DNA from: Spirochaetia bacterium | GTDB taxonomy: Bacteria > Spirochaetota > Spirochaetia > Treponematales > Rectinemataceae | Length of the DNA: 51,839 nt | Direction of reading: 5' to 3' | NCBI GenBank assembly: GCA_029975555.1 | Contig: JARKOY010000177.1 | Location: 1-51,839, forward strand | In this document: piece after piece, positions 1 to 51,839 of the stretch | Position numbering within the stretch: the stretch's first letter is position 1 | Layout of the letters: every line of letters begins with the position of its first letter | Notes under the pieces: generated by a model | Told to the model about the DNA's origin: nothing | What the model saw: only the letters and a program-made list of their open reading frames with translations | Database searches by the model: none | Translations under genes and position numbers: made by a program

Positions 1-166
1 AGGGGGAGCTTTATGATGATAGGAACAGGTTGGATTGGGACAGAAAGAAAAGAATCCCATAGGTACCTCCTCTACCCTTTTTTCGCCTATTCCCTCTCCT
101 TTCGCTTCAATCTCATATACAAGCTTCGTAGCAGTAGAGAAGCATTGCCACTCTTCAGCAGAATAT

Positions 167-200
167 AAAAAAGCCGGAAGGCCCGTGCCCTCCGGCTTTT
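167..200 (-). terminator. Rho-independent terminator of cstA
   Basis: A near-perfect hairpin (AAAAGCCGGA ... TCCGGCTTTT, about 12-nt loop) lies 22 bases past the cstA stop. Read on the minus strand, the stem is followed by a run of T, as expected for an intrinsic terminator of the leftward gene. A/T pairs flank both sides, so it could also stop rightward transcription entering from outside the window. Positions 1-166 hold no gene I can support. Confidence 0.85.
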
Positions 201-221
201 CTACCTTGAATGTGCCCCGAA

Positions 222-1916
222 TTATGCGAGCCCAGGTTTCGTCTTCCAGTTCTTCATGAACGATACGATCATGGTGAAGTTGAGGATGAGCATGAAGAGG
301 TTGATGAGGCCCACCACGACGCCCGTAATGATGTTCATAGTCTTCGCCATATCCACGAAGAACACGGGGATGATGACGACTTCATACCAGATGAGCGCCG
401 CAGTGACCGTGACCCAGAGGATCACGGCAGGAATGAGTGCCGCCGATACATATTTCGGGTTGAGCTTCTTCTTAATCCAGACCGCGACGGTCAACATGAC
501 GACCGAGGCGAGCAGCTGGTTCGCGCCGGAGAAAGCCGGCCACAGCACGGTGTAGCCGCCGGACCTTGCGAGGAAAATTCCCACGAAAGCGATGACGATC
601 GAGGCGACCCACTTGTTCGAGAAGAATTTGAAGGCGCCGGGGTTCTTCTCCTTGAGCGGCTCTGCCATCTCCTGGACGAGGTAGCGGCCCAGGCGGTTAG
701 TCGTATCGAGCGTCGTGAGTGCGAAGGTGGACACCCAGACTGCGGCGAAGAGGGTCATGAAGCTCATCGACATGAATGGCAGCTGCGAGCTGACCATCGT
801 CGCGAAAGACTGGACGAAGCGGTTCAGGGCCGGGGTTGCCATGAGCTTGTCGCCGAGGGCCGCGCCCCCGAATCCGGCGATGGAGACGATGACGAGCGTC
901 GAAAGGAAGCCCTCAACCAGCATCGCGCCGTATCCGACGAAGAGGGCGTCTTTCTCTTCCCTCAGCTGTTTGGAGCTCGTGCCGGAAGCGACGAGGGCGT
1001 GGAAGCCCGACAACGCGCCGCACGCGATGATGAGGGGAACGGTGGGCCAGAATGGCGATGGCTGAAGCGCACCTGCAGGCCCGATGAGCTTCGCGCTGAA
1101 GGTCGTGAAGGCGGGGATAGCGTCAAGGGGCCGCGCGCTGATGAGCGCGGAAATGCCCCCGACAAGGAGCCCAAAGTAGAGGAAGAACGAGGACAGGTAG
1201 TCGCGCGGCTGCAGAAGCAGGTTGACGGGCAAGGTCGAGGCGAGCACGATGTACACGAAAATGATCAGAAAATACACGTCCTTGCTCATCTTGACGGGGA
1301 GCATATCGCCGAACCAGAAGGCCAGGATGATCAGCACCAGGCCGATCAGGGAGCCCCAGCCGAGGCCCAGCTTGGACCTGTACATGGCGAACCCTGCGAT
1401 CACCGCCGCGATGCAGAAGAACACGAAGGCAAAGAATACGCGTCCGTCGGCGGCGAACTGGCCAGCGACGATATCGCCGAAGGCTGCGACCACGAGGATG
1501 CACAGAAAGAGGGTGAACCAGCCGAAGGTCTTGCCCGCCTTTTTGCCTATAAGGTCCTGGGCGACGAACTGCACCGAACGGCCGTCGTAGCGCACTGATG
1601 CCGTCAGCGCCAGGTAATCGTGAATCGCGCCGAGGAATATGTTGCCGAACCATATCCACAGAAGTCCGGGCAGCCATCCCCATGCGACGGCCATCGCGGG
1701 GCCCGTAATGGGCCCTGCGCCGGCGATCGACGCGAAGTGGTGGCCGAACAGGACGTATTTGGATGTCGGCACGTAGTCGACTCCGTCCGAGAGCCTTTTC
1801 GACGGAGCTTCGGGCGCTTCCTTGCTTTTCAGGAGCTTGTCTCGGAGCACCCGGCCGTACGTAAAATAGAAGACCAGGTAGATCGCGAGGGCAAGCAAAG
1901 CAATCAACGTTGTCAT
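222..1916 (-). CDS. cstA: CstA-family carbon starvation / peptide or pyruvate transporter
   Basis: A 564-residue integral membrane protein of the carbon-starvation CstA family (known members move peptides or pyruvate). The N-terminal half carries the family signature GHHFASIAGAGPITGPAMA, followed by a WGWLPGLLWIWFG segment and many hydrophobic helices. The length matches the short CstA form, which lacks the long C-terminal part of E. coli CstA. The ATG is preceded by AAGGAGG at a 6-base spacing, so the start is secure. It is a single gene, with a terminator downstream (167-200) and a divergent regulator gene upstream. The upstream region has repeated TATCTA/TAGATA motifs that may control it. 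The substrate cannot be read from sequence. Confidence 0.9.
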   Translation of the reverse strand: MTTLIALLALAIYLVFYFTYGRVLRDKLLKSKEAPEAPSKRLSDGVDYVPTSKYVLFGHHFASIAGAGPITGPAMAVAWGWLPGLLWIWFGNIFLGAIHDYLALTASVRYDGRSVQFVAQDLIGKKAGKTFGWFTLFLCILVVAAFGDIVAGQFAADGRVFFAFVFFCIAAVIAGFAMYRSKLGLGWGSLIGLVLIILAFWFGDMLPVKMSKDVYFLIIFVYIVLASTLPVNLLLQPRDYLSSFFLYFGLLVGGISALISARPLDAIPAFTTFSAKLIGPAGALQPSPFWPTVPLIIACGALSGFHALVASGTSSKQLREEKDALFVGYGAMLVEGFLSTLVIVSIAGFGGAALGDKLMATPALNRFVQSFATMVSSQLPFMSMSFMTLFAAVWVSTFALTTLDTTNRLGRYLVQEMAEPLKEKNPGAFKFFSNKWVASIVIAFVGIFLARSGGYTVLWPAFSGANQLLASVVMLTVAVWIKKKLNPKYVSAALIPAVILWVTVTAALIWYEVVIIPVFFVDMAKTMNIITGVVVGLINLFMLILNFTMIVSFMKNWKTKPGLA

Positions 1917-1927
1917 GCAGTCCTCCT

Positions 1928-1970
1928 TATCTATAAAATAGATAGCTTATTGTAGATACAGTTTCTATCT
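1928..1970. promoter_or_regulatory. Repeated TATCTA/TAGATA motifs upstream of cstA
   Basis: Positions 1928-1944 form a perfect 7-bp inverted repeat with a 3-base spacer (TATCTAT-AAA-ATAGATA). Further copies follow at 1953-1958 (TAGATA) and 1965-1970 (CTATCT). The block sits just upstream of the cstA ribosome-binding site, in the divergent region between cstA and the regulator gene at 2073. It is AT-rich and probably overlaps the cstA -10 element. It reads like a multi-site operator. The binding protein is unknown. Confidence 0.45.
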
Positions 1971-2072
1971 GCCGTCAAATGGTTTTTTCGTGAAATTTTC
2001 ATTTTTATTCTCATGGTTATTTCTATTACAGGTATGTAGTTCATTTCTGTCCGAAATCGGCCGAAAATATGT

Positions 2073-3854
2073 ATGGAATCATATATGGAACAGATACAAG
2101 ACGTTGTAGGTCTCGGCGGGGGATTCTTTCGGCTTGGAGCTTCTCAACTTCTTGGAGAACTTCAGTCGAATGTGTATCTCCTCATCGATGACGGAGAGGC
2201 CGTGTTGTTCGGGCCTGGAGCAACGGTCAATTTCCACGAGCTGAAAGAAAATATTCTTAAGTACGCTTCTCTTAGGCCGCTGAGGGCCATTGTCGTCCAT
2301 CAGCAGGAGCCAAGTTCCTCCTCTGCGCTCGTATATCTCGAAAAGGAGGGCTCGCGCGCCGCCATCGCCACGCATTGGCGCACCTGGGGGCAGCTCCGTT
2401 TCTATGGCCTTTCCAGCCAGCCCTACATCATCGACGAGCACGCCTGGGTGCTGCGCCTTTCCTCGGGCAGGGTGCTGCAGTTTTTGCCGACGCCGTACCT
2501 CTATCAGCCGGGCGCCTTCGCCACCTACGACAGGGCCACCAAGACGCTGCTCACAGGGGCACTCTTGTCATCATATACTGACAAAATAAGAATTTACGCG
2601 GACGACGAGCAGTTCTTGGAGCAGCTTAAGGCATTCCACCGCGTGAATATGCCCTCGAAGGAATTTCTTGCTCCAATCATGCAGGTTCTTTCGAAATGGG
2701 ACATCGAACGCGTGATGCCGTCCTACGGTCCCATCGTCCGGGGCGATGTTGGGCGAGTCTTCTCGGAGCTGGCCGAACTGGAGTGCGGAGAGCTCGTGCG
2801 CGCCGAAGGGCTTGAGGCGGTCTACGCGGGCACGGAGCAGTCCGGCGCGACGGCGGCCGAGGTGGCGCGCCTCAAAGAGGAGATCGAGGCGCTGCGCAGG
2901 CTGAATGAAGAGTTGCAGCACAGCATCGTGGTCTCCAAAGACCGTGCGATTCGTGACCCAGTGACAGGCCTGTATTCAGAAATTTTCTATAAGTCTTTTA
3001 TAGATGAAGATATCGCAATACGAATCACCGAGTCTAGGCCGGAAGACCACGTGCTCGCAGTGTTCGGCATCGACGAGAACATCGCCCAGATCGAGTACAA
3101 GTACGGCTCTCGCGAGGTGGAAGCCCTGCTCCATGGAGTGGCGAGGATAATCGAGGAGAATCTGCCCAAAACGGCGATGGCTTTCAGACTGCATGGCGCG
3201 ACCATGGCCGCATGGATTCCTGGCATTCTGTTCGACAAGGGGATAGAGCTTTTTGATAAAATCCGATACCAGATCGAAACTTCGAAGAGCTTCGTTGAGC
3301 CGATCACCGTGTCGGTCGGCGTCGCGACGCTCGCGGAAGCGGCGAGCATACAGCCTGAACTCGAAAAGGTGGCAGCGGACATGACTGACCTCGGCATCCG
3401 ACGTCTTCGCCTCGCGAGGCGCCGCGGCGGAAATACCGTCTATTTTGCCTCGGAAGAAGAGAACGAGGTCGAGGTGAAGGCCCGCATCCTCATCGTCGAC
3501 GACGACGAAGTCAACGTCGATGTCCTCAAAACCTACCTCACCAATGAAGGCTATTCCATCCTGACAGCCGCCGACGGGCAGGAAGCGCTCAGCATCGTGG
3601 GCAAAGAGATCGTCGATCTTGTGATAACGGAGTTGATGGTCCCCAAACTCGATGCATATCTCTTGAAGGAATCCTTGCTCTCCAAAACGGCGACGAAGGA
3701 CATCCCCGTCATCATCATCTCCCACCTCAAGACCGATGTCAGCATTCGCCGCGCATACAGGCTCGGTATCACCTACTATTTACAAAAGCCGATCATTCTT
3801 GAGGAATTGTTGGGAATCGTGCAGAATCTTACGCAGGTGGGGAACGGTCCATGA
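2073..3854 (+). CDS. Degenerate ODP/MBL-GGDEF-receiver regulator
   Basis: A 593-residue soluble protein with three signalling folds in order. Residues 1-250 resemble the metallo-beta-lactamase/oxygen-binding diiron (ODP) fold. Residues 265-290 form a short coiled coil. Residues 293-455 are a GGDEF-type domain (DPVTGLYS at 295-302), and residues 470-590 are a response-regulator receiver. In all three, key residues are changed. The ODP metal positions appear as H76-QQEP-SSSS, Y144, A163 and Y218, where the family has His and Asp ligands. The GGDEF motif reads HGATM (374-378). The receiver has Glu520 where the phosphorylated Asp should be, while its acidic pocket (476-478), Ser550 and Lys572 remain. 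It overlaps the next gene (glycosyltransferase) by 4 bases. The start is uncertain: neither ATG 2073 nor ATG 2085 has a good ribosome-binding site. Confidence 0.85.
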   Translation: MESYMEQIQDVVGLGGGFFRLGASQLLGELQSNVYLLIDDGEAVLFGPGATVNFHELKENILKYASLRPLRAIVVHQQEPSSSSALVYLEKEGSRAAIATHWRTWGQLRFYGLSSQPYIIDEHAWVLRLSSGRVLQFLPTPYLYQPGAFATYDRATKTLLTGALLSSYTDKIRIYADDEQFLEQLKAFHRVNMPSKEFLAPIMQVLSKWDIERVMPSYGPIVRGDVGRVFSELAELECGELVRAEGLEAVYAGTEQSGATAAEVARLKEEIEALRRLNEELQHSIVVSKDRAIRDPVTGLYSEIFYKSFIDEDIAIRITESRPEDHVLAVFGIDENIAQIEYKYGSREVEALLHGVARIIEENLPKTAMAFRLHGATMAAWIPGILFDKGIELFDKIRYQIETSKSFVEPITVSVGVATLAEAASIQPELEKVAADMTDLGIRRLRLARRRGGNTVYFASEEENEVEVKARILIVDDDEVNVDVLKTYLTNEGYSILTAADGQEALSIVGKEIVDLVITELMVPKLDAYLLKESLLSKTATKDIPVIIISHLKTDVSIRRAYRLGITYYLQKPIILEELLGIVQNLTQVGNGP

Positions 3855-6800
3855 CAATACCTTCCGAGTACTTACTTGGAGCGGTCATCCTCTTCTTGTG
3901 GCTCACTGTCTATGTGGTCCTCAGCACCTTCCTCAACAAGGCGCAGGTAAAGATAAACCTTGAAAAGCTCAAGAGCGAACTTCGCCAGCTTCCTCAGATA
4001 TTCGCACCTTCATATGAACAGAATCCGCGAAAAATCCAGGCGCTCCTCGTGCACATTCTCTATCTGACCCAGAACATCAGGCTTTCCATGCTGCAGAAAC
4101 AGCGCATCTTTAGCCTCAGCCCGGTGCAGTCCTTCGAGCGAAAACAGATACGCCGCATTGCCAGCCGCAACAGGTTCGTCAGGATGAGCGCCGCAAGGTA
4201 CCTTTCGAGCGTCAATACCGACGATGCGCGCAGAGCCATAGAGAAGGCGCTCATCGAGGAAAAGCACTTTCCCACGAAACTCTACCTTGCGAACGCCCTC
4301 GCCGACATCGGCGATCCACGCTCGCTCTATGTCCTCATCCGGAGCCTCTGTGGATCTCATTACTGGTACCGGAACAAGGTCAACATGCTCATCGCATCCT
4401 ACGGCGATCTGACAAAGGAAGTGATACGAGGCTATTTCTGGAGGAGCGACATCGAGATCCGAGAGCTGCTCGTCGATCTCGCCGGTTCGATACCGACCGA
4501 AGAATTTAAGGACTACCTCGTCGATGTGGTGCAGCTCGGTTTGGGCGAAGTGGGCAGGCTAGAAAAACTCACCGCGCATCTGCCGGCGAGGTGCTGTTTT
4601 TACTGCATCCATGGCCGACAGGTGGTGGACGACGCGCATCGTCAGTGTCCCTATAAGGGCAAGGTCGTCAACGACTTCCGTTGTCTCCGCTATCGCACGC
4701 TCGTCACGAGCCTGTCTCCCGCGACCAATATGCACCGCCTCATGGTCCGCGCCATGGAAACGCTCGAAAAGTACTACCCCGAAGCGCTGTGTTCAGACTA
4801 TTACCTCGAACATGTCGACAAGGATATTCAGGCGATCGCAGTTCGCTCTCTAGGTCGGATACCCCGCTCTGCAAATCTTCACAGACTCATCGACTACCTT
4901 GGGCGCGAGGACACCGCAGCGGCCGCGCGCGAAGGCCTGCGCAACCTGCTCGACCATCATCCCACATTCATCATCCAGCTGATCCGTGCCTTTCAGAACT
5001 CCGAGGGCATCTTGCACCGCAGGCTCGCCGAGGTGCTCTCCAGCAGGATCGAGTACATCATCACCAAACTTTTGGGCCACGAGTACGATACCGCGACAGA
5101 TATCATCCATGAACTCATCTCGATGGAGAGAGTGTCGGAAATCATCGAATTTTTGAAGCGCAACAAGAATCTCGAGCTCGAGGACAGGCTCGTCGAGATC
5201 CTGAAGCCGAGACTGTCGGACAGCGAGCGCTTGGCGAGGGAGTGCGGCCTTTTTTTGCCGGACGCCATACTCGAAAAGCTGGGGCTTTCGCGACTTTTGC
5301 CCCAGGCCCAAAAACGGGAAGAGAAGACAGACAGGAAGTTGATCCGGCGACTCTCTGTGATCCTCGTCTTTGCGCTCAGCTTCTTTCCCCTTCTCTACGT
5401 GCTGCGCTACTACGACAGGCTGAATACGATGCCCCTGATCCAGCACCTGAAATATTTCGTGCTAAACTTTAATGTGAATTTTTCCTACTACGCGATAGCC
5501 GTCAACCTGGTGTACATAATGCTGCTTTTCCTATCGAGACTGAACATCAAGCGCGCCGCCCGACTGTGGGAGCTCAAGAGCATGAATATGCTCTTTAAGC
5601 CGCGCATGCTCCCCTCAGTATCGATCATCGCGCCTGCCTACAATGAGGAGACGACGATCATCGAGAGCGCGAATTCGCTTTTGAGCCTGAAATATCCGGA
5701 TTTCGAACTCGTCATCGTCAACGACGGCTCCAAGGACAACACGCTGAAGAATCTCATCGACCATTTTGACCTGAAGAAGACCGACTTCTCTTTCAAGGAG
5801 CGCCTGAAGCATTACCCGATCCGCGGCATCTACACCAATCCTGCCATCCCGCGCCTCATCGTCGTGGACAAGGAGAATGGAGGCAAGGCCGACACGCTGA
5901 ATGCCGGCATCAATATCGCGTCCAAGGAATATTTCTGCGGCATCGACGCAGATTCCCTCCTCGAATCCGACGCGCTGCTCAAGGTCGCCTCGCTCACGCT
6001 GGACTACGGCGTCGAGACACCTGCGCTGGGCGGCAATGTCTTCCCCATCAACGGATGCAAGGTCGACAAGGGGAAAATCGAGACGATCGGCGTTCCTAAA
6101 CACTGGCTCGCCCGGCTCCAGATGGTCGAGTATATGCGCGCGTTCATGTGCGGCCGCCTCGGCTGGGACTATATAAACTCGCTTTTGATCATATCGGGGG
6201 CCTTCGGCCTTTTCCGCAAGGACAGGGTGGTCTCGGTCGGCGGCTACCTCACGAGCAGGGGAAAATACCAGACGGATACCGTGGGCGAGGACATGGAGCT
6301 CGTCGTGCGTATCGCCCGCCACATGCGCGAGTCAAGGCGTCCCTATCGCATAAGTTATTCCTTTAACGCGAATTGCTGGACGGAGGTGCCCGAAAAGATG
6401 TCGAGCCTACAGAAACAGCGCAACAGGTGGCAGCGCGGGCTCATCGACATCATGAACTTTCACCGCAGACTCATTTTCAATCCGGGGTACGGGCTCATGG
6501 GCATGGTCGGGATGCCGTATTACCTCATCTTTGAGATGATCGGCCCGCTGTTCGAAGTGCAAGGGTATCTTATGGTGATCATTGCGGCGATGTTCGGAAT
6601 GCTCAGCACGCGGCTTGCGCTCCTTCTGTTCTTTGCCTCTGTGCTGATGGGAGTCTTCATCTCGGTCTCTTCGGTAAAGATCGCCGAGACGCTCAATGTA
6701 TACTTCAATTACAGGGATACGCTCAAGCTCGTATGGACGGCGATCATCGAAAACTTCGGCCCGCGGCAGCTCTTTTCAACCTGGCGGGCGATCGGTTTTC

Positions 6801-6901
6801 TCAGGGCGATGCAGAAGCCTCAGGGGTGGCAGAAGTTCGAGCGCAAAGGTTTTGCGGATCACGATCGGAAGGAAGGCGCCGCGGGAGAAGCACGAAGATG
6901 A
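3851..6901 (+). CDS. Membrane GT2 glycosyltransferase with N-terminal HEAT repeats
   Basis: A 1016-residue membrane protein. Residues 8-28 are a transmembrane segment. Residues 40-480 form a helical HEAT-like repeat region carrying a four-cysteine cluster (C249-x2-C252-x13-C266-x11-C278). Membrane helices at about 500-520 and 540-562 precede the GT2 catalytic domain. That domain is complete: SIIAPAYNEE (591-600), the nucleotide-sugar aspartates of VNDGSKDN, the DAD metal motif (699-701), the GED catalytic region (812-814) and the QRNRW motif (856-860) typical of processive synthases. C-terminal hydrophobic helices follow. Family knowledge predicts polymer synthesis and export at the inner membrane. 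The ATG overlaps the upstream stop and its own TGA overlaps the next ATG, so the three genes are translationally coupled. The sugar substrate is unknown. Confidence 0.9.
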   Translation: MTIPSEYLLGAVILFLWLTVYVVLSTFLNKAQVKINLEKLKSELRQLPQIFAPSYEQNPRKIQALLVHILYLTQNIRLSMLQKQRIFSLSPVQSFERKQIRRIASRNRFVRMSAARYLSSVNTDDARRAIEKALIEEKHFPTKLYLANALADIGDPRSLYVLIRSLCGSHYWYRNKVNMLIASYGDLTKEVIRGYFWRSDIEIRELLVDLAGSIPTEEFKDYLVDVVQLGLGEVGRLEKLTAHLPARCCFYCIHGRQVVDDAHRQCPYKGKVVNDFRCLRYRTLVTSLSPATNMHRLMVRAMETLEKYYPEALCSDYYLEHVDKDIQAIAVRSLGRIPRSANLHRLIDYLGREDTAAAAREGLRNLLDHHPTFIIQLIRAFQNSEGILHRRLAEVLSSRIEYIITKLLGHEYDTATDIIHELISMERVSEIIEFLKRNKNLELEDRLVEILKPRLSDSERLARECGLFLPDAILEKLGLSRLLPQAQKREEKTDRKLIRRLSVILVFALSFFPLLYVLRYYDRLNTMPLIQHLKYFVLNFNVNFSYYAIAVNLVYIMLLFLSRLNIKRAARLWELKSMNMLFKPRMLPSVSIIAPAYNEETTIIESANSLLSLKYPDFELVIVNDGSKDNTLKNLIDHFDLKKTDFSFKERLKHYPIRGIYTNPAIPRLIVVDKENGGKADTLNAGINIASKEYFCGIDADSLLESDALLKVASLTLDYGVETPALGGNVFPINGCKVDKGKIETIGVPKHWLARLQMVEYMRAFMCGRLGWDYINSLLIISGAFGLFRKDRVVSVGGYLTSRGKYQTDTVGEDMELVVRIARHMRESRRPYRISYSFNANCWTEVPEKMSSLQKQRNRWQRGLIDIMNFHRRLIFNPGYGLMGMVGMPYYLIFEMIGPLFEVQGYLMVIIAAMFGMLSTRLALLLFFASVLMGVFISVSSVKIAETLNVYFNYRDTLKLVWTAIIENFGPRQLFSTWRAIGFLRAMQKPQGWQKFERKGFADHDRKEGAAGEARR

Positions 6902-9900
6902 AAAACCTCAGCAAAGAGTACCTCAAGGCCTCTCTTCTCTGGATCTTCGGCATATTCATATTTTTCCTGTTTACGGCGCTCGTCGCCGCTCCCTTTATCC
7001 TTTGGATTGTGCAGCCCTACCGCCAGCTCGATGTCTGGGTCGTGGACAAGACAGTGCCGTATCCGGATTTCAGAGAGCATGCGGGCCTGTTCTGGCTGTT
7101 GAACAATGAGAAGATATCCAAGCCTGGCACGAAACTGCTGTATGACGTACGGACGGATTACTACGGATTTTATCCCATCTCCAAGGACGAGTGGCAGACC
7201 GTTCCAATGCCGCAGAGCGCGAAGAGGCCGGACCTCATCTACATCGCGGACACCTACGGCGTCTATCGCGACGATTACATGCAGAAAAAGCTTTCGAACG
7301 ATGTTTCTTCGATCCTCTACGGCGGCCTCAACAACAGCGACTACACCACCATCCAGGAGGCCTTGGGCGGCGGGAACACGCTCATCGCCGAATTCAATAC
7401 CGCGGCCTCGCCGACCAACGAGAAGGATCGAATCCTTTTCGGCCGCCTCATAGGACTCAAATGGCGTGGCTGGATAGGAAATTATTATGAGAGCCTCGCG
7501 AAAGATGGCGGTGTTCCCGGCTGGGTCATCAAAAACTGGGAGACCGAACGACACCAACTGTGGAAATACTCGGGGCGGGGCATCGTGCTGCTCGACGAGG
7601 GCGGCAGGGTGGAGGTGCTCACCGAGCAGGAGGATATCGGTAAGAACGGCATGAAGGTGGTGTTCGAACCGCAGTGGGCGAAGACGCTCGGAATCAAGAG
7701 ACCCACGTCGTACCGTTACTGGTTCGAGTGGGTGAGCGCCGATCCGCTTGTCGAGGAGGTAGCGCACTATGACCTCGACCTGACCCCTTCAGGAAAGAGA
7801 AAGCTCGACGCGCTGGGGCTGCCCAAGGTTTTCCCCGCGGTGGTGCGATTCACAAACGAGCAGTTCACCAGTTGGTATTTTGCGGGCGACTTCGCCGATC
7901 TGCAGTTTTCAGGTACTCCCTACCGCATGAAAGGCATCCAAACCATAAAGCGCCTGCTCGCTGACGACACCGTCGACAACAACAGCTATTTCTTCTGGAA
8001 AGTGTACGCGCCCCTCATGCATTACATCCTTGGCACCGTCGAATGGCACAGGGCGGAAAAGGCTACGACGGCGAAACCATCCGAGCCTCAGGTCCGCGTG
8101 CGTGCGGTAAAGGAAGGAATTCAGCTGAAATCGAGCGCAGGACAGTGGCGCACGATCTTCCTCCGCAGCGTAAACCTGGGCACCGCCGAGCCAGGAAAGT
8201 ATTTTACGGATTTCCCTTCCGACAGCGACATCTACGTACGGTGGCTGAACGATATAGGCGTGCTCGGGGCGAATGCGGTGCGCGTCTATACCCTTCTGCC
8301 TCCTGAGTTCTACCGCGCACTCAAAATCTACAACCAGACCCATCCGGATGCTCCCCTCTTTCTGCTGCAGGAGATATGGCCCGAGGAGAACCCGCCCGGT
8401 GACGATTATCTTCAGCCTGCGTACCAAGAAGCGTATCTGAAGGAAATACAATATGTTGTCGACGCGGTCTACGGCAGGGCGAATGTCCCTCAGCGCAAGG
8501 GACGCGCCTGGGGCGTGTACTCCGTCGATGTCTCACAGTGGCTCATCGGCTGGCTTGTGGGCAGGGAGCTCGAGAGCGCCGAGGTGATGCAGACCGATGC
8601 GGCACATAAGGGTGCGACATATACCGGCACCTATGTCTCGGCGGGGAAAGACGCATCGCCCACTGAGGTCTGGCTTGCGGAGTCGCTCGACGCCGCAGCG
8701 ACGGCCGAGGCGGAGCGCTATGGGGCCTTGCACCCTGTAGGCATCGTGAGCTGGCCTACCCTGGACCCGATTGAGCACGACACAGAGTGGGACCCCAAGA
8801 CGGGCAAGCGCAATCGCTGGAACGACCGCGCTAGCATCGCGATAGAGCATCTCGACATCACCAGCAAGATGAGCGCGGGGCTCTTCGGCGCCTACCACAT
8901 CTACCCAAACTATCCGGACTTCATCGTCAACGAACCTTCGTACGACGGGTACCGCGACGAGTTCGGCACATTGAGGTACGGAGGCTACCTCGAGGAATTC
9001 ATAAGGACACACGCGCGCTACCCTGCGATCGTCGCAGAATTCGGCATGGCGAACGGGGCGGGGGTGGCGCACCTCTCTCCCGATGGGCTCAACCACGGCG
9101 GCGTCGACGAGTCCACCGCCGGCAGAGATATTCTACGGATGTACACGGCCATCCGGAAGACAGGCTACGCAGGCGCCTCGATCTTTGAATTCATGGACGA
9201 GTGGGCGAAGAAAACGTGGATTACCGAGCCTTTCATGATACCATTCGACCGCAGAGTCCTCTGGCACAACGTCGTCGACCCCGAGCAGAATTACGGCCTC
9301 GTCGCAAACGAGACGGTGCCGCCAACGGCCCCCGAGCAGCGCATCCAGGGTGTCGGGGTGCTGTCGGGCCTTGAAGTTTCGCACGACGCCTCGTACCTCT
9401 ACCTCACGCTCCGGCTGACGGGCCCGAAACCGCCGAGAGAGTACGAAATCCTCCTCGGCATCGATACCTACGACCGCACGCTGGGACAGATGCACTGGCC
9501 CGGCAATGCGGGCACGACGGCCTCTGGGCTGGAATTTCTCCTCGACATCAAGGACAACGAGGCCAGATTGCTGGTTATTCCCTCGTACAACATCGCATCG
9601 GCGAGATATTCGTCGGCGCTTCGGCGAGATGGCGTGTTTGAAGAGATCGACATGCTGGTCAACGGCAAAGTCACGACGAAAGATGGCAGGGTGATACCGG
9701 AGAAGCGCTTTGACGCCTCGTTCCTGCGGCGAGGGGCCTTCGATGAGTCCGGCAATCTCTGGTATATCGAAGAAAATTCGATCCGTGTGCGCATACCGTG
9801 GAACCGCCTCAACGTGACGGACCCCTCCTCGCTCAAGGTGCTGCACGACACGCGAAGTATAGGCGCGCCCGCCACGGATGAGCTCAAGACGACAGTTACG

Positions 9901-10131
9901 GACGGCTTTGTGTTCGACGCGCGCGTGCTCGATGCAAGGACGAACGCGGTGGCGGGAAGCTTGAACGCGAATACAACCTCTCCCTATATTTGGCAGGGAT
10001 GGGAAGAACCCCCTCCATACCGCGAACGGATCAAGAAGAGCTACCTGATAGTCCGCGACTCGTGGATACAGCAAGCCGAAGAGGAGAGGGCGATACTCGT
10101 CGATTTTTTGAAGACGAGGCAGGCGCAGTGA
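6898..10131 (+). CDS. Membrane-anchored glycoside-hydrolase-like protein
   Basis: A 1077-residue protein starting at the ATG that overlaps the glycosyltransferase stop (ATGA). A hydrophobic N-terminal anchor (about residues 11-38) suggests the rest lies outside the inner membrane. Residues 60-350 are an unassigned domain. Residues about 390-790 resemble a clan GH-A TIM barrel, with AEFGMAN (Glu714) as the likely nucleophile region and GRELE (Glu557) near where the acid/base Glu normally follows Asn. Here that Asn is Arg. A C-terminal beta-sandwich of CBM9/DOMON type (around HDASYLYLTLRL and GIDTYDRT) fits carbohydrate binding. The operon suggests it trims or helps export the polymer made by the upstream synthase. 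I cannot assign a GH family from sequence alone. Confidence 0.75.
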   Translation: MKNLSKEYLKASLLWIFGIFIFFLFTALVAAPFILWIVQPYRQLDVWVVDKTVPYPDFREHAGLFWLLNNEKISKPGTKLLYDVRTDYYGFYPISKDEWQTVPMPQSAKRPDLIYIADTYGVYRDDYMQKKLSNDVSSILYGGLNNSDYTTIQEALGGGNTLIAEFNTAASPTNEKDRILFGRLIGLKWRGWIGNYYESLAKDGGVPGWVIKNWETERHQLWKYSGRGIVLLDEGGRVEVLTEQEDIGKNGMKVVFEPQWAKTLGIKRPTSYRYWFEWVSADPLVEEVAHYDLDLTPSGKRKLDALGLPKVFPAVVRFTNEQFTSWYFAGDFADLQFSGTPYRMKGIQTIKRLLADDTVDNNSYFFWKVYAPLMHYILGTVEWHRAEKATTAKPSEPQVRVRAVKEGIQLKSSAGQWRTIFLRSVNLGTAEPGKYFTDFPSDSDIYVRWLNDIGVLGANAVRVYTLLPPEFYRALKIYNQTHPDAPLFLLQEIWPEENPPGDDYLQPAYQEAYLKEIQYVVDAVYGRANVPQRKGRAWGVYSVDVSQWLIGWLVGRELESAEVMQTDAAHKGATYTGTYVSAGKDASPTEVWLAESLDAAATAEAERYGALHPVGIVSWPTLDPIEHDTEWDPKTGKRNRWNDRASIAIEHLDITSKMSAGLFGAYHIYPNYPDFIVNEPSYDGYRDEFGTLRYGGYLEEFIRTHARYPAIVAEFGMANGAGVAHLSPDGLNHGGVDESTAGRDILRMYTAIRKTGYAGASIFEFMDEWAKKTWITEPFMIPFDRRVLWHNVVDPEQNYGLVANETVPPTAPEQRIQGVGVLSGLEVSHDASYLYLTLRLTGPKPPREYEILLGIDTYDRTLGQMHWPGNAGTTASGLEFLLDIKDNEARLLVIPSYNIASARYSSALRRDGVFEEIDMLVNGKVTTKDGRVIPEKRFDASFLRRGAFDESGNLWYIEENSIRVRIPWNRLNVTDPSSLKVLHDTRSIGAPATDELKTTVTDGFVFDARVLDARTNAVAGSLNANTTSPYIWQGWEEPPPYRERIKKSYLIVRDSWIQQAEEERAILVDFLKTRQAQ

Positions 10132-10144
10132 AGTTAGGCGTTAG

Positions 10145-10166
10145 CTGTAATATTACAGGATATACT
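10145..10166 (+). promoter_or_regulatory. Palindromic operator and -10 upstream of the aminopeptidase gene
   Basis: CTGTAATATTACAG (10145-10158) is a perfect 14-bp palindrome. Three bases later comes TATACT (10161-10166), a plausible -10 box. No convincing -35 hexamer sits 16-18 bases upstream. The palindrome occupies the promoter spacer, where a bound protein would block or modulate transcription. The gene starts at 10190. Confidence 0.45.
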
Positions 10167-10189
10167 CTTTATAAGAAAGGAACACGCAA

Positions 10190-11308
10190 ATGGAAGATCC
10201 ACGACTCAGAAAGCTCGCGCATCTCTTGGTGAACTATTCGACCAAGGTGAAACCCGGCGACAGGGTGCTCATCGAAAATGTCAATCCCGAGCCAGATTTC
10301 CTGCGCCTGCTCATCGAAGAGGTGCATGCGGCCGGGGGGCTCGCCTTCCTATCCCTGCGGGACAGGCGGCTCGAGCGCACACTTTTTATGCATGCACCCG
10401 AGGAGCAGTTTGCGCTCCAGGCCGAATTCGAGCGTGCCCGCATGGACGAAATGAATGTCTACATCGGATTTACGAGCATGCAGAACGCCTTTGCGTGGCA
10501 GGACCTGCCGCAGGACAAAATCGAGCTTTACAATCGCCACATCTGGAAGAAAGTGCACATCGAACGGCGCATCACCAACACCCGCTGGGTCGTATTGCGC
10601 TACCCGAGCGCGTCCATGGCCCAGAACGCCGGCATGAGCGAGGAAGGCTTCGAAAACTTCTATTTTGACGTCTGCACCATGGACTATGCCAAGATGTCCC
10701 GCGCCATGGACGCCCTCGTGGCCATCCTTGAGTCGAGCGACAGGGTCCGCATCAAGGGGCCGGGCACCGACCTCGAATTCTCGATCGCGGGCATGCCTGC
10801 GGTCAAATGCGACGGCACGATGAACATCCCCGACGGCGAGGTCTACACCGCCCCCGTCCGCGAATCGGTGAACGGCGTGCTCAGCTACAACACGCCGAGC
10901 GAGAAGGACGGCTTCAAGTTCGAGCGCATCGTCTTCGAGTTCAAAAACGGCAAAATCGTGGATGCGAAGGCCAACGACACCGCGCGCATCAACAGGATAC
11001 TCGACATCGACGAGGGGGCGCGGTACCTGGGCGAGTTCTCATTCGGGCTCAATCCGTACATCACGAAGCCGATGCTCGAGACGCTCTTCGACGAAAAGAT
11101 TGCGGGGTCCTTGCACATTACGCCCGGCAATTCCTACGAGGACTGCGACAACGGCAACCACTCGGCCCTGCACTGGGACATCGTCCTCATGCAGGATGCC
11201 GCCTCGGGCGGCGGCGAGGTCTGGATCGACGGGAAACTCATACGTAAGGATGGTCTCTTTGTGGTGCCGGAACTGCTCGCGCTGAATCCCGAGTCCTTGA
11301 AAAGCTGA
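10190..11308 (+). CDS. M29-family metallo-aminopeptidase
   Basis: A 372-residue cytoplasmic aminopeptidase of the thermophilic AmpS/AmpT family (M29), which releases N-terminal residues using a pair of metal ions. The metal ligands known for the family can be placed: Glu217 (GEVYTAP), Glu282 (GEFSFGLN), His309 (GSLHITPG), and His328 with Asp330 (SALHWDIV). Length and the N-terminal VKPGDRVLI region match the family. AAGAAAGGAA precedes the ATG. It appears to be transcribed alone, after a palindrome-bearing promoter region. A weak CCGGGC/GCCCGG inverted repeat follows at 11313-11337, without a real T tract. Confidence 0.9.
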   Translation: MEDPRLRKLAHLLVNYSTKVKPGDRVLIENVNPEPDFLRLLIEEVHAAGGLAFLSLRDRRLERTLFMHAPEEQFALQAEFERARMDEMNVYIGFTSMQNAFAWQDLPQDKIELYNRHIWKKVHIERRITNTRWVVLRYPSASMAQNAGMSEEGFENFYFDVCTMDYAKMSRAMDALVAILESSDRVRIKGPGTDLEFSIAGMPAVKCDGTMNIPDGEVYTAPVRESVNGVLSYNTPSEKDGFKFERIVFEFKNGKIVDAKANDTARINRILDIDEGARYLGEFSFGLNPYITKPMLETLFDEKIAGSLHITPGNSYEDCDNGNHSALHWDIVLMQDAASGGGEVWIDGKLIRKDGLFVVPELLALNPESLKS

Positions 11309-11424
11309 ACGCCCGGGCCTCATCCACGCATGCCCGGTTCATGCGTCAAAAGTGGGGGCGCGCTGGCACCGACCCGCAGCCTCCCTGCGCAAGGCCGTCG
11401 GCAGACAAGCGCGGCGCGCTTGCC

Positions 11425-11658
11425 TTACTGTTCGCCGTCGTCGCCGATGGCCTGGACAGGGCAATCGCCCTGCGCCCGCGTTGCGAGCTCTGTCTCCTCG
11501 GGTGTTTCTGGCTGGTGCACCACGGTGGCCTGCCCATCGTCGTTCAGCGCAAATATGTCGGGCGCGGTGGACGTGCACAGCCCGCAGCCGATGCACGAGG
11601 CGTCCACGTACCATCGGCCCTTTGCATTGCCTGGAAGTCTCGTCGTTTTGTCTGCCAT
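11425..11658 (-). CDS. Single-cluster [4Fe-4S] ferredoxin
   Basis: A 77-residue ferredoxin. One cluster is fully provided for by the cysteines of CIGCGLC plus the Cys of GDCPVQAI. The second-cluster Cys that would follow in two-cluster forms is Ala (CTSTAP), the usual pattern of monocluster bacterial ferredoxins. Start choice: AAGGAG lies directly against the ATG at 11664 but 6 bases before the ATG at 11658, so 11658 is correct. It is a stand-alone gene, transcribed leftward against the aminopeptidase gene. Its redox partner cannot be inferred. Confidence 0.88.
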   Translation of the reverse strand: MADKTTRLPGNAKGRWYVDASCIGCGLCTSTAPDIFALNDDGQATVVHQPETPEETELATRAQGDCPVQAIGDDGEQ

Positions 11659-11765
11659 ACGCATCTCCTTCGCCGAAAAACCGGCCTTCTGGGTATCTGT
11701 TCTCTCTATAAAAGATACTGCAGTGGAGTGTGACTGACGGTAACTATTGTTACAAATCTTTTTTA

Positions 11766-11809
11766 TAAAAAAACGAAGGGCTGCCCGACTTCTTGGGCAG
11801 CCCTTCGTT
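11766..11809 (-). terminator. Strong intrinsic terminator of hsp20
   Basis: A perfect 15-bp stem (AACGAAGGGCTGCCC paired with its complement) with an 8-base loop lies 14 bases past the hsp20 stop. On the minus strand it is followed by a long T run, so it is a textbook intrinsic terminator. Confidence 0.95.
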
Positions 11810-11822
11810 CATCGCTCAGAGC

Positions 11823-12236
11823 TTAGGCGATCTTGACCTCGATGGTCTTCGGCGCAGCCTCAGGCTTCTTGGGCATGACCACCTGCAGCACGCCGTTCTT
11901 GAAGTGAGCCTCGATGCTCTTTGCATCGACATCTTCAGGCAGCGTGAAGCTCCGCATAAACCGGAACTCCCTGCGCTCTCTGCGGATCCACCCTTTCTTA
12001 GATTTCTCCTCGGACTTTTCGTTCTTCGATGTGGAGAGGGTGAGTTGTCCATTGCGTACTTCGAGCTTAATGTCCTTCTCGGTCAGGCCGGGAAGATCAG
12101 CCTCGAGCACGTATTTGTCGCCCTCTTCGTAGACGTCGATTGCGGGAGTGCGGAACTTCGGCATGAACCAGTCGTCGTCGAAGAATCTTTCCATAAGATC
12201 AAAGGGATTGTTTTCATACAGCACCAAGCTATTCAT
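11823..12236 (-). CDS. hsp20: Hsp20/alpha-crystallin small heat shock protein
   Basis: A 137-residue holdase chaperone that binds unfolding proteins. It has a short N-terminal arm ending near FDDDWF, then an alpha-crystallin domain (about residues 30-125) with EADLPGLTEKDI, the RREFRFMRSFTLPEDVD strand region and the closing motif FKNGVLQVVMPK. The start is the ATG at 12236, preceded by GGAGG; the TTG 6 bases upstream is less likely. It is monocistronic, with a strong terminator. The leader carries a sigma-54-type promoter and a hairpin that would hide the ribosome-binding site, giving two plausible layers of stress control. Confidence 0.95.
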   Translation of the reverse strand: MNSLVLYENNPFDLMERFFDDDWFMPKFRTPAIDVYEEGDKYVLEADLPGLTEKDIKLEVRNGQLTLSTSKNEKSEEKSKKGWIRRERREFRFMRSFTLPEDVDAKSIEAHFKNGVLQVVMPKKPEAAPKTIEVKIA

Positions 12237-12240
12237 AGTC

Positions 12241-12272
12241 AACCTCCACTACGCGGTGAAGTTCGGCAGGTT
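12241..12272 (-). promoter_or_regulatory. Candidate RNA thermometer hiding the hsp20 ribosome-binding site
   Basis: In the hsp20 leader (minus-strand RNA) the ribosome-binding sequence GGAGGUU (12247 to 12241) can pair with AACCUGCC (12272 to 12265). The pairing is seven base pairs with a single bulged G, across a 17-base loop. A bulged G opposite the Shine-Dalgarno is the hallmark of ROSE-type thermometers, which control many small heat shock genes. The helix is short, as needed for melting on warming. Structure is inferred by eye; no folding energy was computed. Confidence 0.5.
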
Positions 12273-12333
12273 TAGATCCTCACAGGACCGTGACACCTGT
12301 CCGGAGCCCTTTTCGGCGCTCACTTATATTTTA

Positions 12334-12350
12334 AGCAAAAAACGTGCCAA
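12334..12350 (-). promoter_or_regulatory. Sigma-54 (-24/-12) promoter of hsp20
   Basis: On the minus strand the sequence TTGGCACGTTTTTTGCT matches the RpoN consensus YTGGCACG-N4-TTGCW at every fixed position, with the correct GG-to-GC spacing. Transcription would start near 12324, giving a leader of roughly 88 bases to the hsp20 ATG. Sigma-54 promoters need an enhancer-binding activator; none is encoded in the window. A sigma-70 reading (TTGGCA, 16-base spacer, TATAAG) is also possible at the same place. Confidence 0.7.
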
Positions 12351-12522
12351 AATGTAAAAATTTTGGAAAAGATTAATTATTTATTGTAGTATTTAAACTT
12401 AAATATGAATGCCGGGGCGCCTCGAACGCCTTGCTTGTGAGAGCCCTCCGTGCTTTGGGCCTGTATGAAACGAGCCTCGTGCGCCGCCTTCTCGTTTTGT
12501 ATGTTTGAACGACACATATGTA
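12351..12522. other. Non-coding stretch, nothing further recognised
   Basis: The 475-base gap between hsp20 and the ABC operon holds the hsp20 leader and promoter at its left end and the candidate small RNA and operon promoter at its right. In this middle part I see an AT-rich tract (about 12353-12410) and then GC-rich sequence, with no supported gene, repeat family or known riboswitch. Confidence 0.5.
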
Positions 12523-12551
12523 TTAAAATGAACCATGCGCATGTGTATAAT
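12523..12551 (+). promoter_or_regulatory. Sigma-70 type promoter of a candidate small RNA
   Basis: TTAAAA (12523-12528), a 17-base spacer and a perfect TATAAT (12546-12551). The start site would fall near 12558. No open frame with a ribosome-binding site begins just downstream, which is why a non-coding transcript is proposed. Confidence 0.55.
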
Positions 12552-12557
12552 TGATAC

Positions 12558-12651
12558 AATTGGGCCGATCCTCCATAGGATCATTGGCCCGATGGGCCTA
12601 CAAGGCCGATAGGCCAGACTTGATGCGGCGGCGCAGGAGCATCGTTTTTTT
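12558..12651 (+). ncRNA. Candidate structured small RNA or leader
   Basis: About 94 bases follow the promoter and end in a T7 run. Three structures can be drawn. The first is a long hairpin, GGGCC plus GATCCT (12562-12572) pairing with AGGATC (12577-12582) and GGCCC (12586-12590), with an ATT bulge. The second is GGCCT (12595-12599), which can pair with either of two AGGCC copies (12603-12607 or 12611-12615). The third is GATGC/GCATC (12622-12643) followed by GTTTTTTT, a weak terminator. The two alternative partners hint at a switch. It matches no riboswitch class I know. It could be a free small RNA or an attenuating leader for the ABC operon. Confidence 0.4.
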
Positions 12652-12653
12652 GC

Positions 12654-12682
12654 TTGCGGAATCGAAGGGCAGGCGCTACACT
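12654..12682 (+). promoter_or_regulatory. Possible promoter of the ABC import operon
   Basis: TTGCGG (12654-12659), a 17-base spacer and TACACT (12677-12682) lie right after the T run of the candidate small RNA. Both hexamers are imperfect. The gene's ribosome-binding site AAGGAGG is at 12699-12705. Confidence 0.35.
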
Positions 12683-12711
12683 ATGAAGGTACATGGATAA
12701 GGAGGTCTTTC

Positions 12712-13707
12712 ATGAAACGTGTCGTGATCGTTGCACTTGTATTTTTGCTCGGCGTCACGGTTGTCTTCGGACAGCAGAAGGTCGGCGCGTACACCACGCT
12801 CGAGGAGCCGCTGGCCAAGGAGTTGTTCGATGAGTTCCAGAAGGAAACCGGAATCATGGTGAACTGGCAGAGACTGTCGGGCGGAGAAGTGGAGAGCAGG
12901 CTCGAGGCGGAGAAAGGCAATCCTCAGGCTTCGATCTGGGTCGGCGGCGTCGGACTCAACCACATAAGCGCCAAGCTCAAGGGGCTCACTGCCCCCTACA
13001 AATCGAAAATGCTCGAGAATACCCCGCTGCAGTTCCGCGACCCTGAGAATTACTGGGTGGGCCTGTACATCGGCCCCTTGTGCTTCGTGACCAACAACAA
13101 GGTCGCGAAGGAGCAGGGCCTCGTGCCGCCGACATCCTGGGCCGATCTTCTGAAACCCGAATACAAGGGAAAAATCCGCATGGCCAACCCTACGACCTCG
13201 GGCACGGCATACAACACTCTCACGACCCTGCGCTATGTGTTCGGCGGCGATGAGAACAAAGTCTTCGATTATTTGAACAAGCTCGATGCCAACATCGATC
13301 AGTACACCAAATCCGGCTCGGCCCCCGGCAAGAGCGTCGCGATCGGGGAGATTCCCGTGGCTATCGGCTACGCGCACGACAACATCAAGCTCAAGGTGGA
13401 AGGTGCGGATGTCACCATCACCTTCCCCTCTGAGGGCACCGGCTATGAAATCGCCTCGATGTCTTTGGTGAAGGGCGGTCCGGATCCGGTCAACGCCAAA
13501 AAGCTCTACGACTGGGTGCTCTCGCCCAAGGCTCAGGAGATCATTGCGAAGTGGTACGTCATTCCGGTCTCGAAGATCGCCAAGAAAAACCCGAAGGCCT
13601 TCAGCATCAGCGAGATCAAGACCGTCAACCAGGATGTCGTGTGGGATGCGGCCAATAAAGAGCGTCTGCTCGCGCGCTGGGTGAAAGAGATAGGATCGAA
13701 GCGCTGA
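12712..13707 (+). CDS. ABC importer substrate-binding protein, AfuA/FbpA-like
   Basis: A 331-residue periplasmic solute-binding protein. Residues 1-20 are a signal peptide (MKRVVIVALVFLLGVTVVFG). The mature part is a class II binding fold of the iron/AfuA/phosphonate cluster. The paired Tyr residues typical of ferric-binding FbpA are not evident in the C-terminal half. Instead there is a His222-Asp223 pair (GYAHDN) and acidic residues in PSEGTGYE (Glu241, Glu247). From memory, AfuA uses a His-Asp pair and a Glu to hold sugar phosphates, so a phosphorylated organic substrate is at least as likely as iron. First gene of a three-gene importer; a 7-bp intercistronic hairpin follows. The ribosome-binding site is excellent (AAGGAGG, 6-base spacing). 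Confidence 0.85.
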   Translation: MKRVVIVALVFLLGVTVVFGQQKVGAYTTLEEPLAKELFDEFQKETGIMVNWQRLSGGEVESRLEAEKGNPQASIWVGGVGLNHISAKLKGLTAPYKSKMLENTPLQFRDPENYWVGLYIGPLCFVTNNKVAKEQGLVPPTSWADLLKPEYKGKIRMANPTTSGTAYNTLTTLRYVFGGDENKVFDYLNKLDANIDQYTKSGSAPGKSVAIGEIPVAIGYAHDNIKLKVEGADVTITFPSEGTGYEIASMSLVKGGPDPVNAKKLYDWVLSPKAQEIIAKWYVIPVSKIAKKNPKAFSISEIKTVNQDVVWDAANKERLLARWVKEIGSKR

Positions 13708-13734
13708 TCCTTTTTGTGCAGAAAGACACAATGG

Positions 13735-13769
13735 CCGGACCCCGTGGATGATGTTCCGCGGCGGTCCGG
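13735..13769 (+). terminator. Intercistronic hairpin after the binding-protein gene
   Basis: CCGGACC (13735-13741) pairs with GGTCCGG (13763-13769), extended by inner GC pairs, with no T tract behind it. Hairpins like this after binding-protein genes usually protect the upstream message or reduce readthrough, so that binding protein exceeds permease. Confidence 0.5.
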
Positions 13770-13790
13770 TTCTTGCAAAGAGGGCTCAAG

Positions 13791-15995
13791 GTGTTCACCA
13801 AGAAAAAACTGATCGTGTTTGCCGTGGTCTGCGCCATCTTCGCCGCAGGGGAGTATTGGATTTTCTCGACGCTGCAAAAGAGCTTCGAAAAGAACTCGCT
13901 CATGGAGATGACTTCCCTGGTCAAGGCGATGGCTGCTTCGGCGCCCAAAGACGATGGGGCCCTGGCGGCCTGGGCAGAACAACTCGCCGGGACCTATGCG
14001 GGCAGCCGCTTTTTCGTGATACGGGGCGTTCCCGGGGAGGAGGGGAGCGAGGGCGTAGGCGGAGACCGCGCGCTCTTCGACCTCGTGGCGCGTCCGGCGA
14101 ACGCGGCGATTGCAGCGCGGGCCGCCGAATCGGTCTCGTACCTCGAGGTTTTCAGGTGGCCTGAACACGTTTCGTTCTCGGGTGTGCCTTACACGCTCAT
14201 GGTCGCGCCTGTCCCCGACGAAGAAAACAGTTCGGCGCGCGCCACCCTCCTCGTGGCCGTAGATTCGAGCGGCTACGTGGCCTACGGAAGGCTCATTCAG
14301 ACCCTTGCCTTGGTGGCCTTCGCGCTGTTTGCCCTGGGCTTGGGCATTGCAACCTTCTCGCGCGACCCTGTAAGCGGGTACGCGATCCTCGTGCTGGCCG
14401 CGGTGGTCATCGCCTTCGTGGCATATCCGCTCCTCGAGGCGGTGCGACTCACCCTCGTCAAGGAAGGGCGCTTCAGTTTCGGCGTGTGGAAGACGATTCT
14501 TTCGAACAGACAGTACCTGCAGGCGCTCTGGGGCTCGGTTCAGCTCGGCATCGTGACCGCCACCATCTCCACCTTCATCGGCTTTGTGTACGCCTTTGCG
14601 GTGGCACGCACCGGCATGAAGGGCAAGAAGCTGGTGACGGCCCTCGCGACCATGCCGGTGATTTCGCCGCCCTTTTCTCTGACGCTGTCGATCATTCTGC
14701 TCTTCGGAAAGAACGGCATCGTCACGAAGCAGCTGCTCGGACTGCAGAACTTCAACATCTACGGTCTCGGGGGACTTGCGCTCGTGCAGACGATCAGCAT
14801 GTTCCCGATTGCGTTTTTGACGATGCAGGGAGTCCTTCAGGCGATCGATTCGACGTTGGAGGACGCCTCCCTCGACCTCAATGCGTCGAGGTGGTACACC
14901 TTCTCGCACGTCACGCTGCCCCTCGCTGCGCCGGGGTTGCTGTCGAGCTGGCTCTTGGTCTTCACCAACTCGCTCGCGGACTTCGCAAACCCACTTTTGC
15001 TCTCAGGTTCGTACCGCGTGCTCTCGGTCGAATCCTACATCGAGGTGACCGGCATGAGCCGACTCGACAACGGCGCGGCGCTCTCCCTCCTTCTGCTCTT
15101 GCCGACGCTGACCGCCTTCCTCGTGCAGCGCCGCTGGGTGAGCAGAAAATCCTTCGTGGTGGTGACGGGCAAACCTTCGACGCGGCTCTCGGACCTCGCG
15201 TCTCCGGCAGCGAGGAGGGCGCTGACGGGCTTCGTCGCGGTGGTGAGCGGATTCATCGTCGCCCTTTACGCGACGATCGTCGCGGGCTGCTTCGTGAAGA
15301 ACTGGGGCATCGACTACAGCTTCACGCTCATGAATATCGGGGAAGCGCTGACGCGGGGAAGGCAGGCGCTGCTCTCGACCATCACGCTGGCCGGAATCGC
15401 CACGCCGATAGCGGGCATCCTCTCGATGGTGGCGGCCGTGATCCTCGTGCGCAAGAAGTTCCCCGGCAAGCGCCTCCTCGAGTCGCTCATCATGACGCCG
15501 TTCGCGATTCCGGGCACGCTGATCGGCATCAGTTTCATCCTGGCGTTCAACAAGCCTCCGCTCCTCCTTGTCGGCACGGGCGCGATTCTGGTCATCAACT
15601 ACGTCATCAGGGAGCTGCCCGTCGGCCTGGAAGGAGGCGTGGCGGCCCTGCGCCAGATCGATCCTTCGATCGAAGAGGCGGCTGCGGACCTCGGCGCAGA
15701 CCAGGCGACGATCTTCCGGACTATTATCCTGCCGCTGATACGGCCCGCCTTCATTTCGAGCATGTCCTACACCTTCGTGCGCTCGATGACCGCGGTGTCG
15801 GCCATCATTTTTTTGATCAGCGCGCGCTGGTACCACATCACGATCCAGATCTACAATTTTTCCGAAAACCTGCGCTTCGGCCTGGCGAGCGTGCTCTCGA
15901 CGACGCTGATCGTCATCGTGCTGGCGGTGTTCGGACTCATGCGGCTTTTGGTCCGGCAGAGCGAATTTTTGGAAAAGACGGTGACGACGCAGTGA
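13791..15995 (+). CDS. Fused double ABC permease, AfuB/FbpB-like
   Basis: A 734-residue inner-membrane permease with two tandem BPD transport domains, as in AfuB and FbpB. The first EAA loop is around EDASLDLNASRWYTFSHVTL and the second around EEAAADLGADQATIFRTIIL. It has an unusual N-terminus: one helix (about residues 5-25), then about 140 residues predicted to lie outside the membrane, before the first permease helices. The start is taken as GTG 13791 (VFTKKKL). An in-frame TTG at 13773 is possible but has no better ribosome-binding site. It pairs with the binding protein upstream and the ATPase downstream, the latter after a 139-base gap with no gene. Confidence 0.88.
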   Translation: MFTKKKLIVFAVVCAIFAAGEYWIFSTLQKSFEKNSLMEMTSLVKAMAASAPKDDGALAAWAEQLAGTYAGSRFFVIRGVPGEEGSEGVGGDRALFDLVARPANAAIAARAAESVSYLEVFRWPEHVSFSGVPYTLMVAPVPDEENSSARATLLVAVDSSGYVAYGRLIQTLALVAFALFALGLGIATFSRDPVSGYAILVLAAVVIAFVAYPLLEAVRLTLVKEGRFSFGVWKTILSNRQYLQALWGSVQLGIVTATISTFIGFVYAFAVARTGMKGKKLVTALATMPVISPPFSLTLSIILLFGKNGIVTKQLLGLQNFNIYGLGGLALVQTISMFPIAFLTMQGVLQAIDSTLEDASLDLNASRWYTFSHVTLPLAAPGLLSSWLLVFTNSLADFANPLLLSGSYRVLSVESYIEVTGMSRLDNGAALSLLLLLPTLTAFLVQRRWVSRKSFVVVTGKPSTRLSDLASPAARRALTGFVAVVSGFIVALYATIVAGCFVKNWGIDYSFTLMNIGEALTRGRQALLSTITLAGIATPIAGILSMVAAVILVRKKFPGKRLLESLIMTPFAIPGTLIGISFILAFNKPPLLLVGTGAILVINYVIRELPVGLEGGVAALRQIDPSIEEAAADLGADQATIFRTIILPLIRPAFISSMSYTFVRSMTAVSAIIFLISARWYHITIQIYNFSENLRFGLASVLSTTLIVIVLAVFGLMRLLVRQSEFLEKTVTTQ

Positions 15996-16134
15996 GGGAC
16001 GATTGATGAACTCACGGCGCGGCCTTCCCATAGACGCGCCAGGCCCCGCGTCGAGGGCAGCGAGCGCGCCCATTGTGCTCGCGCGCATCGTGTTCATGCC
16101 GCCCGATTAATTTGTTGTAATGAAAGGAAATGAT

Positions 16135-17232
16135 ATGGCAACAAAATCCGTGCCGGTGACGCTCTCCAAGGTGACCAAGATATTCAAGGACCCGAAGACC
16201 AGGGCGGAGGTCCACGCCGTGGAGGACGCGAATTTCGACGTGAAGCCGGGGGAGCTCGTGACCCTGCTCGGGCCTTCGGGCTGCGGCAAGACCACGATGC
16301 TGCGCATGATCGGCGGCTTCGAGCTGCCGACGAAAGGCAGAATTCTCATCGGAGAGACCGACGTGACCTTTCTGCCTCCGAACGGCAGGCAGACGGCCAC
16401 CGTGTTTCAATCGTACGGGCTCTTTCCCCACATGGACGTGTTCGACAATGTCGCCTACGGCCTTAAGATACGCAAGCTTTCGCAGCGCGAGATAAAGAGT
16501 CGGGTCGATGCCGTCCTTGATCTGGTGGGGCTCTCCGAGCTCGCCCACAGGGCACCGGGCAGACTTTCGGGTGGGCAGCAGCAGCGAGTGGCGCTCGCGC
16601 GTTCGCTCGTGGTCGAGCCGCAGGTGCTCCTCCTCGACGAGCCGCTGTCGAACCTCGATGCCCTCTTGCGCGAGCAGATGCGGGTGGAGATCCGGCGCAT
16701 TCAAAAATCCCTAGGCATCACGGCGATCTATGTGACGCACGACAGAATCGAGGCTATGAGCCTTTCTGACCGCGTCATCGTGATGCGCGACGGCAGAATT
16801 CAGCAGATAGGAACGCCGGGCGATGTCTACGAGCGCCCTGTCTCGGTGTTCGTGGCTGGGTTCGTGGGCAAGGTGGCGTTTTTCCCGGCGCAGCTCGAAG
16901 GCATCGACGGCGCAGGGAGGGCGCTGTGCACGGTCGGCGGTCGGCAGGTGCACGCAGGTTCGGCGGCAGAGGGGCTGCGGGTAGGCGCGCGCGTGGTGGT
17001 GATGGCGCGACCTGAGTCGCTGCGGTTGGTCGGGAGGGAAGAGGCGGTGGCGATGGGGCTGGTCACCGCGCGCGTGTACCTCGGTTCAAGCGTCGAAATC
17101 TACGTGAAGACCGATACGGGCGAGATCCTCGTGCAGGTCGACGACCCCTCGGGCAAGGCCATTCCGTCCGAAGGCGAGGCGGTCTGGATCGGCTTCGACG
17201 AGAAGCGCGTCAGGGTGCTGCCGGCGGAGTGA
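16135..17232 (+). CDS. ABC importer ATPase, AfuC/FbpC-like
   Basis: A 365-residue cytoplasmic ATPase. Walker A is GPSGCGKTT, the signature LSGGQQQR, Walker B VLLLDEPLSNLD, and the switch His lies in IYVTHDRIEAM. The C-terminal 120 residues are a TOBE-like regulatory domain (FPAQLEGIDGAGRALCTV ...), as in FbpC/PotA. AAGGAAATGAT places the ribosome-binding site for the ATG at 16135 rather than the in-frame ATG at 16120. It energises the AfuA/AfuB-like partners encoded just upstream. The 145 bases after it hold no recognised gene. Confidence 0.92.
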   Translation: MATKSVPVTLSKVTKIFKDPKTRAEVHAVEDANFDVKPGELVTLLGPSGCGKTTMLRMIGGFELPTKGRILIGETDVTFLPPNGRQTATVFQSYGLFPHMDVFDNVAYGLKIRKLSQREIKSRVDAVLDLVGLSELAHRAPGRLSGGQQQRVALARSLVVEPQVLLLDEPLSNLDALLREQMRVEIRRIQKSLGITAIYVTHDRIEAMSLSDRVIVMRDGRIQQIGTPGDVYERPVSVFVAGFVGKVAFFPAQLEGIDGAGRALCTVGGRQVHAGSAAEGLRVGARVVVMARPESLRLVGREEAVAMGLVTARVYLGSSVEIYVKTDTGEILVQVDDPSGKAIPSEGEAVWIGFDEKRVRVLPAE

Positions 17233-17377
17233 GCGCAGGTGACGGGGCGGCGCTGCCCTGGGGGCGTTAGTCCGCGCGGTGGGCGCGCAGGTTGCCTGTG
17301 GTGCCTGCATGGGCCATCGATCAGATGCCCACAACCCCTTTTAAAAATTGTATGATTATGCAATAGTTCTGTGCACG

Positions 17378-19255
17378 ATGAAGACGTTTCGGCAGGTGTT
17401 GCAGGGCAAAGAGCCACTGCTCTTCGATGGTGCGATGGGGACCGAGCTCTATAAGCGCGGTATTTTCATCAACAAGTGCTTTGAGGAGGCCAACCTCGCT
17501 TCTCCGGAGTTGGTGCGCTCAATTCATCGGGATTACCGGAATGCGGGCGCGGAAGTCCTTACGACGAACAGCTGGGGGGCAGGGCGCTACAAGCTTGCGC
17601 GCTACAATCTGCAGGACAGGTTCGAGGACGTCAATCGCGCGGCGGTGCAGCTTGCGCGCTCGGAGGCGGGCGAGGCGTGCTATGTGGCGGGCTCGGTGGG
17701 ACCGCTTGGGCCGCGCCTCGAACCGGTGGGGGCAATTCGGCCCGACGAGGCGCGCGTAGCCTTCCGCGAGCAGATCGAAGTGTTGGTCGATGCGGGCGTG
17801 GATCTCATCATCTTGGAGACCTTCGGCGATGTGATCGAGGCGGTGACGGCGCTCAAGGCGGCTCGGGACGTCTCGGGCGAGCTTTCGGTCATCGCGAGCC
17901 TCACGATCGACATGGAAGGCAATCCACTCTTCGGCATGCAGCTCGAAGAGGCGATGGACCGCATCGTGGAAGCGGGGGCGGACGTGGTGGGCCTCAACTG
18001 TTCGGTGGGCCCGCAGCCCATGCTCCGCGCGGCGCGGCGCATGCGGGCGCATAATCCATCGGTTCCGCTCTGCATCGAGCCGAACGCAGGGCTCCCCCGG
18101 CAAATCGACGGCCGCATGATCTACATGTCCACGCCCGAATACTTTGCGACCTATGCACGCTATTACCTCCAGGAAGGCATCCGCCTTGTGGGCGGCTGCT
18201 GTGGCACGACGCCTGAACACATCAGGGCCATGTCCGCTTCGGTCCGCCAGTATCGCGCCATGAGCTCACATTTTTCCGCGCGCTTTGTGCCGATTGAGAC
18301 TGCGCCCACTCAGTCTCGTCCCGTCCAGGAGCGTGCAGAATCGGCACTTCGGCCCGTGCCTTTCGCCGAAAAGTCAGCCTTTGCCGCCAAACTTGCCGCG
18401 GGGAAAATGGTCTACACCCTCGAGCTCGTACCGCCCGCAGGCACGACCCTTGACTCCCTCATCGAAAAAGCTCGACGCGCCAAAGAGGTCGGCATCGATG
18501 CGATCAACATCCCCGACGGTCCGCGGGCGAGCTCGCGAGTGAGCACCCTCGTCACCGCCATCATGATCGAACAGAAGACCGGCCTCGAGACCATTCTTCA
18601 CTACACCTGCCGCGACCGAAACCTCATCAGCATGCAGGCCGACCTTTTGGGCGCACAGACCATAGGACTCCGGAACATCCTCTGCATCACGGGCGATCCG
18701 CCCAAGCTCGGGGACTATCCTGATGCCACTGGCGTCTTCGACGTCGATTCGATCGGACTTACGCGCATGATCTATCGGTTGAACAGGGGCTTCGATATTT
18801 CGGGGAAACCCATCGGCAGCCCGACGAGCTTTTCGCACGGGGTGGGCGTGAACCCTGGCAGCATCAATTTCGAGCATGAGATGGACCGCCTCAAGAAAAA
18901 GATCGACGCAGGGGCAGAGTGGGCGATGACACAGCCCATCTTCGACCCGGCGCTCATGGAGCGCTTCCTCGAGTTTCTCGGCAGGGAAGGGATCGGAATC
19001 CCCATCATCATGGGCATCTGGCCGCTCACGAGCCTCAAGAATGCCCTCTTCATGAAGAACGAGATACCTGGCATCGAGATTCCCGATTCGATCATCGCGC
19101 GCATGGAGCGCTGTGCGACCATCGAGGCGGCGCGCGAAGAAGGCGTTGCGATTGCGCGCGAGATGTTCGATGCGTTCAAAACCGAGGTCCGGGGTGTCCA
19201 GCTCTCGGCGCCCTTCGGCCGAATCGAGCTTGCGCTCAAGGTGGTCGGAAAATAA
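17378..19255 (+). CDS. yitJ: Homocysteine S-methyltransferase / methylenetetrahydrofolate reductase fusion (YitJ type)
   Basis: A 625-residue bifunctional enzyme. Residues 1-305 are a homocysteine methyltransferase barrel with the zinc cysteines in GLNCSVGPQP and GGCCGTTPEH. Residues 330-620 are a methylenetetrahydrofolate reductase barrel (KMVYTLELVPP, ILCITGDPPKLGDYPDA, TQPIFDP). The reductase half makes methyl-THF, which MetH downstream needs. The first half can itself methylate homocysteine from another donor. The ATG at 17378 gives the conserved DGAMGTELYKRG close to the N-terminus, although its ribosome-binding site is weak. metH begins 16 bases after its stop, so the two are almost certainly co-transcribed. 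Confidence 0.93.
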   Translation: MKTFRQVLQGKEPLLFDGAMGTELYKRGIFINKCFEEANLASPELVRSIHRDYRNAGAEVLTTNSWGAGRYKLARYNLQDRFEDVNRAAVQLARSEAGEACYVAGSVGPLGPRLEPVGAIRPDEARVAFREQIEVLVDAGVDLIILETFGDVIEAVTALKAARDVSGELSVIASLTIDMEGNPLFGMQLEEAMDRIVEAGADVVGLNCSVGPQPMLRAARRMRAHNPSVPLCIEPNAGLPRQIDGRMIYMSTPEYFATYARYYLQEGIRLVGGCCGTTPEHIRAMSASVRQYRAMSSHFSARFVPIETAPTQSRPVQERAESALRPVPFAEKSAFAAKLAAGKMVYTLELVPPAGTTLDSLIEKARRAKEVGIDAINIPDGPRASSRVSTLVTAIMIEQKTGLETILHYTCRDRNLISMQADLLGAQTIGLRNILCITGDPPKLGDYPDATGVFDVDSIGLTRMIYRLNRGFDISGKPIGSPTSFSHGVGVNPGSINFEHEMDRLKKKIDAGAEWAMTQPIFDPALMERFLEFLGREGIGIPIIMGIWPLTSLKNALFMKNEIPGIEIPDSIIARMERCATIEAAREEGVAIAREMFDAFKTEVRGVQLSAPFGRIELALKVVGK

Positions 19256-19271
19256 AAGGTGTGCAGCCGCC

Positions 19272-22200
19272 ATGAAAAAGAGTGATGTATTCTTTACCCT
19301 CGAAAGGCTTGTCTCGGAACGGATCCTCATTCTCGACGGAGCGATGGGGACCATGATCCAGAAGCGGCGCCTCTCGGAAGAGGAATTTCGAGGGAGCCTG
19401 TTCGCCTCGCACCCCGTTCCGCTCAGGGGCGACAACGATGTGCTCTGCCTCACGCAGCCTGAGGTCATCCTCGACATCCACCGGGCGTACCTCGAGGCGG
19501 GGGCCGACATCATCGAGACCAACACCTTCAATGCGACTGCGGTGAGCCAGGCCGACTATACGCTCGAGGCCTGGGCGGGTGAGATTGCGCGCGCAGGTGC
19601 GGCGCTCGCCCGGAAGGCCTGCGACGAGGTTATGGCGAGAGAGCCAGGGCGGCGCTGTTTTGTCGCTGGTTCCATCGGCCCCACCGCGAAATCGCTCAGC
19701 ATAGGCCCAGACCCACAGGACCCTGCGAGGCGCGAGCTCAGCTTCGACGAGATGGCGGAGGCCTACGAAGTGTGCGCGCGCGGGCTCATCGAGGGAGGCG
19801 CGGACATTCTCTTGGTCGAGACGGTCTACGACACCCTCAATGCCAAGGCTGCGCTCTGGGCCTTGCACCGAGTGTTCTCGAAAATGGGTATGGAGCTGCC
19901 GGTCATGATATCAGCCACGGTCTCGGACGCCTCGGGAAGGCTTCTTTCGGGGCAGACGGCGCGGGCCTTCTGGCATTCGGTGCGCCATGCCGAGCCTTTT
20001 TCGGTGGGCCTCAACTGTTCGCTCGGCGCCGAGAGCCTTCTTCCTTTTGTAGAGGAAATTGGGCGTGAGGCGGACTGCGCGATCAGCGTGCACCCGAACG
20101 CGGGCCTGCCCAACGAATTCGGCGAGTACGATGACAGCCCTGTGCACATGGCCCGCGTGCTGCAGCGCTTTGCGCAACGGGCCGAAGGCCGCGAGGGGTA
20201 CGGGGCGAACATCGTAGGCGGCTGCTGCGGCACCACGCCGGATCACATCAAGGAACTCGCCCGCGCGCTGGCCGGAATTCCTCCCCGCCGCTATCATCGT
20301 TCTCGCAGGGGCGCGCCGGCGGGCAGCCGTGGAAGCGTCCTTGCGGGGCTCGAGCCGCTCGACATCAACGAGGAGACCATCTTCGTCAACGTCGGCGAGC
20401 GCTGCAACGTCGCAGGTTCGCGCTCCTTTGCGCGTCTCATCCGCGAAGAGAGGTACACAGAAGCCCTCCAGGTCGCCAAGGCGCAGATCGAGGCCGGCGC
20501 ACAGATTCTCGATGTTAACATGGACGATCCGCTCATCGACTCGACGCGGGCGATGGCGCGGTTTCTCGATTACGTCGCTTCCGAGCCACAGGTCGCCCGT
20601 GTCCCGGTCATGCTCGACTCTTCTCGCTGGGAGACCCTGCAGGAAGGGCTCAAGCACATTCAGGGGAAGGGAATCGTCAATTCGCTCAGCCTCAAGGATG
20701 GGGAAGCAGTCTTCCTCGAGCGGGCGGCGCAGGTGCACGCGCTGGGTGGAGCTGTCCTCGTCATGGCGATGGACGAAGAAGGACAGGCCGAAACCTTCGA
20801 GCGAAAGATTGTCGTCTGCGAGCGCAGCTATCGGCTCCTCGTCGAGCGGGCGGGCATTCCGCCTGAGGACATCATTCTCGACCCCAACATTTTTGCGATC
20901 GGGACGGGCGTGGAGGCGCACAGGACTCACGCGGTGGACTATCTGCGCGCGGTGGAATGGATAAAACACCACCTGCCCGGCGCGCGCGTCTCGGGCGGCG
21001 TGTCGAACCTTTCCTTCGCCTTCCGAGGCAACGACACGCTTCGCGCCGCGATCCACGCCGTGTTCCTCTACCATGCGCGCGCGGTGGGCATGGATATGGG
21101 CATCGTCAATCCTGCCCAGCTCGTGCCGTATGAAGAAATACCGCACGAGCTGCGCGAGCGCATCGAGGACCTCGTGCTGAATCGTAGACCAGATGCGACC
21201 GAGCGCCTGCTCGAGGTCTCATCCCAATTTCTGACCAAAGAGACCAGCGCAGCAACCTTGCAGGAGGCCGCGCGCACCCCCGAAGCGCGCGTCATTCACG
21301 CCCTGGTCAGCGGCGCATCCGATACCCTCGCGGATGACATCGAAGCGCTGCGCCTGGCATACCCCCACGCCCTCGATGTCATCGAAGGTCCGCTCATGAA
21401 GGGGATGAACCGCGTCGGCACGCTCTTCGGCGAAGGAAAGCTCTTCCTTCCTCAGGTCATCAAGAGTGCGCGCATCATGCGCCAGGCGGTGCAGCTTCTT
21501 GAGCCCCACATCGAGGCGGAAAAGCAGGGAGGGCGGGGGAGCAGGGGCAAAATTCTCCTTGCCACCGTCAAGGGAGATGTCCACGACATCGGCAAGAACA
21601 TCGTCGCGCTCATCCTCTCCTGCAACGGCTACGACATCGTCGACCTCGGCGTTATGGTCACCGCGGAACAGATCGTCGAAGCTGCCATCGCAGAGAAGGT
21701 GCACGCTGTGGGCCTGTCGGGGCTCATATCGCCTTCGCTGACGGAGATGACGAATGTGGCCTCGCTCATGGAGGCCCACGGGCTGTCCGTTCCTCTCCTC
21801 ATCGGCGGGGCGACCACCAATCCTGTCCACACCGCGATCAGAATTGCGCCCTGCTACTCTGGCCCTGTCGTGCACGTTGCGGATGCATCCCTCGCGCCGG
21901 GGGTTTTGGATGCGCTCCTCTCTGAGGGAAAGAGGGCCGAGTTTCTCGCCTCGCTTGCGCAACATCAAGAACAAATCCGAGTGCAGTATGCGCGCGGCAA
22001 CCGCGCGGCGCAATACTTTTCTCTCGAAGAGGCGAGGAAGATCGCTGCAGGCACAGTGCACACACTGGGCACGCCAGTCCGGCCGCGGGCGCCCGGTCCA
22101 GCATACCTCGTCACCTCAGTATCCGAACTTGTACCGCTCGTCGACTGGGCGGCCTTCCTGCGCGACTGGGAAGTGAAAGGCCATTATGCTGAGCTTCAAA

Positions 22201-22925
22201 AGGATGCCCTGGCCCTCCTTGAAGAAGCGGCGCACCGAGGCTTTCTCGGCGTGCGCTGCGCCTACGGCATCTTTCCCGCCGCGCGCCAGGGCGACGACAT
22301 CCTCATTTATCGCGACGAATCGCGCCGCAACGTGCGTGCCGTCCTCCACTGTCTCAGGTGCCAACAAACTACCGGGCAGGGCGAGCCACCCCTGAGCCTT
22401 GCTGATTTTCTCTACGATGCGGCGAGCGGCATCCCCGATTGGATCGGTGCCTTTGCGGTCAATGCTGGGCAGGACCTTGCGCGGGCCAAGCGTGCGCTCG
22501 GTGCAGAGGGCGACGACTACCGCAGCCTTTTGCTTGACACCCTTGCCAATCGCCTGGCCGAGGCTGCCTCTGAGCTGCTCTTTCGGAACGTGCGCGACAG
22601 CTTTTGGGGCTTCGGCAGCACGGGCGCTGGTGGGATTCGACCGGCCCCGGGCTACCCGACCTGTCCTGACCACCGCGACAAAGCCCTCATCTTTTCGCTG
22701 TTGGATGCCGAAGCGCGTCTCGGCCTCGTGCTCACCGAGTCTTTTATGATGGTGCCCGTCGCCGCAGTGTGTGGGTGGTACTTCGCGAGTCCCGCAGCCC
22801 GCTATTTCTCCGTGGGCAAGATTGCGAAGGATCAGCTCGAAGACTATGCGCATCGAAGAGGAGAGTCTCTCCACGCGACGGCGCGCTGGCTCTCTGCGCA
22901 CCTCAGCGAGGAGGCTCGAGGCTGA
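19272..22925 (+). CDS. metH: Cobalamin-dependent methionine synthase
   Basis: A complete 1217-residue MetH, transferring the methyl group of methyl-THF to homocysteine through cobalamin. The domains run in the usual order: homocysteine-binding barrel (GLNCSLGAE, GGCCGTTPDH), pterin-binding barrel (NVGERCNVAGSRSF), cobalamin domain with the DxHxxG-type motif VHDIGKN, and the AdoMet reactivation domain (GYPTCPDHRDK, then SPAARYFSVGKI). All signature residues are present. It is translated just after the YitJ-like gene, which supplies its methyl donor, and faces a cluster that can make its other substrate, homocysteine. I see no cobalamin or S-box riboswitch in the leader upstream of the pair. 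Confidence 0.97.
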   Translation: MKKSDVFFTLERLVSERILILDGAMGTMIQKRRLSEEEFRGSLFASHPVPLRGDNDVLCLTQPEVILDIHRAYLEAGADIIETNTFNATAVSQADYTLEAWAGEIARAGAALARKACDEVMAREPGRRCFVAGSIGPTAKSLSIGPDPQDPARRELSFDEMAEAYEVCARGLIEGGADILLVETVYDTLNAKAALWALHRVFSKMGMELPVMISATVSDASGRLLSGQTARAFWHSVRHAEPFSVGLNCSLGAESLLPFVEEIGREADCAISVHPNAGLPNEFGEYDDSPVHMARVLQRFAQRAEGREGYGANIVGGCCGTTPDHIKELARALAGIPPRRYHRSRRGAPAGSRGSVLAGLEPLDINEETIFVNVGERCNVAGSRSFARLIREERYTEALQVAKAQIEAGAQILDVNMDDPLIDSTRAMARFLDYVASEPQVARVPVMLDSSRWETLQEGLKHIQGKGIVNSLSLKDGEAVFLERAAQVHALGGAVLVMAMDEEGQAETFERKIVVCERSYRLLVERAGIPPEDIILDPNIFAIGTGVEAHRTHAVDYLRAVEWIKHHLPGARVSGGVSNLSFAFRGNDTLRAAIHAVFLYHARAVGMDMGIVNPAQLVPYEEIPHELRERIEDLVLNRRPDATERLLEVSSQFLTKETSAATLQEAARTPEARVIHALVSGASDTLADDIEALRLAYPHALDVIEGPLMKGMNRVGTLFGEGKLFLPQVIKSARIMRQAVQLLEPHIEAEKQGGRGSRGKILLATVKGDVHDIGKNIVALILSCNGYDIVDLGVMVTAEQIVEAAIAEKVHAVGLSGLISPSLTEMTNVASLMEAHGLSVPLLIGGATTNPVHTAIRIAPCYSGPVVHVADASLAPGVLDALLSEGKRAEFLASLAQHQEQIRVQYARGNRAAQYFSLEEARKIAAGTVHTLGTPVRPRAPGPAYLVTSVSELVPLVDWAAFLRDWEVKGHYAELQKDALALLEEAAHRGFLGVRCAYGIFPAARQGDDILIYRDESRRNVRAVLHCLRCQQTTGQGEPPLSLADFLYDAASGIPDWIGAFAVNAGQDLARAKRALGAEGDDYRSLLLDTLANRLAEAASELLFRNVRDSFWGFGSTGAGGIRPAPGYPTCPDHRDKALIFSLLDAEARLGLVLTESFMMVPVAAVCGWYFASPAARYFSVGKIAKDQLEDYAHRRGESLHATARWLSAHLSEEARG

Positions 22926-22967
22926 GAACCATAGGGCTCAGGCGCTGAAGGCCTCCGGCTCCATGGA

Positions 22968-23849
22968 CTATCGCACGGGCCGAATGGTGAACCGTCCCCT
23001 GATGCCCATCCTGTCTCCCACGACAATGAGGCTTCCGAGGATTTCAGGATATGTGCTCAGCGCACCGAGCACGGCCTCGATGTCCTCCGCGCGCTGCACC
23101 GCATTGCACGAAGCCGTGGCCCAGGCGTCGGCGAGGGCTGCATCGGCGCATAGGATTACACTCGCATCGGCGTAGCCGAAGCTGAGCGAAGGCCCCACCG
23201 TCCCGCTCGATGTGCACAGCCCACAGGGCGAAAGCGCAGGCGCCAGCTCGATGCCGAAACGCCCCGATAGTGGCGATGTGCCCGCAAAGACGGTAATGGT
23301 GAGCGGGCGCACGAAGGACAGCCACAGGTCTCCACCGTTTTCTACGAGCACCTCTTCGCAGCCGAATGCCGAGACGATGGCGCTTCCGACATATTCGGCG
23401 ATCGCGCCGGCGACCGCCGCCATAGGCCCCACGCCCGCCGCGAGGCCTGCCCGGAGCATCGCGCGCACCACGGGCGGCGCCTCAGGATCGTCCGGCAGCG
23501 GCGAAAGACTTTTTAAAAAGAGCTCGTGCCCTGCGCCGTGGCGGGGCGTCGTATCGCCCTCGATCTGGAGTTGAGCGTAGTCGAGAGCGATCTTCTGAGG
23601 AGGCACATACCCTTCTATTTGGGCGCGCGCATCGAGCAAGGCCTCGTGCGCGCAAGCCTCCATCGCGGGCCGCCACGAGGCAGGCGATACGCCGATCCAG
23701 AGGTCGCTCTCTTTGTGTGCACAGACCCATGAGCGGAAGCGGTCGCCCATCGTCCGGCGATAGAAACGTTCTGTGATCGGGATGCCACGGTGCAGCCTTC
23801 CCGGCCACGAGCCCCGGCCTTCGGGTGCGCCAGCGCCCGCCTCACCCAT
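22968..23849 (-). CDS. UPF0280 (COG2122) family protein
   Basis: A 293-residue protein of the UPF0280 family, distantly like ApbE. The conserved start ERFYRRTM ... KESDLWIGV and the glycine/alanine-rich GPMAAVAGAIAEYVGSAI segment are both present. Biochemical function is not established. In methanogens and other anaerobes the family co-occurs with DUF39 and NIL-ferredoxin genes in homocysteine formation, which is the arrangement seen here. The ATG lies 3 bases past the upstream ferredoxin stop, so the three leftward genes form one operon. It converges on metH with a 42-base gap that has no clear terminator. Confidence 0.9.
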   Translation of the reverse strand: MGEAGAGAPEGRGSWPGRLHRGIPITERFYRRTMGDRFRSWVCAHKESDLWIGVSPASWRPAMEACAHEALLDARAQIEGYVPPQKIALDYAQLQIEGDTTPRHGAGHELFLKSLSPLPDDPEAPPVVRAMLRAGLAAGVGPMAAVAGAIAEYVGSAIVSAFGCEEVLVENGGDLWLSFVRPLTITVFAGTSPLSGRFGIELAPALSPCGLCTSSGTVGPSLSFGYADASVILCADAALADAWATASCNAVQRAEDIEAVLGALSTYPEILGSLIVVGDRMGIRGRFTIRPVR

Positions 23850-23852
23850 GGC

Positions 23853-24263
23853 TCAGTTTCCGAATTTGAGCGTAAAGAGCCCGAGCGGACAGGCAGGCAC
23901 GCAGAGCCCGCACGCCGTACACTTGCTTCTGTCCACGTGCAGAGTCCAGTCCGGCGCCCCGATGGTGAGGCAGCCCGAAAAGCAGGCCGCGGTGCACGCG
24001 CCGCAGTGGATGCACTCTTCCGCCTTGAACCCAAGGCTCTGCGCGATGGGCGTCATGGAGACCGAGCGCTCGCTCAGAAAGGCCTTGGCCTCTTCGATGC
24101 GTTCGGGCGTACTCTCGATCTCGACCAGCATGCTGCCCTCGTGCCCGGGCGAGATTTCCGCGCGAAGAATGTTCACCTTTATGTCGAAGTGCTTTATCAG
24201 ACTATAGATAATCGGTTCGTCGACCACATCCTCGGTGTATTCGAGCACGTATTTCTCTTTCAT
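23853..24263 (-). CDS. NIL-domain ferredoxin of homocysteine synthesis
   Basis: A 136-residue protein. Residues 1-75 are a NIL domain, an ACT-like fold otherwise found on methionine ABC ATPases. Residues 80-136 carry two [4Fe-4S] motifs: CIHCGACTAAC with CFSGC nearby, and CTACGLCVPACP. Family knowledge from methanogens pairs it with DUF39 to move sulfur onto aspartate semialdehyde using electrons from the clusters. The ATG overlaps the DUF39 stop (ATGA), giving a fixed 1:1 context. Extra Cys residues in the first cluster region (AACFSGCLT) are worth aligning. Confidence 0.92.
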   Translation of the reverse strand: MKEKYVLEYTEDVVDEPIIYSLIKHFDIKVNILRAEISPGHEGSMLVEIESTPERIEEAKAFLSERSVSMTPIAQSLGFKAEECIHCGACTAACFSGCLTIGAPDWTLHVDRSKCTACGLCVPACPLGLFTLKFGN

Positions 24264-25423
24264 TCGAGCCCTCCTGACCCTGAAGGCTGAAGACCGCGCA
24301 CCACGGCGTGCGCCGGCAGCGCTTGTGCCGGAGGCGCGAGCGGAAAACTCCCCGAAGCCACCTGCACTTTGAGAAGCTCCGCGATTTCCCTCGCCTTCGC
24401 GAGGCTCGAGAGTGGAGCGGTCCGCACTCGCTTGCCGTGCAGCGTAAGCGCGCCAGACCGAAGCTCCGCGTAGCTTGCGCGCGTGATTCCCGGATGCCCA
24501 TCCAGCGCATAGTCGCAGATCGTTGTCTCGATCTGGCGATTCGAGATGGAAACCCTCCGTGCGAGGTCCTCGTCCAGCACCGGGATAGGAATGCCCACGC
24601 CGACGAAGAGCGTCACCCCATAGCGTTCGAAATACGCCGCCTTGAGGAATGCAGGGTCCATCTTCTTCACATCTCCGGTGAGCATGAGCGTGCGCGCGTT
24701 GCCGAGCGGCAATCCCCACTCGTTCCGAGGCTTTTCGGTGTTGAACTGTGTCCCGTTCCAGGTCACGAAACCTTGCGCGCCTGCCAAAAACACCCTCGTG
24801 CCGACGCCGATGGTCCGCAGCTCCGGATCGTTGAGCAGCGGCGACAGCTCGCCCGATGTCGAATAGGTCACGTTGCCGAACTTCGGGAGCAACATTCCCA
24901 TGTACGTGTACAAGATGCGACTGCTCGAATTGGTCGCCGCGGGATAGTTTTGATAAGCGTTCCTTGGGTTGACCATGGTGACTTCGTTGACTGTTTCCTT
25001 CGAAATCTCCGCGCGAACGGTCCTGCGAGGATAACAGTCGGTCCCTTTTCCTCGCGCTTCGAGCACAAGGCGATCACCTTTCACCAGCGCCTCGATTAGA
25101 TGCGCCCCGCCATACCTCGGGTTGTTCGGCGACACCTCCGTCGCGCCGATGTAGGCGTCGACCGCGGCGAGGCCTCCGAACACGGGCACCTCGTTGAGCG
25201 TAATCGACTCCATCCGGATGCCCGGCTCGGGATGCCCGAAGTTGATGAAGCAGCCCGACGAGCACATCGCCCCAAAGGTGGCCGTCGTGACCACATCGAC
25301 CTTCCGCGCGATTTCAGCGGGCGAAAGCTCTTCACCCATGCGCGCGACTTCCTCGGCCGTCAGAACCACCGCCTCGCCGCGCGCAATCCTGTCGTTGATC
25401 TCATCATAGGTCTTGTGCACCAT
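24260..25423 (-). CDS. DUF39 L-aspartate semialdehyde sulfurtransferase
   Basis: A 387-residue cytoplasmic enzyme of the DUF39 family, shown in methanogens to be needed for making homocysteine directly from aspartate semialdehyde and sulfide. The two conserved Cys regions are present: FGAMCSSGCFINFGHPEPG and GKGTDCYPRRT. Two CBS domains found in some archaeal members are not present; the length fits the short form. The start at 25423 is set by GGGGAG eight bases upstream. It is first in the operon DUF39, NIL-ferredoxin, UPF0280, and divergent in purpose but adjacent to yitJ-metH, which use its product. Confidence 0.93.
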   Translation of the reverse strand: MVHKTYDEINDRIARGEAVVLTAEEVARMGEELSPAEIARKVDVVTTATFGAMCSSGCFINFGHPEPGIRMESITLNEVPVFGGLAAVDAYIGATEVSPNNPRYGGAHLIEALVKGDRLVLEARGKGTDCYPRRTVRAEISKETVNEVTMVNPRNAYQNYPAATNSSSRILYTYMGMLLPKFGNVTYSTSGELSPLLNDPELRTIGVGTRVFLAGAQGFVTWNGTQFNTEKPRNEWGLPLGNARTLMLTGDVKKMDPAFLKAAYFERYGVTLFVGVGIPIPVLDEDLARRVSISNRQIETTICDYALDGHPGITRASYAELRSGALTLHGKRVRTAPLSSLAKAREIAELLKVQVASGSFPLAPPAQALPAHAVVRGLQPSGSGGLE

Positions 25424-25534
25424 CTTCAATCTCCCCACCTCGGTCAGGCCCAATAGCCCCTGCAGTGCTGTGCGCTTCGGCGCGGTGCGTGGCGGCCAGC
25501 GTGCGCCGCACAATGCCCGCGCCAAAGTTGCATA

Positions 25535-25564
25535 ACTATACAGGATGTGCGGCGCAATGGACAA
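25535..25564 (-). promoter_or_regulatory. Promoter of the DUF39 operon
   Basis: On the minus strand, TTGTCC (25564-25559), an 18-base spacer and TATAGT (25540-25535). It implies a GC-rich leader of about 105 bases before the ATG at 25423. I looked for S-box, SAM-II and SAH motifs in that leader and recognised none. Confidence 0.5.
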
Positions 25565-25700
25565 GTCGCGGTACAAAGTTTTAACACGGCGGCCTGCGTG
25601 CATATCATAGTTGGTAACTATCATGCTCGTGGTGCTATCATTTGCGGACCGGCCATTCCAGGGTGTCTACTGAGCGAAATCGCGCAAAAGGAATAGATTT

Positions 25701-25734
25701 GTTTAATAGTGTGACACCATATTAAACGATCGTT
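25701..25734. repeat. Two adjacent dyads, possible operator
   Basis: Positions 25701-25727 form a 27-base dyad: GTTTAATA and TATTAAAC arms, with an inner GTG-A-CAC, 11 of 13 positions paired. It overlaps a perfect 10-bp palindrome AACGATCGTT at 25725-25734. The block is AT-rich against GC-rich neighbours and sits at the end of the PIN remnant, about 140 bases upstream of the DUF39 promoter. It could be an operator or a terminator lacking a T tract. Confidence 0.4.
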
Positions 25735-26075
25735 GAATAGGGGAAATAGATGAGACGAGGGATAGAAGGAGATTGGGAAGCCTGGATAGATTTCTTTTGG
25801 GAAGGAGTTGAATTGACGGCTGCCAATGCCCTGGATACTGCCAGACCACTGCTCAACCTATTGTAGGTCGCCATGCTTCCACGGTGCTGAGAGTCTATCA
25901 GGTATTCTGCAAGCGCCCGCTTGTCAGGGTGAATCAGGTTTGTGAACGTACTCGACTTTCCTTTATAATAAATAGCATCGAGGTTCCGTGTGACGACGCA
26001 GTCCGCCTTCACACGCGTAGCACGCTGCGCGACAAGCGCGTCTTCGAAGTGCGGCATGCGCTGTTCGGTGACCAT
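25722..26075 (-). pseudogene. Truncated PIN-domain (VapC-like) remnant
   Basis: The 117-codon frame contains only the C-terminal part of a PIN nuclease: HFEDALVAQRA, with the third acidic residue, and CVVTRNLD, the TRN-D motif. The N-terminal half with the first two catalytic Asp residues is missing, because the frame begins just beyond the stop of the ABC gene. The tail after about residue 55 has no PIN similarity and is Ser/Ala-rich, as in decayed sequence. No antitoxin gene is near. Most likely a broken toxin left after a deletion or insertion. A weak full-protein alternative cannot be excluded. Confidence 0.5.
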
Positions 26076-26105
26076 GATGGGCGCATCGCTGCCCTGCCTA
26101 CGTGC

Positions 26106-27923
26106 CTACGTATTCTGGCGCCACCTCAGCAGATACGCCTCGATGGCGTCGATGATCAGGTAGAGGAAAAGTCCGAACAGGGAGAGTGTGAGGATGGCCG
26201 CGTACATGTCGGGGTAGTCGATGCGCGACCAGGCGTCCATGATGTACCAGCCGAGCCCGTCGATGGAGGCGAAGGTCTCCGAAAGAAAGAGTACGGCGAT
26301 GGCGGTGCCCAGGCTGACGCGGAGCGCCGACATGAGCGCCGGCATCGTGGACGGCACAATTGCGAGCCTAATGATAGAATATCGGGAAAAGCCGAGAATT
26401 TTTACGCTGTCGAGCAGGGCAGGGGCGATGCTCTTGGCGGCGTCGCGTCCTGTCACGAAGAGCTGGCCGAAGATGACAAGCCCCATCAGGGCCACCTTCG
26501 AGGCGTCGCCGAGACCCAAAAAGAGCATGAGGATGGGGAGGAATGCCACCTTCGGGATCGGGTGGAAGAAGTAGATGAGAGGGGCAAAGACGTTGTCGAA
26601 GAAGCGGACTCGCCCCGCCAAGAGCCCCAGCGTCCACGCGAGCGGCCCTGCTACCAGCAGGGCAAGAAAGACACGCCGCGCCGAGGCCAGCACGTGAATC
26701 TGGAAGATGCCCCTGTGCAGGTTCTCCGCAAAGCTGGCGAAGGCGAGCCCAGGCGAGGGCAGGAAGGGACGGTTCAACAGGGCCGCCGCAGCCCACCACA
26801 CCAGACAGAGAACAATCGCGGCCGCGAGGGTCTGCGCGGTTTTTATCAGGAATTTCGAGGCCGAGGGGGACAGCGCCGAGGCCGAAGGCGCCGGGACAGC
26901 GCCGGAGGCCTCTTTGGGAGCCGTGGGTTTTGCAGGCCCTGGGCGTGGAGGCGTCGAGGTGCGGCGTCGGAACTTCCTCAGCAGCGTATGCCGCACTCCT
27001 CCCACATCAAGGCTCTGACTGGCCGGCTCTGTCGCAGATGAGCCTGCGCCTTGTGCGGCCCGCGCGTTCCGTGCCACCGCCTCATCGAAGGTGCGGCGGA
27101 GCTTTCCCACCGCGGAGAGGTACGACGCGCTCTGACGAGGATCGGATGGGCCTAAAGCCCCAGAGGATGAGCACTGGACCGCACTAGTTGGATCAGGCGG
27201 CGTGGCTGCCGTCTGCGCTGGCCGCGACTCTGGAACACCTGGACCCTTTGGGGCTTGTTCCTGGACTTGTTCCCACAGGTGGGGATTATGCACCACCGTA
27301 CCGCTTTTTACCGGCATGCTGCCGTCGAAGATGAGGATGTCGTCGGCCAGATACACCGCCTCTTCGATCGAGTGCGTGACGAGGATGATGGTCGTGTGGT
27401 GGGCGCGCTGGATGGTGCGCAGCATGTCCTGAACCGACTCGCGGGTCAGCGCATCGAGGCTCGAGAATGGTTCATCCATGAGCACGAGGTCTGCGTCGAG
27501 TGCGAGGGCCCTCGCCACCGCAACCCTCTGCTGCATGCCCCCCGAAAGTCGCACAGGGTATGCTCTTCGCCACTGAGACAGACCGAGCTCTTCGAGAATG
27601 TCGCGGACCCGCCTGCGGCGCTCCTCGGCAGGCATGCCGAGGGCCTCGAGTCCAAGGCCTGCGTTGCGCTCCACTGTCAGCCAGGGCAAGAGGCCGAAGT
27701 CCTGAAAAATGAAGCCGATCCTCGACTGCTGCGTCAGTATTTTGCCACCCTGAGGAACGAGGAGACCTGCGATGAGCCGTAAGAGCGTGGTCTTGCCGCA
27801 GCCCGACGGCCCTACGACCGCGGTGATCCGCCCTTCTTCGAACTGGGCTGAAAATTGGTCGAATACGGGGATCGGAATGCCGCGGACGGTATAGGAAAAG
27901 CGTATGTCTTCGAGGCTTACCAT
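26106..27923 (-). CDS. ABC importer ATPase-permease fusion (SsuB-SsuC type)
   Basis: A 605-residue fusion of two normally separate importer subunits. Residues 1-217 are an SsuB/TauB-type ATPase (Walker A GPSGCGKTT, signature LSGGMQQR, Walker B LVLMDEPFSSLD, switch His in LVTHS). Residues 218-355 are a linker rich in Pro, Ala and Ser. Residues 356-605 are an SsuC-type permease with its EAA loop (SVKILGFSRYSIIRLAIVP). The start is the ATG at 27923, which overlaps the binding-protein stop by 7 bases. It is the last gene of the ubiD-ubiA-ubiX-SBP operon. One polypeptide carrying both parts would dimerise to a full transporter. Confidence 0.88.
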   Translation of the reverse strand: MVSLEDIRFSYTVRGIPIPVFDQFSAQFEEGRITAVVGPSGCGKTTLLRLIAGLLVPQGGKILTQQSRIGFIFQDFGLLPWLTVERNAGLGLEALGMPAEERRRRVRDILEELGLSQWRRAYPVRLSGGMQQRVAVARALALDADLVLMDEPFSSLDALTRESVQDMLRTIQRAHHTTIILVTHSIEEAVYLADDILIFDGSMPVKSGTVVHNPHLWEQVQEQAPKGPGVPESRPAQTAATPPDPTSAVQCSSSGALGPSDPRQSASYLSAVGKLRRTFDEAVARNARAAQGAGSSATEPASQSLDVGGVRHTLLRKFRRRTSTPPRPGPAKPTAPKEASGAVPAPSASALSPSASKFLIKTAQTLAAAIVLCLVWWAAAALLNRPFLPSPGLAFASFAENLHRGIFQIHVLASARRVFLALLVAGPLAWTLGLLAGRVRFFDNVFAPLIYFFHPIPKVAFLPILMLFLGLGDASKVALMGLVIFGQLFVTGRDAAKSIAPALLDSVKILGFSRYSIIRLAIVPSTMPALMSALRVSLGTAIAVLFLSETFASIDGLGWYIMDAWSRIDYPDMYAAILTLSLFGLFLYLIIDAIEAYLLRWRQNT

Positions 27924-28846
27924 CCGCTTACCATGCCGGCGTCGACGAGGTCGGCAGGCTTTGGCAGCGCCTTGACGAGGCCCTTCGAAAGAAGCCACGC
28001 TTCAGCGCTCTCGATACCCGCCTGAGATGGAAGGCGCGGTTTCACGTACGTCGGGAACACAAAGGCGCGCGCAGCCTCTTCGGGGAAGCTGAGCGAGTCG
28101 ACGAGCACCTGTCTGTACTGGTCGGGCCTGGCGTTGATGCGCTGAGCCGCTTCCCAGTATGCCCGGTAGAGACGCTGGATCGCGGCGGCGTTCTTCGCGA
28201 TGACCGAAGGCGGGAAGGCGAGGACTCCCGCCTCGAGCCCAGAGTCGTCCGAAGAAACGAGGATCTTCGCCCCGCGGAGCTTCGCTGCGGTGAGGAAGGG
28301 CTCCGGTAAGACCGCGGCGGCGATCTGATCCGAGAGCAGCATTTCGAGCCGCACCGGCATCTTGGGCACCGGAACCAGGGCGAGGGCGTTCTGGCCGAGT
28401 CCAGCCTGCTTTGCGCTCCAGTCGGCGAAGTAGTGGATGATGGTGTTGAGGGACACCGCGACGTTTTTCCCCTCAAGCTCCTTCATGGACTGAATGTTCG
28501 ACGTGGGAGAGACGGCCACCCCGTAGCGGCCGTTTGTGAGGCTCGTGATCTTGAGCGGAAAGCCCCCCTGGTTTGCGAGGACCACGGCGAGCACATCGGT
28601 CACCGCGCCGTCGATTTTCCCAGCCTGCAGGGCGGAGTCGCGCTCCACCGCGCTCGAGAAGCGCACAAGGCTGACCTCGATGCCCTCGCGCTGGAACAAG
28701 CCCTCGTTCGCCGCAACGATGAACGGAAGAGAATCGGCATCCGCGAAGATTCCGATGCGCAAGGGAGCGGATGCCGCCGACGAAGACTGTGCCCATGGCT
28801 GCACGAGCGCCGCAAGCGCCCACAAAAGAACAAAGAAGGTTTTCAT
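27917..28846 (-). CDS. NMT1/SsuA-like ABC substrate-binding protein
   Basis: A 309-residue periplasmic binding protein with a signal peptide (MKTFFVLLWALAALVQPWAQ). The mature start RIGIFADADSLPFIVAANEGLFQREGI is typical of the nitrate/sulfonate/thiamine-precursor class. The start at 28846 is chosen because the signal peptide begins there; the ribosome-binding site lies in the end of ubiX. The ligand is unknown. Its position between quinone-type prenyltransfer and decarboxylase genes and its own ATPase-permease suggests an aromatic or prenyl-acceptor precursor, but this is inference from neighbours. Confidence 0.85.
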   Translation of the reverse strand: MKTFFVLLWALAALVQPWAQSSSAASAPLRIGIFADADSLPFIVAANEGLFQREGIEVSLVRFSSAVERDSALQAGKIDGAVTDVLAVVLANQGGFPLKITSLTNGRYGVAVSPTSNIQSMKELEGKNVAVSLNTIIHYFADWSAKQAGLGQNALALVPVPKMPVRLEMLLSDQIAAAVLPEPFLTAAKLRGAKILVSSDDSGLEAGVLAFPPSVIAKNAAAIQRLYRAYWEAAQRINARPDQYRQVLVDSLSFPEEAARAFVFPTYVKPRLPSQAGIESAEAWLLSKGLVKALPKPADLVDAGMVSGW

Positions 28847-28850
28847 GGAA

Positions 28851-29456
28851 TTATGGCTCCTCTCGACTCCATCTATAGACATTTTTGTCGACAATGCCCA
28901 GATGGTCAAGTATTCGATAGACGACGGTGTCCACCAGGGATTCGATGTCCTTAGGTTTGCCGTAAAAGCTCGGGGATGCAGGGAGGATCACGGCGCCCGC
29001 TTCCTTGAGCTGGGCCATGGCGCGGAGCGAGATGAGAGAGAGCGGCGTCTCGCGGGGCACGACGATGAGCGGCCAGCCCTCCTTGAGGGCAACGGCGCCC
29101 GCGCGGTGGATGAGGTTCGAACAGCTCCCGCTCGAAATGGCGCCCAGTGTGCCCATGGAACAGGGCACGACGACGGTGCCCGAGAGGCGGAAGGAGCCTG
29201 AGGCGACGGAAGCCGAAAAATCCTCGTTGTCGTGGAGCTTGATGAGGGCAGGTCCCCCCTCGGGGCCGCCCTGTTTCTGCAGCTTTCCAAGCCAGTAGCC
29301 CAGCGGCCTGCCCGTCTCTTCAAGAAGCACGCGAGCACCCCACTCGCTCGCCACCACGTGGAGAATGACGCCCCTCGCCGCGAGTGCGGACATGAGGCGT
29401 AACGCATAGACGGCCCCGGACGCGCCGGTTATGCAGACGAGGTAGCGTGTGGACAT
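28851..29456 (-). CDS. ubiX: UbiX/MqnM-like flavin prenyltransferase
   Basis: A 201-residue flavoprotein of the UbiX/Pad1 family, which makes the prenylated FMN cofactor of UbiD decarboxylases. The N-terminus CITGASGAVYALRLM is the family's FMN-binding start. GTLGAISSGSCSNLIHRA and VPRETPLSLI complete the signature. It is encoded in the same operon as its client UbiD, with UbiA between them. In futalosine-route menaquinone producers the equivalent protein is called MqnM. The next gene starts 4 bases after its stop. Confidence 0.94.
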   Translation of the reverse strand: MSTRYLVCITGASGAVYALRLMSALAARGVILHVVASEWGARVLLEETGRPLGYWLGKLQKQGGPEGGPALIKLHDNEDFSASVASGSFRLSGTVVVPCSMGTLGAISSGSCSNLIHRAGAVALKEGWPLIVVPRETPLSLISLRAMAQLKEAGAVILPASPSFYGKPKDIESLVDTVVYRILDHLGIVDKNVYRWSREEP

Positions 29457-29465
29457 GGACTCATT

Positions 29466-30452
29466 CTAGCGTACGTAAATATCCAACGCAACACCGAATA
29501 GATAGATCACAGGAAGAATCTGATTCAGCGTGTAGGCCGCCAGCTTGATCCGGCGTTCGGATTTTTGGGCCGAAATGAGGTGCTCTGCCACAAGAAGAAC
29601 AAAACAGAGGGCGAGGGCGATTCCCGTACAGAGCCCTGGTGCCTCCCAGAAACAGTAAATGCTTGCGAAGCCTACCAATGCGCCCGCGTGACTCAGCGCG
29701 GCGAAGATGCGGCCGCCCCTTTCGCCGAAGCGGGCCGGAATCGAATAGAGGTGCTCCTTGCGGTCAAATTCGATGTCCTGAAGCGCGTAGAGTATATCGA
29801 ATCCGGCGACCCAGAGGGCCACGCCCGCAGTGAGGGGAAAGTAACGAAGCCGGAATGCCCCAGAGATGCCCAAGAATGCGCCCATGGTGGCTGCCGAGCA
29901 GGCGGTGCCGAGCCAGTAGTGGGACAGCCACGTGAAGCGCTTTGTGTACGAGTATCCGAAGAGGAGGACTCCGGCCACAGGCAAGAGCATGACGCAGAGC
30001 GGGTTGAGCATGGCCGCGCCGAGCACGAGGAGGACGAGCATCGCGGCGGTGAAGAGCCAGAGGTCGCGGGGCCTGAGCTGGCCGCTCGGGAGATGCCTGC
30101 CTGCGGTCCGCGGATTCTTCGCGTCGATGTCCCTGTCGATGATGCGGTTGAGGGCGTTGGCGGCATTGCGCGCGCCGAAGGCGGCGACGACGATCCAGAA
30201 AAGTTTCCAAAGGGGAGGTCGGCCACCAGTCTCCAGCAGTATCGCGCTGATCACGAAGGGGAGAGAAAAGAGCGTGTGAGAGATCATCACGGAGTCGCCG
30301 ATCGCGCAGAGGCGCCACAAAAGGCCGCGCGGGCGCGCGCCGTTAGGCTCGCCAGTTGGCGAGCCGGGACCTGTGCCAGTAGGCCCACCATAGGAGGCAC
30401 TTTTAGCCGCCTTCAGCGGCCGCCTCTCAGCGTTTCGTCTGTCCAATGCCAT
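29466..30452 (-). CDS. ubiA: UbiA/MqnP-like aromatic prenyltransferase
   Basis: A 328-residue membrane protein with about eight or nine helices. Both prenyl-diphosphate motifs are present: NRIIDRDID (NxxxDxxxD) and QDIEFD. Substrate would be a hydroxylated aromatic acid (4-hydroxybenzoate or dihydroxynaphthoate) joined to a polyprenyl chain. The N-terminal 45 residues before GLLWRLCAIGDSVMISHTLF are Gly/Pro-rich and not family-like. The start at 30452 is preferred over 30470 because GGAAAG precedes it. It overlaps the end of ubiD by 26 bases. Confidence 0.9.
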   Translation of the reverse strand: MALDRRNAERRPLKAAKSASYGGPTGTGPGSPTGEPNGARPRGLLWRLCAIGDSVMISHTLFSLPFVISAILLETGGRPPLWKLFWIVVAAFGARNAANALNRIIDRDIDAKNPRTAGRHLPSGQLRPRDLWLFTAAMLVLLVLGAAMLNPLCVMLLPVAGVLLFGYSYTKRFTWLSHYWLGTACSAATMGAFLGISGAFRLRYFPLTAGVALWVAGFDILYALQDIEFDRKEHLYSIPARFGERGGRIFAALSHAGALVGFASIYCFWEAPGLCTGIALALCFVLLVAEHLISAQKSERRIKLAAYTLNQILPVIYLFGVALDIYVR

Positions 30453-31893
30453 AGTCTTTCCATCGCGCATTGACGAGCTCGACGATGTCGGCGCGCATCG
30501 AGAGCGGGTCAGGCCACTCGCGCTCGTGGCCTTCTTCGGGCCACTTGCGCGTCGCGTCGACGCCGAGGCGGGTCCCGAAGCGCGGCGCAGGCGAGGCGTG
30601 GTCGAGCGCGTCGAGCGGGCCTTTTGAGAACACCAGGTCGCGCTCCGCGTCGATGTTGTTGAAGACTCGCCATGCGACCGTCGAGGTGTCCTGCACGGAG
30701 ATGTCGTCGTCCACCACGACGATAAGCTTTGTGTACATGAGCTGTCCCATACCCCAGAGGAAGTTCATGACCTTGCGCGCCTGGCCTGGGTAGCGCTTGC
30801 GGATCGACACGAGGACACAGTTGTGGAAGACCCCTTCCATGGGCATGTTGATGTCGCTGATCTCCGGGCAGAGCTGTTTGAGGAGCGGCAAAAAGAGGCG
30901 CTCCGTGGCCTTTGCGAGGAAGCAGTCCTCCTTCGGTGGGATGCCGACGATGGTGGCCGGGTACACGGGGTTTTCGCGCCGCGTCATGCGCTCGAGGTGG
31001 AAGACGGGGTACTCGTCGGGCAGGGAATAGAAGCCGGTGTGGTCTCCGAAGGGGCCTTCGGTGCGGAGTTCATCGGGGTCGACGTAGCCTTCGAGGATGA
31101 ACTCCGCGTCCGCGGGCGCGAGGATCCCCGTGTCGCCGATCTCGACGACCTCGGCGGGTCTGCCGCGCAAGAATCCTGCGAACATTGCCTCCCAGATGCC
31201 CTCGGGCAAGGGCGCGGTGGCGGCGTAGGTGACCGCGGGATCTCCGCCCAAGGCGACGACAACGGGCATGCGGCGCGCCTGCGCACGGTATTTTTGGAAG
31301 GCGTGTGCGCCGTCCTTGTGGATGTGCCAGTGCATGCCGGCGGTACGGTCGTCGTAGACCTGCATGCGGTACATCCCCCAGTTCTGGGCCCCTGTCTCGG
31401 GGTCGACCGTACAGACGACAGGCAGGGTGAGAAAGCGTCCGCCGTCCTGCGGCCAGCACTGTATCACGGGGAGGCTGTCGAAGCCCCTTGCGTCCGCAAC
31501 CTCGCGGCAGCGCGCGCGCCGCACTTTTTTCGGCATGAGCGAGCGCGCCACGGGCAGTTTGGGCAGTGCCTCGGGGAGGGTCGAGAGCAGCGAAAAGTCC
31601 CTCAGCTGGCTCCATGCCCACGCGATGAGCGATTCGATCTCGTTCGCCTTGGCGTCGAGACTCTCGGCGCCGAGCGACCACGCCATACGTCGCTCGGACC
31701 CATATGCATTGATGAGAAGGGGCCACTCGGAACCGCGCACGTGCTCGAAGAGCAGGGCAGGCCCACCCGCCCGCATCACTCTGTCGGCGATTTCCGTGAT
31801 CTCGAGGACGGGATCGACTTCGACGGATATCCTGACCAGCTCGCCTTTGGATTCAAGAAAGGAAATGAATTCCTGTAACCCGCTGTATGCCAT
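30427..31893 (-). CDS. ubiD: UbiD/MqnL-like prenyl-FMN decarboxylase
   Basis: A 488-residue decarboxylase of the UbiD family, removing a carboxylate from a prenylated aromatic acid with the cofactor made by UbiX. The family region EGPFGDHTGFYSLPDEYP is intact, as is QDTSTVAWRVFNNID. Length matches UbiD. The start at 31893 (MAYSGLQEF) gives the usual N-terminus. A longer frame to 31929 lacks support. There is no ribosome-binding site in front of this ATG, but a -10 box ends 7 bases upstream, so the message may be almost leaderless. It is first in the five-gene operon. Confidence 0.93.
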   Translation of the reverse strand: MAYSGLQEFISFLESKGELVRISVEVDPVLEITEIADRVMRAGGPALLFEHVRGSEWPLLINAYGSERRMAWSLGAESLDAKANEIESLIAWAWSQLRDFSLLSTLPEALPKLPVARSLMPKKVRRARCREVADARGFDSLPVIQCWPQDGGRFLTLPVVCTVDPETGAQNWGMYRMQVYDDRTAGMHWHIHKDGAHAFQKYRAQARRMPVVVALGGDPAVTYAATAPLPEGIWEAMFAGFLRGRPAEVVEIGDTGILAPADAEFILEGYVDPDELRTEGPFGDHTGFYSLPDEYPVFHLERMTRRENPVYPATIVGIPPKEDCFLAKATERLFLPLLKQLCPEISDINMPMEGVFHNCVLVSIRKRYPGQARKVMNFLWGMGQLMYTKLIVVVDDDISVQDTSTVAWRVFNNIDAERDLVFSKGPLDALDHASPAPRFGTRLGVDATRKWPEEGHEREWPDPLSMRADIVELVNARWKDYGIGQTKR

Positions 31894-31900
31894 GAGCCAT

Positions 31901-31929
31901 AGTATACTGGCGGAGGGGAAGATGGCCAA
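31901..31929 (-). promoter_or_regulatory. Promoter of the ubiD operon, very short leader
   Basis: On the minus strand, TTGGCC (31929-31924), a 17-base spacer and TATACT (31906-31901). Transcription would begin at or within a few bases of the ubiD ATG at 31893. The -35 lies in the palindrome GGCCAAGGCC (31924-31933), shared with the divergent promoter on the other side. Confidence 0.5.
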
Positions 31930-31933
31930 GGCC

Positions 31934-31942
31934 TGTTATAAT
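31934..31942 (+). promoter_or_regulatory. Extended -10 promoter of the ABC export operon
   Basis: TGTTATAAT is an exact extended -10 (TGnTATAAT). There is no recognisable -35, which extended -10 promoters do not need. The start site would be near 31949, giving a leader of about 80 bases to the ATPase ATG at 32029. Confidence 0.6.
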
Positions 31943-32028
31943 TATTCATTTTATTTTCAGTACTTTCATATGGAAACAGCCTTCGAAAATCGTTAGGATT
32001 GAGCCTGAATTTCTGAAAAGGAAGTGCC

Positions 32029-32771
<743 letters not shown>

Positions 32772-32775
<4 letters not shown>

Positions 32776-34292
32776 TCGCAGCTCGACTGGCGTGGGGCAA
32801 CCTCGGCCTGCACCGGCGAAAGTCGCTCCTCATCGGCATGATCATGGGCATGGGAATTCTCATTCTGTTTCTGGGCAACTCCCTCATCGACACGGCGCTT
32901 TCAGGGCTTCAGCGGATGTTCGTGCAGGGCTACACCGGCGACCTCATGGTCACCGGCCCCACCGAATTTCCTACCACGGTGCTCGGCGAGACCGCGGGGA
33001 GCGAGGAAGTGCTCCCGCACATCGCTCAGATAAAAAAATACGAGGATTTTCTGGCGAGCCGAAGCGACGTCGCGTCGACTCTGCCCCTTCTGAGTGGACA
33101 GGTGTCGTTTGGCATCGGCGAGACCGAGCTCGGTTCCGGGTACTGCTTCGGCGTGAACGTGGAGGACTACCGCACATTCTTCCCCGACAACGTGACGCTG
33201 GTGACCGGCGACTGGCCGACGGCGGACGACGGGCCGTGGGTTCTGCTCTCCGAGCCCACGCTCGAGCTCCTCAACAGGAGCGCATCGAGCCCCGTGGGGC
33301 CTGGAACGAAGATCATCATGACGGCGCTCGCGAACTCCGCGGGCACGGTCATCCGCGAGGTCACCGTGAAGGGCGTGATCAAATTCAACCAGAGTAACCA
33401 GCAGCTCGCCGGCATCACCTTGGTCGATGCGGACACCATGCGCGACCTTCTGGGATTCGCGAGCCTCAGGGACGGCGCTCCGGTGCTGTCGGCACGAGAG
33501 GCGGCCTTTGTGGCCGGCTTCGACCCGAACAGCCTGTTCAACGAGCTCTTCGCCGGCAGCGGAACGACGGTGAATGGGGCGGCCCAGGAGTCCCTGAGCC
33601 CGGATACGGGCGGCTCAGGCAGTAGCTTAGCTCAGAGCCCGGACCAGGACTCTGCTTTTTCCTCCGCGCAGACGAGCACCCAGACGAGCGTGGTGGCCGA
33701 CGTCGTGCCCGCCTGGCAGTTCCTGCTCGTGCGCGTCAAGCCCGGGGCCAGCACCTCGAGGCTTTTGTCCGATCTTTCGGCCTTCTCGGCGAAGCTCGGC
33801 GACGGAGACCGCGTGCAGGACTGGGTCGCGGGCGCGGGCAAGGTGGCGCGCACCGCCGTGACCATCAGGCTGGCCTTCGACCTCCTCGTGGCGGTCGTGG
33901 CTGTCGTCGTGGTCATGATCATGATGAACGTGCTCATCATCTCGGTGAACGAGCGGCTCTACGAGATCGGCACGCTTCGCGCCATCGGCGCAAAGCGTCG
34001 CGTCGTGCGGAGCATGATCCTGTACGAGACGGCCTTCCTTGCCCTCATCGCGGGTGCGGCGGGGCTGCTCGTGGGTCTTCTTTTGCTCCTGATCCTCGGA
34101 AAGGTCGGGATCAGGGCACCGAACCTCTTCTTCGAGGCGCTGTTCGGGGGACAGGTGCTCAAGCCAATGGTGTCCGGAGGGGCCGCGCTTCGGGCATTCC
34201 TTTGGATTTTGGCGATGGGCCTCGGCGCGTCATGGTATCCGACCGTGGTCGCTCTGCGGATCGAGCCGGTCATCGCCATGAGAGGAGACTGA
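32772..34292 (+). CDS. FtsX/MacB-type ABC permease 1
   Basis: A 506-residue permease with one N-terminal helix (about 15-40), a large periplasmic domain, and three C-terminal helices (near 370-395, 420-450 and 470-495). The NERLYEIGTLRAIGAKRRVVRSMILYE segment is the MacB/LolC coupling region. A Ser/Thr/Gln-rich insert (about residues 275-315) interrupts the periplasmic domain. It pairs with the ATPase upstream and the second permease three bases downstream, giving a LolC/LolE-like heterodimer. The first residues can be read from ATG 32772, overlapping the ATPase stop. Confidence 0.9.
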
Positions 34293-34294
34293 CA

Positions 34295-35713
34295 ATGCGC
34301 CTCATACATTTGAAGCTCGCCGCGCGCAACGTGCGCAGACAACCCCACAGGACGATCGCCCTCGGCGGCGCTGTAGCCTTCAGCGCCCTCGTCATGGCCC
34401 TGATCTCGGGCTTCGTGAACGGCATGGACCTCGCGGTCCAGGACAACGTGACGCTCTACTCGGGCGGCCACGTGCTGGTCTCAGGCTATACCGCAAGCTG
34501 GAGCGGCAGGCTCCAGAACCGATTCGCGGACGATGCAGTCGCGAACATCGTCGAGGGCACGGGCGGCGGCATCCGGACGGTTTCTCCCCTCGCGCAGTCC
34601 AGAGCCACCGTCGTATTCGGCACTCGAGAGATTCAGCTCACGCTCCGCGGCGTCGACTGGTCCAAGGACCAGCTGTACCACGATTCGCTGATACTCACCA
34701 GAGGCGACTGGAAGGGGCTCGAGGGCGCCCGCACCATGCTCATGAGCGCGCAGACCGCGGACCGCTTCGGCCTTGCCGTCGGCGATCAGGTCGTCGTGCG
34801 GCTCACGACGGCTTCTGGCCAGCAGAATGTCACGGATTATAAGGTGGCCGCGATATACGACGACGGGGCCGCAGGCGGCATGAACACGGCATTCGTCGCC
34901 TTCGGAGACCTCGCCGCGGACCTGAACATGAAGTCGAACGAGCAACAAGCGATCGCGGTCTTTTTGAAGAACAGCACCGATGCCGAAAAAGCTGCGCAGT
35001 CCATCGTGGCGGCGCTTTCGGCCAAAGGGTTCACGGTGAGCCGTGGATCGAGCACGGGCGCGGGTGCCTCGAACGCAGGCAGCCCGAACGCGGGCAGCTC
35101 AGACGCTGCCGCTTCAGGTGCGGCCGCCACCCAGGATTCGTCTATAACGGCGCCCGCGTTCCAAGGGGCCGGTGCGTGGGGTGCCCAACAGGGAGCAAAC
35201 CGCCGCCTTGCACCAGGGACAGCCGTCTACCGCATTTCCACGGTCCAGGAGCTCGCAGGCGAAATAGGCTCCGCCCTCGGCTCCATCCGCTGGATCGGCT
35301 ACGCGGTCTTTCTCCTCATGCTCATCGTGAGCGCGACCGGCATCTCGAACTCGTACCGGATGGTGCTGCTCGAGCGGACCAAGGAGATCGGCATGCTGCG
35401 CTGCATCGGGTACAAAAAGAAGGACGTGTTCTCTTCGTTCATCGCGGAAGGGATCCTTCTCGCGGGCGGTGCGGCGCTGGTGGGTATTCTGCTTGCCCTA
35501 CCGATAGGCTTTGGCATTGGCCTTATCCCGTTTAATCCACACGGAGATTTCGGGGCCGCGCTCGTGCGGGGGCATCTGCGCTTTGCCCCTACCGCCGGCC
35601 AACTTTTGTTGATTTTGGTGTTTGTGACGATTGTGGCGATTGCCGCAGTCTTTTTGCCCGCACGGAAGGCGGCTGAAGTAGTGCCTGTGGAGGCACTGAG
35701 AAAAACTGCGTAG
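34295..35713 (+). CDS. FtsX/MacB-type ABC permease 2
   Basis: A 472-residue partner permease of the same architecture: N-terminal helix (GGAVAFSALVMALISGFV), periplasmic domain, then three helices, with LLERTKEIGMLRCIGYKKKDV as the coupling segment. Residues about 245-305 are a low-complexity Ser/Gly/Ala/Asn tract with repeated GSxNAGS-like units, longer than in usual family members. AGAGGAGACTGAC gives the ribosome-binding site before ATG 34295. By analogy with LolCDE, two different permeases with one ATPase act on lipoproteins or lipids in the outer leaflet. The substrate is not proven. Confidence 0.9.
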   Translation: MRLIHLKLAARNVRRQPHRTIALGGAVAFSALVMALISGFVNGMDLAVQDNVTLYSGGHVLVSGYTASWSGRLQNRFADDAVANIVEGTGGGIRTVSPLAQSRATVVFGTREIQLTLRGVDWSKDQLYHDSLILTRGDWKGLEGARTMLMSAQTADRFGLAVGDQVVVRLTTASGQQNVTDYKVAAIYDDGAAGGMNTAFVAFGDLAADLNMKSNEQQAIAVFLKNSTDAEKAAQSIVAALSAKGFTVSRGSSTGAGASNAGSPNAGSSDAAASGAAATQDSSITAPAFQGAGAWGAQQGANRRLAPGTAVYRISTVQELAGEIGSALGSIRWIGYAVFLLMLIVSATGISNSYRMVLLERTKEIGMLRCIGYKKKDVFSSFIAEGILLAGGAALVGILLALPIGFGIGLIPFNPHGDFGAALVRGHLRFAPTAGQLLLILVFVTIVAIAAVFLPARKAAEVVPVEALRKTA

Positions 35714-35726
35714 AGAGGAGCATCCT

Positions 35727-36644
35727 ATGGCGGATATCAGAGGTGTGAAGGTGAGGTTCTCGCATGCGAGGTTGACGAGCAAACTGAGCATCGTGCTCTT
35801 CGGGCTTGTGCTTGTGTTCAGCGCCAGGGCCCAGGGCGGCCCGCCTCCGGGCGGTGGAGGTGGCGGCGGGGGGCCTGGGGGGGGCATCGGCCTGCCTCTC
35901 AATTTTCTCCAGGCGGACAAAGATTATAAATTTCCTGATGATATAACGAAATATACGGCCACGGATTTTCTCATGCTCGTGCGGCGCACCGACATCCGCT
36001 CGAGCTTCTACAAGAGCGACATGAGCGCCACCATCTCGATGGTGACGGTGAGCCCTGACCGCGGCACTCAGACGTTCAAGCAGCAGATTTTCAGGCGCGA
36101 CAAGGACGACGCCTTCCTCATGATCACGCTGGAACCCGAATCGCGCAAGGGCCAGGGCATGCTCCGCGTCGACAACAACATGTGGAGGTACGACCCGACG
36201 AGCCGCAAGTTTACGCACACGACGCTCAAGGACACCTACGAGAACTCCACGGTGACCAACAACGATTTCCGCCGATGGCAGCGCTCCATAGACTATTCCG
36301 TGGAAAAGCTCTCTACGGGCATGCTCGGCAACTACAAGGTCATCATTGGGGAACTCAAGGCGAACAACGACGAGGTTCCCTTCCCCTACATCAAGATGTA
36401 CATCGAGTCGGAGCGGAAGATCGTGCTCAAAGTGGAGGAGTACAGCCTCTCGATGAAGCTCTTGCGCACCGCCTATTACACGCAGTACGTGCAGATCGGC
36501 GATTCCTTTGTGCCGACGGTGCAGATTTTTCAGGACGGCCTAATCCCGGAGAAGCGGTCGCAGGTCACCTACACGAACATTTCGACCAAGCCCCTTCCCG
36601 ATTACTATTTCACCAAAGAGTATTTGGAACGGGTGAGCCAGTAG
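35727..36644 (+). CDS. LolA-like outer membrane lipoprotein-sorting protein
   Basis: A 305-residue secreted protein of the LolA-like family annotated as outer-membrane lipoprotein-sorting. A signal peptide (SIVLFGLVLVFSARAQ) is followed by a Pro/Gly tract (about 37-54) and then the beta-rich domain (RGQTFKQQIFRRDKDDAFLMITL-like strands, GKGQGMLRVDNNMWRYDPTSRK). The fold would carry a hydrophobic ligand through the periplasm. It sits between the ABC permeases and an outer membrane protein gene, so it is the natural shuttle. Ribosome-binding site GAGAGGAG before the ATG. Confidence 0.88.
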   Translation: MADIRGVKVRFSHARLTSKLSIVLFGLVLVFSARAQGGPPPGGGGGGGGPGGGIGLPLNFLQADKDYKFPDDITKYTATDFLMLVRRTDIRSSFYKSDMSATISMVTVSPDRGTQTFKQQIFRRDKDDAFLMITLEPESRKGQGMLRVDNNMWRYDPTSRKFTHTTLKDTYENSTVTNNDFRRWQRSIDYSVEKLSTGMLGNYKVIIGELKANNDEVPFPYIKMYIESERKIVLKVEEYSLSMKLLRTAYYTQYVQIGDSFVPTVQIFQDGLIPEKRSQVTYTNISTKPLPDYYFTKEYLERVSQ

Positions 36645-36654
36645 GAGAACTGTG

Positions 36655-38268
36655 ATGAAAACGAGAAACATGCGCGGCCAGGGGCCGATTGTGGTGATCA
36701 GCGTTTTTCTGGCGTGTGCCCCAGGCCTCTGGGCGCAGACATCCAGCACGTCTACGAGTACGACGCCACCTGCGGTGATCGATGAGAACTCCCTCTTCGG
36801 CGGGCCCAAGGACATCGTCACCGTGATCGACGAGAGCACGGCCTCGGCGGGCACCATCCAGCTCGTCGAGGACACGAAGACCTACCCGGTCTTCCTCATG
36901 AGCGGGAGCGCCGGCGCGGGGCTGTATGGGAGCTATACGCCGGTGGGGGCGAGCTCTTCCGACACCCAGTCGCTCTACGGGGCAGTGAACCTGTCGAGCC
37001 TGGGGATCGATTATCTGCCCACGAAGAACCTCCACTTCTCCGTATCCGGCGATCTGCTCGCGGTCCCCAACGACATTGTCGCGGCTTCCGTAACCACATA
37101 TGCGGACCTGAGGTACAGCGAGCTCGTGCGGCTCTACGCGGAGGGTTCCTTCAACTAAGATCCTTCCAACTATCTGTCGACCAAGGATTATTCCACGCCG
37201 ACCTACAGCCTCGATGAGCTCTTCGTGGACACGCACATCAACGAAAAGGTCTTCTTTCGGCTTGGCAAGCAGCGCATCCGCTGGGGTGTGGGATACTGGT
37301 ATCAACCTTCGGACGTCCTCAGCCTGTCGGCGATCGACCCCGACGACCCCACCGCCGCGCGCGACGGTCCCTTTGCGTTCAAGGCGGATATGCCCATGGG
37401 GCTCAACCACTTGATGGTCTACATGGTGCCGCCGGTTTCGGAGTCTGCAGCATCTTCGTCCATCGCGACCAAATACGACCTTGTCGTCAACGGCTGGGAG
37501 CTGAGCTTTGGAGGGTACGGCCGCGCCGACATGCTCGCCAGGCCCCGCGCCATCTTCTCTTTTACCGGCGCGATCGGCCCCTTCGATGTGTACGGCGAAA
37601 ATGTTCTCCTCTACGGGTCCGACCGGATATACGTGAGGGAATCTTCCACGACTCCGGGCACCTACGAGACCTATCGCCAAGAAAATTCGATCTTCTTCCA
37701 GTCGACCCTGGGCATCAAATACTCGGTGAGCAAATCGAGCGGCCTTTCGTACTCCTTCCACGTGCAGGGGTACTACAACGGCACGGGCTATGCGGACTCG
37801 AGCATTCTGCAGAACGCGAAGGCCATAGCCGCGATAAAGGCCGCCTATCCCGACACCTATAAGGGCAGCGTGACCGCCACCGGCGCAGGCATGTGGTACC
37901 TCGCAGGGTCGGCTTCGGTGTCGGGACGCTTCGGAGAGGGACGGAACCTCACGCAGGTGACGGGGTCGGCCTATGCCATGACCAACTTCTCGGACCGCTC
38001 GCTGCGCTTCAACCCCAAACTCGAGGTGGCCATAGGGGATCGCGGAGGCCGCGCGACCATCACGCTTTCCTGCTTGACTGCGATGGGGAACACAGGTTCA
38101 GAATATGCTCCGAAGGGGAACAGGACGACCCCGGCGCTCTCCCTCAGCGCCCTCAACGATGCGATCGAGCTCGAGGTCTCCGCTCCCATCTCGTTGAACA
38201 CCGATTTTTCGGTGAAGAAGGTGCAGACCGCGTTCAGCCTCTTCTGGAACGCGGTTCAGTTCGATTGA
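36655..38268 (+). pseudogene. Outer membrane protein gene interrupted by an in-frame TAA
   Basis: One continuous reading frame of 537 codons runs from ATG 36655 (GGAG at 36644-36647) to 38268, apart from a single TAA at 37156-37158 (codon 168). Upstream of it are a signal peptide (GPIVVISVFLACAPGLWAQ) and beta-strand-like segments. Downstream the same frame continues as clean sequence with alternating strand patterns (FFRLGKQRIRWGVGYWY ...). The codon before the stop is Asn (AAC), and one base change from TAC or TAT would give it. It could be a nonsense mutation, a sequencing error, or a true split gene. The protein looks like a beta-barrel partner of the LolA-like protein upstream. The family is not recognised with certainty. 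Confidence 0.75.
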
Positions 38269-38275
38269 GCCGTGT

Positions 38276-38310
38276 CGGCGCTCCGGCGCGACAAAAAGCC
38301 GGAGCCGCCG
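38276..38310 (+). terminator. Intercistronic hairpin before the response regulator
   Basis: GCTCCGGC (38280-38287) pairs with GCCGGAGC (38298-38305), extended by CGGC/GCCG around a bulged C. It ends directly against the regulator's ribosome-binding site (38311-38320). It has no T tract. It may reduce readthrough from the structural genes or tune translation of the regulator. Confidence 0.5.
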
Positions 38311-38321
38311 AAGGAGGGGGC

Positions 38322-39029
38322 ATGCATGGCAGAATTTTGATTGTGGAGGACACAAAGGAGCTGGCCGAGCTCTACATGCTCTATCTTCAAAATGAAGGGT
38401 TCGAGTGCAGGCTCGCGTTCGACGCGGAGACCGCCCTTCCCATGGCACACGATGAGGAGTGGGACCTCATCGTGCTCGACATCAATCTTCCGGGCATGGA
38501 TGGTTTTCAGTTCCTCGAGCGGCTGCGAAAGACCAAGTCCACGCCCGTGATGATTTTGACGGCACGGGAGGCCGACGAAGATGTCATTTTGGGGCTTGGC
38601 GTGGGTGCCGACGACTTCGTCACAAAGCCATGCCCGCCTAAGGTCTTGGCGGCGCGCGTCCGCGCCCACATCAGGCGGACCATCACCCTCCAGACCCGCC
38701 AGAACGGCAGCATGGTCAGATTCGGTCCCTTCGAGCTCGACATCGAAGGCATGTATCTCACCAAAGACAGCGAGCCTGTGAGCCTGTCCGCCAGAGAATT
38801 CAACATATTGAAAGAACTCGTGACCAACCCGGGCAAGCCCTTTACGCCAGAAGACCTCTATGCCAAGGTCTGGGGTCAGCAATACGGAGACGTCAGCGCC
38901 GTGGGGGTGTACATCCAGAGACTGCGGAAGAAGATCGAGGACGATCCTGCCAATCCTTTCTACATACAGACCCAATACGGAATGGGGTATCGCTTCAATC
39001 CAGAGGCCTTTGCAGAGGCAAAGCCGTGA
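38322..39029 (+). CDS. OmpR-family response regulator
   Basis: A 235-residue two-component regulator. The receiver (residues 1-120) has the acidic pair in LIVEDTKELA, the phosphorylated Asp in DLIVLDINLPGMDG, Thr in MILTARE and Lys in FVTKPCPPK. The winged-helix domain (about 130-232) ends in YIQTQYGMGYRF, typical of OmpR/PhoB. AAGGAGGGGG precedes ATG 38322; a longer frame upstream is not supported. Its stop overlaps the kinase GTG. It follows the envelope ABC system, which is its likely target. Confidence 0.95.
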   Translation: MHGRILIVEDTKELAELYMLYLQNEGFECRLAFDAETALPMAHDEEWDLIVLDINLPGMDGFQFLERLRKTKSTPVMILTAREADEDVILGLGVGADDFVTKPCPPKVLAARVRAHIRRTITLQTRQNGSMVRFGPFELDIEGMYLTKDSEPVSLSAREFNILKELVTNPGKPFTPEDLYAKVWGQQYGDVSAVGVYIQRLRKKIEDDPANPFYIQTQYGMGYRFNPEAFAEAKP

Positions 39030-40426
39030 AACTGAAACTCCGCACGCAGTTTACGATTCTCATTGTCGCGGTGACGCTTTTCCCTATCATTTTCGGTCTG
39101 CTCGTCTTCACTGGTCAGAGGAACAAGCGCGATCCGCGCGAGCCGACGAGGATATTCCTGAACGAAGTGGCGGCGCGGTGGAAGCAAAACCCGAACCTCA
39201 GCATCGAGGACATCAGAATGGCGGGAGAGGAGTCGGGGCTTCCGATCATCAACGCGGCGCTCATCTCGCCCGACGGGACGGTCCAGGTATCGTCGTTCAA
39301 AGAATTGCCCGCAGGCACCACGCTGGAACTCAAGGACCTGGTCAGCCCACCCATGACTCCCCCTGGAGGCAGACCTCGGCCTGAGCTTCGGTTTTTGCCC
39401 ATCGATACGGCTCTGGAAAAAAGCCCCCTCTTGCTCTTTGACATCCAGCCCTTCTGGTCGAAAGAGGATGTCCGGAACCGGAATTTCATGCTGATAGCGA
39501 GTTTCGCCCTGGGGGCCTTCGTCGTTGCAGGGTTGATGTCGCTCATGATACTCCGCTCGACGAATACGGCGATCAAAAACCTCATCGACGACACGGCGAT
39601 TGTGGCGAGCGGGCGACTCGATCACGAAGTCAAAGGAAGCGGCGCCGAGGAGCTCAGGTCCCTGGCGGACAGCATAAACCGCATGCGCCTCACGCTGCGC
39701 GACATGATCTCCAGGCGCATGAACATGCTCATCGGCGTGAGTCACGACCTCAAGACCCCGATCGCGCTCATTCAGGGCTACACCGATGCGCTCAAGGACA
39801 ACATGGCGAGCGACGAGGCGACGAGGATGCATTACTTGGAGATCATCAGGGAAAAGAGCGCCCAGCTCGAGGACCTCGTCTCTGACCTCATCGAGTTCAT
39901 GAAGATCGATGACTTCAACGTGCCGCAGGAGACCGTGGACATGGTCCCCCTCATGATTTCGCTCGGGAAGCGCTTCGAGGAGGACGCGCGGCTCTTGGGG
40001 CTCGAGTTGACCTACGGCTTCGGCCGACTCGGCTCGGCGCCGTCGAAGGAGACGCCACCCAAAGTCCCGAACGTCAAGATGAACCGGCCACTCTTCGAGC
40101 GCGCCGTCGAGAACCTTGTCTCGAATGCGTTCCGGTACACGGGGCCTGGCGGGAAAGTGGAACTGCTGTTGAGCGTGGAAGGGGGGCAGCCTGTGCTCAC
40201 CGTCGCGGACAATGGGCCCGGCGTGCCCAACGACGAGCTGTCCTACATCTTCGACGCATTCTACAGGGGGACCCACTCCCGGCAGGAGGCGGGGTATGGC
40301 CTTGGACTCACCATCGTCAAATCGGTGGTCGATCTCCACGGATGGACCATCGCGGCGCAAAACAGGCAGCCTTCCGACGGGCACGGCCTTGTGGTGACCA
40401 TCCGGATGAAGGCCGCGGCGGCGTAG
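39026..40426 (+). CDS. Sensor histidine kinase partner
   Basis: A 466-residue membrane kinase starting at GTG 39026, inside the regulator's stop (GTGA). TM1 lies at about 8-30. An extracytoplasmic domain (about 35-150) follows, then TM2 near 155-178 and a HAMP-like segment. The phosphoacceptor H-box is GVSHDLKTPIALI. The ATP-binding domain has the N-box NLVSNAFRYTG, and glycine motifs VADNGPGVP and GYGLGLTIVKSVVDLHGW. Its ligand is unknown. Given the operon it may sense envelope or lipid stress. Confidence 0.94.
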   Translation: MKLKLRTQFTILIVAVTLFPIIFGLLVFTGQRNKRDPREPTRIFLNEVAARWKQNPNLSIEDIRMAGEESGLPIINAALISPDGTVQVSSFKELPAGTTLELKDLVSPPMTPPGGRPRPELRFLPIDTALEKSPLLLFDIQPFWSKEDVRNRNFMLIASFALGAFVVAGLMSLMILRSTNTAIKNLIDDTAIVASGRLDHEVKGSGAEELRSLADSINRMRLTLRDMISRRMNMLIGVSHDLKTPIALIQGYTDALKDNMASDEATRMHYLEIIREKSAQLEDLVSDLIEFMKIDDFNVPQETVDMVPLMISLGKRFEEDARLLGLELTYGFGRLGSAPSKETPPKVPNVKMNRPLFERAVENLVSNAFRYTGPGGKVELLLSVEGGQPVLTVADNGPGVPNDELSYIFDAFYRGTHSRQEAGYGLGLTIVKSVVDLHGWTIAAQNRQPSDGHGLVVTIRMKAAAA

Positions 40427-40432
40427 GCGGCC

Positions 40433-40501
40433 AAGGCGCGTGCCTGCCCTACAGGCTGACACATGCTCATGGCTCCGACGTGTGCGCGAGGCACGCGCCT
40501 T
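40433..40501. repeat. Large inverted repeat between convergent genes
   Basis: AAGGCGCGTGCCT (40433-40445) and its exact complement AGGCACGCGCCTT (40489-40501) form a 13-bp stem around a 43-base loop that itself has smaller hairpins. It begins 6 bases past the kinase stop and ends 77 bases before the stop of the opposite-strand LarA-like gene. No T tract on either side. It may be a bidirectional terminator or mRNA-end stabiliser, or a member of a dispersed palindromic element. Confidence 0.55.
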
Positions 40502-40577
40502 GTGCTGGCACGTGCGTCAAGCCGCGCCTCGGTGTGCCCGGCTTTACCCCAGCGCACAGCGCGCCGGCACATCGGCT

Positions 40578-41864
40578 TCATGCGCTCTGCATGCGCTTTG
40601 CGGTCGACCAGAGCCCGAGCGCAGGATTCGGCACGAAGAAAAAGACCTCGCCGTCGGCGGTCGTGTGGAAGCCGGCGAGCCTGCCGTGGGGCGCGTAGCG
40701 TTCGAGTGCGTGGTCGAGGTCGGCCCATTGGTAGCCCACCGAGGCGATCTCTTCCTTGCTGACGGAGTGTCCAGGGGCATAGGTGATGCGGAAGCGGCCT
40801 TCGCTGGAGCCGTGGATGAGGTGGGCGGCGGCGGAGAGGTTGCCCGCAAGGGCAGGCTCGCGGGCGACGAGGGCTTGTATTTCTGCGCTCGGGCGGTAGC
40901 CGTAGCGCCGGATCACCGCGTCGATGTTCGGGTCTTCGCCGAAACTGCGCAGCCCAGGTGCGAGGATGAGTAGCTCGCCGCCGTCGGCCATCGCCATCCT
41001 CGTGCGGTAAATCGACTTGTTGCCGAGCCACGTGCTGCGGTACTCTTCTGGGTCGAGCCACACCACCGCTTTCTGAATCGGCTCCTCCAAAAGCTGGATG
41101 TTGACCTGCGCGGACAGGGCTGCTGCCTCTTCGAAACAGCGCCTGTCGAGGCTTGAAAAATATCCCCGCAGCGCAAGAGAGCCGTCCTCGGCCGGGCCTA
41201 TCACCGTGAGAATCCACGCGATGGGCGGGATCTTCCCCGCGGCCACGCCCAGCGCCTCGTCGAACAGCGCCCGCACCGGCGTATTCGCCCGCCCCATGAT
41301 TCCCTCCATGCCGCACACCGCGCCGAGGTAGTGACTGCGGTCGATCGCCTCTTTCCCCCCTGTGCCGACGAAAATGTTCTTCGCGTGGTTGGCCATCCCC
41401 GCCACTTCGTGGGGCACGACCTGCCCTACGGAGAAGATGAAGTCGACATCCCCCGACGACAGAAGTCTATTTGCCTGGACTGGATAAGAGTACTGCACTT
41501 TTCCGCCGGAAATTTCGCGGACGCGGCTCTCCGGTATGCGGCCGAGCTCTGCGACATCTCGTCTCCAGTCGTGGGCCCTAAAAAGCGTCTGGGGAGAGCC
41601 CGGAAACATGCGTGCGATCTCCGCCTTCGTCATCTGTGAATGAGTCCCGAGGGCGGGCATGATCGCTGCAACCCTCGGGCCCAACTTTGCGACGAGCAGG
41701 TCGGTGATCTGGCCTGCTCGCGAGTGGAGGCGGGTGATGTCCGGCGGAATGATGAGGATGCGCTTCGCCTTGCGTGCGCCGGAACCTTCGATGGTCCTCT
41801 CCACCAAAGCCTCGAGCTCCTCGTCTTGTATGCTCCGGTTCAGGTTCTTCTCAGCTACGTACAT
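40578..41864 (-). CDS. LarA-type (DUF2088) nickel racemase/epimerase homologue
   Basis: A 428-residue cytoplasmic enzyme of the LarA superfamily. LarA uses a nickel-pincer (NPN) cofactor on a Lys. The key positions keep the spacing of L. plantarum LarA: His75 (GTHSQMT, LarA His108), His152 (VVPHEVAG, His174), Lys162 (NHAKNI, Lys184) and His178 (RSHYLG, His200), so cofactor loading is plausible. GGGGGAG precedes ATG 41864. Known members racemise lactate, malate or aldonates. Here it is divergent from the hexuronate genes, so an aldonate or uronate-derived 2-hydroxy acid is the better guess. The cofactor-making LarBCE genes are not in the window. Confidence 0.88.
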   Translation of the reverse strand: MYVAEKNLNRSIQDEELEALVERTIEGSGARKAKRILIIPPDITRLHSRAGQITDLLVAKLGPRVAAIMPALGTHSQMTKAEIARMFPGSPQTLFRAHDWRRDVAELGRIPESRVREISGGKVQYSYPVQANRLLSSGDVDFIFSVGQVVPHEVAGMANHAKNIFVGTGGKEAIDRSHYLGAVCGMEGIMGRANTPVRALFDEALGVAAGKIPPIAWILTVIGPAEDGSLALRGYFSSLDRRCFEEAAALSAQVNIQLLEEPIQKAVVWLDPEEYRSTWLGNKSIYRTRMAMADGGELLILAPGLRSFGEDPNIDAVIRRYGYRPSAEIQALVAREPALAGNLSAAAHLIHGSSEGRFRITYAPGHSVSKEEIASVGYQWADLDHALERYAPHGRLAGFHTTADGEVFFFVPNPALGLWSTAKRMQSA

Positions 41865-41924
41865 CGTGGTGCTCCCCCTGTGGCGGCATTGTTGTGGCCC
41901 TTGCGCGGCTTCTCTTCGGTCGAC

Positions 41925-41944
41925 ATTATATACAAAGATATACA
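41925..41944. promoter_or_regulatory. Overlapping divergent promoter between LarA-like gene and uxaE
   Basis: The minus strand has a perfect TATAAT (41930-41925) suited to the LarA-like gene, without a good -35. The plus strand carries TATACA twice, at 41929-41934 and 41939-41944, one helical turn apart. The ten-base direct repeat could be a regulator site controlling both directions. Confidence 0.4.
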
Positions 41945-41958
41945 TGGAGGAATAGGGA

Positions 41959-43191
41959 ATGCAACTTTCGCGTTTTTCCATTGGAACTGGTGATCGTTTC
42001 GGCCTCGAAGGTGAGGCGCAGATTGCGGCGTTCAAAGAATTGCGCGCCCATGGCGGCGAGGCGGATATCGTCTGGAACAAGAGCAACCGCGAGCACGTGA
42101 TCATTGGTTCATCCCCTGCAGATCAGGCTGCGGCGGCCGCCGCAGCGATACAGCGTACCGGCTGGGACGGCAGATGGTTCGTCGATGCCGACCATATCAC
42201 CCTTAAGACCGTCGACTGGTTCATACCTCACTGCAATTTCTTTACGATCGATGTCGCCGAAGCGATAGGGAAGAAGGCTTCTGCGGAGGCGCGCGCGGCC
42301 TATCTCGAACGGGCGAAGTTCCTTCTCGAAGAGGGCGCAGCGCCCGTGCCTGTCACCCAGGTCGACATCGAAACCGTGGCCGACAAATTCCTTGCCTCTG
42401 TTCAAGAAGCGGGCACCACGTACCGCTATATCGCCGCAAAAAAGCCGAATGACTCTTTTGTCGTCGAACTTTCGATGGACGAAACCGATGCCCCGCAGAC
42501 GCCCGCACAGGTGGCCGCAATCCTTGTAGCGGTGGCGGCCGAGAATATACCCCTTGCCACATTTGCGCCGCGCTTCCCAGGGAAATTCCTCAAGGGCATC
42601 GACTATGTGGGCGATGTGGCGGAATTTCTAAGTGCCTTCGAGGCGGAGACGAGGATCGTGCTGTGGGCTTCGGAAAAGCTCGGGCTGCCCAAAGGGCTCA
42701 AGCTTTCCGTGCACACGGGGAGCGACAAGTTCAAGCTTTATAAGGGAATTCACGAGATCCTCGTGCGGCTCGGCGCCGGCGTGCACCTGAAGACCGCGGG
42801 CACGACCTGGCTTGAGGAAATCGTGGGGCTCGCGGAGGCCGGCGGCGACGGGCTTACCCTTGCGAAGAGGGTCTATGCGGCTGCCTACGCCAGAATCGAT
42901 GAGCTTGTGGCTCCTTACGCGAACGTCGTCGAAATCGACAGGGCGCGCCTGCCTCGTCCGGAGGATGTCGCAGCCTGGGATTCTGCCACCTTCGTGCACG
43001 CGCTGCGCCATGAGCCTGGTTCCTCGACGATGCAGTCTGACATGCGCCAGCTCATGCACGTGGGCTTCAAGGTGGCCGCAGAGATGGGCAAGGAATACAC
43101 CGACGCCCTTCTGGAATACCGCGAGTCGGTGGCGCGCAATGTCCAGCGCAACTTGTATGCGCGCCATCTTCTGCCACTCATCCTCGGCTGA
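41959..43191 (+). CDS. uxaE: Tagaturonate epimerase
   Basis: A 410-residue enzyme of the UxaE family, first described in Thermotoga, converting D-tagaturonate and D-fructuronate into each other. It matches through SIGTGDRFG, WNKSNREHVIIGS, WFVDADHITLKTVDWFI, DFFTIDVAEAIG-like residues, KLSVHTGSDKFKLY and the final HLLPLILG. This joins galacturonate and glucuronate breakdown through one branch. GGAGG precedes the ATG. The sensor kinase ATG follows 3 bases after its stop, so enzyme and regulator genes share a message. Confidence 0.92.
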   Translation: MQLSRFSIGTGDRFGLEGEAQIAAFKELRAHGGEADIVWNKSNREHVIIGSSPADQAAAAAAAIQRTGWDGRWFVDADHITLKTVDWFIPHCNFFTIDVAEAIGKKASAEARAAYLERAKFLLEEGAAPVPVTQVDIETVADKFLASVQEAGTTYRYIAAKKPNDSFVVELSMDETDAPQTPAQVAAILVAVAAENIPLATFAPRFPGKFLKGIDYVGDVAEFLSAFEAETRIVLWASEKLGLPKGLKLSVHTGSDKFKLYKGIHEILVRLGAGVHLKTAGTTWLEEIVGLAEAGGDGLTLAKRVYAAAYARIDELVAPYANVVEIDRARLPRPEDVAAWDSATFVHALRHEPGSSTMQSDMRQLMHVGFKVAAEMGKEYTDALLEYRESVARNVQRNLYARHLLPLILG

Positions 43192-43194
43192 GTC

Positions 43195-44763
43195 ATGCGT
43201 ATTCCGCGCCCGGGCATTCGCGGCAAGATACTGATATGCCTCGTGGTGGTCCTCGCGTTTTTCCTCGTGCTCGCACTGATCATGCAGCATGAGTCCATCG
43301 CACTGTCCAGGGAGTATGGAGCGAGCCTTTCGAACTACCACCTGGTGCACCGATTCCGTCTGAATCTGGGCGCCTTTCATGCGCTCACCGACCGTTACCT
43401 CCGCGATCCGCTCTCTGTCAAAGCCGAGGACGTGTATGCGGGCATCGCATCGCTCAATGCTCAGTATCCGGCCTTGGTCCCGCTGGAGAATATTTCCATC
43501 CTCGCCGAGTTTGAAGTGCGTGCAACAGGCTACGGCCTCGACGCATATCTTCCTCTCGTGTCCCGGGCAGTGGGGCTCCGGGCCGCAGGTTCTCCAGACT
43601 ACTATCAGGTCTTTGTCAAGGCGACGCGCATAGAGGGTTACCTCGATGTCTATCTCAACAGAATGCTCTCCGAGCTCATGAGAAGCGGCGAAGAGACCTA
43701 TGCGACGCTTTCGCGCAGGGCAGAGATGCTCAATCGCACCATTCTCATTTCGATGATCCTCGCGAGCATCCTCGCGGTGGTCGTCGTCGTGCTCGTGGCC
43801 GAGGCCATCACCGCCCCTTTAAGGAGGCTTGCCAGGGAGGCGGAGAAGCTCGCGAAGGGCGACCTCGACGCGGGGATCGTCGAGGTCCACACGAAGGACG
43901 AGGTAGAGAAACTCACGCGTTCTTTTGCGACGATGGCCACGAGCATCAAGGAGATGGTGGAAGGGCTCAAAGAGAAGGCCGAGCTCGAAAAGCTGCTCCA
44001 CGAAGAGGAGCTCGCCCTCGTCAGCATGGGAAAGGCGCTGCGCGAAGCCCAGTTTATGAACCTGCAGGAACAGATGAAGCCGCACTTCCTCTTCAACGCC
44101 TTGAATACCATCGCGCGCAGCGCCCTCTTGGAACAGGCCTCCAGGACCGAAGCGCTCGCCATGGGGCTGGCAACGCTCCTCCGCGCGACGATACGTGATT
44201 CCGGCCCTCTGTCCACGTTGGAGGATGAGCTTAGGCTTGCGCACGTCTATCTCGAATTTCAGCACGCACGTTTTGGATCGCGACTGCAGTGGAAGATCGA
44301 CGTCCCTTCGGAGGTGCACTCCACCAGAGTCCCAAGGCTTATGGTGCAGCCGCTTGTGGAAAATGCCGTTCGGCACGGGCTTGAGCCGAAGGTCGAAGGC
44401 GGCGCGCTCTCTATCAAGGCTCGCATGCGCAAGGAAAATCTTATCCTGTGGGTGCTCGACGACGGCATTGGCATGTCGCAGGAGCGGCTCGGTAGAATCC
44501 GCGCGAGCATCGTCGCGGCCCTCAGCCTGAGAAGTTACGAAAAAGAAAAATCCTCTGCGGATGCAGGGGAAGGCCTTCCGGTTCCGAAACCGGAAATGGA
44601 CGGCGAAAATAGGCTTGTGGAGGGGACAGGCATTGGACTTGTCAACCTCGCGACGCGCTTCGGCCTTCTCTACGGCGACAAGTGTCGCTTCGACATTGTG
44701 TCCCGCTCGGGCAGGGGCACGCTTGTGAGGGTAGTCATACCTGTGGGAGGGGCGACGGAATGA
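43195..44763 (+). CDS. LytS/YesM-type sensor histidine kinase
   Basis: A 522-residue membrane kinase. TM1 (about 11-31, KILICLVVVLAFFLVLALIM) and TM2 (about 180-203) flank an extracytoplasmic domain of about 140 residues. A HAMP linker (AEAITAPLRRLAREAEKL) and coiled coil lead to the His_kinase motif QMKPHFLFNALNTIA (phosphorylated His in KPHFLFN). The ATPase domain follows with VENAVRHGLEPK and GTGIGLVNLATRFGLLYG. The YesN-like regulator overlaps its stop. Such pairs usually sense an external sugar or a binding protein. Here the signal is probably a uronate. Confidence 0.93.
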   Translation: MRIPRPGIRGKILICLVVVLAFFLVLALIMQHESIALSREYGASLSNYHLVHRFRLNLGAFHALTDRYLRDPLSVKAEDVYAGIASLNAQYPALVPLENISILAEFEVRATGYGLDAYLPLVSRAVGLRAAGSPDYYQVFVKATRIEGYLDVYLNRMLSELMRSGEETYATLSRRAEMLNRTILISMILASILAVVVVVLVAEAITAPLRRLAREAEKLAKGDLDAGIVEVHTKDEVEKLTRSFATMATSIKEMVEGLKEKAELEKLLHEEELALVSMGKALREAQFMNLQEQMKPHFLFNALNTIARSALLEQASRTEALAMGLATLLRATIRDSGPLSTLEDELRLAHVYLEFQHARFGSRLQWKIDVPSEVHSTRVPRLMVQPLVENAVRHGLEPKVEGGALSIKARMRKENLILWVLDDGIGMSQERLGRIRASIVAALSLRSYEKEKSSADAGEGLPVPKPEMDGENRLVEGTGIGLVNLATRFGLLYGDKCRFDIVSRSGRGTLVRVVIPVGGATE

Positions 44764-46121
44764 TCCATGTCCTCGTTGCCGACGACGAGGTGCTCGAGCG
44801 CAAGGCCATGCTGCATATTCTGGCGGGAGTGGATACAGATGAATCCATAGCAGTAAGAGAAGCAGTCAATGGACTTGAGGCGCTCAAGCTCGCCCAGGAA
44901 AGCAAGCCCGACATAGTTTTTCTTGACATCCGTATGCCGGGCATGGACGGGCTCGGCGTCGCTGAGCAATTGTCATTGCTCTCCGATCCGCCGATCGTCA
45001 TCATGGTGACTGCGTACGATCATTTCACCTACGCCCGCACGGCACTGCGCTTCGGTGTCTTCGATTACCTCCTTAAACCCGCATCGACCGAGGATGTCCG
45101 CAGCGTGTTCCGCAGGGCGCTCCACGCAATCGCCGAAAGAAGGAGAGATGCTGCCCGGCGCATGGCGGACCAGCGCATGGCCGCGGATATACAAAGGGCC
45201 CTCCACGCCGACATCTGTAAGGCGCTGGGCGATGGCACCGTCAACGACGAGGATGTCCGGCGGCTTGTCGCCTTTCGGACCCCCTCCCAGACGGACGCCT
45301 CAAGGTGGACTTGCATCGCGGTGGTCGCGGGGGTGGCAAAAGGCTCAGGAAAGGCCGCCTCCTCGATCGCCTCGAGAGAATTCTCAAGATTTTTCCGTGC
45401 GCTGGCAGAGCGGTATCTGTTGATAGACCTAGGGCTCGCCCGTGCCAATGCGCTGCTCTTCGTCCCGCCTCCCGAGCCGAACGCTGCCCCCGCTGCGACT
45501 GCGCATGTGCTCATCGTCGTCTCTGAGCCCGACATCGGGAGCGCTGCCGACGGACATGCCGTGGCGCTTGCTACGGCGCAGTCCCTGCGGGAGCAGATTG
45601 GCGCGGGCGTGGAACGTTTTTCCCAGAGATGTAAGGATGCAGGAGGAATCGCCGTCTGGTTCGGCATCGGCGTGGAGGCGGACGGCAAGGCCAAGGCGGC
45701 ACTTCGGACGGCCAAAATCGCATTCAATCTTTCGAACGCCGAGCGCCCCATACTGCTGCTGAGCTCACCGCATAAGCTCTGGCAGGCTTTGCCGTCTACC
45801 ACGTCCATCTCGGCGCGGGCGGTCGTGTGGCTTCAGGACCATTTCATGGAGAGCATCGGTATCGAAGACCTTGCGCGCGAGCTTATGATGAGCCCCTCCC
45901 ACCTTTCGCGCACGCTGAAGAGAGAGCTCGGCATAGGTTTTGGAGAGGCGCTCGCCCGGATTCGTGTCGCCTGCGCGAAAGACCTCCTCACCAACGGCGC
46001 GTCGGCAAAAGAGGCTTCGTTGCTGGTAGGGTTTCGGGATCAGAGCTACTTCACCAAGGTCTTTGTGAAGATGGAAGGCCTGCCTCCTTCTCAATACGTC
46101 AGGCAGCTTCAATCGATATAG
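44760..46121 (+). CDS. AraC-type response regulator (YesN-like)
   Basis: A 453-residue regulator. The receiver (1-120) is complete: VLVADDE, phosphorylated Asp in DIVFLDIRMPGMDG, and DYLLKPAS. A long middle region (about 125-345) is not recognised. The C-terminal AraC helix-turn-helix pair (about 355-450) includes IGIEDLARELMMSPSHLSRTLKREL and ASLLVGFRDQSYFTKVFVKMEGLPP. The ATG overlaps the kinase stop (ATGA). Its probable target is the TRAP operon starting at 46271, whose promoter has a good -10, no -35, and a nearby inverted repeat. Confidence 0.93.
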   Translation: MIHVLVADDEVLERKAMLHILAGVDTDESIAVREAVNGLEALKLAQESKPDIVFLDIRMPGMDGLGVAEQLSLLSDPPIVIMVTAYDHFTYARTALRFGVFDYLLKPASTEDVRSVFRRALHAIAERRRDAARRMADQRMAADIQRALHADICKALGDGTVNDEDVRRLVAFRTPSQTDASRWTCIAVVAGVAKGSGKAASSIASREFSRFFRALAERYLLIDLGLARANALLFVPPPEPNAAPAATAHVLIVVSEPDIGSAADGHAVALATAQSLREQIGAGVERFSQRCKDAGGIAVWFGIGVEADGKAKAALRTAKIAFNLSNAERPILLLSSPHKLWQALPSTTSISARAVVWLQDHFMESIGIEDLARELMMSPSHLSRTLKRELGIGFGEALARIRVACAKDLLTNGASAKEASLLVGFRDQSYFTKVFVKMEGLPPSQYVRQLQSI

Positions 46122-46197
46122 CCTGAAGCGCTCGGCGAGCATCAGATTACCAACGATTCGCATGGGACTACCACACCACCACTGCGCGCCTGCTCCC

Positions 46198-46223
46198 TAT
46201 AATGCCGTGGATTGCAGGCAATC
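46198..46223 (+). promoter_or_regulatory. TRAP operon promoter with adjacent inverted repeat
   Basis: A perfect TATAAT (46198-46203) with no -35 hexamer at the right distance, the pattern of an activator-dependent promoter. Seven bases downstream is GATTGC-AG-GCAATC (46210-46223), a perfect 6-bp inverted repeat. The AraC-type regulator encoded just upstream is the obvious candidate to act here, though activators usually bind upstream of -35. Confidence 0.5.
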
Positions 46224-46270
46224 TGCAGTCGCTCCAATATGTTGTAGAGCGTTTTAAGGAGGTTGTACGT

Positions 46271-47248
46271 ATGAAAACCACGCAGAAGGCGGTTCTTATT
46301 CTGCTGCTCATCCTCGTCCCGGCAATGCTGTTCGCCCAGACAAAGCCGATCGTGCTGCGGCTCGCCGAGACCCACCCGAAGGGATATCCCACGGAGCTGG
46401 GCGACGAGGAGTTCGCGCGCCTCGTCAAGGAGCGTTCGAACGGCCGCATCATCATCGAGGTGTATCCCGGCTCTCAGCTCGGCGAGGAAAAGGCGGTGAT
46501 CGAGCAGGTCCAATTCGGAGGCATCGATCTCACCCGCGTTTCGATCAGCCCGCTCGCGAGCTTCGTGCCGAAACTCAACGCGTTTCAGATGCCCTACCTC
46601 TACAGGGATTCCGATCACATGTGGAAGGTGTTGAAGGGAGACATCGGCAAGGAGCTTCTGGCGAGCCTCGAGCCCTTCGGGTTCATCGGACTCGGCTGGT
46701 TCGACGGAGGAGCGCGGAGCTTCTACAACAGTAAGAAGGCAGTCCGCACGCCGGCTGACCTCAAGGGCCTGAAGATAAGGGTTCAGGAGAGCGAGCTCAT
46801 GATGGGCCTCGTGCAGTCCTTCGGCGCGGTTCCGACCCCGATGCCCTACGGCGAAGTGTATTCAGGGCTTCAGACCGGCGTCGTCGACGGCGCGGAGAAC
46901 AACCCTCCCTCGTATTATTCGGCCAGCCACTATGAAGTCGCAAAATACTACACCCTCGACGAGCACACCATGGTTCCCGAAATCGTCATCGGTTCCAAGA
47001 TTTCGCTCAGCAGGCTTTCGAAGGCGGATCAGGAGCTGATCAGACAGGCCGCCTTCGATGCCATCGATTTCCAGCGCGCCCAGTGGGCCGCCTATGTGAA
47101 GCTCTCGATGGACAAAGTCCAGGCGGCTGGCTGCACCATCATCCCCGTGCCCGACAAGACCGAATGGATGAAGGCCGTGGAGCCGATGTACAAAAAACAG
47201 TCCAAGGAAATTCAGGACCTCGTCGCCCGCATCCGCGCGGTGAAGTGA
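46271..47248 (+). CDS. dctP: TRAP transporter solute-binding protein
   Basis: A 325-residue DctP-family periplasmic binding protein with a signal peptide (AVLILLLILVPAMLFAQ). Family marks are AETHPKGYPTELGDEEFA, YPGSQLGEEKAVIEQVQFGGID, and the carboxylate-binding Arg in LKGLKIRVQES. GLQTGVVDGAENNPPSYY is typical. Members bind C4-dicarboxylates, sialic acid or uronates. The surrounding genes point to hexuronates. AAGGAGG precedes the ATG. A strong hairpin follows it, which should leave more binding protein than membrane components. Confidence 0.93.
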   Translation: MKTTQKAVLILLLILVPAMLFAQTKPIVLRLAETHPKGYPTELGDEEFARLVKERSNGRIIIEVYPGSQLGEEKAVIEQVQFGGIDLTRVSISPLASFVPKLNAFQMPYLYRDSDHMWKVLKGDIGKELLASLEPFGFIGLGWFDGGARSFYNSKKAVRTPADLKGLKIRVQESELMMGLVQSFGAVPTPMPYGEVYSGLQTGVVDGAENNPPSYYSASHYEVAKYYTLDEHTMVPEIVIGSKISLSRLSKADQELIRQAAFDAIDFQRAQWAAYVKLSMDKVQAAGCTIIPVPDKTEWMKAVEPMYKKQSKEIQDLVARIRAVK

Positions 47249-47267
47249 GTTTCCCAAGCATCATCCA

Positions 47268-47300
47268 GAGAGGCCGCGCGATGTCCTTGCGCGGCCTCTC
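47268..47300 (+). terminator. Attenuating hairpin after dctP
   Basis: GAGAGGCCGCGC (47268-47279) pairs perfectly with GCGCGGCCTCTC (47289-47300) around a 9-base loop. No T tract follows. It lies between dctP and dctQ, so it probably protects the dctP message and lowers readthrough. Confidence 0.65.
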
Positions 47301-47358
47301 GCGTTCGGCACGTGCGCCCGGTAAAGACTCCATTCTGTCTTGGCCTTCGAGGTGTGGT

Positions 47359-47904
47359 ATGAAGAAGTTTTTTGTTTCTGCGGTGACGCTGGTCCACATT
47401 CTGCTCATAGACCTTTCGATGATCATGATCGTGGCCATGCTGCTCTTGGTGTTCGCGAACGTGGTGCTCCGCTACGTCTTCAACAGCGGCATATTCTGGT
47501 CGGAAGAGATAGCCTTAGTTTTGGAAGTCTGGTTCATCTTCCTCTCGCTGGGGCTTGGCGTGAAGCACCGGCTGCATTTTTCGATAAACCTTATGCCGCG
47601 CGACAAGATGCCAGCAGTGCTCAATAGGGCTCTCGACTTATTGTCCGACGTCATTTTTATCGGCATTGGCGTCGTCATGATAGTGTATGGTAGCAAGCTT
47701 GTGCAGTTTACCATGCGCTCCATCATGCCGGCGACGAAGTGGCCGGCTGGCATTCTGTACCTCGTCCTCCCGCTCGCGGGATTTGTCGTCATCGTCGAGG
47801 CCATCTTCCACATTTTCGGGTTCACCATGTTCGACGAAAAACTCGACGCGTACTTTTCCGGCACGGGCGGAACGCTGAAGGACATTTTCAGGAGCGAACC
47901 ATGA
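47359..47904 (+). CDS. dctQ: TRAP transporter small membrane subunit
   Basis: A 181-residue four-helix protein of the DctQ family, the small partner of DctM. Hydrophobic segments are near residues 8-33, 45-68, 88-110 and 125-150. VFANVVLRYVFNSGIFWSEEIA is the family signature around the second helix. The ATG at 47359 has GAGGTG ahead of it. Its TGA overlaps the dctM ATG, so both are made together. Confidence 0.92.
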   Translation: MKKFFVSAVTLVHILLIDLSMIMIVAMLLLVFANVVLRYVFNSGIFWSEEIALVLEVWFIFLSLGLGVKHRLHFSINLMPRDKMPAVLNRALDLLSDVIFIGIGVVMIVYGSKLVQFTMRSIMPATKWPAGILYLVLPLAGFVVIVEAIFHIFGFTMFDEKLDAYFSGTGGTLKDIFRSEP

Positions 47905-49205
47905 TGGACACGACGATTGCCACTACGATACTGTTGGGCGGATTCCTTCTGCTCTTGATCTTGAGGATCCCCATTACCTTCTCCCTTGCGACCGCATCCA
48001 TCGCCACGGCCCTCTATTTGAAGATACCGCTCATGGCGATCGTCCAACAGATGGTGCAGGGGGTCAAATCGTTCTCCCTGCTTGCGATCCCGTTTTTCAT
48101 CATTGCCGGCGAGATGATGGGGCGCGGCGGCATCGCGGAGAAGATCATAAACCTCGCGAATGTGCTCGTCGGCAGAATCCGCGGCGGGCTCGGCATGGTG
48201 AACGTCGTCGACAGCATGTTCTTCGGCGGCATCTCTGGGTCTGCCGTCGCCGACGTAGCATCGACGGGCACCATCATCATCCCCCTCATGAACAAGAAGG
48301 GGTACGACAACGACTTTTCGGTGGCCATCACGGTCACGAGCGCCACGCAGGGGATCATCATACCTCCGAGCCACAACATGATCATCTATTCGGTGGCGGC
48401 GGGCGGTGTCTCCGTCGGGCGGCTTTTCCTCGGAGGATACCTGCCCGGCATTCTGCTCGGGATATCCCTCGGCGTCATCGTCTATATCATTTCAGTGAAA
48501 AGAAATTATCCAAAGGAACGAAAATATACGCTCAAAGAGGCGGTGAAGATACTCATCGATTCCTTCTTGGGGCTGCTCACCGCCATCATCATTATGGGCG
48601 GCGTCATTTCCGGTATATTTACTGCTACGGAGTCGGCTGCCGTTGCGGCGGTCTATGCATTCATCATAACCTTCTTCGTCTACCGACAGATACCGCTCAA
48701 AGAGTTCAGGGGGATTCTCTACAGCACGCTCAAGACTCTCACGATGGTGATGACGCTCATCGCCTCGGCGAGTGCGTTCTCGTGGCTGATGGCCTACCTG
48801 CGCATTCCGGCCAAGGCGACTGAAATGCTCCTTTCGATCACGGACAACAAGATACTCCTCCTTATGCTCATCAACGTGCTTTTGCTGTTGTTGGGCATGA
48901 TCATGGACATGGCGCCCCTCATTCTCATCGTGACACCGATTCTGTATCCTGTGGTCGTGGAAAAGCTCGGCATGTCGCCGATCCATTTCGGCATCATGCT
49001 GATGATCAATCTCGCCATAGGATTGTGCACGCCGCCTGTCGGGTCGGCGCTGTTTGTGGGGTGCGCCATTGGGAAGATCTCGATCGAAAAGGCGACAAAG
49101 GCCATGATACCGTTCTATATCGCCATGATTGTCGTTTTGTTCCTTGTGACGTATATTCCACAGATAACGATGTTTCTTCCCAACCTCATCATGCCCGGAG
49201 GCTGA
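47901..49205 (+). CDS. dctM: TRAP transporter large membrane subunit
   Basis: A 434-residue, about twelve-helix sodium-driven permease of the DctM family. The conserved IPFFIIAGEMMGRGGIAEKIINLA, SMFFGGISGSAVADVASTG and PPSHNMIIYS segments are present. Length is typical. It works with DctQ and the DctP-type receptor. A terminator-like hairpin 84 bases downstream separates it from the SDR and uxaC genes. Confidence 0.95.
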   Translation: MMDTTIATTILLGGFLLLLILRIPITFSLATASIATALYLKIPLMAIVQQMVQGVKSFSLLAIPFFIIAGEMMGRGGIAEKIINLANVLVGRIRGGLGMVNVVDSMFFGGISGSAVADVASTGTIIIPLMNKKGYDNDFSVAITVTSATQGIIIPPSHNMIIYSVAAGGVSVGRLFLGGYLPGILLGISLGVIVYIISVKRNYPKERKYTLKEAVKILIDSFLGLLTAIIIMGGVISGIFTATESAAVAAVYAFIITFFVYRQIPLKEFRGILYSTLKTLTMVMTLIASASAFSWLMAYLRIPAKATEMLLSITDNKILLLMLINVLLLLLGMIMDMAPLILIVTPILYPVVVEKLGMSPIHFGIMLMINLAIGLCTPPVGSALFVGCAIGKISIEKATKAMIPFYIAMIVVLFLVTYIPQITMFLPNLIMPGG

Positions 49206-49288
49206 GAGGACGGGCGCGGAGCGGACGGAGGTGCAGAGGGGCGCCCAGCATGGGACCCCCGAAACTGGCGCTTACGCTGGCTTGAGTC

Positions 49289-49325
49289 CGCGCAGGTGCG
49301 GGGCAAGTGCCGCCTGCGCGTTTTT
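49289..49325 (+). terminator. Intrinsic terminator/attenuator between dctM and the SDR gene
   Basis: CGCGCAGGTGCGG (49289-49301) pairs with CCGC and CTGCGCG (49310-49320) with one or two bulges, followed directly by TTTTT (49321-49325). It sits inside the run of co-directional genes, 20 bases before the SDR gene, so it may partly uncouple import from catabolism or be subject to readthrough control. Confidence 0.65.
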
Positions 49326-49345
49326 GTGGATGAAGGAGTGTTCGG

Positions 49346-50173
49346 ATGTCGTTTGTAGAGTCTCTCTTCAGTTTGCATGGAAGTATCGCGGTGGTGACAG
49401 GCGGGGGTGGGGCCTTGCCCTCTTCGATCGCCGTCGCCTTTGTAAAGGCGGGGGCAAGGGTGGCGCTCTGGGGCCGCGGGACGCATCACCCTATGACCGA
49501 AGCAGCCGAGCAGGTTAAAAGTCAGGCGGGACTGGCCCCAGACAGTCAGGACGTGGTGGGTGTTACGGTGGACACGGCGTCGAGCGCGGCCTGCGAGGCG
49601 GCCTTTGACGCGACGCTGAACTCGCTCGGCATGCCGGACATCCTCCTCAACGGCGTTGGCGGGAACATGGGACGGAGCAGTTTTATCGACTTCGATGAAC
49701 ACGTGTTCGAGGATGTCCTGCGGCTCAACCTCATGGCGGGGCTCATGGTGCCCTCCAGGGTTTTTGCGCGGCGCTGGATCGATGCGGGCGTAAAGGGCGC
49801 CATGATCAACATGACCTCCATGGCGAGCTACAAAGGTCTTTCGGCAGTCTGGGCGTACGACGCGGCCAAGGCGGGCGTGCTCAACCTCACGCAGGCCCTC
49901 GCCAAGGAGCTCGCTCCTCACGGCATACGGGTGAACGCGGTGGCGCCGGGCTTTTTTGTGGGGAACCAGAACCGTGCGCTGCTCTTCGACGAAAAGACGG
50001 GCAAGCTCACGGCCAGAGGGCAAGCGATCATCGCGCGCACGCCCTTCGGGCGCTTCGGCGAATATGAAGAGCTCTGGGGAGCGGTGCTGTACCTGGCAAG
50101 TTCGAAGGCCTCAGGGTTCGTGACCGGCGTCAGCATCCCCGTGGACGGTGGATACCTCAGCGACAACATCTGA
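49346..50173 (+). CDS. SDR oxidoreductase, probable fructuronate reductase (D-mannonate-forming)
   Basis: A 275-residue short-chain dehydrogenase. The NAD(P) turn is TGGGGALPSSIA, where most relatives of this group have TGGGGxLG, so one Gly is Pro. The catalytic Ser (INMTSMAS), Tyr and Lys (YDAAK) are present, as is the final FVTGVSIPVDGGYLS. Related SDRs in uronate clusters reduce fructuronate to mannonate and stand in for UxuB. That role fits the adjacent uxaC and upstream uxaE. The ribosome-binding site is GAAGGAG. Alternative: a generic sugar-acid dehydrogenase. Confidence 0.85.
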   Translation: MSFVESLFSLHGSIAVVTGGGGALPSSIAVAFVKAGARVALWGRGTHHPMTEAAEQVKSQAGLAPDSQDVVGVTVDTASSAACEAAFDATLNSLGMPDILLNGVGGNMGRSSFIDFDEHVFEDVLRLNLMAGLMVPSRVFARRWIDAGVKGAMINMTSMASYKGLSAVWAYDAAKAGVLNLTQALAKELAPHGIRVNAVAPGFFVGNQNRALLFDEKTGKLTARGQAIIARTPFGRFGEYEELWGAVLYLASSKASGFVTGVSIPVDGGYLSDNI

Positions 50174-50194
50174 TTCGGTGTGAGGGAGGGCAGC

Positions 50195-51637
50195 ATGACT
50201 CGATTTTTGGACGAGAATTTCTTGTTGAAGAATGAGACCGCGAAGAGGCTCTTCTTTGGGGTTGCAAAAGACTTGCCGATCTTCGATTACCATTGCCACT
50301 TGTCGCCAAAGGCGATCGCCGAAGACGAGCCTTTCGACGACATCGCGCGGATGTGGCTCGAGGGGGATCATTACAAATGGCGCATCATGAGGGCGAACGG
50401 GGAGCCTGAGTCGCTCTGTGGCGGCGCAGGTCCATGGGATGAAAAATTCGTTGCGTACGCTCGCGCGCTTCTGAACGCCGCGGGGAACCCTCTTCTTCAT
50501 TGGTCTCACCTGGAGCTGCAAAGGATATTCGGCATTTCGGAGCTACTGACACCGCAGAACGCCTTGGAAATCAGGCAAAAGGCAAACCGCATGCTCGCGA
50601 CCGAAAGGATCAGCCCGCGTTCTCTCCTCACAAAGTTCAATGTGAAGGTGCTGTGCACGACGGACGATCCTGTCGACGATCTACGCTGGCACAGTGCGAT
50701 CGCCGAAGAACAGCAAAGGGGCTGTGCGTTTCAGACGAAGGTGCTCCCCGCCTTTCGTCCGGACAAGGCAATGAATGCGGGAGATGTTGCCACCTGGAAC
50801 AAGTATATCGATGAGCTCGGCAGGGCTGCCGGCGTCGAGGTTGATTCCTATCCTTCGCTGCTCGAAGCGCTCGCACAGCGCCACGACTACTTCCATTCGA
50901 TGGGCTGCCGGCTTTCGGATCACGCGCTGCTCGTGCCGCCCTATGCGCCGGCTCAGGACGCGGAACTCGACGCTATTGTGAAGAAGGCCCGAGAGGGGAG
51001 GGCGCTTTCTCCTGTGGAACAGGAAAAGCTGGCTACGGCCTTGCTTCTGCACTGTGCGCGCCTCAACGCGCAGAAAGGCTGGACGATGCAGCTGCACATC
51101 GCGGCACTGAGGAACGTCAACCCGAGGCTGTTCCGGGCCTTTGGCCCAGACGTGGGGGGCGACAGCACGTCCGACGCTTCCATCGTGGCGCCGCTCGCCA
51201 GTTTCTTAGGGGCCCTGGAGGGCGAGGGCTCGCTCCCGAAGACTATCCTCTATTCGCTCGATCCTTCGAAGCACAATCCTTTGGCAACGCTCGCGGCGAG
51301 CTTCGCCGGAACCTCGCCTGAGGCGACCGCTTCGCAGGTGGCGGGCAAGGTGCAGCTCGGCGCCGCATGGTGGTTCAATGATCAGAAAGACGGCATGGAG
51401 CGCCACCTCAGGGAGTACGCCGGCGTCGGGCTCATCGGCGCGTGGGTTGGGATGCTGACTGATTCCCGTTCCTTTATGTCCTTCCCGCGACACGAGTATT
51501 TCAGGCGCATTCTCTGCAACACGGTGGGAGAGTGGGTCGAGGCCGGGGAGTTGCCGGATGATCCGGCGTACACAGATCGGCTCGTGCGCGGTATCTGTTG
51601 GGAAAATGCGGTTAGGTATTTTGCTATCCTTCATTAG
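50195..51637 (+). CDS. uxaC: Uronate isomerase
   Basis: A 480-residue amidohydrolase-fold isomerase converting glucuronate to fructuronate and galacturonate to tagaturonate. FDYHCHLSPK gives the first metal-binding His pair, VLCTTDDPVDDLRWH and the KVLPAFRPDKAMN segment are family marks, and MQLHIAALRNVNPRLF and LTDSRSFMSFPRHEYFRR complete it. GAGGGAGGG precedes ATG 50195. Frames starting at 50180 lack a proper site. It is the first cytosolic step for uronates brought in by the TRAP system. The last 200 bases of the window show no further gene. Confidence 0.96.
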   Translation: MTRFLDENFLLKNETAKRLFFGVAKDLPIFDYHCHLSPKAIAEDEPFDDIARMWLEGDHYKWRIMRANGEPESLCGGAGPWDEKFVAYARALLNAAGNPLLHWSHLELQRIFGISELLTPQNALEIRQKANRMLATERISPRSLLTKFNVKVLCTTDDPVDDLRWHSAIAEEQQRGCAFQTKVLPAFRPDKAMNAGDVATWNKYIDELGRAAGVEVDSYPSLLEALAQRHDYFHSMGCRLSDHALLVPPYAPAQDAELDAIVKKAREGRALSPVEQEKLATALLLHCARLNAQKGWTMQLHIAALRNVNPRLFRAFGPDVGGDSTSDASIVAPLASFLGALEGEGSLPKTILYSLDPSKHNPLATLAASFAGTSPEATASQVAGKVQLGAAWWFNDQKDGMERHLREYAGVGLIGAWVGMLTDSRSFMSFPRHEYFRRILCNTVGEWVEAGELPDDPAYTDRLVRGICWENAVRYFAILH

Positions 51638-51839
51638 TGCTCTCAACCTTGGGTATAGGCTTGGGATTAAGAAGGGCATAGGTGGATATTCCATAAGAGA
51701 GCGCCTCAATCGAGAGCCAGGGCGGGGAGGTAGGCAGGCTTGTGCCCTCCTGGGGTGTGCCAAAGCTTTTTCCAGGTTTTGAGCATAGGAGGGGTCAAGG
51801 GGGAGCGGGAGAGGAAGGCGCGGGCAGAGAAGAAGCGGT

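Follow-up and report, generated by a model that had tools for sequence, protein, structure and literature searches.

In the main text of Desguin et al. (2020; PMC7583248), in vitro conversion of mannonate to gluconate is described for LarAH groups 19 and 20, the structure 4NAR is identified as GntE2 of Thermotoga maritima, and an EV/S loop and a helix-11 tryptophan are described as a signature that groups 18–20 have in common. A hexonate-epimerase role for group 18 was already hypothesised there, and a uronate-to-gluconate setting in T. maritima was proposed earlier by Rodionova et al. (2012; as cited in the text of PMC6978723), so that neither the role of the group nor the Thermotoga version of the route considered below is new. 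In Lactobacillus suebicus, mannonate from an isomerase route likewise reaches 6-phosphogluconate and Gnd, with the difference that a kinase precedes the epimerase: extracts had no direct mannonate-to-gluconate activity, and the genes for the mannonate kinase and the 6-phosphomannonate 2-epimerase were not identified according to the text of that report (PMC6978723).

The locus described here lies on contig JARKOY010000177.1 of a Spirochaetia bacterium (assembly GCA_029975555.1). The window, that is, the whole stretch of DNA analysed, is this entire contig (C89; 51,839 nt). The features around the LarA-type gene are as follows (L, G and C numbers denote loci, genomes and contigs).

40578–41864, minus strand: LarAH group 18 protein (predicted NPN-type C2 epimerase), 428 aa, assigned from NF052594, alignments and an AlphaFold model
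41865–41958: divergent intergenic region, 94 bp, in which the stretch TATATAATGTCG is conserved in an alignment with the closest relative (L067)
41959–43191, plus strand: UxaE-type tagaturonate/fructuronate epimerase, 410 aa (PF16257, 152.5 bits)
43195–44763, plus strand: sensor histidine kinase with HAMP, His_kinase and HATPase domains (Pfam); orthologues in L067 (69%) and L068 (45%)
44760–46121, plus strand: response regulator with AraC-type DNA-binding domain (Pfam)
46271–47248, plus strand: TRAP substrate-binding protein DctP (PF03480, 282 bits), 76% identical to that of L068 and 67% to that of Gracilinema L168
47359–47904, plus strand: TRAP small membrane subunit DctQ, 54% and 41% identical to the L068 and L168 counterparts
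47901–49205, plus strand: TRAP large membrane subunit DctM, 75% identical to the Gracilinema L168 counterpart
49346–50173, plus strand: SDR oxidoreductase closest to D-mannonate oxidoreductase (NF006132, 245 bits, below the cut-off of 281)
50195–51637, plus strand: uronate isomerase UxaC (PF02614, 608 bits; NF002794, 564 bits)

The larAH18 gene is therefore divergent from uronate genes as originally predicted, with uxaE as its immediate neighbour and the UxaC and SDR assignments confirmed. As judged from their predicted products, the genes of the window can supply mannonate from glucuronate and, via UxaE, from galacturonate. The divergent uxaE/larAH18 pair is kept in a Treponema MAG (L067; UxaE 74%, LarAH18 71%, histidine kinase 69% identity) and in L068 (54% and 58%), which also has the TRAP genes in common with the window. 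Elsewhere in the window, positions 2073–3854 encode a protein in which an ODP-family beta-lactamase fold is combined with GGDEF and response-regulator receiver domains.

The longest frame of larAH18 spans 40578–42104 on the minus strand, with homology starting only at the ATG at 41864; from this start the 428 amino acid polypeptide is obtained, with relatives aligning from residue 1–2. The polypeptide matched NCBIfam model NF052594, the model for LarAH group 18 (‘nickel-dependent putative hexonate epimerase’), over profile positions 3–410 of 411 (571 bits, cut-off 500, E 9e-172), and Pfam Lar_N with 44.9 bits, far above chance. The predicted LarA-type ORF is thus genuine, and by these profile matches 40578–41864 on the minus strand encodes a full-length LarA-superfamily protein of an already modelled family, with the same active site and no family-level difference.

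The four residues named in the original prediction, His75, His152, Lys162 and His178, occur at the positions given and, together with Asp42, Arg45 and Lys283 (D72, R75 and K298 of LarA), are invariant in 18 aligned homologues and in a broader set (70/70). The catalytic residues of LarA (D72, H108, H174 and K298) correspond to D42, H75, H152 and K283, and its NPN-binding residues (R75, K184 and H200) to R45, K162 and H178, which is the complete set as defined for LarA, Mar2 and GntE2 in the main text of PMC7583248. E153, V154 and W279, also present in 70/70 sequences, give LarAH18 the E-V/S loop and helix-11 tryptophan of the D-gluconate 2-epimerase (GntE) signature. A LarA fold is predicted by the AlphaFold model (mean pLDDT 92.8), whose top matches were GntE2, LarA and Mar2; the best PDB fold match, 4NAR (TM 0.81), was also the only PDB sequence match. 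LarAH18 thus resembles GntE2 (LarAH20) in fold, NPN-binding and catalytic residues, loop and tryptophan, whereas identity in the fold alignment is 22% and N282 of LarAH18 stands where GntE2 has G286.

Neighbourhoods were compared at 98 LarAH18 loci, many of which end early at contig ends. LarAH18 matches above the cut-off came from 19 genomes of a 296-genome phylum sample. Another 80 loci were collected by scanning named genomes, with at least one genome (G002/L079) present in both sets; these 80 loci represent Spirochaetota, Bacteroidota, Ignavibacteriota, Planctomycetota, Verrucomicrobiota, Acidobacteriota, Kiritimatiellota, Lentisphaerota and Caldisericota. The 6-phosphogluconate dehydrogenase gene gnd was found at 56 of the 98 loci (within 400 bp at 28), a mannonate-oxidoreductase-like SDR at 51, a PfkB kinase at 31 (within 400 bp at 24), UxaC at 29, UxaE at 26 and UxuA at only 4. 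By our estimate, a single-copy gene would lie within 10 kb by chance in <1% of 3–4 Mb genomes. A recurrent order was LacI-SDR-(PfkB, or PFP and/or HAD)-LarAH18-(PdxB)-Gnd, with transketolase next in some loci. This gene context across 98 loci is the new support for the hexonate-epimerase role. Through the association of LarAH18 with gnd, the SDR, UxaC and UxaE, and with GntE2 as the best structural match, the reading of the family as aldonate C2-epimerases is well supported by sequence comparison.

Where the PfkB kinase is missing, a HAD-family protein, often with a PFP-like (PF00365) kinase, adjoins LarAH18 (L047:8455–9339, L134:9011–9898, L043:11475–12758). Within 3 kb of LarAH18, PfkB modules (27 loci) and HAD modules (20 loci) show zero overlap, a mutual exclusion between PfkB and HAD/PFP that suggests non-orthologous replacement. 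In Gracilinema and several termite-gut Treponema (L069–L071, L073, L075, L078, L081, L084, L059), the same-strand gene immediately upstream of larAH18 is a different one, of 6-phosphofructokinase type. A match to PdxB (4-phosphoerythronate dehydrogenase) was present near larAH18-gnd in 20 loci (among them L144, L129 and L117), and gnd was present in every one. Since 4-phosphoerythronate inhibits 6-phosphogluconate dehydrogenase, PdxB may serve metabolite repair there.

In the genome studied here, gnd and the PfkB gene do not adjoin larAH18; gnd (758 bits) lies on another contig, C29, with a PfkB gene 105 bp away. The C29 PfkB shares 37% identity with the LarAH18-linked PfkB and gave its best scores, well below cut-off, with KDG-kinase-like models; we infer that it is a gluconate kinase. 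A link between the two contigs is provided by locus L168 of genome G194, which we take to be Gracilinema caldarium, the closely related named locus L075 pointing to that species. There, a TRAP system like that of the window (DctP 67%, DctM 75%) lies directly beside LacI-gnd-PfkB, which ties the window locus to the C29 locus; a histidine kinase (33%) and a response regulator (about 37%) of the same type as those of the window are also present at L168.

The lack of UxuA noted in the original prediction is true of the window. A whole-genome search located the sole UxuA (518 bits) on contig C113, in a TRAP-UxuA-UxuB-GntR cluster (L063), where the UxuB call is a 125-bit match to the fructuronate reductase model, below its cut-off. 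The proposed route without mannonate dehydratase therefore does not describe this genome, which, like the canonical hexuronate route, has UxaC, a mannonate-forming reductase and UxuA. Because UxuA is present, LarAH18 is here, on genomic evidence, a second exit from mannonate and not a stand-in for a missing enzyme: UxuA converts mannonate to KDG, whereas LarAH18 would send it towards the pentose phosphate pathway. For most of the LarAH18 family a UxuA-free route is plausible, since UxuA was missing from 30 of 46 LarAH18 genomes tested.

Given the neighbourhoods, the tie between C29 and the window and the activity of groups 19 and 20, the best reading is a route from uronate through fructuronate, mannonate, gluconate and 6-phosphogluconate to ribulose-5-phosphate, in which LarAH18 is probably a nickel-pincer-type enzyme epimerising D-mannonate at C2 to D-gluconate and so feeding uronates into the pentose phosphate pathway. 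Uronates would enter through the TRAP transporter, UxaC and UxaE would convert glucuronate and galacturonate to fructuronate, and the SDR would reduce fructuronate to mannonate. LarAH18 would then transfer the C2 hydride to NPN and return it on the other face, with His75 and His152 acting as bases and Lys162 and His178 holding the cofactor. The PfkB kinase and 6-phosphogluconate dehydrogenase encoded on the other contig would take gluconate to 6-phosphogluconate and on to ribulose-5-phosphate. What we infer from these comparisons is which substrate is used and in which direction, what the PfkB kinase does, and that the holoenzyme carries NPN, which would have to be acquired externally or through some unrecognised pathway. 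Counting against this explanation are that no larBCE was found, that UxuA is present, that gnd-PfkB does not adjoin larAH18 and that the PfkB scores best with KDG-kinase-like models.

No larC was found in the contigs of this genome (99% complete) by a search that was positive in the control, T. maritima; larE, with the same control genome, and larB were not found in it either. The host of GntE2 differs in this respect, having LarC and, according to the text of PMC9283937, LarE. The sole PF00731 match, considered as LarB, sits in a purine gene cluster and is PurE, and the ATP-pyrophosphatase-type matches considered as LarE reached 43 bits at best (cut-off 150). A second LarA-type gene of the genome lies on contig C111 (L001:862–2100) beside a malic-enzyme-like gene, its product being of the malate/lactate-racemase type and nearest to malate-racemase models, without reaching their cut-offs (LarAH6, 379 bits). 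A third PF09861 match, on contig C151, was rejected as LarA, being a 357-aa protein of DUF362-type look below the family cut-off.

The original prediction had counted a lack of NPN-synthesis genes in the genome as evidence against itself, and none was found. We take this to raise a cofactor question and not to refute the enzyme, because many relatives that are also without LarBCE keep the same operon and active site. LarC was missing from 11 of the 19 LarAH18 genomes in the phylum sample, compared with 8 of 38 genomes carrying LarA of other groups (Fisher p 0.008, with relatedness not corrected for); the same 11 Spirochaetota genomes were also without LarB and LarE, at 97–100% completeness and with one of them a single contig. 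In the named set LarC was missing from 22 of 50 genomes, 19 of these 22 also being without LarE; the other 3 had LarE or a fragment of it, and assembly incompleteness does explain some of the LarC-less cases. As a general cause of missing larC, random MAG incompleteness is disfavoured by the completeness of the Spirochaetota genomes, by the joint absence of LarB, LarC and LarE and by clustering on the tree. A quick LarAH18 tree requires at least 14 changes of the LarC-less state, compared with 23.8 when shuffled, so that the state is more clustered than chance, and six changes are forced by well-supported branches. Another LarA group, with 145–196 bits a relative of LarAH18, also occurs mostly where no LarC was found (G003, G016, G028, G039, G054, G061, G068).

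The seven key residues are retained without exception in 33/33 LarC-less and 37/37 LarC-bearing LarAH18 sequences, so that selection for NPN binding appears to act on LarAH18 even in organisms with no visible means of making NPN. The NPN could come from uptake or from an unrecognised synthesis route, gene loss from assemblies being the option disfavoured for Spirochaetota. That a working NPN-dependent epimerase with an invariant NPN site is kept in many lineages from which LarB, LarE and LarC were lost or in which they never existed, with NPN or an equivalent taken up from neighbours or supplied by an unrecognised pathway, is in our judgement an evenly balanced proposition. A literature search gave no paper on NPN salvage, and neither the gnd-kinase-SDR context nor the frequent lack of LarBCE was found in the parts of the main texts searched.

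Of the prediction that the enzyme is an aldonate C2-epimerase acting from mannonate to gluconate, the family-level part stands on gene context and the match to GntE2, and the epimerase may act either before or after the kinase. If the kinase came first, PfkB or a PFP-type enzyme would make 6-phosphomannonate and LarAH18 would be a 6-phosphomannonate 2-epimerase supplying Gnd with 6-phosphogluconate. Both activities were measured in L. suebicus extracts (text of PMC6978723), the PfkB gene lies ≤400 bp from larAH18 in 24 loci, usually upstream, and the gene content of the operon fits this order equally well, context being unable to give the sequence of steps. N282 precedes the catalytic lysine near the active site in group 18, where GntE2 has G286, and the basic residues H348, H351 and R357 are invariant or nearly so. 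Against these points, the characterised LarA epimerases GntE1 and GntE2 use unphosphorylated mannonate (main text of PMC7583248), and since both assayed relatives do so we favour unphosphorylated mannonate as the probable substrate by analogy and consider the phosphorylated one rather unlikely.

A substrate outside this pair, such as altronate, an L-aldonate or an aldarate, with the proximity of gnd elsewhere marking general sugar-acid metabolism, seems a good deal less likely still. The KM of GntE1 for mannonate is 120 mM, the authors suggest another native substrate for its group (main text of PMC7583248), and no group 18 assay was found in the literature as far as its texts were searched; however, the nearby SDR is closest to mannonate oxidoreductase, and the need of gnd for 6-phosphogluconate is consistent with gluconate or mannonate but not with altronate. 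Least probable of all, and very much so, is that LarAH18 stays a functionless apo-enzyme here because NPN is not made. The failure to find larB, larC and larE in this genome would agree with it, but conservation of the seven catalytic and NPN-binding residues in every LarC-less sequence, across several separate lineages, is unexpected of decaying genes, and the divergent pairing with uxaE is kept in relatives that are likewise LarC-less.

The surprise is a predicted nickel-cofactor enzyme in this and many other genomes without recognisable nickel-cofactor genes. If the cofactor pattern is true, either NPN joins the cofactors shared among bacteria or a second way to make it exists. If the route from mannonate to gluconate is true, a large LarA group spread over several phyla would provide the step that lets the sugars of pectin and glucuronan into the pentose phosphate pathway without KDG chemistry.
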